Assembly (NCBI GenBank): GCA_018335675.1
Contig: JAGXRQ010000019.1
Location: 1-64,000 of the forward strand
Direction of reading: 5' to 3'
Length of the DNA: 64,000 bases
Source of the DNA: Bacteroidota bacterium
GTDB lineage: Bacteria; Bacteroidota; Bacteroidia; Bacteroidales; UBA7960
This document shows positions 1-64,000 of the stretch, in pieces. The notes under the pieces were generated by a model. It was not told the origin of the DNA and searched no databases. It worked only from the letters and a program-made list of their open reading frames with translations. Both the position numbers and the translations under genes were made by a program. Every line of letters starts with the position of its first letter. Position 1 is the first letter of the stretch.

Positions 1-1
1 T

Positions 2-211
2 TCATGGGAACGAGGTGCTAATGAAAATATAAATGGGCTTATCAGGCAATACTTTCCTAAAGGGTCTTCTTTTGAAAATATTACTAATCAACAAATTCAA
101 TATGTTCAACACAAGTTAAATAACAGACCAAGAAAAAAATTGGGGTTCTTATCACCAATTGAATTTTTATCATTAAATTTGATTAAACAAAAAGTTGCAT
201 TTGTGACTTGA
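2..211 (+). pseudogene. IS30-family transposase, C-terminal part (truncated by window edge)
   Basis: Frame 2 reads SWERGANENINGLIRQYFPKGSSFENITNQQIQYVQHKLNNRPRKKLGFLSPIEFLSLNLIKQKVAFVT*, typical of the IS30 DDE C-terminus (WERGxNENxNGLIRQYxPKG, LNNRPRKxLGFxTP). The 5' part lies outside the window, so an intact gene is possible. Confidence 0.85.
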
Positions 212-300
212 ATTCAGCATTTTTAAGATTGAAGATTTATTATAATGCACTAATATCAGTATAGAGCAGTGCGCAGGGCCGGCAGCAGAAGCCATAAGAA

Positions 301-385
301 TCCGGAAGTTTCCAGTTCCTTCGGAAGCTGGAAATTCCTTTCGGCAGAATGAACTGGAAGCTTCCGAAGGAACTTCCAGCTTCTA
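301..385. repeat. Imperfect inverted repeat built from GGAAGCTTCC/GAAGGAAC motifs
   Basis: tttccagttccttcggaagctggaa and gaactggaagcttccgaaggaacttccagc are near reverse complements. Confidence 0.6.
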
Positions 386-481
386 AAAGACAAAACCAAA
401 ATTCTCCTACACAATTTTTTTATGCTAAATTTGTAGCCGAAAAATAATTAACCACTGCTGCTAGCATTAAAAAACCCTGAT

Positions 482-2254
482 ATGGAGATTAAAAGAAACT
501 TCGATTTATTAGAGAAATATAAAGCAAATTCACAAAAAGAAGATGCTCTTTGCTTTAAGCAAAATGGAGTATGGAAAAAGTTTAGTGCAAAGGAATATGT
601 CGATCTTGCATACAGCTTTTGTTATGGACTTTATGAAATGGGTTTTAGAAATGGTGATAAAATAATTACAATTTCAAATAATCGTCCTGAATGGAATTTT
701 GTTGATCTCGGCATGGCAATGCTTGGAGTTGTCCACGTACCTGTATTTACTTCTCTTAATGTTGCTGAATACGAATATGTTATTAAGCATTCTGAAGCAA
801 AAATGGTTATAATTTCAGATGTTAAGCTTTTTAAATCTGTGTTTCCGGCAGTTGATGATAATCAATCTAAGGTTTTGGTTTATACATTTGACGAGATTAG
901 TGAAGCAAGTAATTGGATGGAAATTGTAAATATAGGAAAGTCAGCTTCAGAACAAACAAAAGCTGAAATTGAGAAAATAAAGATAGGTATTACTGAAGAT
1001 GCTTTTGCAACTCTTATCTATACATCCGGAACAACAGGCCAGTCAAAAGGTGTAATGCTATCACACAAAAACCTAGTGAGCAATTTCCTATCTGCTGCTA
1101 AGGTGTTCAATCTTAAGCCTTCTGATAAGTATCTTAGCATTCTTCCTCTATGTCATGTTGGTGGGCGCCTTGGCAACTATCAAACTCAATATAGCGGTGC
1201 CGGCATATATTACGCGGAAAATATGGGTACTATTGCAGTGAATATGCAGGAAATAAGACCTGATGGTTTCGACGCTGTGCCTCGTATTATTGAGAAGTTT
1301 TATGAAGTTATAATATCTAAAGGTAAGAAGCTTGATGGTGTTAAGAAGAAATTGTTTTTCTGGGCAGTGAAAGTGGCATCTACATATAAACCGTTTGGCG
1401 AAAATGGATGGTTTTATGAGAGAAAACTTAAACTTGCAGATAAGCTTATATTTAGTAAATGGAGAGCAGCTCTCGGAAATAATGTCAGGATTGTTGGTTG
1501 CGGTGGTGCAAGTTTGCCTTACAAACTGGAAAGAATATTTTGGGCTGCGGGAATTAAAATTGTAAATATGTACGGCCTTACCGAGACTTCTCCTATAATT
1601 ACAATAAACAGAACTAGTAAAGGAGGTTTAAAGCTTGGGTCTGTTGGTAAAACTATTGAAGGTGTTGAAGTGAAAATTGCTGAAGATGGAGAAATCCTTT
1701 GCAAGGGTCCAAATGTTATGATTGGCTATTACAAAGAAGATGATCTTACTAAAGCCGCATTTGACGAGGATGGCTGGTTTAAAACCGGAGATATCGGACA
1801 TGTTGATAAAAATGGTTTTTTGATGGTGACAGACAGGAAAAAGGAAATCTTTAAACTCTCGAATGGGAAATTTATAGCTCCTCAGTTAATTGAAATAATG
1901 TTTAAAGAATCTGCTCTAATCGACCAATTAATGATTGTTGGTGAACACGAGAAATTTGCTGCCGCTATTATATCTCCAAATTTTAAATATTTTGAAGACT
2001 TAAGGTCTAATAATGAAGTTTCTTATGCTGACAATAATGAATTGATTGAAAATCAGTCTATTATTTCTATGATGTCGTCGGAGGTTGAGAAAATGAATAA
2101 AGCTTTAAACCCGCATGAGAAGGTAGTAAAGTTTAAATTAGTAACCGATGAATGGACTCCGGCTACAGGAGAACTTTCGCCAACTCTTAAGCTGCGTAGG
2201 CAGGTAATTGCTGAAAAATATAGTGACTTAATTTCTCAGATATACAAAAAATGA
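482..2254 (+). CDS. Long-chain fatty acid--CoA ligase (AMP-forming)
   Basis: ORF with TLIYTSGTTGQSKGVMLSH P-loop, MYGLTETSP and GWFKTGDIG motifs. Confidence 0.93.
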   Translation: MEIKRNFDLLEKYKANSQKEDALCFKQNGVWKKFSAKEYVDLAYSFCYGLYEMGFRNGDKIITISNNRPEWNFVDLGMAMLGVVHVPVFTSLNVAEYEYVIKHSEAKMVIISDVKLFKSVFPAVDDNQSKVLVYTFDEISEASNWMEIVNIGKSASEQTKAEIEKIKIGITEDAFATLIYTSGTTGQSKGVMLSHKNLVSNFLSAAKVFNLKPSDKYLSILPLCHVGGRLGNYQTQYSGAGIYYAENMGTIAVNMQEIRPDGFDAVPRIIEKFYEVIISKGKKLDGVKKKLFFWAVKVASTYKPFGENGWFYERKLKLADKLIFSKWRAALGNNVRIVGCGGASLPYKLERIFWAAGIKIVNMYGLTETSPIITINRTSKGGLKLGSVGKTIEGVEVKIAEDGEILCKGPNVMIGYYKEDDLTKAAFDEDGWFKTGDIGHVDKNGFLMVTDRKKEIFKLSNGKFIAPQLIEIMFKESALIDQLMIVGEHEKFAAAIISPNFKYFEDLRSNNEVSYADNNELIENQSIISMMSSEVEKMNKALNPHEKVVKFKLVTDEWTPATGELSPTLKLRRQVIAEKYSDLISQIYKK

Positions 2255-2826
2255 GACACATAATTTTAATTTGTTTATTAAGCAGTAGTTTATTTGGGCT
2301 TGCTTCTGAGGGTGAGGCTCCCAGAAATATCTACAGTGGAGGTATGCATATTTTTCAGCCGTCTTTTGTTAGTTATAAAAATCCGCTTGATGAGATTCAT
2401 ACTTATGGTTCAGGGATAGGTGGTATAATGAGGTTTTATCTTTGGTCAAATTTTGCGGCGGGATTTTATGGTGGCCGACATACCGCGGAATATGATACCA
2501 ACGGTTCTGAAAATTCATACATATCACTGGGGCATGGCGGAGGATTTGTTGGATTGACTCATAAGTCAGGGAAATTCCGATACAGCCTGTCAATGGGTGT
2601 TGGCGGAGGCACAATTAAAAACTTGCATATCGTTGAGCAACAAGTTGATGTTTTAGCTGATGCTCATTTTTATAAATATTCAACAATGGTGCTTTTGCCA
2701 TTTACATCAGTCGATTACAGTCTAACAAGACGGTTGTTAATTACGCTTCAAGCGTCTTACTTTATGGCTGATAATATGAATTACACGGCTCCTTCTTTGC
2801 AAATTGGACTTTTATTTAATAGGTAG
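2251..2826 (+). CDS. Hypothetical exported/outer-membrane protein
   Basis: 191-aa ORF with signal peptide, overlapping the upstream stop by 4 nt; beta-rich sequence. Confidence 0.6.
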   Translation: MRHIILICLLSSSLFGLASEGEAPRNIYSGGMHIFQPSFVSYKNPLDEIHTYGSGIGGIMRFYLWSNFAAGFYGGRHTAEYDTNGSENSYISLGHGGGFVGLTHKSGKFRYSLSMGVGGGTIKNLHIVEQQVDVLADAHFYKYSTMVLLPFTSVDYSLTRRLLITLQASYFMADNMNYTAPSLQIGLLFNR

Positions 2827-2955
2827 GTGTTTGTTCTAAAAATATTAATCCTTAATCAATAACATTCAACACCCAAAGTTTTATCAATTTTTATAACCAT
2901 TTGGTTTACAATATCTCAAAAAATACATCTAAATTTGCGCAAATACGCTTGCAAA

Positions 2956-3351
2956 ATGAAGAAGTATCTGTGTTGCTTAATTTTTCTTTACTGGGTTATA
3001 AGCATTCCAACTCATGGTGTTGTTAATGAAAATCATGTTGAACCCATTATTACGGTTTCCGAATCGATAATTGACTTCGGGATTGCAAATCAAGGCGAAA
3101 ATCTTTCCAGACAAATTAAAGTTACAAACACCGGAACCAGAGCTCTCAAAATCTCAAACGTAAGAGGAAGCTGCGGCTTAGCGGTTGTCTCCTTCCCACG
3201 TCAGGAAATTAAACCCGGCGAATCCGGCGTCATACATTTCAGATACGACTCTTCAAGAATTGGCGATTTCGAAAGAATTTTAACGATACACTCAAATAGC
3301 GCTGAAAATACTGTAAAAATTAAAGTTAAAGGAAGGGTAGTTAATAAATAA
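2956..3351 (+). CDS. DUF1573 domain-containing protein
   Basis: VSESIIDFGIANQGENLSRQIKVTNTGTRALKISNVRGSCG...IKPGESGVIHFRYDSSRIGDF is DUF1573-like; ATG at 2956 gives a signal peptide (the ORF track starts earlier at TTG). Confidence 0.8.
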   Translation: MKKYLCCLIFLYWVISIPTHGVVNENHVEPIITVSESIIDFGIANQGENLSRQIKVTNTGTRALKISNVRGSCGLAVVSFPRQEIKPGESGVIHFRYDSSRIGDFERILTIHSNSAENTVKIKVKGRVVNK

Positions 3352-3352
3352 G

Positions 3353-3429
3353 GGTGTTAGGTGTTAGGTGTTAGGTGTTAGGTGTTAGGTGTTAGGTGTT
3401 AGGTGTCAAGTATCAGGTATCAGGTGTCA
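3353..3429 (+). repeat. Tandem heptamer array (GGTGTTA)7 plus GGTGTCA/GGTATCA variants
   Basis: Seven contiguous perfect GGTGTTA units at 3353-3401, then GGTGTCA, AGTATCA, GGTATCA, GGTGTCA. Confidence 0.95.
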
Positions 3430-3445
3430 GGATTTCAAGATTCAG

Positions 3446-3520
3446 AAACCCGAAACCCGAAACCCGAAACCCGAAACCCGAAACCCGAAACCCGAAACCC
3501 GAAACCCAAAACCCAAAACC
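3446..3520 (-). repeat. Tandem heptamer array (AAACCCG)8 (AAACCCA)2, i.e. GGGTTT(C/T) units on the minus strand
   Basis: Eight contiguous AAACCCG units then two AAACCCA; opposite polarity to the adjacent GGTGTTA array. Confidence 0.95.
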
Positions 3521-3528
3521 TATTACCT

Positions 3529-4998
3529 ATGAAAAGATATGCCACAATCATCATTTTACTGATTATTATTATTGTTCAGATTTTTATACTAAGGTTGTTT
3601 TTTAGTTTTGAGAAGAAGAGATGTGTTTTGCCTGAAAGGTTTTTGTATGAAATTACAGAAAATGATTACGACGCATTGGCATATAAGAACAGAAGAGATA
3701 GGCTGTATGATGTTGTTTCTGATGGTGTAATTATTATTTCTGCGAAGGCAGGTAATGATTTTAAATATATTACTGGTTTTGATGAGAGGGTAGGAACAGC
3801 AATATTGCAACCTAAAAGCGAAACTCCATTCACACTGTTTGTTGAACCTTATAATCTTTTTGCTGCACAATGGACAGGCGAGTTATATGGCATCGAAGGT
3901 GCAATAGAAAAGTTTGGTGCTGATAAGGCTTTTGATATTGCAACCTTGTTGGAGGAGATTCCCGGAATATTGAAAACTACAAATAAGTTGTTCTTACATT
4001 CTAATGATAAAGAACTTAAATCGGAAGTTGAAAAGCTTATTAAATCATCAAAAAGAAAAATTGAAGTTCTTGATATTGACGCAATTATACATGAAATGCG
4101 AGTAGTAAAAGATGAATGGGAAATTGCGCAAATTCGACAGGCTGTTAATGTTACGGCACTTGCACATAAAAGGGTTTGGGAAACTGTTATGACAGGGCAA
4201 AAAGAATATGAAGTGCAAGCCGAAATAGAATATGTTTACAGAAAGAATGGACTAAAAGTTGGTTTCTATTCTATTATTGGTTCAGGACCTAATGCTACTG
4301 TGTTGCATCATTATAAAAACAACAGAGAAATTATACAGGGAGATCTTCTGCTTGTTGATATTGGAGCCGCTAGTAAAGTAGGATATAACACTGACATAAC
4401 GCGAACAATTCCTGTTAGTGGTAAGTTTTCCAAAGAGCAGAAAATAATTTATGAATTGGTCTTGAAGGCATTCGATGAAGGTGTTAAGGAATTTATGCCA
4501 GGTAATAAAGTCCTCGACCCAAGCCATAAAGCCATTAATGTGCTAGTAAATGGATTGTACGATCTGGGCTTAATAACAGACACAACTCAATGGTGGCAAA
4601 AAAGATTCTATATTCAGCATCGAACTAGTCATTATATAGGCCTTAATGTTCATGATGTTGGACTTTATGGAGATTTCGACATAAACAACCGCGATGAGCA
4701 TATTCTTAGTCCTGAATTCCAAGGTAGGGAACTTCTTCCCGGAATGGTTTTATCTATGGAGCCAGGATTGTATTTTATGGAAAACAAGCTCGACCATCTT
4801 AAAGATCTTTTCGGACACTTAGCCACTGAAGAAGAACTTAATGATTTTGCCCAGAAAGTAAGACCAATATACGAGAAATACCAAGGAATAGGAGTGAGGA
4901 TTGAAGATGTAATACTTGTAACCCAAGATGGGCATGAAAATCTTTCCGGCCATTTACCTAAGAAAGTTTATGAGATAGAGAATTGGTTGAAGGATTAG
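3529..4998 (+). CDS. M24-family aminopeptidase (Xaa-Pro aminopeptidase-like), membrane-anchored/exported
   Basis: M24 motifs HHYKNNREIIQGDLLLVDIGAASKVGYNTDITRTIPVSGKF, HRTSHYIGLNVHDVG, GMVLSMEPGLY, GVRIEDVILVT. The true start is probably ATG 3529; the ORF-track N-terminus (NPKPETRNPKPET) is translated repeat. Confidence 0.88.
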   Translation: MKRYATIIILLIIIIVQIFILRLFFSFEKKRCVLPERFLYEITENDYDALAYKNRRDRLYDVVSDGVIIISAKAGNDFKYITGFDERVGTAILQPKSETPFTLFVEPYNLFAAQWTGELYGIEGAIEKFGADKAFDIATLLEEIPGILKTTNKLFLHSNDKELKSEVEKLIKSSKRKIEVLDIDAIIHEMRVVKDEWEIAQIRQAVNVTALAHKRVWETVMTGQKEYEVQAEIEYVYRKNGLKVGFYSIIGSGPNATVLHHYKNNREIIQGDLLLVDIGAASKVGYNTDITRTIPVSGKFSKEQKIIYELVLKAFDEGVKEFMPGNKVLDPSHKAINVLVNGLYDLGLITDTTQWWQKRFYIQHRTSHYIGLNVHDVGLYGDFDINNRDEHILSPEFQGRELLPGMVLSMEPGLYFMENKLDHLKDLFGHLATEEELNDFAQKVRPIYEKYQGIGVRIEDVILVTQDGHENLSGHLPKKVYEIENWLKD

Positions 4999-5003
4999 AT
5001 TTG

Positions 5004-5103
5004 GGGGTGTTAGGTGTCAGGTATCAGGTATCGGGTATCGGGTATCGGGTATCGGGAATTGGGTGTCGGTGTTGGGTGTCGGTGTTGGGTATCGGATGTC
5101 AGG
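5004..5103 (+). repeat. Tandem heptamer array GGTGTTA/GGTGTCA/GGTATCA/(GGTATCG)4 and degenerate units
   Basis: gggtgttaggtgtcaggtatcaggtatcgggtatcgggtatcgggtatcgggaattgggtgtcggtgttggg...; 7-nt period. Confidence 0.92.
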
Positions 5104-5493
5104 TTAGGATTTTGGGTGTATTTTTGGTTGTTTGGCAATCCGACTTGTTCTTATATTGATTAGCCTCGTTAACATAGAACAGATATCATCACATTCTTTT
5201 TCAATGGTTTTTAATTCATTTTTTGTAATATATTTAATTTCTTCGGCAATTAATGTTTGAGTTAAGAGTTCAGAAGCTGAACCTCTGGCTATATAGAAAT
5301 GTCTGATTGATTGTTGATTGCTTCCTAGTTGATCTCCTTCAGCAATATTGCTTGGAATACTTACTGCAGCACGCCTCATTTGGTCAATTAGTCCGAAATC
5401 TTTTGAAATACTACCTTTGCTAGTTAACGAGTATATGGCAACAGCAAGGTCTTTTGATTTTCGCCACACATTTAATTTTTTAAATTCCCCCAT
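5104..5493 (-). CDS. Four-helix bundle protein (23S rRNA intervening-sequence protein family, S23/TIGR02436-like)
   Basis: MGEFKKLNVWRKSKDLAVAIYSLT...LIDQMRRAAVSIPSNIAEGDQLGSNQQSIRHFYIARGSASELLTQTLIAEEIKYI matches the family core (QxRRAAxSIPSNIAEG, F..IA.GSxxEL.TQ). Confidence 0.92.
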   Translation of the reverse strand: MGEFKKLNVWRKSKDLAVAIYSLTSKGSISKDFGLIDQMRRAAVSIPSNIAEGDQLGSNQQSIRHFYIARGSASELLTQTLIAEEIKYITKNELKTIEKECDDICSMLTRLINIRTSRIAKQPKIHPKS

Positions 5494-5567
5494 AAATCTA
5501 TCTAATATTCTGCAAAATATAAAAATAACACACTAAATAACAATAATATTAATTAAAACAAAAAATT

Positions 5568-5628
5568 TCAACACCCAACACCCAACACCTAATACCTGAC
5601 ACCTAATACCTGACACCTAATACCTAAC
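5568..5628 (-). repeat. Tandem heptamer array, C-rich on plus strand (GGTATTA/GGTGTCA/GGTGTTG on minus strand)
   Basis: caacacccaacacccaacacctaatacctgacacctaatacctgacacctaatacctaac; 7-nt period, opposite polarity to 5004-5103. Confidence 0.92.
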
Positions 5629-5706
5629 AATTAAAATAAATTAGGTTTTAAATATTTTTTTTTTGAATTTTGCGACATCTTTTATAAAAACATAAAACCT
5701 ATAAAC

Positions 5707-6906
5707 ATGCCAAAAATATCTGAAAAAGGGCTTATGATGCCCGAGTCACCAATTAGGAAACTTGTTCCCTTTGCAGAAGCAGCTAAGAAAAGAGGAGTTA
5801 AAGTGTATCATCTAAACATTGGACAACCCGACATCCCAACTCCGCAAAGTATGATTGATGCAATGCGAAATCTTAATACAAAGGTTATTGAATACAGCCA
5901 TTCTGCCGGTATTCTTTCATATCGTGAAAAGCTTTGTAAATATTATGAAAAGCATAATATTAAGATTACTCCTGACGACATCATTATTGGTGCCGGTGCC
6001 TCAGAAGCTATCTTATTTGCAGTGCAAACATGTTTAAATCCTGATGATGAGATTATTATCCCTGAGCCATTTTATGCAAATTATAATGGATTTGCTACAA
6101 GTGCAGGAGTGAAAGTTAAACCAATTATTTCTTCTATCGACGATGGGTTTGCGCTTCCTCCTATTGCTGAGTTTGAAAAGGCAATTACTCCTAAAACCAA
6201 GGCTATTATGGTTTGTAATCCTAACAATCCTACCGGTTATCTTTATTCAAAGGAGGAGCTTGAAGTTTTGAGAGAAATTGTTAAGAAATACGATTTGTTC
6301 TTGTTTGCCGATGAGGTTTATAGAGAATTTTGTTATGATGGAACTACCCATTTTTCAGTAATGAATCTTGAAGGTCTGGAAGAAAATGTGGTTTTATTTG
6401 ATTCTGTTTCAAAAAGATACAGTGCATGCGGTATAAGAATAGGAGCAATGATTTCTCGCAATAAGGAGGTTATGAAAACAGCAATGAAATTTGCTCAGGC
6501 AAGATTAAGTCCGCCTTCTCTCGGGCAAATAGCCGCCGAAGCTGCTGTTGAAACCCCTGATTCATACTTCACAGAGGTTATTGAAGAGTACCGCGCGAGA
6601 AGAGACACTGTTGTAAATGGTCTGAATAAAATCCCGGGTGTATTTTGCCCAAACCCAAAAGGAGCATTTTATGTAACTACAAAACTTCCAATCGACAATT
6701 GCGATAAATTCTGCCAATGGCTTTTGGAAGATTTTAATTTTGAAAATCAAACTGTTATGTTAGCTCCTGCAACAGGGTTCTATTCTACTCCCGGTGCCGG
6801 CAAAAACGAGGTAAGAATATCGTATGTTTTGAATGTTGATGATCTTAAAAAATCAATAATTTGCCTTGAAGAAGCATTGAAGGTTTATCCTGGACGCACA
6901 AGATAA
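5707..6906 (+). CDS. Pyridoxal phosphate-dependent aminotransferase (aspartate aminotransferase fold)
   Basis: HLNIGQPDIPTP, CNPNNPTGYLYS, FADEVYREF, SVSKRYSACGIRIG motifs. Confidence 0.92.
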   Translation: MPKISEKGLMMPESPIRKLVPFAEAAKKRGVKVYHLNIGQPDIPTPQSMIDAMRNLNTKVIEYSHSAGILSYREKLCKYYEKHNIKITPDDIIIGAGASEAILFAVQTCLNPDDEIIIPEPFYANYNGFATSAGVKVKPIISSIDDGFALPPIAEFEKAITPKTKAIMVCNPNNPTGYLYSKEELEVLREIVKKYDLFLFADEVYREFCYDGTTHFSVMNLEGLEENVVLFDSVSKRYSACGIRIGAMISRNKEVMKTAMKFAQARLSPPSLGQIAAEAAVETPDSYFTEVIEEYRARRDTVVNGLNKIPGVFCPNPKGAFYVTTKLPIDNCDKFCQWLLEDFNFENQTVMLAPATGFYSTPGAGKNEVRISYVLNVDDLKKSIICLEEALKVYPGRTR

Positions 6907-6916
6907 TTCACCCCCC

Positions 6917-7044
6917 GTAGAGACGCCATGCTTGGCGTCTCTATTTATTTATAACCGGCGTCTCTATTAAATTCCCACCGACGTTTCAATTAATTAAAAT
7001 AATATATGAAATTCAAACAGAGACGCGAGGCATCGCGTCTCTAC
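6917..7044. repeat. Pair of GTAGAGACGC...GCGTCTCTAC palindromic repeats
   Basis: TAGAGACGCC-atgctt-GGCGTCTCTA (6918-6943) and AGAGACGCGA-ggca-TCGCGTCTCT (7019-7042) are perfect 10-bp stems; an extra half-site GGCGTCTCTA lies at 6957-6966. Confidence 0.9.
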
Positions 7045-9506
7045 AATTTTACACCCATTATTGTTACATCATCTATTTGTTCGTTATACCCTTTCCAATC
7101 TTCAAAAGCTTGTTCTAATAATCCTTTTTGATTCGTCATTGGTTTGTCGGATATTTCGATAAGCAATTCTTTAAATCTTTTAGCGGTAAAACGTTTTTGG
7201 TGCTCTCCACCGAACTGATCTTGAAAACCATCAGTAGCCAGATATATGCTATCTCCTTTGTTTAATGCAATTTGTTGATTTGCAAATGGCTCCATCTTTC
7301 TGTAAATAGCAATAGGTTGTTTGTCCGGCTGCAGAGTTGTGAAATCTTTATTTGCTGTAACAATAAAAACCGGATTCTTGGCTCCGGAAAACAGAAGTTG
7401 GTTATTTGATCTGTCAAGTATGCAAAGCGACATATTTATGCCTTCGTTTTGATCTCCAAAACTTCCTTTTTGTTGCAAAGCTTCAATTATCGAATCCCTT
7501 AAATTATCTAGTATTTCACTTGGCTTTGTAATGCCTTTTTTCCCAATAATTTCTTTTAAGAATGAAATCCCAAGCATACTCATGAATGCACCTGGTACAC
7601 CATGTCCCGTGCAATCAGCAACTGCAAAAACCGTAAGCCCTTTAACATGACTCACCCAGAAAAAGTCACCTGAAACAATTTCTTTGGGTTTGAAAAGTAT
7701 AAAATGTTCTCCCAATAATTTGTCTGAATCTTCATTTGAAGGCAATACAGCAGTTTGTATTACCCTTGCGTAGTTAATGCTATTTGTGATTTTCTCTTTT
7801 TGCTGTTCCAGTAACCTTTTGTGCGATATTACCATATCACGCTGTGCGGTAATTTCATCTTTTTGAGCCTTAATCTCTTCATTGGCTTGTTCTAGTAAAA
7901 CGTTTTTTAGTTTTGTGGTTTGATTGCTACGCCTTTTCTGTCTATATGCAAATAATATGACTGTTAAAAGAATAAATAGCAGAAAAACTACTGTGTATAA
8001 AAATAACTTTTGGGTTTGTTGTCTTTTGCTTTCAACTTCCTGTCTTTCAATGATAAGTTTTTGGTTTGCTATCTCCTGTTGATGTTTTTCAGTTTCATAC
8101 TTAGTTTGTATCTCTGCAATTACCTTGGTTTTTTCTTCACTGAAAAGGCTATCGTTGATTTGAATATATAATAGGGAATAATTATATGCTTTGTTATAAT
8201 TTCCCAAACCATTGTAGGCTAAATGCAAGTTTTGGTATTGCATTTTTTTAAGAGCCAGTGCATTCATTTCTTTTGCAATGTCTAAAGCTTGATATGCGTA
8301 TTCAATAGCTTTCTTATGATAATAGATTTTACTTTTTGTGTCTTTTGAGGTATTTGCAATTTCGTTAGATATAGCAGATAAGTTGCCAAGTGTATGAACT
8401 ATCCCATTTTTATCACCAATTTCTTCTTTTATCTTCAATGATTTTAAGTGAAATTCCACCGCTAAGTCAAAGTTTTTTTGCTCCTGATGGAGAAGCCCCA
8501 TGCTATTATAGCTTATGCTTAATCCATACTTATCCCCAATTTCTTCTCTTATTTTTATTGTTTTCTGAAAATATTCATAGGCTAATTCAAATTTACCCTG
8601 AAGCCTGGCTACATTCCCAATGTTTGTATAACTCATTGCAAGCCCTCTTTTATCTCCGAGTTCCTCGCTAATTTCCATTGATTTTATATAATAGTCGTAA
8701 GCTAAATCATATGAAAACTGTTCCTGATGAATGCCTCCTATATTGTTATAACTTAATGCCATTCCTCTTTTGTCTCCGAGTTCTTCCTTGATTGTTAATG
8801 ACTTGGTATGGTATTCTATGGCCTCCGGAAATGATCCCTGCAATCTATAAATAATCCCAAGGTTGTTATAGCTCATTGCAATACCACTTTTATCGTCCAA
8901 CTCTTGATTTATTTCAAGATTTTTTTTGTAATTCTCAATAGCTAAATCATATAAGCCCTGCAAACGATAAACAATACCCATATTGTTATAGCAAGATCCT
9001 ATCCTTTTTTTATCATCTAACTTTATCCGAACCTCTAACGATTTATTAAAATAATCTAATGCTTGTTGGTAATTACCTGTTGCCTGATGCACATTTCCTA
9101 TGCTGTTATAACAATCAGACAATTCTGGGTCATAGTTTAGTGATTGATATAATTCCATTGCTTTAAGCAGAGATTCTTCAGATTCTTTATATTTTGCCTG
9201 GAAATAATAGACTATGCCCATGCAGTAAAGAGTTCTGGCTTTTTTGTTGGTGTAGAAATCTTTGTGAGCTTGTTTGTGCGACTTTTCAATAAGCTCTATC
9301 GATCTTTGAAGAAAAATAATTGCTGAGTCGGGTTTATTACGTGTATATGCAACACCTAATTCAATGTTGGTTTTAATTTCAGTAGTATCGTGACGGGCGT
9401 TTTTTAACTCTGTGAATAGAGAATCTATCTTGCTACTCTGTCCTAAACCGTTTGAAATGCTTAGCATTAACAATAAAATGACGATTATTATATGCCTTTG
9501 CATCAT
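7041..9506 (-). CDS. TPR-repeat sensor protein with C-terminal SpoIIE/PP2C phosphatase domain
   Basis: About 8-10 TPR units (YNNMGIVYRLQGLYDLAIENYKKNLEI...), a TM helix, a coiled coil, then FILFKPKEIVSGDFFWVSHVKGLTVFAVADCTGHGVPGAFMSMLG and ATDGFQDQFGGEH. Confidence 0.92.
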   Translation of the reverse strand: MMQRHIIIVILLLMLSISNGLGQSSKIDSLFTELKNARHDTTEIKTNIELGVAYTRNKPDSAIIFLQRSIELIEKSHKQAHKDFYTNKKARTLYCMGIVYYFQAKYKESEESLLKAMELYQSLNYDPELSDCYNSIGNVHQATGNYQQALDYFNKSLEVRIKLDDKKRIGSCYNNMGIVYRLQGLYDLAIENYKKNLEINQELDDKSGIAMSYNNLGIIYRLQGSFPEAIEYHTKSLTIKEELGDKRGMALSYNNIGGIHQEQFSYDLAYDYYIKSMEISEELGDKRGLAMSYTNIGNVARLQGKFELAYEYFQKTIKIREEIGDKYGLSISYNSMGLLHQEQKNFDLAVEFHLKSLKIKEEIGDKNGIVHTLGNLSAISNEIANTSKDTKSKIYYHKKAIEYAYQALDIAKEMNALALKKMQYQNLHLAYNGLGNYNKAYNYSLLYIQINDSLFSEEKTKVIAEIQTKYETEKHQQEIANQKLIIERQEVESKRQQTQKLFLYTVVFLLFILLTVILFAYRQKRRSNQTTKLKNVLLEQANEEIKAQKDEITAQRDMVISHKRLLEQQKEKITNSINYARVIQTAVLPSNEDSDKLLGEHFILFKPKEIVSGDFFWVSHVKGLTVFAVADCTGHGVPGAFMSMLGISFLKEIIGKKGITKPSEILDNLRDSIIEALQQKGSFGDQNEGINMSLCILDRSNNQLLFSGAKNPVFIVTANKDFTTLQPDKQPIAIYRKMEPFANQQIALNKGDSIYLATDGFQDQFGGEHQKRFTAKRFKELLIEISDKPMTNQKGLLEQAFEDWKGYNEQIDDVTIMGVKL

Positions 9507-9668
9507 TTAAGGGTTTATTAATAATACTGTGGAATATGCTTAACAAATATAAACAAAAAGGATTATCAAAATAACTTAATTAACTCTTAATCACGATACG
9601 AAAAAAATATTCATGCAATACATAGGAAAACATTACTAGTGCTATTACTTAGAAAATCACAAAAAGAT

Positions 9669-12500
9669 TTATATTTTTCCTTTAATAAATCTTCCTGTAA
9701 TTGATTTTTGATGCTTAACAATTTCCTCCGGAGTTCCTTCAAAAATAACCTCTCCGCCTTTTTCACCACCTTCCGGTCCAAGGTCAATTATCCAGTCTGC
9801 ACATTTTATCACTTCAGGGTTATGTTCAATAATAATAACTGAATGTCCTCTTTCTATAAGGGCATTAAATGATGCCAGCAATTTATTGATATCGTGAAAA
9901 TGTAACCCAGTTGTCGGTTCATCGAAAATAAACAGTATTTTCCCATTAGACGAACCTTTTGTTAAGAATGAGGCCAACTTAATCCGCTGCGCTTCCCCAC
10001 CTGACAGTGTGCTTGAGCTTTGGCCTAATGTAACGTACCCAAGCCCTACGTCAAGCAAAGGTTGTAGTCGAGCAGCAATCCTCTTACATATGGCAGAACA
10101 ATCTTTTGCGTCGTTGAAAAATGCTATTGCTTCCTCAACTGTCAGACAAAGAATATCCCATATCGTTTTATCATTGAATTTTACATCCAAAACTTCATCT
10201 TTAAATCTCTTCCCCTTGCAAGTATCGCATACAAGTTTAATGTCAGCCATAAACTGCATTTCTATCGTAACTTCGCCTTCTCCGTCACAGTCAGGACATC
10301 TACCACCTTCAACATTAAATGAAAAATATCCCGGTTTGTAATTTCTGCTTTTCGCAAGTGTCTGGTCTGCGTATAAGTTTCTAATGTCGTCGTAGGCTTT
10401 AATATATGTAACCGGATTTGATCTGGATGAGCGTCCTATTGGATTCTGATCAACAAATTCTACATCAGAAATAGTTTTTATATCACCGGCAAGATTGTCG
10501 TACTTTCCGCTTATCTCGCCATAATCACCATAAATCTTTTTTAAAGCAGGGTATAATATGTTTTTTATAAGAGTAGATTTTCCTGATCCGCTAACTCCGG
10601 TAATTACGGTGAATATATTCAATGGAAACTTTACATTAATATTCTTTAGGTTATGTTGCCTGCATCCCTGAACTTCAATAAATTCTTTCCACTTTCTTCT
10701 CTTCTCAGGAGTGTCTATTTTTAGTTTACCACTAAGGTATTTGCCTGTAAGTCCTATTTCTCCGGATATCAAGTCATTTGTTTTACCTTGAAAAATAACT
10801 TCGCCTCCATGCCTTCCGGCTAATGGACCAATGTCAATTATTTGGTCAGCTTCACGAATTATCTCCTCGTCATGTTCAACGACAATAACAGTATTTCCAA
10901 GCTCTTTAAGCTTCTTCAGAACAGATATTAACCTTTGATTATCTCTTTGATGCAGTCCAATGCTCGGCTCATCAAGAATATACATAGAACCCACAAGACT
11001 GCTACCTAATGAAGTAGCCAGATTTATTCTTTGAGATTCGCCTCCTGAAAGACTTGATGATAGTCGGTTTAGAGTAAGATATCCCAATCCAACATTGCAT
11101 AAATAGTCAATTCTGTTTTTAATTTCTGTAAGAAGTCTTTTTGAGACCTCCATTTGATATTGATCTAAAACTAAATTATTGAAAAACTCCATTAGTTGTT
11201 CAATAGGCATAAGTACTAACTCGGAAATCGATTTTCCTGATATCTTAACGTAATTTGCATCTTTTCTTAATCGGGTTCCCATACAATCAGGGCAGGTTGT
11301 TTTGCCTCTGTATCTTGAAAGCATTACCCTGTATTGAATTTTATAAGTTCCCTCTTCGAGCATTGCAAAAAAACTGTCTAAGCCATGAAAATATTTATTT
11401 CCTTTCCATAAAAGTTTTCTTTGCTCATCTGATAACTGATAAAAGGGCTTATGAATCGGAAAGTCAAACTTATATGCATTCTTTAAAAGTCTATCCTTCC
11501 ATTTACTCATTTTCTCACCCTTCCAGCATACTATTGCATCTTCGTATATCGACAAGTTTTTGTTTGGTACAACAAGGTCTTCATCTATTCCAATAATACT
11601 TCCAAATCCTTCACAAGTTTTGCATGCGCCATAAGGATTGTTGAATGTAAATAAGTTTACAGATGGCTCTTCAAATACAATTCCGTCAATCTCAAATTTG
11701 TTTGAAAAGTAATGACGGTTTACTTCAATCGCATTATCAGTATCAATAAAACACTCTCCATGACCTTCATAAAAAGCAGTTTGCACTGAATCTGCAATCC
11801 TGGTATAAACATCTTCCTCTTCGTTATTTGTGTTTTTAACTCTGTCTATTAGGATAGCCGGTTTCTTCTTGATTGTTAGGGTTTTGATGGTCGGCAGTAT
11901 TTCGTCTATCTTTTTTATCTCGTCGTTTAGCAACACCCTGCTAAAACCTTGCTGCATCAATACTTTTAATTGTTCTTCTATTCGCCTTCCGATATCTATA
12001 TCCAAAGGTGCATATATGCTAACTTTTGTCTCTTCTTCCAACGTTTTACAAAAGTCAACAATGTCTGTAATGTTGTGTCTGTTTACCAGATTTCCAGATA
12101 TTGGGCTGTATGTTTTGCCAATTCTTGCATATAGTAGCTTTAAATACTCATAAATTTCAGTTGATGTTCCAACAGTAGATCGGGGGTTTCTTGTATTTAC
12201 CTTTTGTTCAATAGCTATAGCAGGCGAAATACCTTTTATATAATCAACTTCCGGTTTGTTCATCCTTCCGAGAAATTGCCTTGCATAAGAGCTCAGACTT
12301 TCTACGTATCGCCTTTGTCCTTCTGAGTAAAGTGTATCGAAAGCAAGTGATGATTTTCCGGAGCCAGACAAGCCAGTAATAACAATAAGTTTATTCCGCT
12401 CTATTGCTACATCAATATTTTTAAGGTTGTGAACTCTGGCTCCTTTTATAAGAATGTATTTGTCAGCGCCAAGTTTTTCTATGTCGAATGTTTTCTGCAT
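9669..12500 (-). CDS. uvrA: Excinuclease ABC subunit A
   Basis: [84 protein letters not shown]. Confidence 0.98.
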
Positions 12501-12826
12501 TATAAATTTTCATTATATGCAAATTTATCAAAACATAGCTTTAATTTTAGCTTAATTATGAATTCTTTTCAAAGTAAATGTCAATATTTTTATTTTGGCT
12601 AAATTTTTGATAAACAATAAATTAAGAAAGAGTACAACTATAAATATTCATTTTTTTTTAGTCAAAATTAAGAAAGTGTTCAAATGTTAAAATATTTATT
12701 TATCTTTGGCTTAATGAAACCTGCCTAACAGGCACTTGCAAAGAAATAAATTACAAACTTAAAATGGAGGGCGAATTATAGAATAAAACTTTACTCTTGA
12801 CCAATTAAATATAGGAGGACATTATT

Positions 12827-13411
12827 ATGAATGCCCAGATTATCACTGATCAGGAGTTAGTTCGCCACTACATCGCAGGTGACCACTCAGCACTAGAAAA
12901 TCTAATAAAAAGACACCAGAGGAAAATTTTTTCCTATATCCTTATGATTGTAAAAGATAGGCCACTGGCTGAAGATCTTTTTCAGGATACCTTTATTAAA
13001 GTTATTAATACTTTAAAAGCAGGTGCCTATAATGAGGAAGGAAAGTTTCTACCTTGGGTTATGAGAATTGCTCATAACCTTGTAATTGACTATTTTAGGA
13101 AGTCAAAACGTATGCAATACGTTGAAAATCAAGAAGATTATGATATTTTTGAAACATTGAATCTTTTTGAAGATAATGTTGAGGATAAAATTATTATCGA
13201 GCAAATACACGAGGACGTGAAAAAGCTTATAAAGTATCTTCCTGAAGAACAAAAGCAGGTCTTGATAATGAGACATTATCTGGATCAAAGTTTTAAGGAT
13301 ATTGCTGAGCAAACAAACGTTAGCATTAACACTGCTCTGGGAAGAATGAGATATGCTCTGATAAATCTCAGGAAAATTGCTGAGGAGAAATCAGTTATTT
13401 TAACTAGGTAG
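12827..13411 (+). CDS. RNA polymerase sigma-70 family (ECF-type) factor
   Basis: Region 2 LAEDLFQDTFIKVI/WVMRIAHNLVIDYFRKSKR and region 4 LPEEQKQVLIMRHYLDQSFKDIAEQTNVSINTALGRMRYAL. Confidence 0.94.
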   Translation: MNAQIITDQELVRHYIAGDHSALENLIKRHQRKIFSYILMIVKDRPLAEDLFQDTFIKVINTLKAGAYNEEGKFLPWVMRIAHNLVIDYFRKSKRMQYVENQEDYDIFETLNLFEDNVEDKIIIEQIHEDVKKLIKYLPEEQKQVLIMRHYLDQSFKDIAEQTNVSINTALGRMRYALINLRKIAEEKSVILTR

Positions 13412-13440
13412 TCAGATATTGTTTATTACAATTTTAGTAG

Positions 13441-13471
13441 GGCTGTTTTTAGACAGCCTTATTTTTTTTTT
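13441..13471 (+). terminator. Rho-independent terminator downstream of the sigma factor
   Basis: GGCTGT-ttttag-ACAGCC hairpin followed by ttattttttttt. Confidence 0.85.
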
Positions 13472-13500
13472 ATAATTTTGGATGAAACCTATTGAAGCAA

Positions 13501-14517
13501 ATGGAAAAACATTATAATTACTCCCTTAAAAAACTTAACACCTTTAATATTGATGTTAAAGCAAAAATATTTACTGAGGTAAATTCGACTGAAGACATTG
13601 AAGCTCTTATATCTGATGATACATTTTTGGTGAATGAAAGACTTGTATTGGGCGGAGGTAGCAATATCTTATTTACCAAGGATTTTGATGGGATAGTTGT
13701 GAAAATTGCTAATAAAGGAATTACCGTTGTTGACGAAGACCAAGATTTTGTTTATGTGAAAGCGGAAGCTGGAGAAGTTTGGGATGATTTAGTTGATTAT
13801 TGTGTAATGAACAATTGGGGTGGGTTAGAAAATCTTTCTCTTATACCCGGGCAAGTAGGGGCTAGTCCAATTCAAAATATTGGGGCTTATGGTGTTGAAA
13901 TTAAGGATGTTTTTCATTCATTACTTGCTGTAAATATTTTTTCCGGAGAAAAAAGGGAATTCTTTCCGGATGATTGTCGATTTGGATATCGTGATAGTGT
14001 TTTTAAAAATTCCGAAAAGGGTAATTATATTATATTTTCGGTAGTTTTTAAATTAAAAAAACACAAGCATAATATCAATGTTGATTATGGCAATATTAAG
14101 GATGAATGCGCAAAATTGAATATCACTAATCCTTCAATTCAGGATATTAGAAAAATTATATGCAGTATTAGAAATGCCAAGCTTCCTGAAGTTGGGGAAA
14201 TTGGGAGTGCTGGTAGCTTTTTTAAAAATCCTGTTGTTGATTATGATAAGTTTGTTGAATTAAAGTCAAAGTTTCCTGAATTGGTGTCGTTTCCTGATAA
14301 CGATAAAGTAAAATTAGCTGCAGGTTGGCTTATCGATAAAGCCGGCTGGAAAGGCTTTAGAGAGGGCGATTATGGCGTATTTCCTACTCAGGCATTGGTT
14401 CTTGTGAATTATGGGAATGCTAAAGGAATGGATGTTTTTTCTCTTGGGATGAAAATTATTGAGAAAGTAAGAGATATGTTTGGAATTGAATTGGAAACCG
14501 AAGTTAATGTTCTGTGA
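13501..14517 (+). CDS. murB: UDP-N-acetylenolpyruvoylglucosamine reductase
   Basis: LGGGSNILFTKDFDG, IPGQVGASPIQNIGAYGVEIKD, FGYRDSVFK, GSAGSFFKNP; ATG at 13501 preferred over the TTG at 13492. Confidence 0.95.
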   Translation: MEKHYNYSLKKLNTFNIDVKAKIFTEVNSTEDIEALISDDTFLVNERLVLGGGSNILFTKDFDGIVVKIANKGITVVDEDQDFVYVKAEAGEVWDDLVDYCVMNNWGGLENLSLIPGQVGASPIQNIGAYGVEIKDVFHSLLAVNIFSGEKREFFPDDCRFGYRDSVFKNSEKGNYIIFSVVFKLKKHKHNINVDYGNIKDECAKLNITNPSIQDIRKIICSIRNAKLPEVGEIGSAGSFFKNPVVDYDKFVELKSKFPELVSFPDNDKVKLAAGWLIDKAGWKGFREGDYGVFPTQALVLVNYGNAKGMDVFSLGMKIIEKVRDMFGIELETEVNVL

Positions 14518-14628
14518 GCATTATCAGACATAATCTATTCTCAATATTATCTAATTCTTAATAAAAAATTGACTTCGTAAAAAAATGTATTTACATTTGC
14601 TTTAAATACTCGATTTATAAAATATGTT

Positions 14629-15210
14629 ATGAGAAAATTTGAAAAAATCGGTGGTGCAATTGTCTTTTTGTTGTTTTTGTTGAGGGTTTTTATTGGAACT
14701 GATTTTAATGTAGTTTTAAGACTTGGGTTATTATTCCTGTCATTGTTCTATTTGTGGTTTGGGTTTTTCCTTTTTAACCGGATAGGATTTTTAGATTTGT
14801 TGAATAAAGAAGCTAGGAGTAAATTAAATGCTTTCACCATTACTGTTGGAATAATAATGGGTATAGTTTATTCTTTTTGCATACTTTCAATTATTTATGT
14901 TATCTATTTTTATGCTTTAATGCAGTTTCTGATAGTTACGGCAGCAATCAGTATAATTGCGACAACATTGCTGATAGGAGTTTATAATACTCTTAATATG
15001 CCATTACAAAAGTTTTACAATCAGTTTTATAAAAGATCTTTGATAATAGGATCAGTTATAATTGCATTATGGCATACACCTATAGACAAAAGACTGGATA
15101 TTTTATTCAAAAAACATCCAGACTTTATTGATGCTTATAAAGAACATAGAGAAAATCCTAGCGAACAAAACCTCGAAAAACTTAAAGAGGCAAGGAGTTT
15201 ATTTAAATAA
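14629..15210 (+). CDS. Hypothetical integral membrane protein
   Basis: 193-aa ORF with about 5 hydrophobic segments. Confidence 0.6.
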   Translation: MRKFEKIGGAIVFLLFLLRVFIGTDFNVVLRLGLLFLSLFYLWFGFFLFNRIGFLDLLNKEARSKLNAFTITVGIIMGIVYSFCILSIIYVIYFYALMQFLIVTAAISIIATTLLIGVYNTLNMPLQKFYNQFYKRSLIIGSVIIALWHTPIDKRLDILFKKHPDFIDAYKEHRENPSEQNLEKLKEARSLFK

Positions 15211-15215
15211 TTCTA

Positions 15216-16952
15216 TTAAATATTTAGCGATTTAATCACATTTTCGATTTTGGAATCTAGCTCTTTATCAACTTTTTCAAAGTCTGATTTATTGTTCAGT
15301 TTTCCAAATACTCCAAAATAAAATTTGATTTTTGGTTCAGTGCCGCTTGGACGCATCGTTATTTTAGTCCCATCTTCCAGGAATATCTGTATAACATTAG
15401 ATTTTGGAAGATTGATTACTTTTTCAGTTCCTGATTTAATGTCTTTTTCAATAGATAATTTATAATCCTTAATCAAAACAACTTCTGAATTATTAATTGA
15501 TGAAGGAGGATTATTTCTCACATCATTCATCATCTTTTGAATTTCCTCTAAACCTTCTTTGCCCTTCTTAGTGATGGAGATTAGTTTTTCTTTATAAAAA
15601 CCGAAAAGAACATAGATTTCAACAAGCAATTCGAATAGTGACTTATTGTATTCTTTTGCCCAGGCAGCCGCTTCAGCAATAAAACAGCAAGATATAACTG
15701 CATCTTTGTCTCTTGTAAGGTCGCCAATTAAATATCCATAGCTCTCTTCACCTCCTCCAATGAATTGTTTATTCCCTTCGAGGTTCCGGATTATTTCAGC
15801 AATGTATTTAAATCCAGTAAGCACATCATAGCACTCAACATTATATACATTAGCAATTTTGGTCAAAAGCTCTGTTGTTACAATAGTTTTAACAATAAAC
15901 TCTTTGCCCTTAATTTTGTTTTTTTGCTTCCACTGTTCAAGTAAGTAGAAAATTAAAATGGATGCAGTTTGATTTCCATTTAATGGGATAAGCTCACCTT
16001 TAAGGTCTTTTACTGCAATCCCAACTCTGTCGCCATCAGGGTCTGTTGCCATTACAATCTCTGCATCAACAGATTTGGCTTTATCCATCGCCATTTTCAA
16101 TGCAGCAGCTTCCTCAGGGTTAGGGTAATTAACAGTAGGGAAATTGCCATCTGTAATATCTTGCTCCGGAATATTTATGATATTATTGAAACCGAATTTT
16201 TTAAAAGCTAATGGAGCTATTTTGTATGTTGTTCCGTGTATAGGTGTAAATACAATTTTAAGATTTTTATGTTTTGCTATAATGTTTGGTGAAAGTGAAA
16301 GTGATGATATTTCTTCAAGATAACTTTCAATTATTGAGTCAGGTATGGATATGATGTTTTTTTCAACTCTCTCAAACTTAATATCGTCGACACTTTTTAT
16401 ACTTCTTACTTCATCAATAACTTGTTTATCCTGGGGGGAAATTAATTGTCCGCCATCAGGTCCATATACTTTATAACCGTTGTATTCTTTTGGGTTGTGC
16501 GATGCTGTTATTACAATGCCTCCCTGGCAATTCAACTTTCTTACGGCATATGAAAGCAGGGGAGTAGGTTGCAATTCATTAAATAAATATGCTTCAATGT
16601 TATTGCCGGAAAGAACTTCTGCCGATATTTGAGCGAAATATTTGCTGTTGTTTCTGCAATCATATGCAATTGCTACTTTTATCTTTTTTTCACTTGGAAA
16701 GTTCTTAATCAGGAAATTTGCAAAACCTTGAGTTGCCATTCCTACAGTGTACTTATTCATTCTATTAGTGCCAACACCCATTATTCCTCTAAGACCTCCT
16801 GTCCCAAATTCAAGGTCGGTATAAAAAGATTCAATTAGCTCTTTATGATCTTTATTGAGAAGGTTAGAAACCTGAGCTTTTGTATCAGCATCATAATTGC
16901 CTTCTAACCATATATTGGCCTTTGCAATAATGGCAGGATCAATTTTTTCCAT
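15216..16952 (-). CDS. Phospho-sugar mutase (phosphoglucomutase/phosphomannomutase family)
   Basis: FGTGGLRGIMGVGTNRMN, GIVITASHNPKEYNGYKVY, ATDPDGDRVGIAV, GGGEESYGYLIGD, MRPSGTEPKIKFY. Confidence 0.95.
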   Translation of the reverse strand: MEKIDPAIIAKANIWLEGNYDADTKAQVSNLLNKDHKELIESFYTDLEFGTGGLRGIMGVGTNRMNKYTVGMATQGFANFLIKNFPSEKKIKVAIAYDCRNNSKYFAQISAEVLSGNNIEAYLFNELQPTPLLSYAVRKLNCQGGIVITASHNPKEYNGYKVYGPDGGQLISPQDKQVIDEVRSIKSVDDIKFERVEKNIISIPDSIIESYLEEISSLSLSPNIIAKHKNLKIVFTPIHGTTYKIAPLAFKKFGFNNIINIPEQDITDGNFPTVNYPNPEEAAALKMAMDKAKSVDAEIVMATDPDGDRVGIAVKDLKGELIPLNGNQTASILIFYLLEQWKQKNKIKGKEFIVKTIVTTELLTKIANVYNVECYDVLTGFKYIAEIIRNLEGNKQFIGGGEESYGYLIGDLTRDKDAVISCCFIAEAAAWAKEYNKSLFELLVEIYVLFGFYKEKLISITKKGKEGLEEIQKMMNDVRNNPPSSINNSEVVLIKDYKLSIEKDIKSGTEKVINLPKSNVIQIFLEDGTKITMRPSGTEPKIKFYFGVFGKLNNKSDFEKVDKELDSKIENVIKSLNI

Positions 16953-16981
16953 AATGTAATAGTTAAGTAAAGAGAAATGAA

Positions 16982-17878
16982 TTATTTAGGTCTGGATCTT
17001 TCCATAATTTTTTCTGCTTCTTTATTCCCAAGATTATATGATCTTGTGGAATATTCATAGGCAAAGTTTGGCTGCCTAAGATTTGTATATGCCATTGCAA
17101 CATTCAAATAGAGCTTTCCCCATTCTTCATCACTCATTCTGAAATCATATTTTTGGATTAACTCTATAGCTTTCAGATAGTCATTCACTTCTCTACGATA
17201 ATCCTTAACACTATTATATGCAACAGCTCTGCCCAAAAAGCCATCCCAATTTTGATCATCATATCTAATTGCAAGAGAATAATCGTCAATTGCGGAATAG
17301 AAACCAGCACTTTTTTGCGACTGCATTTTAACAAAAGCTCTGTTTATTAGAATTTTGGCAATCTCCTTTTCTACTTCTTTCCTCTCCTGCGAATTTCTGG
17401 GTGTTGTATCAATTGTTCTAATTGCAATATTAACTGCATTGGTATAGTCATTTAATAATGCTTGATAATTTCTGCTTTTCTTTCTTTCTATTTGTTCTTC
17501 GAGTGTTAATCGCACTGAACCCCTATATTTATATGCCTCAATATTTCTATCATTATATTCAATTGCTTCGTTAAGCAATGCAAGTGCTCCTTCAAAATTA
17601 TTCTGTCTGATTTCTCTTTCAGCCTGTCTTGTAAGTTCTGTAGATCTAATTGTATTAATATTTTTCTCATCCTGTTTAACAGCAATTTTATTTAATGTTT
17701 CTCGTCCTCTGTCAAAAACTTCAATGGCTTCTTTTATCTTTCCCGCTTCCATTCTGGCAATTCCTTCAAGCATCAGTTTTTTTACAGTTAAAGTATCTTC
17801 TTGTGCTCTTAGGTTTTCCGATGAAAAAATAAAAGTGGAAATTATTGCAATAAAAAATAATCTGGTCATTTTCTTCAT
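16982..17878 (-). CDS. Tetratricopeptide repeat protein with signal peptide
   Basis: TPR-like helical repeats; the ATG at 17878 (MKKMTRLFFIAIISTFIF) gives a signal peptide. Confidence 0.7.
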   Translation of the reverse strand: MKKMTRLFFIAIISTFIFSSENLRAQEDTLTVKKLMLEGIARMEAGKIKEAIEVFDRGRETLNKIAVKQDEKNINTIRSTELTRQAEREIRQNNFEGALALLNEAIEYNDRNIEAYKYRGSVRLTLEEQIERKKSRNYQALLNDYTNAVNIAIRTIDTTPRNSQERKEVEKEIAKILINRAFVKMQSQKSAGFYSAIDDYSLAIRYDDQNWDGFLGRAVAYNSVKDYRREVNDYLKAIELIQKYDFRMSDEEWGKLYLNVAMAYTNLRQPNFAYEYSTRSYNLGNKEAEKIMERSRPK

Positions 17879-18073
17879 ATTATATTTGTTTGTGTTGCCT
17901 ATTTGTGTAAATACTTTTTGCCTTAAACGGATTATCCTAATTGTTTTAAACAAAATTTTCGAATTACAAAAATAATGAAATTTGGAAATTTTGTTGTTAT
18001 ATAATTGTTATTTCAACTAAGAATTTTTGGATTATTCAAAAGAAATTATGAAACAATAACATTAACAACCCAC

Positions 18074-19189
18074 TTAAATTGTCTTCCCTATATATATACT
18101 TCCGCCAATGCTATTTGCTGAACTTCCGGTAACTGATGACAGGCTATTTTCTATTTGCAATATTCTTAGTAGTCCCATAAATGCAAATATCATAGCTTCT
18201 TTATATTCTATAATTTTCTTAGAAGGAATAGTAATAGTCTTGCTTATATGCTTTTTTAGGAGCTTTATTAAATATTTGTTATAAGCACCACCTCCGGATA
18301 TTAAAATTTTATTTCCCTCTTCTCTTTCAACTATGTCTTGAATTTGCATTACTATATGATGATAGAATGTGTTGAGAGTATTTTCAATCGATAAGTTGAA
18401 TTCTTTAAATATTGGATAGATATTTTCATTTACCCACTCTTCTCCAAGGCTTTTTGGTCCCGGAATTTTGTAATGTTTTATTTCGTTAAGTTTATTCAAC
18501 ATCTGCATATTAGGTTTCCCTTTTGATGCAATATATCCATCAGGGTCGCAGCTCAAAAACTCTGAGTTATTGCTTACGCAGAAAAAATCCTTTACAGGAA
18601 TCTTAGCATCTAAAATAACTTTATTTATAACAAAGTTTGCCGGACAGATGTCGAAAGCTACCGGTATATTATTTTTCTTGAATGATATATTTGCAAAACC
18701 ACCCAAATTGATGCAAAAATCATATTCTCCAAAAAGCAGTGTATCTCCAATTGGAACTAATGGTGCTCCTTGTCCCCCCATTGCAACATCTAATGACCTG
18801 AAGTCTGCTATAACAGTCTTTTTTGTTTCTGCTGCAATTGATGCTGCATTGCCAATTTGAAATGTCATCTGCTTTTCGGGTTGGTGAAATACAGTATGAC
18901 CATGACTAGCAATAAACTCAGGTTCAAAATTTTTATGTGCCGATAAGTATTTATTAACCTGTGTGCCTAAATATCTTCCGTACTCATTATGCAATAATAT
19001 CAAATCTCTGCCTGATAAAAGTGGTGCAAGGCGTAGTTTATTTTCCCATTCTTCAGTATATGGATAGGTTTCAGCGTTTAATATTTCATACTCCCAGTTT
19101 CCATCATTCAATTGAAACTTGCAATATGCAATGTCTAGCCCATCTAGTGATGTTCCTGACATAAGCCCTATACCTTTATGGATGTCCAT
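18074..19189 (-). CDS. anmK: Anhydro-N-acetylmuramic acid kinase
   Basis: GLMSGTSLDGLDIAYC, SHGHTVFHQP, QIGNAASIAAETKKTVIADFRSLDVAMGGQGAPLVPIGD, NLGGFANIS. Confidence 0.95.
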   Translation of the reverse strand: MDIHKGIGLMSGTSLDGLDIAYCKFQLNDGNWEYEILNAETYPYTEEWENKLRLAPLLSGRDLILLHNEYGRYLGTQVNKYLSAHKNFEPEFIASHGHTVFHQPEKQMTFQIGNAASIAAETKKTVIADFRSLDVAMGGQGAPLVPIGDTLLFGEYDFCINLGGFANISFKKNNIPVAFDICPANFVINKVILDAKIPVKDFFCVSNNSEFLSCDPDGYIASKGKPNMQMLNKLNEIKHYKIPGPKSLGEEWVNENIYPIFKEFNLSIENTLNTFYHHIVMQIQDIVEREEGNKILISGGGAYNKYLIKLLKKHISKTITIPSKKIIEYKEAMIFAFMGLLRILQIENSLSSVTGSSANSIGGSIYIGKTI

Positions 19190-19196
19190 ATTTCAG

Positions 19197-20525
19197 TTAT
19201 AATGAAGTTAATAATACTTCAAGTTTTATTCCACGTGAACCTTTAATTAAAACGGTCGATTTGTTTATTTCGTTTTGGGCAATCCATTTATTAGCTGCAT
19301 TTACTTCCTCAAAATAATGATAAGTTTGATATTTGTTCTGCAGGGAATGAAAGACTTTTCCTATTAATAAAACCTGTTGAAACTTATGTTTGTCAATCCA
19401 TCTTAAAATGTTCTCATGCTCTTGTTCTGCATAATCACCCATTTCCAGCATATCACCAAGGATAAGCACTTTTGGGTCAGCTCCAAATGTTAAAAAGCTT
19501 TCCAAAGATGCCAGCATACTAGTGGGGTTTGCATTATAAGCATCCATGAAAATAAGGTTATTACCATTATTAATAATCTGAGAGCGGCTATTATCAGGTG
19601 TGTATTCTTCGATAGCCTTATTAATATCTTTTTCTGAAACTCCAAAATAAAGCCCAACGGAAATAGCAGACAAAATATTCTCAAAATTATAAATGCCCGT
19701 AAGATGTGATTCCACTATTGAATCAACATTTCTTTTGCAAGCACCGAATATTGAGTTAGTAAAATATTCTACTTTTAAAAATTCTTTTGAATTTATTAAA
19801 GTTCCTTGAAGCTCATTATTTGAACCTTCTCCATATTTAATAATGCGGTTGTATGCTAAAGAAATGTTTTTTAGAATTTCATTTTCACCTCTTTGAAAAA
19901 TTACTCCACTATTTTTTATCAGATGACGATATAACGCTCCCTTAGTTTCAATAATAGTTTCAATGTTTTTAAATCCTTCTAGGTGTGCTTTACCAATATT
20001 GGTGATAATTCCATGCGTAGGGTTAACAATTTCGGAAAGCATTGCTATTTCGCCCGGTTGGTTTGCTCCAATTTCAATAATAGCAATTTCATGAGAATTC
20101 TTTAATTCGAGAATAGTTAATGGTGCTCCGATATGATTATTTAAGTTTCCTTTTGTTGATAAAACGTTGAATTTTTTTGAAAGGACTTTTGTAATGAGCT
20201 CTTTAGTTGTAGTTTTTCCGTTGGAGCCTGTAATAGCTAGTACAGGGATTTCAAATTGATTTCTATATTTTTTTGCTAACTCTTGTAAGAACAACAAACA
20301 ATTATCAACCTTTATTATTTTCGGGTGCTTATCTTTAATGTCTTCATCTATTATAGCATATTCACAGCCTGATTCAATAGCATTCAAAGCAAAATTATTC
20401 CCATTAAACAGATCTCCTTTAAGTGCTATAAATATATTTCCTTTCGTTGCTTTTCTACTATCAGTGCAAATTTTATAACCTTTTTTTATCAGATTTATTA
20501 TCAGGTCAAGATTTTTATTCATCAA
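19197..20525 (-). CDS. murF: UDP-N-acetylmuramoyl-tripeptide--D-alanyl-D-alanine ligase
   Basis: TDSRKATKGNIFIALKG, ITGSNGKTTTKELI, EIGANQPGEIAMLSEIVNPTHGIITNIGKAHLEGF, DAYNANPTSM, LGDMLEMG. Confidence 0.95.
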   Translation of the reverse strand: MMNKNLDLIINLIKKGYKICTDSRKATKGNIFIALKGDLFNGNNFALNAIESGCEYAIIDEDIKDKHPKIIKVDNCLLFLQELAKKYRNQFEIPVLAITGSNGKTTTKELITKVLSKKFNVLSTKGNLNNHIGAPLTILELKNSHEIAIIEIGANQPGEIAMLSEIVNPTHGIITNIGKAHLEGFKNIETIIETKGALYRHLIKNSGVIFQRGENEILKNISLAYNRIIKYGEGSNNELQGTLINSKEFLKVEYFTNSIFGACKRNVDSIVESHLTGIYNFENILSAISVGLYFGVSEKDINKAIEEYTPDNSRSQIINNGNNLIFMDAYNANPTSMLASLESFLTFGADPKVLILGDMLEMGDYAEQEHENILRWIDKHKFQQVLLIGKVFHSLQNKYQTYHYFEEVNAANKWIAQNEINKSTVLIKGSRGIKLEVLLTSL

Positions 20526-20597
20526 TAGGTGTTATAAATGGTTAGTAGTAATAACATTTATTTGCATTAATGACTTTTGATATTTTTAGCGGTAAAA

Positions 20598-20630
20598 AAA
20601 CCCATTTGCAGAAGCAAATGGGTTTTAAAA
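20598..20630 (-). terminator. Hairpin terminator between gldJ and murF
   Basis: AAACCCATTTGC-agaa-GCAAATGGGTTT stem with flanking A/T tracts just downstream of the gldJ stop. Confidence 0.8.
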
Positions 20631-20648
20631 ACCTTTGTATAATAAGTA

Positions 20649-22121
20649 TTAATATCCTCCTACAGCACTTCCAACTCTGTTCATAGCGCAGCGGAATCCA
20701 ATATCGTTTGTAGATTCATTCTCGTCAAGGAATCTTCTAGTTCCAGGAACAATCCAGTATGCACGATCTTTCCAGCTACCACCTTTGTAAACGCGTGATT
20801 GGTCGTTTATTAAAGTAGTGATGCCATGTTCGTACATGATTTTTCCAGGCTCATTTGCTTTATCTTCTTGATCGAAGAAGATACTTGATGCATGGTCTCC
20901 ATCTCTGTAGCTAATATTGTCGGCATAACGATAGTTGCGGCGAGTAAGATTTTCCTCAAGAGTAACATCTCTCCATATCAAGCGGCCAAGGCTGTCTTTT
21001 GGAACAATCTGATTTTCTTCGTCTTTAAGAAGGGTTTGGAAAACATTACCTCTAAAAGGTCTGAAGTCAGAAAGATCTTCTGCAGATATTGGTCTGTAAA
21101 CATCTTTTACCCATTCACTAACGTTTCCTGCCATGTTGTATAAGCCATAGTCGTTTGGCCAGTATGCATAAACAGGTGCAGTAACGTCAGCTGCATCATT
21201 TAGATTTCCTGATACACCCATCATATCACCACGACCACGCTGAATGTTAGCCATAAAATTACCCATTGATTTTGGTTGAGAGCTGCGAACATTATGCCCG
21301 TCCCATGGGTACATCCTTCTTTCAACGATTCTTTCATAAACAGTGTTTCCGATTAGACCAAGTGCTGCGAATTCCCATTCTGCTTCTGTAGGCAAACGGT
21401 ATGCAGGAAGTAATAATCCATCCTCGCGACGAACTCTTCTTTCTCCAGTACCTCTTGGGTCTAGGTCGCGAAGATTTTGTATAATCATTCCTTCATATTG
21501 TCCAACAATATAGGCTTCAGTATTAAAATTTCTTTCATTTACCTGATCAGGATCCCAATCAAGAATTCCTTCACGGATAAGAATATATTCATTAACCCTG
21601 TCAGTTCTCCAAGCAGCGTATTCTCTAGCTTGACGCCAGCTGATTCCAACTACAGGATGTTCCCTGTAAGCAGGGTGCCTTAAATAGTCATATATATAAG
21701 GCTCATTATAGGCCAGCCTGTCTCTCCAAACAAGAGTGTCCGGAAGAGCATTTATATATACCTCAGGGTATGTAGCTCCGAATACACGGCTAATCCAATA
21801 TAAATATTCACAATAGTCTAGGTTTCTAACCTCAGTTTCATCCATATAGAATGATGCAACAGTAACGCGGCGAGGAATATTGTTCCAATCGAACAATACG
21901 TCTTGCTCGGTACGTCCCATAACAAATGTACCACCTTCTATAAAGACTAAACCGGGGCCTGTTTCCTGGCCTTGGTATGCTCTTACTTCAAAACCTCCTG
22001 TACGGGAGTCGTTATAGAACCACCCTGTTGCAGGTGAGGATTCTTGTTTGCACGATGAAAATAGAGACATTGCAAAAATAAATGCAAAAATTAACATCAA
22101 GTTTTTGGAATTCCTTGTCAT
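20649..22121 (-). CDS. gldJ: Gliding motility/T9SS lipoprotein, formylglycine-generating-enzyme (SUMF1) fold, GldJ-like
   Basis: Lipobox LFSSCKQ, FIEGGTFVMGRTEQD, YRLPTEAEWEFAAL, NMAGNVSEWVKDVY, DIGFRCAM; adjacent to murF and porU/porV. Confidence 0.85.
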   Translation of the reverse strand: MTRNSKNLMLIFAFIFAMSLFSSCKQESSPATGWFYNDSRTGGFEVRAYQGQETGPGLVFIEGGTFVMGRTEQDVLFDWNNIPRRVTVASFYMDETEVRNLDYCEYLYWISRVFGATYPEVYINALPDTLVWRDRLAYNEPYIYDYLRHPAYREHPVVGISWRQAREYAAWRTDRVNEYILIREGILDWDPDQVNERNFNTEAYIVGQYEGMIIQNLRDLDPRGTGERRVRREDGLLLPAYRLPTEAEWEFAALGLIGNTVYERIVERRMYPWDGHNVRSSQPKSMGNFMANIQRGRGDMMGVSGNLNDAADVTAPVYAYWPNDYGLYNMAGNVSEWVKDVYRPISAEDLSDFRPFRGNVFQTLLKDEENQIVPKDSLGRLIWRDVTLEENLTRRNYRYADNISYRDGDHASSIFFDQEDKANEPGKIMYEHGITTLINDQSRVYKGGSWKDRAYWIVPGTRRFLDENESTNDIGFRCAMNRVGSAVGGY

Positions 22122-22155
22122 AATAGTGCTTTTTTAATGAATTTCACAAAAATAA

Positions 22156-23118
22156 CTAAAAAGTTGGACAATTTAGTATACGATATTTCGATTTTTTTCT
22201 TTTACAATCAAATTTCAGTGAAACACTGAGTTCGTGGACTCCCGTAGTAATTCCGTAAAGTCCTGATAATGAATAATCATAGCTGTATCCAATGCGGTAA
22301 AACCCATTGTTAACACCTAATAAAAAAATTGCATAATAATTATTTTTTAGATCATATCTAAGCCATCCTCCGACGGTCATGATCCAATAATCTACATATA
22401 ATCCGGCATTAATTCTCTGAAATAAAGCTTGATTTTGGTAAATAACATTTGGGGAAATTCTCAAATCTTCATTATTCCCTTTGCCATAAAAGAAGTTATA
22501 GCCCAAATGAGCTGTATATTTAATTGGTAGCCTGTCAGGCGTATAAAACCCCATATCAGGCCTTGATAAGTGATATGCTGAAATACCGCCATACAAATTT
22601 TCTGAATATAGCAATATGCCTGCAGCAAAATCAGCACTGTGCTTCATGTCTGTCGGGGGTGGTGTTTCTCCTGTTGGCATGTAACCGCTGCTAAATGGGT
22701 TGTACTGATCTGCAAAAATATAATTATCCCAATTTAACTCTTTTCTATAGTATGCAGCTTTAACTCCAAAACTTGCCGAATATTTATCTGATAAGTTCAG
22801 GTGATATGCATAAACACCGCCGATAGAATATGTTGCCAACATTCCGGATTGCCTGTCTGCAAATGCTAATATTCCCAAACCACCTGATAAAGTAGGAGAA
22901 TCACTATCATAAGAAACACTGTATGTTGAATATGTTCCAAAAGTTGGCCAAGGGTGATTCCTGTAGTTAATACTTAGCTTTTTACATTGTGTGCCGGCAA
23001 AAGCGGGATTCAGATATAGTGGATTGGCATAGAATTGAGAAAAAATAGCATCTTGTGCGATGCCGATAATTGGCATACAACAGACAATCAATATTGTTAT
23101 GATGGTTTTTCTTTTCAA
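22156..23118 (-). CDS. PorP/SprF family type IX secretion system membrane protein
   Basis: QDAIFSQFYANPLYLNPAFAGTQCKKLSINYRNHPWP is the PorP/SprF N-terminal signature. Confidence 0.94.
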   Translation of the reverse strand: MKRKTIITILIVCCMPIIGIAQDAIFSQFYANPLYLNPAFAGTQCKKLSINYRNHPWPTFGTYSTYSVSYDSDSPTLSGGLGILAFADRQSGMLATYSIGGVYAYHLNLSDKYSASFGVKAAYYRKELNWDNYIFADQYNPFSSGYMPTGETPPPTDMKHSADFAAGILLYSENLYGGISAYHLSRPDMGFYTPDRLPIKYTAHLGYNFFYGKGNNEDLRISPNVIYQNQALFQRINAGLYVDYWIMTVGGWLRYDLKNNYYAIFLLGVNNGFYRIGYSYDYSLSGLYGITTGVHELSVSLKFDCKRKKSKYRILNCPTF

Positions 23119-23421
23119 TTTCTCAATATTTATGCACTAAATGATTAAACGTTAAAGAGATAGTACAAGTTTCAAAAAAGATTTTTATATTTTCAAGTTT
23201 GATTTATTCCAGATGCGAAAATATACTTTTTTATTAATACGATTTATAAGTTTGTAAAGTATATTAATGTCAAAAATAAATTGCGTTTTTTTCCGTTGGT
23301 AAAAATATCATGTTTTTTAATATTGTCAAAATTATTTTAATTATATGATTGTGTTGTTTGTCAAGGTTTTAAGTGATTTCTTGAAAAACAATTTTACTTT
23401 TTATTTGTTATTTTATTAAAG

Positions 23422-26400
23422 TTGTTGACTTTTATAGTGAAAAATAAATCTATGTACATCTTGTCAAAGTTAAAAATAATACTTGTTTTTGTGTTTTTAT
23501 GTGCCTTATATAATAATATACAGGGCGCAAGTTTTTCTGTTACTGATACTGTCAAAGTGGATATAACCTGGGAAGGCGTAAAAGATTACATTATAGATAA
23601 AGAAAATAAATTACAGTATCTCTCATTTCAAGGTTCTAAATATATTGGCGAACCCTCAGGAGTAGAAGTTTTTAATCATAGATTTACCTTAGATGTTCCT
23701 CATTTCTATCCGGAAATATATTTGTCAGAAATAATTACAGAGCCTGCAACAATTGATGAAAGTTTGTTTCTCGAAAATCTGGGGTATTTACATGAAGAAT
23801 TTCAAGAAATCTTTAAAAATGAAGGTTCAGGAAATCAATTTTTTCTTGATTATTTTGTTGTTCCTGTGAGGTATAATTCCGAAATGGGCATTTATGAAAA
23901 GCTCCAAAGCTTTAGCTTGATATATAATTATATATATAATCCAAAACATACTTACGGAGGTATTCATGAATATGCCGATAATTCAGTATTAGCTTCAGGG
24001 AGTTGGTACAAACTGTGTGTTAATGAAACAGGAATATACAAGATTAGTTATAATGATTTGATAGCATTGGGTGTAAATCCGGCTCAAATTCAGAAATCAT
24101 CTATTGCGCTTTATGGTAATAGAGGTGGGATGTTGCCTGAGCCAAATGATGTGCCCAGACCTGATGATTTAATTGAAAATGCAATTTTTGTAAGTGGAAG
24201 CTCAGGGGGGGTTGGCCAAAATGATTATATATTGTTTTATGGGCAAAGTCCTCATAGTTGGGAGTTTGATAATTCAAGCAAGTTATTCAATCATAAAGTT
24301 CATCTGTATGCTGATGAATCTTGTTATTTCCTGACAACATCTGCAACAAACGGTAAGCGCATACAGAGTCGACAGTCGGCAACTGAAGCAGCAACTCATC
24401 AGGTTGCAAAATTTCAGGATTATGCCTTTCATGAAAATGATATGTATAACCTTATTGAAAGTGGCAGAGAATGGTATGGTGAAATATTTGATATTACTCT
24501 TTCAAGAACATTTGATTTTAATTTTCCCAATATAGATAATGCATCCAAAGTAAGCATTGTTTTGGATGCGGCTGCAAGATCTACATCAGCTAGTAGTTTT
24601 GTAGTAAAGTCGGGAAGTAACCAGAAAATTATAAATATAAGTTCGATAGACCCTGCAGCCGTGACATCTTATTATGCAAGACCAGGAAGGGGTGTCCTCG
24701 ACTTTTTTCCGCAATCTGGAAATAATATATCAGTAGAAGTTATTTATAATAAAACGGCTACAGGTGGAAGAGGATGGTTAAATTACATTGCTGTTAATGC
24801 TACACGTAATTTGCAATTTTCTGGTTCTCAGATGGGTTTCCGAAATGTTATGAATATAGGAAGCGGCAACATTTCTAATTATGCAATGGGGAATGCTAAT
24901 AATCAAATTATTATTTGGGATGTGACAGATCCTTATAATATTGTTAGTCAAAGTTATCAATTGTCAGGTAGTCAGGCGGCTTTTCGGGTCGAGACAAGTA
25001 TTTTAAGAGAGTTTTATGCATTTAATGGAACATCATTTAAAACAGCTAATTTAAAGGGAGCTATCCAAAATCAAAACTTGCACGCAATTGCCGGTGTGGA
25101 TCTAATTATAATTTGTCCTGATGTTTTTTTGTCTGAAGCTACCAGACTGGCAAATTACAGACTTGAGAATGATGGGCTTACCTCTATAATAGTGACACCT
25201 GAGCAAGTTTATAATGAATTTTCATCAGGTGTTCGAGATATTGCTGCAATAAGGAATTTTTTAAAAATGTTTTACGACAGAGCTGATGGTTCTGATAATT
25301 ATCCTAAATATTTGTTGCTATTCGGAAACGGCACTTATGACAATAGAGATATATTAGGTTACGGGGGTAATCTAATTCCAACGTTTCAAACATTGGAATC
25401 ATTACATCATGGTGAATCATGGATGACAGATGATTTTTTTGGGTTGTTAGATGACATTGAAGGAGATGGCGCAACCGGAATGCTGGATATTGGTATTGGG
25501 CGATTCCCTGTTAGAAGTTTAGAGCAAGCCAAAAACACAGTTGATAAAGTGATTAGGTATGATAATAGAGTTGAAGGATGGGATCCGGGTAGTGACGATT
25601 TATACTGGCTTAGTAAAATTTCTAATTACTCCGACTGGAGAAATATGATAACATTGATAGCCGACGATCAAGATGTGAATATTCACTTTAATCAGGCTGA
25701 AGCTATATATCAAACACTTCACACTCAGTATCCTGTTTATAATATTGAGAAAATTTATCTTGATGCTTATGAACAAACTAACTTGGCCGGAGGATCAAGA
25801 TATCCTGAGGTAAATAAAGCTATTAATAATAGAGTAAATCAAGGAGCTTTGCTTGTAAATTATATCGGACACGGTGGTAGGCTTGGACTAGCCCACGAGA
25901 GGATAGTTACTTTTGATGATATCAATACTTGGAATAATTTTTACAATATGCCTGTCTTCTTAACAGCCACGTGTGAATTCAGTGCTTTTGATATTGCCTC
26001 GCCTGAAGATCTTTCAGCTGGAGTAAGAATTTTTCTTAAAAAAGATGGCGGAGCAGCAGCCTTGTTTACTACTACAAGATTAGCTTGGTCAAGTGCTAAC
26101 TTTTCTCTTAATGAAAGGTTTATTGATAATGCCTTTAAACCGATGAGTAATGGAAAAATGCCTAGACTTGGTGATTTGCTTAGATTGTCAAAGACTTCCG
26201 CTGATAAAGTTAAGAATTTTGTATTGCTTGGCGACCCATCAATGCAAATGGCCTACCCTAGGTATAATGTAGTAACAGAAATAGTCCCGGATACAATTAA
26301 GGCATTCCAATTGGTTGAAATATCAGGGTATATTACCGACCAAAACGGTAATATTGCAGATACTTATAATGGTGTAGTTTTTCCTAAAGTGTATGACAAG

Positions 26401-27315
26401 AAAAAGAGATACACAACCCTCGCAAATGATGCCGGAAGCACGGCAAGTAATTTTGATATGCAAAATTCTGTTATCTATAAAGGAAAAGCCAGCGTTGTAA
26501 ATGGTAGGTTCACATTTTCTTTTGTGGTTCCTCAAGATATCAATTATTCCTACGGCGCAGGAAAACTAAGTTATTATGCTGACGATGGAAGTATTGACGC
26601 AAAAGGATTTAGTAAGGATTTTATCATTGGAGGAACATCTGATAATTATAATGCTGATAATATTGGACCAAAAATCAGATTATTTATGAATGATACAACT
26701 TTTGTGTCAGGCGATATTACTGATGAGAATCCTATTTTGATTGGCTTTCTTTATGATGAAAGCGGCATTAACGTTACCGGAAATCTCGGGCATGATCTTA
26801 TCGCATTTCTTAATAATGACAGAGCCAATACTTTTGTTCTGAATCAGTTTTATGAAGCTGATTTAGATACATATAAAAGTGGTAAGCTAGCATATCCGTT
26901 TTTTAATATTTCTGAAGGAAGTCACACTCTTACATTGAGAGCTTGGGATGTTTTTAATAACTTTTCTGAAGAGTCGATTGATTTTGTTGTAAGTAGCTCG
27001 GCGGTGCTTGCACTTTATGATATTTTGAATTATCCAAACCCTTTCAATATTAAAACAAACTTTGTTTTTAAACATAATATTCCTGCTGAGGAAATGGAGG
27101 TTAGTATTGATATTTATAATATCAACGGACAAATCGTAAAGAATCTGAACACAGAAATTGAATCAATAGGATATCAATCGCCGCCTATAGAATGGGATGG
27201 AAAAGACAATTATGGGAAGCTAATTGGTTCAGGAATTTATGTTTACAGAATAGTTGTAAAAACTATTGATGGAAGAAGGGTTTCGGGATCAAGTAGATTG
27301 GTGATAATAAGATAG
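23422..27315 (+). CDS. porU: Type IX secretion system sortase PorU (C25 gingipain-like peptidase)
   Basis: C25 core LLLFGNGTYDNRD, LVNYIGHGGRLGLAHERI, FLTATCEFSAFDIASPEDLSAG and a C-terminal FlgD/Por-like Ig domain; start may be ATG 23452. Confidence 0.93.
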   Translation: MLTFIVKNKSMYILSKLKIILVFVFLCALYNNIQGASFSVTDTVKVDITWEGVKDYIIDKENKLQYLSFQGSKYIGEPSGVEVFNHRFTLDVPHFYPEIYLSEIITEPATIDESLFLENLGYLHEEFQEIFKNEGSGNQFFLDYFVVPVRYNSEMGIYEKLQSFSLIYNYIYNPKHTYGGIHEYADNSVLASGSWYKLCVNETGIYKISYNDLIALGVNPAQIQKSSIALYGNRGGMLPEPNDVPRPDDLIENAIFVSGSSGGVGQNDYILFYGQSPHSWEFDNSSKLFNHKVHLYADESCYFLTTSATNGKRIQSRQSATEAATHQVAKFQDYAFHENDMYNLIESGREWYGEIFDITLSRTFDFNFPNIDNASKVSIVLDAAARSTSASSFVVKSGSNQKIINISSIDPAAVTSYYARPGRGVLDFFPQSGNNISVEVIYNKTATGGRGWLNYIAVNATRNLQFSGSQMGFRNVMNIGSGNISNYAMGNANNQIIIWDVTDPYNIVSQSYQLSGSQAAFRVETSILREFYAFNGTSFKTANLKGAIQNQNLHAIAGVDLIIICPDVFLSEATRLANYRLENDGLTSIIVTPEQVYNEFSSGVRDIAAIRNFLKMFYDRADGSDNYPKYLLLFGNGTYDNRDILGYGGNLIPTFQTLESLHHGESWMTDDFFGLLDDIEGDGATGMLDIGIGRFPVRSLEQAKNTVDKVIRYDNRVEGWDPGSDDLYWLSKISNYSDWRNMITLIADDQDVNIHFNQAEAIYQTLHTQYPVYNIEKIYLDAYEQTNLAGGSRYPEVNKAINNRVNQGALLVNYIGHGGRLGLAHERIVTFDDINTWNNFYNMPVFLTATCEFSAFDIASPEDLSAGVRIFLKKDGGAAALFTTTRLAWSSANFSLNERFIDNAFKPMSNGKMPRLGDLLRLSKTSADKVKNFVLLGDPSMQMAYPRYNVVTEIVPDTIKAFQLVEISGYITDQNGNIADTYNGVVFPKVYDKKKRYTTLANDAGSTASNFDMQNSVIYKGKASVVNGRFTFSFVVPQDINYSYGAGKLSYYADDGSIDAKGFSKDFIIGGTSDNYNADNIGPKIRLFMNDTTFVSGDITDENPILIGFLYDESGINVTGNLGHDLIAFLNNDRANTFVLNQFYEADLDTYKSGKLAYPFFNISEGSHTLTLRAWDVFNNFSEESIDFVVSSSAVLALYDILNYPNPFNIKTNFVFKHNIPAEEMEVSIDIYNINGQIVKNLNTEIESIGYQSPPIEWDGKDNYGKLIGSGIYVYRIVVKTIDGRRVSGSSRLVIIR

Positions 27316-27469
27316 ATGATTGTAAATTTATTTTTTAGCAATAACCTAGTTTTTTTATCGTTATATTTGCGCCCTGATTTATAAAGCTTTGATTATAAAC
27401 TTTGAATATAATGTCCAGGGCTTTAATTGTTTGTTAACGAATATATTAGTTTGAAAATCAAAATTAAGT

Positions 27470-28642
27470 ATGAACATGAATATTAGTTTTTTGAAAAGAT
27501 TATTCTCGTTATTACTCTTGTTAATGGTTAGTTATTCAATCTCATATTCTCAGGATGATAATGGTTCGTCTAACAATGATAAGGTTAACACTGTTACTAC
27601 AGCGGTTCCTTTTCTTATGATTACACCTGATGCAAGAGCAGGTGCTATGGGTGATGCAGGTGTTTCGTCAACTCCTGACGTGTTTTCAATGCATTGGAAT
27701 CCTGCAAAATATGCTTTTACAGAATCAAAATTTGCTGCAGCATTAAGTTATACACCATGGCTGAGAAATCTTGTTAATGACATTGGTTTGTCATATTTGA
27801 GTGGCTATTATAAAATTGATGAACTTCAAACAATTGCTGCATCTTTGATGTATTTTTCGCTTGGGGAAATTCAGTTTACAGATATCAATGGATTGCCAAT
27901 GGGGACATACAAGCCAAACGAAATGGCGATTGATTTTGCATATGCAAGATTGTTGGGAGAGCAACTTTCAGGCGCTATTGCAGTAAGATATATATATTCA
28001 GATTTAACTCAGGGTCAGGTTGTGGAAGGTATGCCCACAAAGCCTGGACGTGCTGTTGCAGCCGATGTTTCAGCATATTATAAAAATGAGCTTGAATGGA
28101 AAACTCCTGCGTTGTTTGCTTTTGGGTTTAATATTTCGAATATAGGTAATAAGATCTCTTACACTGATGATGTAAATGCCAATTTTATTCCTATCAACCT
28201 TAGGTTGGGGCCATCTATGTTATTCGATTTGGATGATTTCAATCAGTTTGCCGTTATGGTCGATATGAACAAATTGCTTGTTCCTACTCCTAATCCTGAG
28301 AGAGCCGAAGAAATTCAAAATATGTCGGTTGTTTCCGGCATGTTTAATTCTTTTTCAACAGCTCCGGGTGGATTTAGCGAACATCTAAATGAAATTACTT
28401 ATTCTGTTGGGATGGAATATCTTTATGATAAGCAATTTGCAATTAGAGCAGGTTACTTCAACGAGCATAGACTTAAAGGAAATCGTAAATATTTCAATAT
28501 GGGATTTGGTCTTAAATATAATGTTCTCGCCCTTGATTTCAGTTATCTTGTGCCGGTTGGAGTGCTCAGTCCATTACAAAATACAATTCGTATTTCTTTG
28601 TCGTTCGATTTCCATTCATACGCAGTACAACAAAGGCAATAA
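27470..28642 (+). CDS. porV: Type IX secretion system outer membrane channel protein PorV
   Basis: PFLMITPDARAGAMGDAGVSSTPDVFSMHWNPAKYAF is a PorV signature; directly downstream of porU. Confidence 0.95.
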   Translation: MNMNISFLKRLFSLLLLLMVSYSISYSQDDNGSSNNDKVNTVTTAVPFLMITPDARAGAMGDAGVSSTPDVFSMHWNPAKYAFTESKFAAALSYTPWLRNLVNDIGLSYLSGYYKIDELQTIAASLMYFSLGEIQFTDINGLPMGTYKPNEMAIDFAYARLLGEQLSGAIAVRYIYSDLTQGQVVEGMPTKPGRAVAADVSAYYKNELEWKTPALFAFGFNISNIGNKISYTDDVNANFIPINLRLGPSMLFDLDDFNQFAVMVDMNKLLVPTPNPERAEEIQNMSVVSGMFNSFSTAPGGFSEHLNEITYSVGMEYLYDKQFAIRAGYFNEHRLKGNRKYFNMGFGLKYNVLALDFSYLVPVGVLSPLQNTIRISLSFDFHSYAVQQRQ

Positions 28643-28666
28643 CTTCTTTAATTCAAAACATAATCA

Positions 28667-29146
28667 ATGGATATAAGGGTTGGTATAGGATATGATGTTC
28701 ATAGACTTGAGGAAGGATACAAACTATTCATTGGGGGTGTAAAGGTACCATACGAAAAAGGAGCAGTCGGACATTCAGATGCAGATGTGCTAATTCATGC
28801 AATAATGGATGCTCTATTGGGTGCTGCTGCACTGAGAGACATAGGATTTCACTTTCCTGATACAGATAATAGCTATAAAGGAATTGATAGTAAAGTGCTG
28901 CTTAAGAAAGTTAAAGAAATATTGGATTACCATAATTGGGCTATTGTTAACATCGACACGGTAATTTGCCTTCAAGCACCCAAAATATCATCTCTTATTC
29001 CGGATATGCAACAAAAAATTGCTGATGTTTTAGGGTTGGAGCCAGATAAGGTTAGCATTAAAGCCACAACTACTGAAAAGCTTGGATTTATTGGAAGAGG
29101 AGAGGGAATAAGCGCTCAGGCTGTATGTTTGATTGCTAAGAAGTAA
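28667..29146 (+). CDS. ispF: 2-C-methyl-D-erythritol 2,4-cyclodiphosphate synthase
   Basis: RVGIGYDVHRLEEGYKLFIGGVKVPYEKGAVGHSDADVLIHAIMDALLGAAALRDIGFHFPDTD. Confidence 0.97.
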   Translation: MDIRVGIGYDVHRLEEGYKLFIGGVKVPYEKGAVGHSDADVLIHAIMDALLGAAALRDIGFHFPDTDNSYKGIDSKVLLKKVKEILDYHNWAIVNIDTVICLQAPKISSLIPDMQQKIADVLGLEPDKVSIKATTTEKLGFIGRGEGISAQAVCLIAKK

Positions 29147-29147
29147 G

Positions 29148-29212
29148 TTGTAAGTCGAAAGTCGGCATTAACCATTAACCATTAACCATTAACAATTAAC
29201 CATTACCAACTT
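29148..29212. repeat. Heptamer array (CCATTAA)n with opposite-polarity AAGTCGR units on its left
   Basis: gtaagtcgaaagtcgg then cattaaccattaaccattaaccattaacaattaaccatta. Confidence 0.85.
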
Positions 29213-29966
29213 ACCTATCAAGTTTAAAGCTGGTACCCAAATACACTCTTCTTACTTCTTCATCCATTGCTAGTTCTTCAGCTGTTCCCGACTTAAGGAT
29301 TTTTCCTTCGAATAATAAATAAGCGCGGTCTGTAATGTTTAATGTTTCGTGAACATTATGGTCGGTAATCAGAACGCCAATGTTTTTGGCTTTGAGTTTT
29401 TTTACAATAGATTGAATATCTTCAACTGCAATAGGGTCGACTCCGGCAAATGGTTCATCAAGCAATATATACTTTGGGTCAACGGCTAATGAACGAGCAA
29501 TTTCTATTCTTCTTCTTTCACCTCCTGAAAGCGTATTTCCTTTGCTTTTTCGGATTGCCTGAAGTCCGAACTCCTCAAGCAGTGACTCTAGTTTTTCTTT
29601 TTGTTCTTGCTTGCTTTTTTTTGTAAATTCCAATACAGCCTTAATGTTATCTTCAACACTTAAATTTCTAAATACACTTGCCTCTTGTGCTAAATACCCA
29701 ATTCCCCTTTGCGCTCGCTTATACATTGGTAACTTTGTTATATCTTCATTTCCTAGAGAAATTGTGCCTTCCAATGGTTTAATTAATCCCACAATCATGT
29801 AAAAAGTAGTTGTTTTGCCAGCACCGTTTGGACCTAAAAGTCCGACAATTTCTCCTTGGTCTAGAGATATTGACACATTATTTACTACAGCTCTGTTTTT
29901 GTATTTTTTAACCAGATTTTCAGTATATAGCCTTAAGCCCTTGTTTTCTGAAGATACTTTTTCCAT
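29211..29966 (-). CDS. lptB: LPS export ABC transporter ATP-binding protein
   Basis: [90 protein letters not shown]. Confidence 0.96.
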
Positions 29967-30103
29967 AAATTGAGGTTATATTTTTTGAGTATAAATGACA
30001 AAAATATATAATTAGAAAAATTAGTAAATATTATTTTGCGCTGATAGATAATAGTGCTATATTTACGTTACAAATGTATAGAATTTATTAATAAGGTTGG
30101 CGG

Positions 30104-32299
30104 ATGGAAACCAAGTGTGATATTTCACTACGAGATTTGTTAAAAAAAATATTTGGGTATAGCAATTTCAAGGGTGATCAAGAAATAATAATTCAAAATC
30201 TTCTTCAGGGTAAAGACTCATTCGTTATAATGCCGACTGGTGCCGGCAAATCAATGTGTTATCAACTTCCTGCTTTGATCAGTGAAGGGACGGCTATAAT
30301 AGTTTCTCCTTTAATTGCATTGATGAAAAATCAGGTAGATGCTATTAGGAATTTTGCATCACACGACGGAATAGCACATGTGTTAAATTCTTCTCTTACA
30401 AAGAATGAAATTGTTAAAGTTAAGCAAGACCTTACAGCAGGAATAACAAAAATGTTATATGTTGCTCCAGAATCTCTTACTAAGGATGAAAATATTCAGT
30501 TTCTTAAGGATATAAATATTTCTTTTTTTGCTGTTGATGAAGCTCATTGTATTTCTGAGTGGGGTCATGATTTTAGACCGGAATATCGAAGATTAAGGCC
30601 TATTATTAATGCATTAGGAAAGCCTGTTCCTGTTATTGCTCTTACAGCTACTGCAACTCCTAAAGTGCAGCAGGATATTCGCAAAAATCTAAATATGCAG
30701 AATGCAACCTTGTTTATTTCATCATTTAATAGGCCAAATCTTTATTATGAAATAAGGCCAAAGAATGAAAATTCAATTAAAGATATAATAAGGTTTGTGA
30801 AGGCAAACCCCGGGAAATCCGGAATTATTTATTGCCTGAGTAGAAAAAAAGTTGAGGAAGTTGCTGAAACTCTTCAGGTTAACGGTATTAGAGCATTGCC
30901 TTATCATGCAGGATTAGAAACAAATGTGAGAGTTACTAATCAAGATAAGTTTCTTATGGAGGATGTTGATGTTATTGTTGCAACAATAGCATTTGGGATG
31001 GGAATAGATAAACCAGACGTAAGATATGTAATTCATTACGACATTCCTAAAAGCTTAGAGGGCTATTACCAGGAAACAGGGCGCTCGGGAAGAGATGATG
31101 GAGAAGGAAATTGTATCGCATTCTACTCTTATGAGGATATTAAAAAATTAGAAAAATTTCTAAAGGGTAAACCGGTTGCTGAACAGGAAATTGGCATGCA
31201 ATTATTGTACGAAACCGTTGCCTATGCTGAGTCTTCATTATGTCGTAGAAAGGTGCTGTTAAACTATTTCGGAGAAAATTATCCAAACGAAAATTGTGGG
31301 GCATGCGATAATTGTTTATATCCTAAAGAAAAATTTGAAGGAAAAGAATATATTTGCCTGCTGATTGAAACAGTAATTGAAATTAAAGAATTATTCAACG
31401 CAAAACATGTAATTAACATACTTATGGGAAAAAATTCAGCAACCATAAAATCCTGCAAACACAATAATTTAGAGGTTTTTGGGAAGGGAGCCGACCAGGA
31501 TGAGAAATTCTGGAGCGCTGTGATCAGACAGAGTCTGGTAGAGAGATTATTAGATAAAGATATTGAAAATTATGGTCTTCTTAAGGTTACATCTAAAGGT
31601 AAGAAGTATCTTGAATCACCTACTTCAATTAAACTTAGTAAAGATCATGATTATAACAGCCCTGATGATGACCCAATGGGCAGAGGCGGTCAAAAAACCA
31701 GCGCCAGCGACAAAGTATTATTCGCACTTTTAAAAGACCTTAGAAAGGAAATTGCTAAGAAAAATAATCTGCCTCCTTTTGTAATCTTCCAAGACCCATC
31801 GCTTGAAGATATGGCAATTCAATATCCTATCAACCTTAACGAATTGAAACAAATTACAGGTGTTGGTGCCGGAAAAGCTGAGAAGTTCGGTAAGCCTTTT
31901 GTTGAACTTATCACCAAATATGTTGAGGAAAATGAAGTTGAAAGGCCAATGGATATGATTGTTAAATCTGTTGTGAATAAATCAGGTCTTAAAGTTTATA
32001 TAATTCAAAATATTGACAGAAAAGTATCTTTAGAGGATATTGCATTTACAAAAGGCATTGAATTCGAAGAAGTATTGGCTGAACTTGAAAGCATTGTCGC
32101 CTCCGGAACAAAAATCGATATAAGCTATTATATTAATCAAGTGATTGAACCTGATAAACAAGAAGAGATTTTTGAATATTTTTCCACTGCAGAAACAGAT
32201 TCTTATCTTGATGCTCTGAAAGAGCTTGGAGAAGACGATTATACCGAAGAAGAAATAAGATTGATGAGAATCAAGTTTATGTCGGAAATGGGTAACTAA
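30104..32299 (+). CDS. recQ: ATP-dependent DNA helicase RecQ
   Basis: MPTGAGKSMCYQLPAL, VDEAHCISEWGHDFRPEYR, FGMGIDKPDVRYVIHYDIPKSLEGYYQETGRSGRDD, Cys zinc motif CGACDNC, HRDC domain. Confidence 0.96.
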   Translation: METKCDISLRDLLKKIFGYSNFKGDQEIIIQNLLQGKDSFVIMPTGAGKSMCYQLPALISEGTAIIVSPLIALMKNQVDAIRNFASHDGIAHVLNSSLTKNEIVKVKQDLTAGITKMLYVAPESLTKDENIQFLKDINISFFAVDEAHCISEWGHDFRPEYRRLRPIINALGKPVPVIALTATATPKVQQDIRKNLNMQNATLFISSFNRPNLYYEIRPKNENSIKDIIRFVKANPGKSGIIYCLSRKKVEEVAETLQVNGIRALPYHAGLETNVRVTNQDKFLMEDVDVIVATIAFGMGIDKPDVRYVIHYDIPKSLEGYYQETGRSGRDDGEGNCIAFYSYEDIKKLEKFLKGKPVAEQEIGMQLLYETVAYAESSLCRRKVLLNYFGENYPNENCGACDNCLYPKEKFEGKEYICLLIETVIEIKELFNAKHVINILMGKNSATIKSCKHNNLEVFGKGADQDEKFWSAVIRQSLVERLLDKDIENYGLLKVTSKGKKYLESPTSIKLSKDHDYNSPDDDPMGRGGQKTSASDKVLFALLKDLRKEIAKKNNLPPFVIFQDPSLEDMAIQYPINLNELKQITGVGAGKAEKFGKPFVELITKYVEENEVERPMDMIVKSVVNKSGLKVYIIQNIDRKVSLEDIAFTKGIEFEEVLAELESIVASGTKIDISYYINQVIEPDKQEEIFEYFSTAETDSYLDALKELGEDDYTEEEIRLMRIKFMSEMGN

Positions 32300-32328
32300 A
32301 ACACTAATGTTAATTAACCAAACTAATT

Positions 32329-32370
32329 TTCAGCATTATTTATAAGGTTAACCTTATTTATAATGCTGAA
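32329..32370. other. 42-bp near-perfect palindrome downstream of recQ
   Basis: TTCAGCATTATTTATAAGGTTAACCTTATTTATAATGCTGAA; arms TTCAGCATTAT/ATAATGCTGAA and central AAGGTTAACCTT. Confidence 0.85.
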
Positions 32371-32399
32371 TTATTTGAATAAAACTAAACTATTGAATT

Positions 32400-33035
32400 A
32401 TGGAAAACGAAAAAATTGAAAAATGTTCAGGCAATACTAAATTTAGTGTGTTTGCAGCAATTAATATTATTACACTTTTAGCTGTTGTTATACTATTTGT
32501 TTTGCATTTTACAAATGGAAGTAAAACTGCAGTGGTTGAAACAACTTCAAATGATAGTACGTCAACAGAAGGAATTAGAGTAGTGCACGTAAATAGCGAT
32601 GAAATTGTTGAGCAATATTATCTTACAGGTATTCTTAAAAAAGATTTTGAAAAAGAGAAAAAAAGCCTTGAGAATGAATTTGGAAGAAGACAGAGAGCTT
32701 TCCAGAAGGATGTTGAGACTTTCCAAACTAATGTTCAGCAAGGAAAAATATCTAATGAAAATGCAATGAAAAGGGAAAGGGAGCTTATGCTAACCCAACA
32801 GGAATTGTATGAACTTAACGAACAGTTTACAGAAAGATTAATGATGTTGGAAATGGAAATGCAAAAGCAAATTACAGATAGCCTTACAACCTTTTTAGCT
32901 CGTTATAATCAGAATAAAAACTATGATTATATTCTTGGTTACGCTCGTGGAGGTGGAATTCTTTTTGCAAGCCCAGGTGTTGATATAACTCAAGAAGTTA
33001 TTGAAGAATTGAAGAAAACTGAACCTAAGAAATGA
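32400..33035 (+). CDS. OmpH/Skp-family periplasmic chaperone-like protein
   Basis: N-terminal TM segment, VVHVNSDEIVEQYYLTGILKKDFEKEKKSLENEFGRRQRAFQKDVE coiled coil, NYDYILGYARGGGILFASPGVDIT. Confidence 0.85.
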   Translation: MENEKIEKCSGNTKFSVFAAINIITLLAVVILFVLHFTNGSKTAVVETTSNDSTSTEGIRVVHVNSDEIVEQYYLTGILKKDFEKEKKSLENEFGRRQRAFQKDVETFQTNVQQGKISNENAMKRERELMLTQQELYELNEQFTERLMMLEMEMQKQITDSLTTFLARYNQNKNYDYILGYARGGGILFASPGVDITQEVIEELKKTEPKK

Positions 33036-34036
33036 GAAAAATAAAAAGCATTCTTGTTATTTTCCTTCTGATTCATTTGGTGTTAATGCCGGCATATATC
33101 TTTGGCGGTGATAATTTTACATTGGTTATTCATGGAGGATCGGGTAATATACCTCGTGAAACCATTACAGAACAAGAGATGATTGAGTATGAATCAGTCC
33201 TTGCACTTGCATTAAAGCACGGTGAGCAGATGTTGAAAAGTGGAGCCGATGCCTTAGATGTTGTAGTGGAAGTGGTTAAAATTCTTGAAGATTCTTCATT
33301 GTTTAATGCAGGTAAAGGCTCTGTGTTTAATATTGATGGAAGAAATGAGCTTGATGCCTCAATAATGTGCGGTAAAACAGGCAATGCGGGTGCTGTTGCC
33401 GGTGTTACAACAATAAAAAACCCAATTGAAGCGGCAAGAAAAGTAATGGAGAAGTCCCCTCATGTTATGATGATTGGCAAAGGTGCTGAATTATTTGCTT
33501 TTGAACAGGGTGTTACAATTGTTGATCCTTCTTATTTCTTCGACCAGAAGAGATGGAATCAATACAGGGAAGTACTTAGGAAAAGCCAGGGAAGCATTGA
33601 TAATGAAGACCAAAATGAAAAAATGGGAACTGTTGGTGCTGTTGCACTTGATAAGAATGGCAACATGGCAGCTGCTACTTCAACCGGAGGTATGGTTGCA
33701 AAAAAATATGGTAGAGTTGGCGACAGCCCGATAATTGGAGCAGGTACATATGCGGAAAATGGAGTTTGTGCAGTATCAGCTACCGGACACGGTGAGTTTT
33801 TTATAAGAAATGTTGTTGCTTATGATATAGCTGCACAGGTAAAATATGCAGGTAAAACAATTGAAGAAGCTGCCGGCAATATAATTAAAGGCAAATTAGC
33901 TGATTTAAAAGCTAATGGCGGGGTTATAGTTTTGGATAAAGATGGAAATGTTGCTATGGTTTTTAATACAACAGCTATGTTTCGTGGATATATCAATCAT
34001 AAAGGAGAGTCGCAGGTAAAAATATTCGAAGATTAA
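33032..34036 (+). CDS. Isoaspartyl peptidase/L-asparaginase (T2 Ntn-hydrolase), exported
   Basis: LVIHGGSGNIPRE, NAGKGSVFNIDGRNELDASIM, MGTVGAVALDKNGNMAAATSTGG nucleophile Thr, RVGDSPIIGAGTYAEN. Confidence 0.95.
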   Translation: MRKIKSILVIFLLIHLVLMPAYIFGGDNFTLVIHGGSGNIPRETITEQEMIEYESVLALALKHGEQMLKSGADALDVVVEVVKILEDSSLFNAGKGSVFNIDGRNELDASIMCGKTGNAGAVAGVTTIKNPIEAARKVMEKSPHVMMIGKGAELFAFEQGVTIVDPSYFFDQKRWNQYREVLRKSQGSIDNEDQNEKMGTVGAVALDKNGNMAAATSTGGMVAKKYGRVGDSPIIGAGTYAENGVCAVSATGHGEFFIRNVVAYDIAAQVKYAGKTIEEAAGNIIKGKLADLKANGGVIVLDKDGNVAMVFNTTAMFRGYINHKGESQVKIFED

Positions 34037-34038
34037 AA

Positions 34039-34539
34039 TTATTTCTGATTCTCATATTGCATAATCTCATCATTAAAATAATCTAATATTACACCTGCAT
34101 CAGCAAACATTTTTTCTGATTCTGCACCTGCGTGATATTTCTTCTCGCAAACAACTCTTTTTATTCCACAGTTAATAATTAGCATTGCACAAACCCTGCA
34201 TGGAGTCATGCGACAATATAATGTTGCCCCTTCAATGCTTATTCCCAATCTGGCAGCCTGGCAAATAGCATTTTGCTCAGCATGCACTGTTCTAACACAA
34301 TGCATGGTTGTACTTCCATCTTCATGAAGCATTTTCTTCATCTGGTGACCAACATCATCGCAGTGAGGCAGGTTTTTCGGAGAACCAACATAACCTGTAA
34401 CAAGTATTTGTCTGTCGCGTTCAATTACACAACCGCTCCTTCCTCTGTCGCATGTGGCTCTCTTGCTTACTGTATGGGCTATTTCCATGAAATATTCATC
34501 CCAACTGGGGCGATTGTACTCGGATGTTTTGTCCTGCAT
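34039..34539 (-). CDS. dCMP deaminase family protein
   Basis: CDRGRSGCVIERDRQILVTGYVGSP, VHAEQNAICQAARLG, CRMTPCRVCAMLIINCGI. Confidence 0.94.
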   Translation of the reverse strand: MQDKTSEYNRPSWDEYFMEIAHTVSKRATCDRGRSGCVIERDRQILVTGYVGSPKNLPHCDDVGHQMKKMLHEDGSTTMHCVRTVHAEQNAICQAARLGISIEGATLYCRMTPCRVCAMLIINCGIKRVVCEKKYHAGAESEKMFADAGVILDYFNDEIMQYENQK

Positions 34540-34687
34540 ATGTCTGTTTCTTTTATTTTGCGTTCCAAAATTATAACATTTACTTGAACATCAATTTTTA
34601 AAAGAATTTTTTTTGATAAATATGGACTAAATTTCCTTAATTTTGGAATTGCTAATTTTTGCTAAAAAACTCGAAAAGATTACATTT

Positions 34688-37162
34688 ATGAAAAGATTCC
34701 TAACAATAATAGTCGGTGTTTTATTTTTTTTCAAGCTGATTTCTTTTAATTCTGCGAATGCACAAGGGATTTCACAATTAGAATTTGACGCGCTTGTTGC
34801 TTTCTAGAATGCTACAAATGGGAATAGTTGGACAGATAATACTAACTGGAATTTAGCTGCAGACCCTGCAGATGTTGATAGTAACTGGGCCGGGCTTACG
34901 GTTATTGGGGGGCATGTAACTCAAATAATTTTAAATAGTAATAACCTTTCAGGTACGTTGCCTCCAGAAAACGGCGATTTTTCTATGCTTAAGGATCTTA
35001 TCATTCATAATAATAATATAGGCGGAAATCTACCTTCGCAAATTGGTAATCTTACAAATCTTGAATGGGCACGTTTGCACCGAAACCAGTTTACAGGAAC
35101 CATTCCGGCTTCGTTTCAGAATCTAGTTAGTATGGTAAAGCTTGAGCTAAATGAAAATCTTTTCATAGGAAATATTCCCGCCGGATTGGGAAATTTGCCA
35201 AACCTTGAAGAGCTTCAACTTCATCAGAATACATTCACAGGTGATTTGCCAAACACATTTAGCAGTCTAACCAAGCTAAAAGTTCTTACTGTAAGAAATA
35301 ATCAGTTTACTTACGTGCCAAATTTGTCACTAAATACTTCACTGGCTGAGTTAAAGGTTCAGGGCAATAGATTACATTTTGATGGCATTGAACATAATAT
35401 TGGAATAGGCTTGCCAACTTTAGATTACATATATACACCTCAGGCAAAAGTGGGAGTGCTCGAAACTCATAATTTGTATTGTGGGGAGCAGGTGATTTTG
35501 TCGGTAAGCGTTGGTGGGGTTAACAATACCTACAAATGGTTTAGAAATGGCACAGAAATTCCGGGAGCAACAAATACAACGCTAAATATCAGCAGTATGA
35601 CTTCTGCAGATGCCGGAACCTATCATTGTGAAATTAGAAATACTGTTGCTACAGCTCTTGTGCTTACATCTGAAAATAAGGTAGTTAATTACCTTGGTGC
35701 AACAGCGCCGGTTGTTGCTTCAATAGCTGCTTCAGGAATTTCAAACAGTGTTGCAACAATATCTGGAAATGTAAGTTCAGGTGGGTGCGAAACTGTTACT
35801 GAAAGAGGATTCTTTTGGGGGGCATCTGCAAATGTTATAACTACCGGAACAAAAGTAGTTTTAGGTTCTGGTACAGGCAGCTACTTTACCCAAATAACAG
35901 CACTTTCTCCTAATACCACATATTATTTCAGAGCTTATGCGATTAATAGTATGGGCACCGCTTATGGAGATGAACTTAGTTTTGTTACATTGGCAAACCT
36001 GCCAACGGTAATTACTGCTGATGCTACTAATATTCAGGCCTATTCTGCTACTTTGGGAGGAAATGCAACATCAGGAGGCGGATTGGATGTTCTACTCAGA
36101 GGTGTTTATTATAGCACTGAAGAAAATCCTGAAACTACGGGAACACAAGTTGTTATTGGTCATGGTCTGGGTGTTTTTTCTGATGTTGTTGAAGGACTTT
36201 CTCCGGGAACATTATATTATTTTAAAGCATTTGCCACTAATACCCAAGGAATGGCATATGGAGAGCAAAAAACTTTTACTACACTTCCGGTAATCCCAGT
36301 AGTATTTACTGAGGAAGCATATGATATAACTCATAATTCAGCAATTGTTGGTGGATATATTGAATATAACGGAGGAGCTCCTATCACATCTCGAGGAGTA
36401 TATTGGGGTATTCAGCAAAACCCATCTACTACAGGTACTCAGTTTAGAATGGGCACAGGAGCAGGAGATTTCTTCAATACTCTTACAGATCTACAGCCGG
36501 TAACTACATATTACGTGCAGGCTTTTGCAACAAACATTGCAGGAACTGCTTTTGGCGAGCAAGTTGAATTTACTACTTTAGCAACTATCCCGGATGTGGA
36601 AACTATCGATGCTTCTGACATTACTTCAACTTCAGCAAGAATTAACGGACAAGTTGTTTTTGATGGCGGTTCTACTGTTTTTGAAAGAGGCTTCTACTGG
36701 GGTTTGGATGCTTATCCGATGGAAAATGGTGAATTAGTTCAATTGGATCCGGGTGATGGTATGTTTTCTCAATATCTTGATGGTCTTGAGCCATCAACAT
36801 ACTATTATTTTCAGGCGTTTGCAATTAATTCAGAAGGTATGGGAGAGGGTGAAGTTTTAATCTTCTTTACAGAATTAGCTGAACAAATTGTTTTTATTCC
36901 TACTGCGTTTAATCCATACAGTAGCATAGAAGTTAACCGAACTTTCAAGCCAATATTTGAGTTTACTCCTTCCGATTATGTTATTGAAGTTTATAATAGA
37001 TGGGGTTCAAGGGTTTTCTATTCGGATAATTTTAATGATGGGTGGAATGGTTTTGCTAACGGCGTCGAATCGCCAATCGGACCATATCAGTATAAAGTCA
37101 GATATACTGATGAGAAGGGAGAAAAACATATTAAGATTGGGGTTGTGAACCTAGTAAAGTAG
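34688..37162 (+). pseudogene. T9SS-exported LRR/Ig/FN3-like surface protein with CHU_C-type C-terminal domain, interrupted by an in-frame TAG at 34805-34807
   Basis: Frame from ATG 34688 reads MKRFLTIIVGVLFFFKLISFNSANAQGISQLEFDALVAF*NATNGNSWTDNTNWNLAADPADVDSNWAGLTV...LSGTLPPENGDF and continues in frame to 37162; C-terminus FIPTAFNPYSSIEVNRTFKP...NRWGSRVFYSDNFNDGWNG. Confidence 0.88.
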
Positions 37163-37166
37163 AGGT

Positions 37167-37742
37167 TTAATCATTTGTGAGCTTTTGATAAATTTCTTCA
37201 GTCTGATTGTATAATTCAGATACATTTCCATTGTTATTTATAACAAAATCTGCCTGCCTAATGCATTCGGATAAGTTTTGCTTGTTAGGATCTGTAGATT
37301 GCATTTCACGCTTTTCATTTTCGAGGAAAGTTTCAAAACTGACATTGTCGGTCTCTGATGCTCTTTCAACTATTCTTTCATAACGCGTTTTTGATTCGGC
37401 ATCAACTGCCAATAAAAAGAAATTGGGCTTTGACTTTAGCATCTCAATTTCTCCCGGGGTTCGTATACTTTCTATAATACAATTCTTTCCATTTTTGTAT
37501 GCTTTCTCGTATAAAAGCTCAATAAGATATGCGGGGGAGTTATCTGCTCTGAGTTCGTTTGCTAAATTTGTAAGTGTATCTCTATTTACAGGCATTCCTC
37601 TCTTGTTTAGCTCTTCTGTTATAAGACCTCTTACTGAATAATGAACAAAGCCTTTGTTCCTTACCAGATAGTCAACAACGGTTCCTTTGCCTGCTCCTAA
37701 TGTGCCTGTAATACCTATGATTATCATTTGAGTTTTTTTCAA
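37167..37742 (-). CDS. P-loop nucleotide kinase (dephospho-CoA kinase-like AAA ATPase)
   Basis: MIIIGITGTLGAGKGTVVDYL Walker A; NMP-kinase-like fold. Confidence 0.75.
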   Translation of the reverse strand: MKKTQMIIIGITGTLGAGKGTVVDYLVRNKGFVHYSVRGLITEELNKRGMPVNRDTLTNLANELRADNSPAYLIELLYEKAYKNGKNCIIESIRTPGEIEMLKSKPNFFLLAVDAESKTRYERIVERASETDNVSFETFLENEKREMQSTDPNKQNLSECIRQADFVINNNGNVSELYNQTEEIYQKLTND

Positions 37743-37829
37743 AAGTAAGAAAAAATGAAATTACAAGGCTGATAAATTATTTTTCAAGAATAAAATCAAA
37801 ATTGTACTTTAGCGGCAAATAGTTTTATA

Positions 37830-38738
37830 ATGAAATCATACATAGCAAAAAACATAGTTAACATTCTGTTGTATATATCTTTGGCATTTTTTGTTTGGTA
37901 TTTATACAGCCTGGACTATTTTATACTATCAGAGCTGAAAATCAATTACTACTATCTGTCACTTTCATTGTTTTTGATGTTTTTTGGGTTTTTCCTCACA
38001 GCAGTAAGTTGGTGGTTTATTTTAAAACAACATGGAATAGAAATCGGGATTAAGAAAAGTATAATCTCTCATGGTTTATATGTTTTTACAAAGTATATTC
38101 CCGGGAAAGTTTGGGTAATCTTAGGCAGGGCAGGGGCTGTAAGCAAGTATTCAGGGGTTTCTATAAATGAGCTTGGGGTTATTTCTCTGAAGGAACAGTT
38201 TGTTTATGTAATTTGGGGGTTGATTTTTGGGTTAGTTCCCGTTATTGTAATATTTGGTTTTGGCTTGTATGCAGTAATAGTTGTTTTGACAATAACTGGT
38301 TTATTGCTTTTGTTTTTTTCTAAGCCTATTCACAGACTTGGAATTCTTATTTTGTCAAAACTTTTCAGAAAACCAATAGATATTCCTTATATAAATCTTA
38401 AAACAGCAACTAAGGTTTCAGGATTTATAATACTTTATTGGTTATCATGGTCGGTAGGGTTTTATTTTCTACTCTTTTCAGTTTTCGAAGATGCGCCAAT
38501 TCTTAGCGCCTTCTCATTTCCATTGGGAGTTTCCTTTGGTGTATTGGTGTTGTTTCTGCCGGGAGGTATAGGCGTGAGGGAGTCTATAATTACAGGCTTC
38601 CTTGTTTCCATAGGAGTAACTCTGGAAATGGCAATTACAATCTCTGTGCTTCAAAGGCTTTGGTTTATTTGCGGAGAGGTTTTTATTTTTGTGCTTTCTT
38701 TGGTGTTAAGATCTTTTAAGGGCTCATCTCCGCAGTAA
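37830..38738 (+). CDS. Lysylphosphatidylglycerol synthase TM-region family (UPF0104-like) membrane protein
   Basis: Multi-pass; KYIPGKVWVILGRAGAVSKYSGVS, LPGGIGVRESIITGFLVS. Confidence 0.8.
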   Translation: MKSYIAKNIVNILLYISLAFFVWYLYSLDYFILSELKINYYYLSLSLFLMFFGFFLTAVSWWFILKQHGIEIGIKKSIISHGLYVFTKYIPGKVWVILGRAGAVSKYSGVSINELGVISLKEQFVYVIWGLIFGLVPVIVIFGFGLYAVIVVLTITGLLLLFFSKPIHRLGILILSKLFRKPIDIPYINLKTATKVSGFIILYWLSWSVGFYFLLFSVFEDAPILSAFSFPLGVSFGVLVLFLPGGIGVRESIITGFLVSIGVTLEMAITISVLQRLWFICGEVFIFVLSLVLRSFKGSSPQ

Positions 38739-38794
38739 TCGTTAAGATTAGTCGTTGTTCCAAACGATAACGAAGAATTTTAGACACCTTTGTA

Positions 38795-38816
38795 TTGGCA
38801 GGTCAAGCCCTGCCAA
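38795..38816. repeat. Perfect hairpin TTGGCAGG-tcaagc-CCTGCCAA between convergent genes
   Basis: 8-bp perfect stem with 6-nt loop. Confidence 0.8.
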
Positions 38817-38824
38817 AACCCACA

Positions 38825-39919
38825 TCAACTTTTATTCAGCTTGTCATTATTCTGAATGTCCATCCACATTGCAAATAACAACGACTGAAATCCGCTGATG
38901 AATGAAAACATAAATGCAATCGCTGTAAGAGGATTAACTGTTAATCCCTGAATTGCCACAGCAATAATTTTTGCTCCATAAGGGATAGATATTCCAAGTA
39001 AGATAAATGCAAAATGATAAAGAATAAACAGTGGATGAAAATCTCTTATCAGATATCTATTCCAGATTCTTTGGAAGAATGATTTTTTCAGCAACCAAAT
39101 GATAGGTAATACTATTTTTCTGACTTTCATTTTTGATTGCTCTCCAACATTGTAAATTGGCTTTATTGGCACTTCCTTTAGTGTGCAGCAAGCTATGTTT
39201 AGTTTAACGAGCATGTCGTTTGGCATTCCGTATCTTGGGTATATTTTGTAAAGTTTGATGGCTTGCAATGCCTTTAATGATATTGCAGTGTAACCTGTTT
39301 GAGTATCTGAAACCGACCAATATCCGCTGGCAACTTTTGTTAGAATTGACAGTATTGAATTGCCAATGAATCGTTTTTTCGGTATAAGAAAAGCTGCGCT
39401 TTTATGAGAGAGTCTGTTGCCTTTTACATAATCTATATTTTCTTCAATTACCGGAAGGCAAATAGATTCAAGTTCGTCAGGATCCATTTGCCCGTCGCCT
39501 GCCATCACAGCTGTGCAATCAATCAGATTGTCTTTGGCCCATTTATATCCTCGGGCAATTGCACCACCAACGCCCGAGTTTTTAAGCAGGTTTATTAATA
39601 CTATCTTCTCATCTTTTTCGCTTGTAATAACTTCTGAAGGCGCAAAATATTCAAGTTCTTTTTTATTTAATTCCTCTAGAATTAAGTCAGCCCTATTATA
39701 AAGATTTTTCTTAACCTTTTCTACTTCAGGGATTGAAGCTTTGTTGAGTTTTCCGAAGTATGTTTTTACAACTTCTGCTGTTTTGTCTTTTGAGCAATCA
39801 TTAACAATCACAATTCTATCAACAAAGTCGGGCATGCTTTCAATCACAAGTCCAATCTGAGTTTCTTCATTATATGCAGGTACTACCACTGCAATGGTTT
39901 TTCCGTTAATCATTTTCAA
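38825..39919 (-). CDS. Family 2 glycosyltransferase
   Basis: IAVVVPAYNEETQIGLVIESMPDFVDRIVIVNDCSKDKT, GVGGAIARGYKWA, MAGDGQMDPDELE. Confidence 0.93.
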   Translation of the reverse strand: MKMINGKTIAVVVPAYNEETQIGLVIESMPDFVDRIVIVNDCSKDKTAEVVKTYFGKLNKASIPEVEKVKKNLYNRADLILEELNKKELEYFAPSEVITSEKDEKIVLINLLKNSGVGGAIARGYKWAKDNLIDCTAVMAGDGQMDPDELESICLPVIEENIDYVKGNRLSHKSAAFLIPKKRFIGNSILSILTKVASGYWSVSDTQTGYTAISLKALQAIKLYKIYPRYGMPNDMLVKLNIACCTLKEVPIKPIYNVGEQSKMKVRKIVLPIIWLLKKSFFQRIWNRYLIRDFHPLFILYHFAFILLGISIPYGAKIIAVAIQGLTVNPLTAIAFMFSFISGFQSLLFAMWMDIQNNDKLNKS

Positions 39920-41384
39920 TAAAAATTTGGTTTATATCCAAAGTGTCTTGTTTAGGCTGTTCTACCTTCTTTTTTGACGGAGGATCAATAGCCACATAAA
40001 TTCCTTTTCTTGCGAGGTCGTAATCAGGTATAGTTATAAGTTGCCAGTATCTTTCTGTAGGTCTGCGCTTTAAAAATGTTTCCCAATAGGCTTCTTTATT
40101 CATCCACCAGTAATGTATTGCTCCCATAATGTATTGTTTAGTTTGGAAATAGCTAAACCATATCAATACAGACAACAACATTAAAGCAGGCAGTTTTATG
40201 AATTTCCTTTGTTCAAGAACAGTAGCCACAACAGATGCAAAAGGTATAGCCATTAAAGCGTATGAATCTACAAATGCTCTTAATCCGAATCCGCCTCCAA
40301 ACCACCACGACCACCAGCAAGATAGGATGTAAATGTTTAAAACTTTGAATACTAATATTGGCAAAAAAGCTCTCTTTAATTTCCATGGTAATAAAAATAT
40401 TCCCAGGAAAGCAATTAACATAAGAGGTGTGTAAACAAACCATCCCTTCTTGTAGCTTAGTAAAATATTGAAAATCTGAGGATTATGCCAGAAGAAGCTG
40501 CCTTCCAACTCTCCGTATGAGAAGAAGAAAATCATTCCTGAAATGTACTTCCAGTATATAAACTGCGGTAGCCAGGCAATTATAAATAGCAAAGCCATTA
40601 TAGCTACAAGATGAAATTTTTTCAGAAAATATAAAAATCTCTCTTTGAATGCGTTAAGGCTATCAACTCCCCATAAAAAGAAAACTATTAGAATTATTAT
40701 ATTCGTAGGTCTTACCAAAGTTATAAAGCCGGCCAGAAAACCCAGCAGCATAATACGTTTTACCGAGCCCGGATTTTCATACCATTTTATCGTAAGTAAT
40801 AAAAACCAAGATATAAGCGCAAAGTTGTAGCTGTGCGACATTGCAGCCTCGTATGATGAATAATAAAAAAGATTTGTGCCAACTACAACTGTTAGAATAG
40901 TGAAAGCAGTAACCCATTTATTAAAATACCTTAGCAATACTTTTTTTAAGGCAAGTAATCCCAATAAGAGGTAAAATAAAGCGCTGAAAACAAGTGCAAA
41001 CCTATAGGGTGCAGTATATCCGTCGGCTTCATAGTCGGAAATCAACGCATAAGCATGTGCCATTAAAAAGAATGGAGAATACAAAACCGACATTCCCATT
41101 GTAGTAATTATAGCCTGCTTACCTGTTGGGGTATTTATTGGCCAGACCAGTTCCCCAAACTTCTCAATATTCTCTTTTCTAAAATTTAAATTAATGTCGT
41201 TATAAATAAATACTGCCGGCAAATAGGCATAATAAGACTTTATGTCCCATTCAATTACTTTGTTCTTATTCCATGCCCTATGCTCAATGTTTGTAACTGT
41301 AATCAATAATGCAATGCCGAGTATTACTACATTGTAAGGCTTTGCAATGAAATATTGTTTTATTCTATTCATTAAAATCTTCAT
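39906..41384 (-). CDS. Multi-pass membrane protein, glycosyltransferase 39/ArnT-like
   Basis: About 10 hydrophobic segments, an N-terminal motif with YYAYLPAVFIYND, and synteny with glycosyltransferases. Confidence 0.65.
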   Translation of the reverse strand: MKILMNRIKQYFIAKPYNVVILGIALLITVTNIEHRAWNKNKVIEWDIKSYYAYLPAVFIYNDINLNFRKENIEKFGELVWPINTPTGKQAIITTMGMSVLYSPFFLMAHAYALISDYEADGYTAPYRFALVFSALFYLLLGLLALKKVLLRYFNKWVTAFTILTVVVGTNLFYYSSYEAAMSHSYNFALISWFLLLTIKWYENPGSVKRIMLLGFLAGFITLVRPTNIIILIVFFLWGVDSLNAFKERFLYFLKKFHLVAIMALLFIIAWLPQFIYWKYISGMIFFFSYGELEGSFFWHNPQIFNILLSYKKGWFVYTPLMLIAFLGIFLLPWKLKRAFLPILVFKVLNIYILSCWWSWWFGGGFGLRAFVDSYALMAIPFASVVATVLEQRKFIKLPALMLLSVLIWFSYFQTKQYIMGAIHYWWMNKEAYWETFLKRRPTERYWQLITIPDYDLARKGIYVAIDPPSKKKVEQPKQDTLDINQIFIEND

Positions 41385-41418
41385 AATACTATGCTAAGAT
41401 AACTCAATTTTTTCCGAA

Positions 41419-42897
41419 TTACTTATCTTCACTCTGATAATCAATTATATTTGAAAATACTTTTACTTGAATGTTTTGAAACTCTCTTGATTCGTCGGTT
41501 TCCTGATATTTATTATTTAAATAGTTCACAATATTCTGCTCAGGGTCGGCTACATTATAATGACATAGCACAACAATAATTTTTTCTTTATTTTCTATGT
41601 CAAGTTTTTTTAGTTCACCAATGCTGTTAATGAAAAATATGTTTTCTTTTTCCAATACTTTTCTTGTGTCTTTGTATTTTATAACGTAATCTCTGTTGTA
41701 ATAATATGAGAAAGAAATCCAATGATAATTAGCCGAAACTATTGTGATAGCATTGTTAGTCTTAATTTCATTATAATACACCGAAAGCCTCGCCCAATCT
41801 TCATTTTTTGGAGTTTTTAAATTTAATTTATGAAAAGAAAATGCCAGAAAAACAAATATCAAAATAACTTTTAAAGCCATCGGAAATCTTTTGTGTGATG
41901 CTATAAAAGGTATTAGCAAGTATAAAGCGATTGTTGCGTAAAGAACATATCGGTGTATAAATCTTGGGTTGAAATATACTGAAACCAGAAACAATGATGC
42001 AACAGGTATTATAAGCCATAGAAATAAAAGAGTAACTTTTAAAATGCTTTCTTTTTTTATATCACGAATTGATTTTTTCCTGAAAAGAAATATTGCTGAT
42101 AATGTTACTATTATGACTAAAATGAAGGTTGAGGCTTTGTTTCCAAACAAGAAAAACATGTTGAAAAAGTCTTTGATTTTCGGGATTGGCAGCCAAACAG
42201 TTCCTCCGCTTTCCAGCCAACTGTTGTTTATTACCCAAAAGCTTAGCAAGAATGTAGGAACTGCAATTGATAAGAAGCCTTGTATTAATCTTATTCGGGA
42301 ATTGTAATAGAACAATAGAAATAATCCTTGAGCTGCAAATATAAATATTGATGTAAGGTGGGTGTATAAAAGAATTGTATTGAGCAATATCAGGAAAAAA
42401 GTTTTTAGCCAGCTCGGGTTTTTGATAATTTCAAGAAGTAAGAAGAATGAGGCAGTAACAAGCAGTGTGACTAATGTATAGCTTCTAATTTCATGTGAAT
42501 AGTAGAATTGTAAATGAGAAACCGAAAACAGTAAGCAAGCAAAAACTGCAGTAAAGATGTTGAAATGTCTTTTGGCCAGAAAAAACAAAACAGGAATTGT
42601 TGCTGCGCTAATAATAATCGACAGAAATCTGGTAGCAAACACATCATGTCCGAACAAATCCATCCAATAGCTTAGTAATATAGTATAAACCGGAGCATTG
42701 GGATACCTTAGCGAATGCAGTATAATGTCTTTGGTAGATTCCAACGACATTAAGATTTGTGATGCCTCGTCAAGCCATAATGAAGAGAATGTTACATGCA
42801 AGCTTTTTATAAAGACATTTAATGCCATTAACACCAGGATAAATGGCCAAGGTTTTGCCGAGATAAAGTTTAAAGTTTTTGTAATTGCTTTTTCCAT
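41419..42897 (-). CDS. Glycosyltransferase family 39 (PMT-like) membrane protein
   Basis: SLWLDEASQILMS, YPNAPVYTILLSYWMDLFGHDVFATRFLSIIISA, HSVSHLQFYYSHEIRSYTLV-type motifs. Confidence 0.88.
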   Translation of the reverse strand: MEKAITKTLNFISAKPWPFILVLMALNVFIKSLHVTFSSLWLDEASQILMSLESTKDIILHSLRYPNAPVYTILLSYWMDLFGHDVFATRFLSIIISAATIPVLFFLAKRHFNIFTAVFACLLFSVSHLQFYYSHEIRSYTLVTLLVTASFFLLLEIIKNPSWLKTFFLILLNTILLYTHLTSIFIFAAQGLFLLFYYNSRIRLIQGFLSIAVPTFLLSFWVINNSWLESGGTVWLPIPKIKDFFNMFFLFGNKASTFILVIIVTLSAIFLFRKKSIRDIKKESILKVTLLFLWLIIPVASLFLVSVYFNPRFIHRYVLYATIALYLLIPFIASHKRFPMALKVILIFVFLAFSFHKLNLKTPKNEDWARLSVYYNEIKTNNAITIVSANYHWISFSYYYNRDYVIKYKDTRKVLEKENIFFINSIGELKKLDIENKEKIIVVLCHYNVADPEQNIVNYLNNKYQETDESREFQNIQVKVFSNIIDYQSEDK

Positions 42898-42947
42898 AAA
42901 GAATGCTTCAATCTATAAATTATTAAAGGTGTAATGTGTTTTCTATA

Positions 42948-43730
42948 TCAGTCAATCTTATAAATATCACCTTCCCCATATCTTCCAGCGAGTCTGATTG
43001 CAGGATTACCTTTGTAATACACATTGCCATTCATGTGAATTTCTGTAATAATCGAATCCTTGGCATTAATGAATGCATTATTGTTGCTCATATGATTAAT
43101 GTAAACGATATTGCAATCCATTTCCAAAGAGTTAACTACTCCCAAACCTCCGTTGAAAATGCCAAGATAAACAATTTTTTCGCCTTGAAAACTCACATCT
43201 GCTGTTCCGGATTGATAGCTTAAAGTTACATGCCTTGTTGCCGATTCAATTTTTACATTACCGTGCCCTTCAATTATGCGAATCCTAAATGAATGCCCTT
43301 CTATTGGCGACATAGTTTTGATGTTGCCGTAGCCTTGATACTCTATTCTTTGCAGTGTTTTTGTATTCAAATGAACTTCAATTGGCTTTTTATAATCTCT
43401 TGTCCAGTTGCATGTATTAGTGTTCTTTATAACAAGAATAGTATCATTTATTTCGGTAATAACTTTGTCGATCAAATTCTCTCCAGCATAAACTCTTGCA
43501 AAGTTAAAGGTGTCGGGGTAAATGTATAAATCTACATTGTCTGTTAAAAGTATAGTTTTAAAGCTTGCTATTTCTCTGTTTTCCCAAACTAATTCTCCTG
43601 TATTTTTAAAACAGTCGTCGGGAAACCCTGAATCACATGAATTCAATATAATTAGCGCAGCACAAAAAATTGCAAAACAACTTTTTATTGCTGCTGATGT
43701 TAAATCATTATATTTCTTAATTCTAATCAT
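42948..43730 (-). CDS. Head GIN domain (DUF2807) lipoprotein
   Basis: Lipobox LNSCDSG; FKTILLTDNVDLYIYPDTFNFARVYAGENLIDKVITEINDTILVIKNTNTCNW. Confidence 0.85.
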   Translation of the reverse strand: MIRIKKYNDLTSAAIKSCFAIFCAALIILNSCDSGFPDDCFKNTGELVWENREIASFKTILLTDNVDLYIYPDTFNFARVYAGENLIDKVITEINDTILVIKNTNTCNWTRDYKKPIEVHLNTKTLQRIEYQGYGNIKTMSPIEGHSFRIRIIEGHGNVKIESATRHVTLSYQSGTADVSFQGEKIVYLGIFNGGLGVVNSLEMDCNIVYINHMSNNNAFINAKDSIITEIHMNGNVYYKGNPAIRLAGRYGEGDIYKID

Positions 43731-44823
43731 TTAAAAAAACCTTATATCCGATGCCTAATTCAAAAAACTGAGCTGTAAAAAACTGAGTTTTCAAACTCAA
43801 ATTAAAAACCAAATTGTTGTCAAATGTATGCCTAAAGCCTACCCTGTGGTAAAATAAATTATCCTGGAAATTGTATTTGTCATATATATATATTCCTTTG
43901 TGCAAAAAGAAAGCATTCTTCCCGAAATCCATTTGAAACGCAAAGTATAAACCATGATTAATATGCCATTGAATGTGCTCTTGCTCTCTTTCTACAACAT
44001 GAGAAAGTAAGTTCCTGTTGTTGTAATAATAAAAGAAATCATATCCAAGCCCAATTCTATATTTCAAATTCACAGGGTAAGAATACATACTCGTAATACC
44101 TGCTCTAGGACTCAATTTGCTGCCTGCCGGATATGAAGCTGCCATCCCTCCAAATGCTAATATCAGCAAATCGTTGTCGCGATTGTTTTTATAATCAGTT
44201 GAATCATTTGTGGGTTGCTGATATTTGCTATTATCTATAGAAAACCCTAGTTTCACTGCTGGAATATTTAATCCTCTGTTTGGAGTGTTTGTTCTTCCAT
44301 TGCTGAAATGTGAAAATCCAACTCCTAGTATTGCATTATACCTTTCTTTAAACAGAAATTCATTTTCAAACATTATGTTTACTGCCAGATTTAAATTTGA
44401 ACTAATGGCTGTATTTCTGTAATTCTCTGTGTAGTGATATTTTTTCGTAAGATAACCCACGCCAACAGCATATCTGGCATTCAAACGATATGTTTTGCCA
44501 TTTATAAAGTTGAATTTTATATGTGGCATAATAGAGTATGCATCACCCAATACCTCAGGGTATCCTAATCCTGAATATGAAAAATCGATTCCAAGGTATG
44601 GATATCTGTATAACTGATGCCAATCTTTATTCCCTGTAGTTTTTCCGGAGATTGATATGTGATATGATGAAAACCAACCGCGATATAAATGAGGCATTGA
44701 TTCATTATGAGGCGCAATAAAACCCCTGTGATACGACGCTTCGATGTTGTTGAAAAAATAATTCTGCGAAAACAGGCATAAACTAAATGCTGTAAATAAT
44801 ATCGAAATTATTGTCTGTCGCAT
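43723..44823 (-). CDS. Acyloxyacyl hydrolase/PagL-like lipid A deacylase family outer membrane protein
   Basis: EASYHRGFIAPHNESMPHLYRGWFSSYHIS, GVGFSHFSNGRTNTPNRGLN with the His-Ser catalytic motif. Confidence 0.82.
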   Translation of the reverse strand: MRQTIISILFTAFSLCLFSQNYFFNNIEASYHRGFIAPHNESMPHLYRGWFSSYHISISGKTTGNKDWHQLYRYPYLGIDFSYSGLGYPEVLGDAYSIMPHIKFNFINGKTYRLNARYAVGVGYLTKKYHYTENYRNTAISSNLNLAVNIMFENEFLFKERYNAILGVGFSHFSNGRTNTPNRGLNIPAVKLGFSIDNSKYQQPTNDSTDYKNNRDNDLLILAFGGMAASYPAGSKLSPRAGITSMYSYPVNLKYRIGLGYDFFYYYNNRNLLSHVVEREQEHIQWHINHGLYFAFQMDFGKNAFFLHKGIYIYDKYNFQDNLFYHRVGFRHTFDNNLVFNLSLKTQFFTAQFFELGIGYKVFLND

Positions 44824-44984
44824 GAATTATGAAGTTTTTTAAAAATTGTTTCCAGATGCGAAATTAATGTTTTTGAAGATGATTTTATTAGGAAAAAAAT
44901 CTTTCTGATTTTATAGATTTTTAGAAAATATGAAATATATTTGCACCAGGTAAACTAAAAACGGGTAATTAGTATATTTTTATA

Positions 44985-45590
44985 ATGGAAGATAAGAATA
45001 CCATATCAAGTAGAATACTCAACAGTGCTTCTGTAATGTTTTTTAAATATGGTTACAGTAAATCTACTGCCGATGAAATAGCTCGTGAGGCCGGCGTGTC
45101 TAAGCGTACAATGTATAAGTACTACCCGGGGAAATCAAATATTTTGGAGCATCTTATTGATATGAAAATAAGCATATTACATCAACAAATGCAAGATATT
45201 CTAAATTCTGATTTTGATTTTCCTGAAAAGTTAAAAAAATCTGTTTCTACTGTAACTGCCACTTTACAGGAAATTAATCGTGATTTTCTTGACGATATAC
45301 GAAAAAGCGTTCCTGAGATTTGGCAAAAAATATCTGATTATAAAAAGGAACTTGTTGAAAAATATTACACTAAGATACTTTTTGAAGGAAAGAAATCGGG
45401 TCATTTTAAAGAGAATATAAATATTGGAGTTGCAGTTTTGCTAATGATGAATGCAATGGAGTTGATTTTAAATCCACCGGCTAAAGGTGGTTTGCCTGAA
45501 GAATTAGAGAAGCATGTTCCTGCAAAGGCTGAAGTTCTTTTTGATGAAGTTCTTGAATTGATTTATAATGGTATCCTTGCTAATGATTAA
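44985..45590 (+). CDS. TetR/AcrR family transcriptional regulator
   Basis: ASVMFFKYGYSKSTADEIAREAGVSKRTMYKYYPGKSNILEHLI. Confidence 0.94.
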   Translation: MEDKNTISSRILNSASVMFFKYGYSKSTADEIAREAGVSKRTMYKYYPGKSNILEHLIDMKISILHQQMQDILNSDFDFPEKLKKSVSTVTATLQEINRDFLDDIRKSVPEIWQKISDYKKELVEKYYTKILFEGKKSGHFKENINIGVAVLLMMNAMELILNPPAKGGLPEELEKHVPAKAEVLFDEVLELIYNGILAND

Positions 45591-45613
45591 TAAAGTTTGA
45601 AAAATCGAATAAA

Positions 45614-47098
45614 ATGAAAGGAAAATCAAAACTGATATTATTAGTCTTTTTCTTATTGATTAAGCTAAATGCATATTCTCAAAGGGTATTAACATTAGAA
45701 GAGACAGTGTCTTTAGCGATTGAACATAATCTGGGAATAAAAATTTCAAAGGAATATTCCGGCGCAGCAACTGCAATTAGAAAAGCATCTTATACAAAGT
45801 TTTTTCCTAGCATAGATATTACAGCAAATTATACAAGACTTAACAAGCAATTTAATTTTCTTCAGGATGATATGCTGTTGCCTGTAATTCCAATTAGCGC
45901 GATTGACCCTATTACCGGAGAGGTTGACCCAAACAGATTGTTCGACCCGGAAATCACTCCTCCTCCAACCGGGGTTGTATTTAAACCAAATTCTAATGAA
46001 TATTATACAGATATGTACGGCAATCCTGTTTTTTACAGGTATATGTGGTTGCCTCAAAACATGGCAAATATTGGGAAGAAAAACACTTATATTGCAAATG
46101 TTGGTCTTATTCAGCCAATCTTTACAGGAGGGAAAATTAAAGCTCAGTATAATATTGCTAAATATTTTGAAAGTATAGCCGACAATGAAAGCAAATTAAA
46201 AGTTGCTGAAACTATTATTGAAACTAAGGAATTGTTCTACACCCTGCTTAGTTTACAGGAAAAGGTTCAATTAGCTGAGAAATACAAAGAGATGCTTGAA
46301 AAACTGTCTGTTGATGTTGAAAATTACTTTGAGGAAGGGTTTATTTTGCATAATGATTTGCTGAGGGTAAGGGTAAAGTTAAATGAAGCTGCACTTCTTC
46401 TTTTGAAAGCTAATAATGGCGTTAGCTTGGCCTCTGCAGCATTGAACAGAAATCTTGGATTGCCTCTTGGTGAAAAAATTATTGTAAGCCACGATCTTAT
46501 AGTATCAGATATGTTTTCATCAATAGATAATTTAGTTGAAGAAGCATTGCAAAATCGTTCGGAGTTGGCTATGGCAAATGATTTTGTCGGCATTTCTCAA
46601 TCATCCGAGAAAATGGCCAAAGCAAGGTATTATCCTGATGTGATATTTTCTGCTAATTACTTTTTCGCAAATCCAAACCCATACAGGGGCTTTGCCGATG
46701 AGTTTGGCCACGATTATGCTTTAGGCATCACTATGAAAATACCTGTATATGATTGGAATGAAAAAGGTCATGTTCTTCAGGCAGTGCGACACGGGAAAAA
46801 TGCAATGGAGCTGAAACGACAAGATGCAGCAAAACTAATTGAGCTTGAGGTAACAAAGCTTTTCTTTGAAATGAGCGAAGCAGCTGCAAGTGTATATCTA
46901 ACCGAAAGCTCGTATAATAAAGCTCTTGAGAATTTGCAATTTGCTGAAAGTAAATTTGAGGAGGGAACAGTTACTTCTTCAACTTTATTGGAAGCACAAA
47001 CTTTATACAAACAGGCTTTTACTGATTATATTGAAGCTAAAGCTAATTATCAGCTTTCAATTGCGAAAATGAATAAAGCTTTGGGTAGAATGCCTTAG
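45614..47098 (+). CDS. TolC-family outer membrane efflux protein
   Basis: RVLTLEETVSLAIEHNLGIKI...FTKFFPSIDITANYTRL-type TolC repeats; AAIAKMNKALGRMP-like end. Confidence 0.94.
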   Translation: MKGKSKLILLVFFLLIKLNAYSQRVLTLEETVSLAIEHNLGIKISKEYSGAATAIRKASYTKFFPSIDITANYTRLNKQFNFLQDDMLLPVIPISAIDPITGEVDPNRLFDPEITPPPTGVVFKPNSNEYYTDMYGNPVFYRYMWLPQNMANIGKKNTYIANVGLIQPIFTGGKIKAQYNIAKYFESIADNESKLKVAETIIETKELFYTLLSLQEKVQLAEKYKEMLEKLSVDVENYFEEGFILHNDLLRVRVKLNEAALLLLKANNGVSLASAALNRNLGLPLGEKIIVSHDLIVSDMFSSIDNLVEEALQNRSELAMANDFVGISQSSEKMAKARYYPDVIFSANYFFANPNPYRGFADEFGHDYALGITMKIPVYDWNEKGHVLQAVRHGKNAMELKRQDAAKLIELEVTKLFFEMSEAAASVYLTESSYNKALENLQFAESKFEEGTVTSSTLLEAQTLYKQAFTDYIEAKANYQLSIAKMNKALGRMP

Positions 47099-47100
47099 GA

Positions 47101-47340
47101 TGGGGAGGAGTAGGGGTTGGGGTATCGGGTGTAAGGTGTAAGGTGTAAGGTGTAAGGTATAAGGTATAAGGTATAAGGGTATAAGGGTATAAGGTATAAG
47201 TATAAGGTATAAGGGTATTTGGTATGCCGTCGTCAGCTCCCCCTTTAGGGGGCCGGGGGGGTAAGAAAGTTAGGTGTTAGGTGTCGGGTATAAGGTATAG
47301 GGGTATAAGGGTATAGGGGTATAGGGTTTTAGCTTGTAGT
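47101..47340 (+). repeat. Composite repeat block: GGTGTAA/GGTATAA/GGGTATAA arrays flanking a CAGCTCCCCCTTTAGGGGGC palindrome
   Basis: (GGTGTAA)4 (GGTATAA)3 plus octamer variants, palindrome at 47234-47253, then GGTGTTA/GGTATAG/GGGGTATA units. Confidence 0.92.
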
Positions 47341-47397
47341 TTGGGTTGGGGGGTGAGTAGGATGTTAAGATTGAAGATTTATTTAAAAAAATAAAGT

Positions 47398-48417
47398 ATG
47401 AGAACATTAAAGATTTTTATTCCATGTGTTTTGTTTCTTATTTCGTGTGGAAATAATAATGAAAAAGTTTCTGTTGCAGAAGAAGGCGTGAATGTTACTG
47501 TATTTCAAGCTGAGAGAAGATACCATAGGGAGGTGTTTGAATATTCCGCTACTTTGAAGCCATTCAGAGAAGCCAATCTTGGGGCTACAATACCCGGTAA
47601 GGTTGAAAAAATCCGAATTCCGAAAGGAAACTTTGTAAAGGAGGGAGAAATTGTTGTTGAAATGTCGGCTGAAGTATTGTTGATGGCACAAATAGAAAAA
47701 GACGCAATAGAAAAAGACTACAACAGGGTTGCAAGGTTAAAGGAAAAAGGTTCAGTTACTCAGCAGGATTACGACCATGTGTTGGCAAAATATGAAGCAT
47801 CAAAATCAAAGGTTGAGCTTTTTGAAAACAACACAAGGATAAGGGCTCCTTTTTCCGGTATAATTGCCGATTATCTGGTGAAAGAAGGTGAAAACTTTAT
47901 GTTTTCTCCCGGCTTTGACATTGGATTGTCTCATACAAGCGGCATTGTTAGGCTAGTGCAGGTAAATCCATTAATTGCATCATTCAACGTGAATGAAAAG
48001 GATATTAGGCATTTTAAAAAGGGCATGAATGCAGAAATTTGGCTTGATGCTTTTCCCGGTGAAAAATTCAAATCTGAAATAATACAGGTTGGGCCATTGG
48101 TTTCAACCTTATCCAGAACAGCTGAGGTTCAGATACAGCTTCCTAATAATGATGGCAAGCTTATGCCGGGAATGTATGCAAGAGTTAAAGTAGAATTACC
48201 CGGCGATACTCTTGTGTTTGTTCCTCGTCATGCTGTTTTAGAATCTGATTTAGGTTTTTATGTTTGGGTTGTTAAAGATAAAAAAGCACAAAAGAAAATT
48301 GTTGTGCCTTTGCTTACAAAACATGGATACACCGCGATAGAAAACATTCTGGAAGGGGAAAATATTGTTGTTGCCGGGATAAACAGGCTTTCAGAAGGAA
48401 TACAAATTAACGAATAA
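47398..48417 (+). CDS. RND efflux periplasmic adaptor (membrane fusion) protein
   Basis: Lipobox LISCGNN; GATIPGKVEKIRIPKGNFVKEGEIVVEM, NTRIRAPFSGIIADYLVKEGENF, LMPGMYARVKVELPGD. Confidence 0.94.
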   Translation: MRTLKIFIPCVLFLISCGNNNEKVSVAEEGVNVTVFQAERRYHREVFEYSATLKPFREANLGATIPGKVEKIRIPKGNFVKEGEIVVEMSAEVLLMAQIEKDAIEKDYNRVARLKEKGSVTQQDYDHVLAKYEASKSKVELFENNTRIRAPFSGIIADYLVKEGENFMFSPGFDIGLSHTSGIVRLVQVNPLIASFNVNEKDIRHFKKGMNAEIWLDAFPGEKFKSEIIQVGPLVSTLSRTAEVQIQLPNNDGKLMPGMYARVKVELPGDTLVFVPRHAVLESDLGFYVWVVKDKKAQKKIVVPLLTKHGYTAIENILEGENIVVAGINRLSEGIQINE

Positions 48418-48428
48418 TAGAATAAGAT

Positions 48429-51400
48429 ATGAAGCTTCCAACGCTGGGTGTGCAACATCCTGTTATGACTATAATGTTGTTTTTGGGCTTGTTCCTATTT
48501 GGAGCCCTGGCCTACCAAATGTTGCCTAGAGATGTGCTTCCCGATATTGAAATGCCTGTACTTACGGTAGTAACTATTTATCCCGGTGCTTCGGCCGGTG
48601 ATGTTGAGCAACAAGTTACAAAAGTGCTGGAAACTACTCTGGCCGGTATATCTAATCTTACAAGCATAACTTCTCAGTCAAAGGAAAATGTTTCTTTTAT
48701 CTCGCTTCAGTTCGACTGGGGAAGCGATCTTGATGAGAAAGCAAATGCTGCCAGAGATATGCTTGAGTTTGGACAAAGATATCTTCCTGCTGAGGCTCAA
48801 AAGCCAATTTTGATGAGAATTAACAGTGATTTGTTCCCTGTTGTGATTTATGGTATAAATGCTGATGAAAGTTATAATGATTTAGGAAGAATTGTTGATC
48901 AGGATATCTCTAATGCTCTTAGAAGGGCTGATGGAGTAGGAGCATTGCTTATCCTGGGGAAAATTAAAAAACAACTTCAGGTTGAATTGGATCCTTTTAA
49001 ATTGAAAGCATACAATTTATCGGCTGCACAGGTTTTGGCAGCTTTGAAAACAGAGAATGTTAGCATTCCGGCAGGTAATATGGTTGTTGGATTCGACGAC
49101 CTTGCAGTTACAGTGCCGGGTGAGTTCCTTAGTATTGACGATTTAGAAAATACTCCCATAAGTTCATTAACCGGTACAACAATTTATCTTAAAGATATTG
49201 CAACGATAAAGCCAGGCATCAGGGATAAACACGAAGTAGCGCGTTTAGATGGATTGCCGGGTATTGGTATTTTTGTTCAAAAACAGGCAGGTGCCAATAC
49301 TTTGGAAGTGGTTAATGCTGTTAGAAAACAACTTGAAATAATTAAACCCAATCTTCCGGCAGATGTAACCATTGAAGAGCTTATGGATAACTCTGAGCTT
49401 GTCGTTTTTACCCTGAGAAATCTTAACAACACTATTTTTTATGTTGCAATTTTTGTAATTATTGTTGTGATTTTCTTTCTTAGAAAACTTCGCTCAAGTT
49501 TGATAATAATTCTAACAATCCCATTCTCTCTGATAGTGGCGTTTATCTTTATGTATATAAGCGGCTATTCTGTTAATATTTTTTCTTTAATGTCGCTTGC
49601 AATTGCTTTGGGAATGGTTATAGATAACGCAATTGTTGTATTTGAAAATATTAGTAAACACATCGAAAAAGGTGTTCCTCCAAAACAAGCTGCACTTTTT
49701 GGAACTCGTGAAATGGGAGGTGCTATCACAGCTGCGACTCTTACAACTATTGCCGTGTTTTTCCCTTTGTTGTTTCTGGATGGTATTGTTGGTATAATGT
49801 TTCGTCAATTGGCTGTTATTACTGCCATAACCTTACTTGCATCTTTGTTTACTGCGCTAACTCTTACTCCTATGCTTAGCTCGATTATGATAAAACAAAG
49901 TGTCGTTTCTAATAAGAGCAATAAATTTTATAACTATAGCGAGAAAATTTTCATTAAACTTGAAGATATTTATTATTCATCCTTAAAAGCCGCACTCAAC
50001 AATAGATTGCTAACAGTGATTATCTCTCTGGTAATATTTGGCAGCTCTTTATTACTTACAAGGCTAATAGGCACAGATTATATTCCTGATTTTGATGCGG
50101 GAGATTTAAGCGCTGTTGTGGAAACAAGAATAGGTGCAAGCACTGAAGAGACTCTAAAGCTTACAGATAAGATTGAAAATATATTTCGAGATGAAGTTCA
50201 TGAAATAAAAAGTTTGTACAGTTTAACCGGGCAAAGTGAAGATGGAATACTTAGCTCTGTTGGTTTTAGAGAGGGTAAGAATGTTACAACTGTTTTTGCT
50301 CGTATTGTCCAGCCGGAAGAAAGAACCAGAACGTCTGCCGAAATAGCTGAAGTGTTAAGAGCTAGAATTGCTGAACTTCCTGAAGTAGAAGATTATGTGG
50401 TTAGTGGAGGGAGTTTGCTTTCTGCTGCTGTGCTTGGAAATATTCGCCCTATTGAATTGAAAATTATTGGTACTGATATAGATGAGCTCAACCGTCTCGC
50501 TATTCTTGTGCAAGACTCAATGTTAGCTACAGGCGTTTTTGCAAATATTCAAAGCACTGTGGATAGAGGCAAGCCCGAACTTAGGATAGATATAGACAGA
50601 AAGAAAGCTTCTCTTCTAGGATTAAATACTGCAATGCTTTCTCTTCAACTTCGACAAAGTTTATACGGTGCTTCGGCAGGTACTATGAAAGTTAATAATG
50701 AAGATGTACAGATTTGGGTAAGATACGATAGGAAGTTTGCTTCTTCTCCGGAAGATATTGAGAATGTAATGCTACTCACTCTTAATGGGATGCAGGTACC
50801 TTTAAGAATGGTTGCAAATATTAATGATGGCAGAGGTGTTTTGGAAATAAGAAGAGAAAATCAGCAAAGGGTTGTTTATATAAAGGCTGAACCTAAAGAT
50901 GTTTCATTAGGTGGGGCAACAGAAGTGTTGAAAAATCTTATCAATAATATTGATGTTCCGGAAACAATTACAACAGAATTTGGTGGCCAGGTTTCTGAGC
51001 AATCGCAGTCTTTTCGCAGTCTTTACATTATGTTTGTAATTGGTCTTGTGCTTGTATTTATGGTAATGGCGTCGCAGTTTGAATCTATCAAAAATCCTTT
51101 TATTATCATCTTTACTATTCCGCTTTCAATCACAGGTGTAATCATAGCTTTCTATATTACGGGGTTAACTCTCAGTGCAGTTACTTTCCTTGGTATTATA
51201 ATGCTGCTAGGTATTGTTGTAAATAATGGAATTGTGATTGTTGATTATACTAATTTGCTTAGGTCAAGAGGGCTTAAAGTTAGAGAAGCTATTGTTGATG
51301 CCGGCAGAAGCAGGTTGAGACCTGTGTTGATGACTTCGTTTACAACTATGCTGGGAATGTTGCCAATGGCGGTGAGTAGGGGAGTAGGTTCAGAAATTTG

Positions 51401-51500
51401 GTCTCCGCTTGGTGTTACAATCATTGGCGGGATGTTTGTCTCAACAATGATTACTCTGATATTAATTCCTGTTATTTATTCTTATTTCAATAAGGATTAA
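48429..51500 (+). CDS. RND-family efflux transporter permease (HAE1-like)
   Basis: VTIYPGASAGDVEQQVTKVLETTLAGISNLTSITSQSKENVSFISLQFDWG, LAIALGMVIDNAIVVFENI, TPMLSSIMIK. Confidence 0.96.
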   Translation: MKLPTLGVQHPVMTIMLFLGLFLFGALAYQMLPRDVLPDIEMPVLTVVTIYPGASAGDVEQQVTKVLETTLAGISNLTSITSQSKENVSFISLQFDWGSDLDEKANAARDMLEFGQRYLPAEAQKPILMRINSDLFPVVIYGINADESYNDLGRIVDQDISNALRRADGVGALLILGKIKKQLQVELDPFKLKAYNLSAAQVLAALKTENVSIPAGNMVVGFDDLAVTVPGEFLSIDDLENTPISSLTGTTIYLKDIATIKPGIRDKHEVARLDGLPGIGIFVQKQAGANTLEVVNAVRKQLEIIKPNLPADVTIEELMDNSELVVFTLRNLNNTIFYVAIFVIIVVIFFLRKLRSSLIIILTIPFSLIVAFIFMYISGYSVNIFSLMSLAIALGMVIDNAIVVFENISKHIEKGVPPKQAALFGTREMGGAITAATLTTIAVFFPLLFLDGIVGIMFRQLAVITAITLLASLFTALTLTPMLSSIMIKQSVVSNKSNKFYNYSEKIFIKLEDIYYSSLKAALNNRLLTVIISLVIFGSSLLLTRLIGTDYIPDFDAGDLSAVVETRIGASTEETLKLTDKIENIFRDEVHEIKSLYSLTGQSEDGILSSVGFREGKNVTTVFARIVQPEERTRTSAEIAEVLRARIAELPEVEDYVVSGGSLLSAAVLGNIRPIELKIIGTDIDELNRLAILVQDSMLATGVFANIQSTVDRGKPELRIDIDRKKASLLGLNTAMLSLQLRQSLYGASAGTMKVNNEDVQIWVRYDRKFASSPEDIENVMLLTLNGMQVPLRMVANINDGRGVLEIRRENQQRVVYIKAEPKDVSLGGATEVLKNLINNIDVPETITTEFGGQVSEQSQSFRSLYIMFVIGLVLVFMVMASQFESIKNPFIIIFTIPLSITGVIIAFYITGLTLSAVTFLGIIMLLGIVVNNGIVIVDYTNLLRSRGLKVREAIVDAGRSRLRPVLMTSFTTMLGMLPMAVSRGVGSEIWSPLGVTIIGGMFVSTMITLILIPVIYSYFNKD

Positions 51501-52153
51501 TGTCTTTCTCCAAAAATGGCTGTTCCTATTCTTACCATTGTTGAGCCTTCTTCAATGGCAATCTTATAATCATCTGTCATGCCTATTGATAGCTCCTTGA
51601 AAATAAGACTGTCTTTAAAGAATTTCTGCTTTATCGATTGGAATGTATTATAAAGACCCGCAAACTCTTTCCTGACTTGATTATGATCGTCGGTAAATGT
51701 TGCCATGCCCATTAGTCCGCATATTCTGGCGTTTTTCAAAGTTTTGAATTCAGGGTCATTAAGTAAACTTTCCAATTCCATTATATCCATCCCAAACTTA
51801 GTCTCTTCTTCTGCTATATGCATTTGCAAAAGACAATCAATAGTCCTGTTGTTTTTTAATGCTTGTTTATTAATTTCTTTAAGAAGTTTCAGGCTGTCAA
51901 CTGAATGAATCATCGAAACAAATGGAGCAATATATTTTACTTTGTTTGTTTGTAAATGACCAACTAAGTGCCAATGAATGTCTTTTGGAAGGTCGTTGAA
52001 TTTCGGGACCAGCTCTTGAACTTTATTTTCTCCAAAAAGCCTGTGTCCGCAGTTGTAAACCTCCATTATCTCTGCTTCTGTCTTCGTTTTGCTTATAACG
52101 ATGAGTTTAAGCGCAGCAGGAATGTTGTCGAAGATTGTTTTGAAGTTGTTCAT
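51497..52153 (-). CDS. YggS-family pyridoxal phosphate homeostasis protein
   Basis: LIVISKTKTEAEIMEVYNCGHRLFGENKVQELVPKFNDLPKDIHWHLVGHLQTNKVKYI, GLMGMATFTDD, LSIGMTDDYKIAIEEGSTMVRIGTAIFGER. Start at 52153; the ORF-track extension to 52279 (TQDLGLRTQDLGLGTQDSGL) is translated repeat. Confidence 0.95.
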   Translation of the reverse strand: MNNFKTIFDNIPAALKLIVISKTKTEAEIMEVYNCGHRLFGENKVQELVPKFNDLPKDIHWHLVGHLQTNKVKYIAPFVSMIHSVDSLKLLKEINKQALKNNRTIDCLLQMHIAEEETKFGMDIMELESLLNDPEFKTLKNARICGLMGMATFTDDHNQVRKEFAGLYNTFQSIKQKFFKDSLIFKELSIGMTDDYKIAIEEGSTMVRIGTAIFGERH

Positions 52154-52160
52154 GGTTTTA

Positions 52161-52219
52161 AGTCCTGAGTCCTGAGTCCCAAGTCCCAAGTCCTGAGTCC
52201 TGAGTCCTAAGTCCTGAGT
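52161..52219 (-). repeat. Heptamer array (GGACTCA/GGACTTA/GGACTTG on minus strand)
   Basis: agtcctgagtcctgagtcccaagtcccaagtcctgagtcctgagtcctaagtcctgag. Confidence 0.95.
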
Positions 52220-52261
52220 TTTGTTTATAATGTATATTTGTGTCTTCAGCAAAGTTACAAA

Positions 52262-52330
52262 GAATTTCAATCTCCACAATCAGAACAATCCATACAATCT
52301 TGACAATCTTGACAATCTTGGCAATCTCAT
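52262..52330. repeat. Degenerate CAATC(N)5 short repeats
   Basis: caatctccacaatcagaacaatccatacaatcttgacaatcttgacaatcttggcaatctc; the same style recurs near 56470-56515 and 59718-59805. Confidence 0.8.
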
Positions 52331-52369
52331 CGATTCCCTAGAAGGGGGAACTGCAAAAATTTATACTCG

Positions 52370-52443
52370 ACTCAGGACTTAGGACTCAGGACTCAGGACT
52401 TGGGACTTAGGACTTAGGACTCAGGACTTGGGACTCAGGACTT
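52370..52443 (+). repeat. Heptamer array GGACTCA/GGACTTA/GGACTTG, inverted copy of 52161-52219
   Basis: actcaggacttaggactcaggactcaggacttgggacttaggacttaggactcaggacttgggactcaggactt. Confidence 0.95.
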
Positions 52444-52468
52444 TTTTCAATCCTCTTGGGTACATTAC

Positions 52469-52867
52469 CTAATTCTTCTTCCCCTTCTGCCTCTGTTTTA
52501 GCATACAAGCACATTCGCCACTTAGTCTTTCGTTGATGTTGTGAATAAATGGCATTCCGCCTTTTTCCCATTCAACAAAACCTCCTCCAAGAATGAAAAT
52601 CTTTGAAAAGCCTTTTCTCAACATTATTACACTGGCATCTCTACAATTTATTCCTGTTGAATCGGCAATAATATATGTGTCTTCTTTTGAAAGATCAGAT
52701 AGTTTTTCTTCTAATTCCTCGAAAGGCACATTGATGTTTTTGGCAACATCAAAATACTTATATGCATGAAGGTATTCGTCACGAATATCAAGCATTATTG
52801 CTCCTTTTTCGCACAACGATAAAGCCTCTTTTGGGGTGAGACTTTGTATTTTTGGTTTATTATCCAT
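52469..52867 (-). CDS. Rhodanese-like domain protein
   Basis: LTPKEALSLCEKGAIMLDIRDEYLHAYKYFDVAKNINVPFEELEEKL; Asp at the usual catalytic-loop site (YIIADSTGINCRDASVIMLRKGF). Confidence 0.88.
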   Translation of the reverse strand: MDNKPKIQSLTPKEALSLCEKGAIMLDIRDEYLHAYKYFDVAKNINVPFEELEEKLSDLSKEDTYIIADSTGINCRDASVIMLRKGFSKIFILGGGFVEWEKGGMPFIHNINERLSGECACMLKQRQKGKKN

Positions 52868-52879
52868 GTTGATGAATTA

Positions 52880-54226
52880 TTATCCAAAGAAATACCCATA
52901 AAATAATCCGGCAAGAGTTGACATTATAACAACTAAAACTACATAAACCAATGTCTTTTTAGTTCCCATTACGCTTCTTATAACAAGCATATTTGGCAAT
53001 GATAATGCCGGGCCTGATAGTAATAGAGCTAGTGCCGGTCCTTTTCCCATGCCCGATGCAATTAGTCCTTGCAAAATAGGCACTTCTGTTAGTGTTGCAA
53101 AATACATGAAAGCACCAATTATAGAGGCATAGAAATTCGAAGCTACTGAGTTTCCTCCTACAAGCCATTCTACCCATTCATTAGGTACTACACCCTGAAT
53201 AGAAATACCATCGTGGTGTGAGCCTAATAAAAATCCTGCTATTACGACACCAATAGCAAGTAAAGGCATTATCTGCTTAGCAAAATCCCAGGATGCTATT
53301 GTCCATTGTTTATTATCTTCATCTGTTTTATCATAAAGTGTGATAAAACTTAATGAAGCAATTGCAACCAACATTGGAACTATAGGTGCAAGTGTGGCAT
53401 TGGCAATGAAGTTTGCTGCTAAAAATCCTGAAATGGCAGTTACTATTACTCCCCCTGCAACTAAGTACCATTTTATCTTCAAAATATAAATCAATGAATA
53501 AACTAAAAACATTGACAAAATCGAAGTTATATGCCATTTGTATGACCATATATAAAACCATGTACTTGAAGTATCGTCTGCGACAGGTTTTCCCCAGTTG
53601 GCAAAAACAAGGATTAACACAAGTGTGAAAAAGTGCAAGGAAGTTTGCCACAATGGTCGTTTTTCAGGAGGAGCAACGATGTTCATCTGCTCTTCTTTCT
53701 TTACCTTTTCTTCTTTTCTGTATATTACAGACATTATCAATCCAATAACAACACTAAAAACCACTGCACCAATAATTCTTGCAACTCCCATTTCAAAACC
53801 AAGAATCCTTGCAGTAAGTATTATAGCTAGAATATTAATTGCCGGTCCTGAATAAAGGAATGCCACCGCCGGTCCTAATCCGGCACCACGCTTATGAATA
53901 CTGGAAAATAATGGAAGAATTGTGCATGAGCAAACGGCAAGTATTGTTCCCGACACAGAAGCAATTGTGTACGACATCCATTTGTTTGCATTTGCACCAA
54001 AATACTTTAGAACGGAGCCCTGGCTCACAAATACAGCTATTACACCTGCAATAAAAAACGCCGGCAATAAGCATAATACCACGTGTTCTCTGGCGTACCA
54101 CTTAACTAAATCTAGTGTTGCAACAATAGCAGTATTGAATCTGGCACTTTCCAATGGCAGGAAAAATGCAGCAGCAAATACTACAAGTATCCAAAACAGT
54201 ATTTTGAGTTCTTTCCTTACTTCCAT
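52880..54226 (-). CDS. ArsP-type permease (DUF318/PF03773-like)
   Basis: VSGTILAVCSCTILPLFSSIHKRGAGLGPAVAFLYSGPAINILAIILTARILG; ALALLLSGPALSLPNMLVI. Confidence 0.88.
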   Translation of the reverse strand: MEVRKELKILFWILVVFAAAFFLPLESARFNTAIVATLDLVKWYAREHVVLCLLPAFFIAGVIAVFVSQGSVLKYFGANANKWMSYTIASVSGTILAVCSCTILPLFSSIHKRGAGLGPAVAFLYSGPAINILAIILTARILGFEMGVARIIGAVVFSVVIGLIMSVIYRKEEKVKKEEQMNIVAPPEKRPLWQTSLHFFTLVLILVFANWGKPVADDTSSTWFYIWSYKWHITSILSMFLVYSLIYILKIKWYLVAGGVIVTAISGFLAANFIANATLAPIVPMLVAIASLSFITLYDKTDEDNKQWTIASWDFAKQIMPLLAIGVVIAGFLLGSHHDGISIQGVVPNEWVEWLVGGNSVASNFYASIIGAFMYFATLTEVPILQGLIASGMGKGPALALLLSGPALSLPNMLVIRSVMGTKKTLVYVVLVVIMSTLAGLFYGYFFG

Positions 54227-54237
54227 AATCTATTCAT

Positions 54238-54954
54238 TTAAAAAAACATTATCCAACAAAAATAAACACCCATAATAATAAACAGAACAGCTACAATTCT
54301 TCTAAACCAAATCTCAAATGTTTTTATCTTGTTATAAAAAGACCCAACACTTGAAATGCTGTATGCAATTACCCATGCAAATAAGATTACGGGCAAGCCG
54401 GTTCCAATTGAAAATACAACAGGTAAGAAATAACCGGTGGAAGCAGAAGCTGAAACTGATAGCGGAATTAATCCGCCAAAAAATAATACACCACTGAATG
54501 GGCAAAATGCTAATGCAAATACAATCCCTAGAAATAGGGAATTCCAATATGTACCTTGTTTGCTTTTGCCATCCCTGAGCTTAATATTTATTTTGGGTAA
54601 AAAGTTAAACCTGATAAAATCAAGCATAAATACGCCCATGATTATTAAAAGAGGCCCAAGAACCATAGGACCATAGTTAGTGAAAAACTGGGCAATTTTA
54701 AATGTGCTTATTCCTTGCTTTATGAAATATATCAGCACAATGCTTAAAGCAGTGTAACTAATAATTCTGCCAATCATATAGTAAAGACCATTCAGGAAAG
54801 TTTTTCGCTTGTTCTGAATTTCTTTGCTTATATAACCCATAGCTGAGATATTTGTAGCAAGGGGGCAAGGACTAATGGCCATCATAAGTCCTATTAAAAA
54901 AGCAGTTATTATCGGAAACTGAGAATTGTCAACCAGATTTTGAAGAAATTCCAT
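54238..54954 (-). CDS. ArsG-like aromatic arsenical efflux permease (cytochrome c biogenesis/DsbD TM-like fold)
   Basis: FLIGLMMAISPCPLATNISAMGYISKE, FALAFCPFSGVLFFGGLIPLS; context with ArsF-like and ArsR-like genes. Confidence 0.8.
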   Translation of the reverse strand: MEFLQNLVDNSQFPIITAFLIGLMMAISPCPLATNISAMGYISKEIQNKRKTFLNGLYYMIGRIISYTALSIVLIYFIKQGISTFKIAQFFTNYGPMVLGPLLIIMGVFMLDFIRFNFLPKINIKLRDGKSKQGTYWNSLFLGIVFALAFCPFSGVLFFGGLIPLSVSASASTGYFLPVVFSIGTGLPVILFAWVIAYSISSVGSFYNKIKTFEIWFRRIVAVLFIIMGVYFCWIMFF

Positions 54955-54955
54955 C

Positions 54956-55348
54956 CTACTTTAAACTATCATTAATTTTAGCAATTAACTTAGTTTTCAA
55001 TTCTTCTTTAGATTTATTTCTATTGTAATCACGAATGATATCAGAAACATCTATTACAGTTTCATTTTTCTTCTTTTTTGCAACAATAACAACAGTTTGT
55101 GATTTTGCATTGTGTTTCTCAACCAAATCTTTGTTTTGCTCATCTGAAATCATAACAGCCTTAAAGGTTACTTTATCGGCTGAGAAATTTGATTCAATAA
55201 TTTGCTTCACTTCACCTTCAAGTTCACTACAAGCTCTTGCAGGGCAACAAGCCAGATTTGCTTTAAAATAAAGTACTTCAGCTTTTTGTGCAATTGATGC
55301 AACGCTAGAAATTGTGACAATAGCCACTGCTAATAAAATCTTTCTCAT
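54956..55348 (-). CDS. Small exported thioredoxin-like protein, ArsF-related (hypothetical)
   Basis: Signal peptide; KAEVLYFKANLACCPARACSELEGEVKQIIE with a Cys-rich motif where a thioredoxin-fold CxxC would be. Confidence 0.65.
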   Translation of the reverse strand: MRKILLAVAIVTISSVASIAQKAEVLYFKANLACCPARACSELEGEVKQIIESNFSADKVTFKAVMISDEQNKDLVEKHNAKSQTVVIVAKKKKNETVIDVSDIIRDYNRNKSKEELKTKLIAKINDSLK

Positions 55349-55351
55349 GTT

Positions 55352-55804
55352 TTAGTTGTTTAGATAGTTGTTTACTTCGTTAATTATTAACTCTTTTATT
55401 TGGTTTTTATCTGAAAATACTATTGGAAAAGTTTCCATTGAAATATCAATATGCTCGTCTTTAGTTGCAATTATAAGGCTGCTGAATGCAACCTCGTATT
55501 TGTTTGTAAGCTCTTGGTTTTCCTTTAATGAAAAGTCGATTTCATAAAACTTAACATCGTCATTGTCTGAATAATATTCGCCAACAGTTTCTCTTGTAAT
55601 CTTTTCAAGTTCGTTGCAAGTAGGGCATCTCATTTTTCCGTGGAAATAAAAAACCGCAACTTTTGTTTTCTCGAAATTTATTTCTTCTGCCTGCCCTTTG
55701 TTTTCCGATTTAGGATTGCAGGAAGTGAAAATCAATGCTGCAATAATTGCAAACAATGTTTTATATGCTAACACTTTAGCATTGAACACATTTCTTCTTC
55801 TCAT
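55352..55804 (-). CDS. ArsF-family (nitrophenyl compound nitroreductase subunit) thioredoxin-like lipoprotein
   Basis: Lipobox IFTSCNPK; KVAVFYFHGKMRCPTCNELEKITRETVGEYYSDNDDVKFYEIDF; start inferred at ATG 55804 rather than the ORF-track 55861. Confidence 0.78.
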   Translation of the reverse strand: MRRRNVFNAKVLAYKTLFAIIAALIFTSCNPKSENKGQAEEINFEKTKVAVFYFHGKMRCPTCNELEKITRETVGEYYSDNDDVKFYEIDFSLKENQELTNKYEVAFSSLIIATKDEHIDISMETFPIVFSDKNQIKELIINEVNNYLNN

Positions 55805-56126
55805 CTTTGGCTGTTTTTGGTTGATAATCTTTAAATAGTTCACTAAATATTTTACTTGCATTTTCCCAGTTTTTGAGATTTATGCAATATTTGATAAATG
55901 GAGGATTTATTTCACCCTGAATAAGTTCAGCGTGTTTTAATTCCTTTAAATGTTGCGAAAGCGTAGATCTTCCTATAGGCAGTTCTTCAACCAAATCTCC
56001 GCTATAACAACATGCATCCATTGACGAAAGCTTTTTGAGTATATATACACGAGCCGGATGACTCATCGCCTTAGCAATGGCAGCAAGTTTTATATCATCT
56101 TGAGAAAACTCTATTTTCTTAGCCAT
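55776..56126 (-). CDS. ArsR/SmtB-family winged-helix regulator
   Basis: AIAKAMSHPARVYILKKLSSMDACCYSGDLVEELPIGRSTLSQHLKELKHAELIQGEI. Confidence 0.93.
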   Translation of the reverse strand: MAKKIEFSQDDIKLAAIAKAMSHPARVYILKKLSSMDACCYSGDLVEELPIGRSTLSQHLKELKHAELIQGEINPPFIKYCINLKNWENASKIFSELFKDYQPKTAKDEKKKCVQC

Positions 56127-56364
56127 GAATTTCTTTCTCGATAAGCTTTTTTATTTCTTCTTTGGAAAGTAATGAACCCTTGGAAACAACTTTTTCGTTT
56201 ATAACCATTGCCGGAGTTGATAAAATGCTGTAGTTCATAATCTCAACAATGTCTTCAACTTTCGAAACTTCGGCATCGAATGCATTTTCAGCAACAACCT
56301 CGGATGTTCTTTCTAGTAGAACTTTACACTTTTGGCAGCCGGGACCTAAAATCTTAATGATCAT
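56119..56364 (-). CDS. Thioredoxin family protein (redox-active disulfide protein, CxxC)
   Basis: MIIKILGPGCQKCKVLLERTSEVVAE...ILSTPAMVINEKVVSKG. Confidence 0.92.
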   Translation of the reverse strand: MIIKILGPGCQKCKVLLERTSEVVAENAFDAEVSKVEDIVEIMNYSILSTPAMVINEKVVSKGSLLSKEEIKKLIEKEIHG

Positions 56365-56546
56365 AATTTTTTCATTTTTATATTTCGCAAAATTACGAAA
56401 TGGAATTTATTATAGCAAATTTTTTTTGATGGAATTGTTTTTCATGTTTATAGAAGGGGGTGACAATAATCAATCTTCAATCTGCACAATCCTTTCAATC
56501 CTTTCAATCTTTTAGTTTCATATTGTGAAAACCCAAAAAACTCCGT

Positions 56547-56695
56547 AAGGGGTGGAATGTCTATAGCAATGTATTGGGTGTGTAGCAACGTGAATCCCGT
56601 AGGGATGAAACAAAAAAAATGTTTCGTTCCTCTGGAACTCCCAATATATTTGCATTCCGTTATTCTATAGACATTTCATCCCTATGGGATTAAAG
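56547..56695. repeat. Imperfect inverted-repeat element carrying GGAATGTCTATAG and CCCGTAGGGATG motifs
   Basis: aggggtggaatgtctatagcaatgtattggg versus reverse complement of cccaatatatttgcattccgttattctatagacatttcatcccta; internal aatcccgtagggatga. Confidence 0.75.
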
Positions 56696-56755
56696 CAGGC
56701 GAACGATTAAATTCAAATAATTTTAGAATGGCCGGTTTGCAGAGGCATTTCTCAA

Positions 56756-56815
56756 AATTGGAACACGGATAACACAGATTATACAGATTTTCACTGATTA
56801 AAGCATCATTTAGTT
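56756..56815 (+). repeat. Dispersed repeat copy 1 (ggaacacggataacac..gattttcactgattaaagcatca)
   Basis: Matches copies at 57004, 58954 and 59524. Confidence 0.85.
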
Positions 56816-56897
56816 ACACAGTGTCACACAGTGTTTTCACAGTGTTTCACAGTTGCTTCTCTGCGTAAATCAGCGAAATCTGCGGGAGATAAGGCTC

Positions 56898-56995
56898 CCC
56901 TTCGCCCTGAAAGGGCAATATAATTCAGCCCAAAGGCAACGCCTTGGGTTATAAACGAGCGATGTGTATTTGCGCCCTGAAAGGGCAACTTAGAG
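56898..56995. repeat. Two GCCCTGAAAGGGC hairpins around a CCCAAAGGCAACGCCTTGGG hairpin
   Basis: cgccctgaaagggcaatataattcagcccaaaggcaacgccttgggttataaa...tttgcgccctgaaagggcaactta. Confidence 0.85.
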
Positions 56996-57003
56996 GGATT
57001 TTT

Positions 57004-57125
57004 TATTGGAACACGGATGACACGGATTATTCGGATTTTCACTGATTAAAATATCAGTTTCCTCTGCGGTTTTTGCGAAATCTTCGCGGCTTTTGCGTGG
57101 AATTTTTTTTTAAGCCACAAAGACC
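57004..57125 (+). repeat. Dispersed repeat copy 2 (long form)
   Basis: attggaacacggatgacacggattattcggattttcactgattaaaatatcagtttcctctgcggtttttgcgaaatc...tgcgtggaattttttttt-aagccacaaagacc. Confidence 0.88.
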
Positions 57126-57275
57126 TTGTCGCCATTCCTGTCACCCTTCTGTCACTTTCCTGTCACTCTTCTGAATCTTCCCAACCCCACATTATTACAA
57201 TATTTGTTCATTTTGGTGGGGTTGGTTACATCGGTATATTTACATTGAATACTAATTTCTTGTTGAGTCTATCAT

Positions 57276-58067
57276 TTAAATGTTCTCAATTAATTCTGAT
57301 TTCAACCATGTAAATGCCGCATTTTGATTGTATTTCATTCCTGGTCTTAGAATGGCCTCCATGTCGCCTGTAAACTCAGCACTATTCTCCTTCTCTGCAA
57401 TATTAAGTAAGAATTCCTTTTTGCTTGGTGGTCTTTTCCCTGTAGAAAACGAAATATACTCCTTAAAGCAGCTTATGATTTCTTCATAGTTTAAGTCGAT
57501 ATTTTGCCGTGCATAATCTAAATCAAATAAATCCCTTCCTTTGCTTCGCTGATATAATGCTCTTAGTTTTGTTCCTAAAAGTTCGTTTATATTGTAAGTT
57601 TTTATCTCGGCCATACCGGAAACCCATTCACTTTCAACTTCAAAATGGATATCAACCCAATCAAGCACGTTGAAATGCTCCTTGCAGTTTATTTCCAGCT
57701 TCAGTCGCATTCTTATCTCTTCATATTCCGATGTGAAACGGTATAAAGCTCTAGCTCCATGACCACGAACCTGTGTAGTTCTTTTTTCCTCAAAAAAGGA
57801 AACAACTTCTCCAATCCTTTTCATTATAGGGTTTACCGGACCTGGTTTAATTTGAACCAAATCAATATCCTCAGAATATCGTGAAGCAGGATTAAGGTAT
57901 AATTTATGTAAAGCTGTTCCGCCTCTGAATGCAAGATTTTCTCTTAGGAAATCATCAGAAAATATTTCCACCAACGTTCTTGAAATAATTAGATCCTGTT
58001 CAACCTGAGAAAATTCAATCCACGGTGCCTGTTGCTGCCACTTAGCAATAGATGGTCTTGGAATCAT
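57276..58067 (-). CDS. AbiEii-type nucleotidyltransferase toxin
   Basis: LVEIFSDDFLRENLAFRGGTALHKLYLNPASRYSEDIDLVQI (nucleotidyltransferase GGTALxK/SEDIDL), GRDLFDLDYA. Confidence 0.92.
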   Translation of the reverse strand: MIPRPSIAKWQQQAPWIEFSQVEQDLIISRTLVEIFSDDFLRENLAFRGGTALHKLYLNPASRYSEDIDLVQIKPGPVNPIMKRIGEVVSFFEEKRTTQVRGHGARALYRFTSEYEEIRMRLKLEINCKEHFNVLDWVDIHFEVESEWVSGMAEIKTYNINELLGTKLRALYQRSKGRDLFDLDYARQNIDLNYEEIISCFKEYISFSTGKRPPSKKEFLLNIAEKENSAEFTGDMEAILRPGMKYNQNAAFTWLKSELIENI

Positions 58068-58855
58068 AAATCACTTTCTAATTTCACGTTAATATCAACC
58101 TTCCATTTATTCTTAACAGCACCAGCCTTTTCATTTGATTTTGGAGACAGTAACACTGGAAAGAAATTGTTTTGCATTAAGTTATTAAATATCAATTCTT
58201 GATAGTCCTTATGCATCCCTAGTTCTTCTAATAAGAACCCAAGCCTTTGTAAAGCACTCTGGTTTGGATACCAGCTTAAAAGATCTATTAAGTCTGAATT
58301 AGTTAATTCTTCTGATAACTCTTCAATGGTTGCAAGCATTCTATTAATTCCACCCAATTTTGTTTGATGATGTATTAAATCAACAATAGTCAATGCAGGA
58401 CTTGAAATTTTGTAAATACCAGCATCTGATTTTTTCAATTGAATATTCTTATCCGGCCAATTACTTGTTGTAAAAAATCTGATATCAAGATTACTCTTTG
58501 ATATATCGTTAAGTTTTGGCTTTTCAATAATCAAGTAATCTCTTTGAACTTGTTGATGACTTGCGCCATGAAACTTTGCAGCTGAATAAAGAGCTACATA
58601 ATAGTTCCTGTTTAAATATTTAAAAAGTTTCTCGCAATATAGCTGTAATGGCAATTTTTGTGCTGATGAATATCTTGGTGTTATAACAAGATAGAAGCCT
58701 TTTCGAAGACTTATGATTTCTTTTTTAGCAATTAGTCGAGATAGCTCGCTTTTTATGGAAGTCTCACTTTTATGAATATTCTCAATCAATTCATTTAATG
58801 AGAATGAATATTCCTCGTAAGATAATAATTGTTTTATGTAATTTGCGACAGACAA
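58064..58855 (-). CDS. AbiEi-type antitoxin/transcriptional regulator
   Basis: Winged-helix N-terminus LSRLIAKKEIISLRKGFYLVITPRYSSAQKLP, YYVALYSAAKFHGASHQQVQ, ALTIVDLIHHQTKLGGINRMLATIEEL; 4-nt overlap with the toxin start. Confidence 0.92.
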   Translation of the reverse strand: MSVANYIKQLLSYEEYSFSLNELIENIHKSETSIKSELSRLIAKKEIISLRKGFYLVITPRYSSAQKLPLQLYCEKLFKYLNRNYYVALYSAAKFHGASHQQVQRDYLIIEKPKLNDISKSNLDIRFFTTSNWPDKNIQLKKSDAGIYKISSPALTIVDLIHHQTKLGGINRMLATIEELSEELTNSDLIDLLSWYPNQSALQRLGFLLEELGMHKDYQELIFNNLMQNNFFPVLLSPKSNEKAGAVKNKWKVDINVKLESDL

Positions 58856-58953
58856 TCTTAGTAAATTTTAGACAAAGATACCCAAATTCAGTAATGTTGT
58901 ATAATTATTACTATTTTTTTCATAGATTTGTTTTATTACTCTCAAAGACATTA

Positions 58954-59000
58954 ATAGCACACGGATTTAACGGATTTTCACTGATTGAAGCATCAGTTAT
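58954..59000 (+). repeat. Dispersed repeat copy 3 (short form)
   Basis: aatagcacacggatttaacggattttcactgattgaagcatcagtta. Confidence 0.8.
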
Positions 59001-59011
59001 TTCTGCATATT

Positions 59012-59296
59012 CTATGAGCCTGCAAATGGTGTCCCAAATAGCCCAACTGCAAGTTCTGCCCAAATGAGAAAGAATACAAGCAAAATTGCTCCACAGATTA
59101 TTAATCTGTATTTGACACTCTTTACCTTTCTAATTACTAATTCGCATAATAAACCCGTGCCTAGCAATAGAACTCCCATTATTATGAAGTCAAATATTTT
59201 CCAATCAACTTCATTCGTAAATTGCATTGCAACTAATGGAATAAGCAGCAATATAAACACTGCTGATAGAATGATTATTAGCCTTTTGTTTTTCAT
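59012..59296 (-). CDS. Small hypothetical integral membrane protein
   Basis: 94 aa with about 3 hydrophobic helices: MKNKRLIIILSAVFILLLIPLVAMQF... Confidence 0.6.
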   Translation of the reverse strand: MKNKRLIIILSAVFILLLIPLVAMQFTNEVDWKIFDFIIMGVLLLGTGLLCELVIRKVKSVKYRLIICGAILLVFFLIWAELAVGLFGTPFAGS

Positions 59297-59523
59297 GGTT
59301 GTCGTTTTTATTTAGTTAAGAGTTTTATTATTTGATCCATGTATTTTTTGAAACTATTATTTGCATTGATTATTGTGTTTGGTTTACATTCGCGAAAATC
59401 TTTTCATATATAATTTATTTTCTTTTTTCTTATGATTTCCAATTACCAACCTAACTCCCATCTGTTGTATCTTAAACAAAATTTTGCTTTTTAAAATAAT
59501 CATATCAAATATAAAGGGTTTTT

Positions 59524-59633
59524 TAATTGGAACACGGATAACGCGGATTTAATGGATTTTCACTGATTATTGCATCAGTTTCCTCTGCGGTTTTTGCGAA
59601 ATCCTTTGCGTGGAATTTTTTTAAACCACAAAG
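59524..59633 (+). repeat. Dispersed repeat copy 4 (long form)
   Basis: aattggaacacggataacgcggatttaatggattttcactgattattgcatcagtttcctctgcggtttttgcgaaatcctttgcgtggaatttttttaaaccacaaagacc. Confidence 0.88.
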
Positions 59634-59816
59634 ACCACTAAGAATGCACAAAGCACACAAAGAAAAACTTAGTGCCCTTTGTGAAAACCTTTGTGAACTT
59701 AGTGGTTAAAAAACAAATATCATTCTTCACAATCCTGTCAATCGTTCATCCACTGGATATCTCGCTAACGCTCGATATGACGGTTTCCCAATCCATACAA
59801 TCTTTTTCACCCCCCA

Positions 59817-59836
59817 GCCCCCTAAAGGGGGAGCTG
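59817..59836. repeat. GCCCCCTAAAGGGGGAGCTG palindromic repeat
   Basis: Exact 20-nt reverse complement of 47234-47253; related copy ccctagaagggggaactgc near 52336. Confidence 0.92.
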
Positions 59837-59865
59837 CAAACATTTGTGCAATCTCACACCCCTCA

Positions 59866-59900
59866 CCTCAAACCTCAAACCTCAAACCTCAAACCTCAAA
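59866..59900 (-). repeat. Heptamer array (CCTCAAA)5
   Basis: Five contiguous perfect units. Confidence 0.95.
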
Positions 59901-60044
59901 CCCAATACTACTCTATTACCAGCAACATAGTTCATAATATCCACATTAACACATTGGCATATTTGCACATTGGCACATTTTCTTCAATCTTAAAAATCTT
60001 AAAACATTTTTCGAAAAATTATCTCATATCATTATCTTTGCAGC

Positions 60045-61574
60045 ATGCATGAGATGATATTAATTTTAGATTTCGGCTCTCAATATACTCAATTGATTGC
60101 CAGACGTGTAAGGGAACTCAACGTGTATTGTGAGATACATCCTTACCATTATAAACCTTCGAACTTCGACAATATTAAAGGTGTTATTCTTTCGGGTAGC
60201 CCTTTTAGTACCAGAGAAAAAGACTCTCCAAGACCTGATCTTTCGGGCATTGTTGGGAAAATTCCTTTGCTTGGTGTATGCTATGGTGCTCAGCTACTTG
60301 CGCTTGAAAATGGTGGCGATGTTGAAGCTTCTGCTACTAGAGAATACGGTAGGGCAAACCTTTGTTTTGTCGATTCAAAGGAAGATCTTCTTGTCGGAGT
60401 TTCTCAAAACTCTCAGGTATGGATGTCGCACGGCGATACTATTACAAAGTTGCCCGCTTCTTACAAAAAGATTGCAAGCACCGCCGATGTCGATATTGCT
60501 GCTTTTCGCGCTAATGGAGATAATGTTTATGGATTGCAATTTCATCCGGAAGTGTACCATTCTACAGACGGTTTTATTTTATTGAGAAATTTTATTGTCG
60601 ATATCTGTGGTTGCGAACAAAGCTGGACTCCTGAATCATTTATTGAAAGCACCGTTGAAAATCTTAAGCAAAAGATCGGAAATGATAAGGTTGTTTTAGG
60701 TTTGTCGGGTGGCGTCGATTCAAGTGTAGCGGCTGTTTTGTTGCATAAAGCTATTGGAACTCAACTGCATTGTATTTTTGTGGATAATGGCTTGTTGAGA
60801 AAAAATGAATTTGAATCTGTACTGGATTCTTATCTGCATATGGGATTGAATGTAAAAGGAGTGAGGGCTGCAGATAATTTTTATAACGCTTTAAAAGGTT
60901 TGACAGACCCCGAGCTGAAAAGAAAAGCTATAGGGAAAGCTTTTATAGAGGTGTTCGATGAAGAAGCTCATAAAATTCAGGATGTTGTTTGGCTTGCTCA
61001 AGGAACTATTTATCCTGATGTTATTGAGTCTGTTTCTGTTAAAGGCCCCTCTGCTACTATCAAATCTCATCATAATGTTGGCGGATTGCCTGATTTTATG
61101 AAGCTTAAAATAGTTGAACCTCTAAGTAGTTTATTCAAAGACGAGGTTAGAAGGGTAGGAAGTGCTCTGCATATTAGCGATCACTTGCTAAAGCGTCATC
61201 CATTTCCCGGTCCAGGACTAGGAATTAGAATTCTGGGAGATATTACTCCTGATAAAGTTAGAATTCTTCAGGACGTGGATGATATTTTTATAAAAGGATT
61301 GCGTGATAGTGGCTTGTATGATAAGGTTTGGCAAGCTGCTGCAATATTGTTGCCGGTGCAGTCAGTCGGTGTTATGGGCGATGAAAGAACATACGAAAAT
61401 GCAGTATGCTTAAGAGCTGTGACCTCAACCGATGGAATGACAGCAGATTGGTCGCATTTGCCATACGAATTTTTGGCAAAAGTTTCAAATGATATAATAA
61501 ATAAGGTAAAAGGCGTTAATAGAGTAGTATATGATATAAGTTCTAAACCGCCGGCAACGATAGAGTGGGAGTAG
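60045..61574 (+). CDS. guaA: GMP synthase (glutamine-hydrolysing)
   Basis: [78 protein letters not shown]; the alternative start is ATG 60054. Confidence 0.97.
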
Positions 61575-61659
61575 GTGTCAGGTGTCAGGTGTCAGGTATA
61601 AGGTATAAGGTATAAGGTAAGATTCTTCCCGATACCTGATACCTGATACCCGATACCCA
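61574..61659. repeat. Inverted pair of heptamer arrays: (GGTGTCA)3(GGTATAA)3 then CGATACC/TGATACC units
   Basis: ggtgtcaggtgtcaggtgtcaggtataaggtataaggtataaggtaagattcttcccgatacctgatacctgatacccgataccc. Confidence 0.95.
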
Positions 61660-61703
61660 AAATAATTCGAGTATTAATTATTGTTTTTGAAAAAAAATCT
61701 GTT

Positions 61704-63752
61704 TTGATTAAAAAGCTAAATATTCTGGTTTTGTTTGCGGTTGTGCTTTCCCTAAATGCTTTTGGGATGCAGGACCCTGTTATCGTTAATCGTTCTGCTA
61801 CTATTCAGATGGTTGATGGAAAAGAATTTTATTTCCATGCTGTATTGCCCGGACAAACTCTTTATTCAATTTCTCGCGCATATGGGGTTTCTCAGGACGA
61901 TATTATAAAGGAAAATCCGGAACTTAGATATGGTCTTAAATCTAATCAGCTTATCAAAATTCCTGTTGTTAAAACTGCAGCAACTGCTACACCTGTTACA
62001 AAACCGCCGAAAAAGGATGTTGAATATCTCGAGCATATTGTTAAGAGAAGAGAGACTTTATACGGAATTGCCCGGCAATATAGTGTTTCTCAGGAGCTTA
62101 TTCTTGAGCATAATCCTGATGCACGAAGGGGGTTGCAGGTTAATCAGGTTCTGAAAATTCCGGTTATAAAAGAGGAGGAGCTTTCTGAAGAAGATTTTTC
62201 GTTTCATTATGTAGCTGCCGGTGATACTCCATACGGTTTATCAAGGTTGTACAATTTGCCTCTAGATACTCTTGCTAGATATAATGAGGGTATTCTTGAA
62301 GGCATTAGAGTTGGACAAAGAATTGCAATTCCAAAGTATAAATATATTCAAAAACCTGATGAAGCTTCTGTTATTGGTGAAAGTATTTTGGAACAGGAAT
62401 ATAAAAAAGATGACCTCCCCGATTCTTACGATGTTGAATATTGCAGCAACCCTGTTTTAAAGAAGCATTATAATGTTGCCCTGATGATTCCTCTGTATCT
62501 TGAAAAACTTACCGAGCAGTATCTTAGTGGAGGCAGAATACCGCAGAATCACCCTTCTTTCGAGTTTATTCAATTTTATGAGGGAATTCTTATAGCATTA
62601 GACTCTGTTCGAAATATGGGAGTTGAAATAACATTGCATGTTTTTGATGTTTGCCAAGATAAAGCTAAGGTTATAAAAGCAATTAATAGCAAGGATTTTA
62701 ATAAAATGGATCTTATAATAGGTCCTTTCTTTGCTGAAGCTATCAAAAGTGTTGTTTATTATGCTGAAAGAAATAATGTTGCAATTATAAGCCCTTTATA
62801 CACAAATGTTGAACAACTAAGTTTTTCAAAAAATGTTATACAAATAACACCTTCATTACAAGTTCAACTTGAAAGTCTTGCCGATTATATCTCAACAACA
62901 TTCCCTGACTATAACATTATTCTGGTTCATTCCGACCAGCAGCATGTTATGGCATCAATTATAAAATTTTCTCAGAAGCTTAATGGGAATCTAAACAGAA
63001 GGCAATTTATTCTCGATAGCATTAATTTGTCGCGCGTAGAACCATATTTCCACAGCAATACTTATGTGGGCGAAAAAACCACCAAGTTTTATCTATTTAA
63101 TGACTCTTTGGTTGCTTCTCACGAAAATAAAAGCAGTAATCAAGATTATGCGCTGTCCAATTACATGAACAGAAATAACATCAAAGAGTTTTCTCTTGCC
63201 AGAGACACTATAGGAGCATTAATTCTTGAGCTTGATTCTTTGAGAAAAAATCTCGTTGTTGGTTTAGTTGGTGGCGATGTTCATGTTTCAAATGTTTTAA
63301 GAAAGCTTCATACATATAAAGATACATTTGATATAACAGTAATAGGAATACCTCAATGGAGAAGTCTTGAAACAGTAGATCTTGATTATATGAATAGTCT
63401 TAGAGTACATCTGTTTGCAAATGATTATGTTGATTATTCTGAGCCAAATATCCAGGATTTTGTTTTGAAATTCCGAGAGACTTTTTATACTGAACCTAAA
63501 GGAGATGCCTTTTTGGGTGTAAGTATTGGGTATTATTTCTTTAATTCATTAAGGCTTTATGGAAAGGAATTTTATCGTTGCTTTGGCTTGATGAATAGCG
63601 AACAAGTAGCTCAGAGCAATTTTAATTTCCGCCGAACTATGGGAGAAAATGCCGGATGGGAAAATACAAAATCCACTATTCTCAGGTATCAAAGGTATAG
63701 AATAGTGGATCTTCTTAAGCGTGCATCTGAGGCTTCTACCTCAGGTCATTAA
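61704..63752 (+). CDS. LysM-repeat protein with periplasmic-binding-protein-like C-terminal domain
   Basis: Three LysM units (HAVLPGQTLYSISRAYGVSQDDIIKENPEL; HIVKRRETLYGIARQYSVSQELILEHNPDA; HYVAAGDTPYGLSRLYNLPLDTLARYNEG) then VALMIPLYLE...LIIGPFFAEAIKSVVYYAERNNVAIISPLYT. Confidence 0.9.
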   Translation: MIKKLNILVLFAVVLSLNAFGMQDPVIVNRSATIQMVDGKEFYFHAVLPGQTLYSISRAYGVSQDDIIKENPELRYGLKSNQLIKIPVVKTAATATPVTKPPKKDVEYLEHIVKRRETLYGIARQYSVSQELILEHNPDARRGLQVNQVLKIPVIKEEELSEEDFSFHYVAAGDTPYGLSRLYNLPLDTLARYNEGILEGIRVGQRIAIPKYKYIQKPDEASVIGESILEQEYKKDDLPDSYDVEYCSNPVLKKHYNVALMIPLYLEKLTEQYLSGGRIPQNHPSFEFIQFYEGILIALDSVRNMGVEITLHVFDVCQDKAKVIKAINSKDFNKMDLIIGPFFAEAIKSVVYYAERNNVAIISPLYTNVEQLSFSKNVIQITPSLQVQLESLADYISTTFPDYNIILVHSDQQHVMASIIKFSQKLNGNLNRRQFILDSINLSRVEPYFHSNTYVGEKTTKFYLFNDSLVASHENKSSNQDYALSNYMNRNNIKEFSLARDTIGALILELDSLRKNLVVGLVGGDVHVSNVLRKLHTYKDTFDITVIGIPQWRSLETVDLDYMNSLRVHLFANDYVDYSEPNIQDFVLKFRETFYTEPKGDAFLGVSIGYYFFNSLRLYGKEFYRCFGLMNSEQVAQSNFNFRRTMGENAGWENTKSTILRYQRYRIVDLLKRASEASTSGH

Positions 63753-64000
63753 TAAATGCATCAGGAAATTTATTTTTATCAAAAACAAACTTACCGGCAG
63801 GAATAGTTGGGTTGATTTGAACGTTATTCAGGTTGTAAGTGAAAGTTCCTCCATGTCTGTCATATGCAATGGAATAAACTATCATCTGATCTTTTGCATC
63901 AAGAGCAATCCTGTATTTGTAGAAAGCTTGAGATACCTTTGGCACAAGGTCTATTATATCAACTTTTTTTCCTTTATAAGTTTCTTGTTTGATAAATGTT
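63736..64000 (-). CDS. LolA-like outer-membrane lipoprotein carrier protein, C-terminal part (truncated by window edge)
   Basis: Reading in from the window end: TFIKQETYKGKKVDIIDLVPKVSQAFYKYRIALDAKDQMIVYSIAYDRHGGTFTYNLNNVQINPTIPAGKFVFDKNKFPDAFINDLR*. Confidence 0.8.
   Translation of the reverse strand, partial: TFIKQETYKGKKVDIIDLVPKVSQAFYKYRIALDAKDQMIVYSIAYDRHGGTFTYNLNNVQINPTIPAGKFVFDKNKFPDAFINDLR

Follow-up and report, generated by a model that had tools for sequence, protein, structure and literature searches.

The locus lies between an M24 peptidase gene and an aminotransferase gene in the window, by which we mean the whole stretch of 64,000 nucleotides that was analysed, and comprises a small gene enclosed by two heptamer arrays (Table 1). 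In profile searches the encoded protein matched PF05635 (E 1e-34; 119 bits against a cut-off of 33.8) and TIGR02436 (117 bits against a cut-off of 24). Read in the orientation of the gene, the left array is the downstream, C-rich arm and the right array the upstream, G-rich arm; the former begins about 6 bp past the M24 peptidase stop codon.

Table 1. Features of the locus and gene-less hairpins elsewhere in the window.
Feature	Position	Strand	Details
Left array	5006..5103	+	+ strand G-rich: GGTGTTA/GGTGTCA/GGTATCA/GGTATCG, RGT+N4 code
Four-helix-bundle gene (23S rRNA IVS protein, PF05635/TIGR02436)	5104..5493	-	129 aa; in hairpin loop
Spacer, start codon to right array	5494..5568	no strand	75 bp, AT-rich
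Right array	5569..5629	+	+ strand C-rich: AACACCT/GACACCT/AATACCT
Gene-less inverted array pair	3353..3530 (arms 3353/3445)		RGT+N4 code (GGTGTTA ... GAAACCC); directly past DUF1573 stop codon
Gene-less inverted array pair	52160..52443 (arms 52160/52369)		AGTCCTG ... GACTTAG; 150-bp loop
Gene-less hairpin, other code	59626..59710 (end approximate)		CCACAAAG/CACTAAG; type that brackets GxxExxY genes
Gene-less inverted array pair	61573..61658 (arms 61573/61628)		AGGTGTC ... CCCGATA; 8-bp loop

The initial annotation, made from the letters alone, had described a gene set between two unrelated genes and bracketed by arrays of inverted polarity, one reaching its stop codon and the other starting about 75 bp upstream of its ATG; this description held throughout. 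The arrays at 5006–5063 and 5569–5627 gave lag-7 scores of 38.5 and 27, against a maximum of 11.5 over 20 dinucleotide shuffles of the whole window, and both were also detected by TRF. Positions 5008–5066 and 5571–5629 form an ungapped inverted pairing of 59 nt with a score of 26.5, whereas the top score among 2,000 dinucleotide-shuffled flank pairs was 15.0. In the minimum free energy (MFE) fold of the RNA, 92% of the upstream arm pairs with the other arm, leaving the S23p open reading frame in the loop. The shuffles, together with the three nulls described below, rule out a chance origin of the arms. The annotation had also reported no rRNA nearby, and a search with Rfam found no match within the window; the IVS gene here is thus not inside a 23S rRNA.

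The neighbourhood has been rearranged. In relatives the gene order is M24 peptidase–DUF1573–aminotransferase, and in the window (2935–5707) it is DUF1573–arrays–M24–array/IVS gene/array–aminotransferase; the M24 gene is therefore relocated with respect to relatives, with arrays on both of its sides. Its longest open reading frame begins at a GTG within heptamer arrays (window 3403–3543), and the true start is probably an ATG just past the arrays, at about 3530. At the orthologous aminotransferase locus of 29 genomes from the same family rank, the IVS gene was upstream in none; because gene order is rearranged there, these relatives do not offer a clean empty site.

Known since the 1990s, the four-helix-bundle, or S23p, family still lacks an assigned function. 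The AlphaFold model of the window protein (pLDDT 96) is all-helical and aligns with 2gsc and 2rld at TM scores of 0.74–0.90; these two lead the fold ranking, followed by Avd in ribonucleoproteins of diversity-generating retroelements (DGRs). Avd is the partner of a reverse transcriptase. The relationship to Avd that the initial annotation had raised stands for the fold (TM about 0.77 to 8ub8) and not for the sequence, with an identity of just 11% and a score of 16.9 bits on the Avd profile NF033474 against a cut-off of 80, which rules out an Avd identity. No domain other than PF05635 was found in the window protein, nor was an HUH tyrosine transposase; with PF05635 as sole domain and an all-helical fold, the protein is not a RAYT either. 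The 2gsc protein has been reported to be a toroidal pentamer.

Turning to the rest of this genome, 11 matches to the family were found, and its members sit between complementary short arrays whose unit differs at each locus (GGTGTCA, GTATTGG, GTTTAATC, AAGTCCTG, GGGTATA, AATGTGCC, AAGATTTGT and others). Since each locus has its own unit, flanks were scored by local complementarity: the IR score is the best local complementarity between the 300 nt on each side. With flanks cut at the domain edge, nine of the ten full copies had an IR of at least 19.5 and the tenth had 14.5. Arms at two loci (C18 and C98) are visible when flanks start at the domain edge and hidden when they start at the longest open reading frame, because array sequence is then counted as coding. 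The threshold of IR at least 16 was picked after the data from this genome, and all later sets were scored with it unchanged, against three nulls: mispaired flanks of different loci, direct orientation, and other (control) genes. The loci that the searches yielded are the better-scoring copies, and the genomes are partly draft.

Across 47 genomes of the same family rank, 52/64 loci reached the threshold, compared with 2.5% of mispaired flanks and 5/64 in direct orientation. A phylum sample restricted to best-scoring copies gave a weaker result, 11/30 (mispaired, 1.6%), with period-7 arms discernible by eye in most loci; arms are faint or undetected at some family members. In a GTDB set of about 15 phyla, complementary flanks were present in 53/80 members (29/45 outside Bacteroidota and 24/35 within), against 0.8% of mispaired flanks, 12/80 in direct orientation and 6/211 control genes at the same loci (odds ratio 67, p 6e-31). 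The initial annotation had made its proposal depend on such an enrichment of flanking ~7-nt inverted arrays over background genes, and the enrichment is there. Inverted, locus-specific complementarity is thus general for the family across phyla. Plain direct flanking repeats are rare, and the control genes rule out an effect common to any small gene; two of the six that pass resemble GxxExxY genes. Paired arms also occur at 5/7 plasmid-borne loci. Among the family genes encountered, one is flanked by cas10 and cmr3 in the type III-B CRISPR module of a Picosynechococcus plasmid (L340, 1186–1542), and another, on a Nostoc plasmid, has a ribonucleotide reductase gene on either side (L337, 1186–1554). 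Two Desulfobacterota proteins (L161, L171) are 57% identical to the window protein, compared with 25–40% for paralogues in its own genome, which points to horizontal transfer as judged from these identities.

The arms share a code and not a sequence. Their period is 7 in 73/111 and 8 in 29/111, and the unit consensus opens with (A/G)GT and leaves the next four positions free (R.93, G.78, T.66); unit sequence varies by locus, and this RGT+N4 code alone is common to all. Read inward the arms are C-poor: 61/63 and 51/53 have more G than C. When trained on Bacteroidota arms, a model scored 0.264 on held-out arms from other phyla against 0.176 (SD 0.035) for a column-permuted version, a modest difference of about 2.5 SD. 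At both ends of 112/116 loci the G-rich strand reads inward in the 5'→3' direction, and both arms share a locus-specific unit. Such polarity is what would be seen if repeats had been added, as at telomeres, to both 3' ends of a break upon insertion, by a reverse transcriptase or polymerase that the Avd-like protein had brought in, one templated event setting both the polarity and the shared unit; the fold held in common with Avd, as a reverse transcriptase partner, is in keeping with this. Slippage and gene conversion between arms would give an equal picture, however, and units drift over time at orthologous sites, so that we give this explanation very little credence.

A second, unrelated family is bracketed likewise. 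Genes of the GxxExxY family (TIGR04256), which we take to be related to PD-(D/E)XK nucleases, have paired flanks at 18/33 loci against 3.2% of mispaired flanks; the direct-orientation control (12/33) is not clean here, because large direct repeats dominate a few loci. The arm motif of these genes is C[AG]CNNAG, found at 74 per kb and at 0.4 per kb in IVS arms. CACAGAG arrays occur in 20/58 genomes with GxxExxY versus 1/60 without, and 20/21 array-bearing genomes have the gene.

Hairpins of both codes also occur without a gene (Table 1). An unbiased sample of arrays, drawn from 413 kb of sampled stretches of this genome, contained four inverted array pairs with members up to 1.5 kb apart, all within the window: one encloses the IVS gene, three are gene-less and none surrounds another gene. 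The unit type of the pair at 52160..52443 matches that of the arms around a further IVS gene in this genome (C22, L016). Of the heptamer arrays in the sample, 20/22 match RGTN4, and five successive RGTN4 units gave 502 overlapping matches in the genome versus 33 with the reversed pattern. Further dispersed intergenic repeats were seen (window 6934–6993 and L017/L018), comprising GGCGTCTCTATT and CTCCCCCTTTAGGGGG hairpins and blocks with GAGATCTCTC and CATCTCGACCGAAGTGAAGCG.

Genomes that have the gene tend to be rich in arrays. Among 197 Bacteroidota genomes, those with the gene have a median of 19 RGTN4 arrays and those lacking it a median of 0 (Spearman 0.50), and the odds ratio for five or more arrays is 11 (p 2e-10); ancestry is only partly corrected in these cross-genome correlations. 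The same difference holds in one genus with both gene-bearing and gene-free genomes (p = 0.0025) and is weaker across the 47 genomes of the family set (Spearman 0.34, p 0.018; medians 38 versus 10). Exceptions run both ways: some genomes are array-rich yet lack the gene (e.g. G139), and others have genes without RGTN4 arrays (e.g. G076). Gene and arrays are nevertheless not distributed independently, contrary to the random association that the initial annotation had named as the outcome against it.

Occupied and empty sites were sought in relatives, and both were found. At the L247 site, among sister species 91–95% identical, one has the gene with its arms and three have a short array of 40 bp; of two further species, one has a gene-less hairpin and the sixth a different family gene with different arms. 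At the L260 site, one species has the gene and arms, three have a gene-less hairpin of AATTAAG/AATTC type, and a more distant one has nothing. The gene is replaced at three more sites. In L246 as compared with L242/L244 the gene is swapped within similar outer arms, and in L261/L263 as compared with L256 the gene and new arms stand beside an old arm that the other species' allele still pairs. Occupied, gene-less, empty and gene-replaced alleles in related species support treating gene and arrays as a unit. No target-site duplication, insertion footprint or fixed element end could be defined at the two sites searched, because arrays occupy the entire space between the neighbouring stop and start codons, and no transposition was observed. 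In an orthologue set from another genus, arms drift between species; L105 and L252 pair best with their own partner and others do not, which is only suggestive of concerted change at orthologous sites. A gene-less heptamer hairpin downstream of the gene in L257–L259, the arms of which differ by species yet stay paired, is a candidate place to measure concerted evolution.

Some of these alleles would also be expected of a passive coincidence, in which slippage and hairpin-templated copying generate arrays wherever intergenic space is loose, with the gene merely tolerated or captured there: arrays occur without genes, whole intergenic regions have been replaced by arrays, and a gene has been exchanged inside similar outer arms. 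But control genes, apart from the two GxxExxY-like cases and four others, are unbracketed, and coincidence does not predict the separate codes of two families. We therefore consider it improbable. That gene and arrays form the architecture described here, and that they are partners, we hold with high confidence.

The intergenic loci can be compared with the IVSs of 23S rRNA. On an Azospirillum plasmid (L343) the gene lies inside a 23S rRNA (RF02541, 2139 bits) and has two-armed arrays like those of intergenic loci; this 23S rRNA with its IVS is missing from the plasmid's gene table. The 23S rRNA IVSs of Coxiella and Leptospira carry an S23p open reading frame of the same protein family within a loop closed by a stem of complementary ends, and the Coxiella IVS has tandem heptamers (GACAGAT) just before the open reading frame, in a number that varies among strains (PMC4990558). 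The Azospirillum arms and the Coxiella heptamers suggest that rRNA IVSs and intergenic genes are one kind of element. The window element differs in lying between protein genes, with ten full copies per genome, in having arms that are tandem arrays throughout, and in the existence of gene-less copies. According to PMC4990558, the S23 protein is unlikely to be produced in Coxiella; there, at least, the hairpin would persist without it.

RNA folding pairs the arms at 110/116 loci, which places the gene in the loop, and the median distances from arm to domain end are 73 and 47 nt. These features would suit a non-mobile RNA device, the transcript folding with the gene in its loop, RNase III cutting the stem and the protein binding its own arms, in control of its own expression or of neighbouring mRNAs. 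The stems of rRNA IVSs are RNase III sites (PMC4990558), and Avd, with its fold in common, belongs to an RNA–protein complex. Such a device leaves unexplained, however, the gene-less hairpins and the hundreds of arrays of like code elsewhere in the genome, the correlation between gene and arrays, and the gene replacement at one site; we consider it unlikely. An insert in rRNA survives because RNase III removes it.

Two published systems resemble the elements described here. REPINs and their RAYTs (PMC3116915) likewise involve short inverted repeat pairs that form hairpins and are tied to a protein gene, with gene-less copies scattered between genes and a repeat flavour that varies by protein type; the differences are a four-helix bundle in place of an HUH tyrosine transposase, variable tandem arrays in place of a fixed palindrome, and several gene copies per genome. 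The GGGAATC/GGGGATT heptamers of Xanthomonas and Nostoc (186 and 183 arrays per Xanthomonas genome, with 70–75 convergent inverted pairs) were published as unexplained quadruplex formers, without a link to the four-helix-bundle protein (PMC4692102). They too are G-rich heptamers; the 2gsc protein is one of Xanthomonas campestris, and a gene of the family is present on Nostoc plasmids. We found no account of the gene–repeat partnership in the open-licence literature: the Coxiella IVS heptamers and the Xanthomonas convergent heptamers were published separately.

Taken together, the best reading, and in our judgement a reasonably probable one, is a hairpin element of the IVS type, with a mode of action like that of REPIN/RAYT, which here resides between protein genes. 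Gene and two arrays would constitute one element, a long imperfect hairpin with the coding sequence of a pentamer-forming protein in its loop. The ring-shaped protein would make one contact per heptad, at the RGT of each repeat unit, on the hairpin as RNA or single-stranded DNA; a TRAP-like model, with one NAG triplet per subunit, was considered, but the consensus found is RGT. We infer that the protein recognises the array, which we regard as likely. Contact would help the hairpin to be maintained and copied to other intergenic sites, both for the protein's own copy and, in trans, for gene-less hairpins, in the way proposed for RAYTs acting on REPINs. More tentatively, we infer that the protein might promote spread. 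The protein is not known to have a catalytic motif or site; thus, we propose that the ring recognises the repeat and leaves the copying to enzymes of the host or of other origin. Any activity that cuts or copies DNA would have to be supplied from outside the element, by the host or by another element.

Possibly, these loci represent an overlooked class of element, a suggestion we make with some hesitation: a small gene in the loop of a short-tandem-array hairpin, with gene-less derivatives served in trans, in which at least two unrelated families (the pentameric four-helix bundle and GxxExxY) would each write or maintain their own code. The rRNA IVS would be the special case that landed in rRNA, and a large part of the intergenic repeats of heptamer and CACAGAG type that lack an explanation in bacteria could belong to this class. 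A common origin is thereby offered for the heptamers of rRNA IVSs and the convergent heptamer arrays of Xanthomonas and Nostoc, and a REPIN-like partnership based on non-transposase proteins is suggested. A family without a function now has a recognisable DNA partner whose code is simple, which makes it possible to design tests of binding, deletion and mobilisation.
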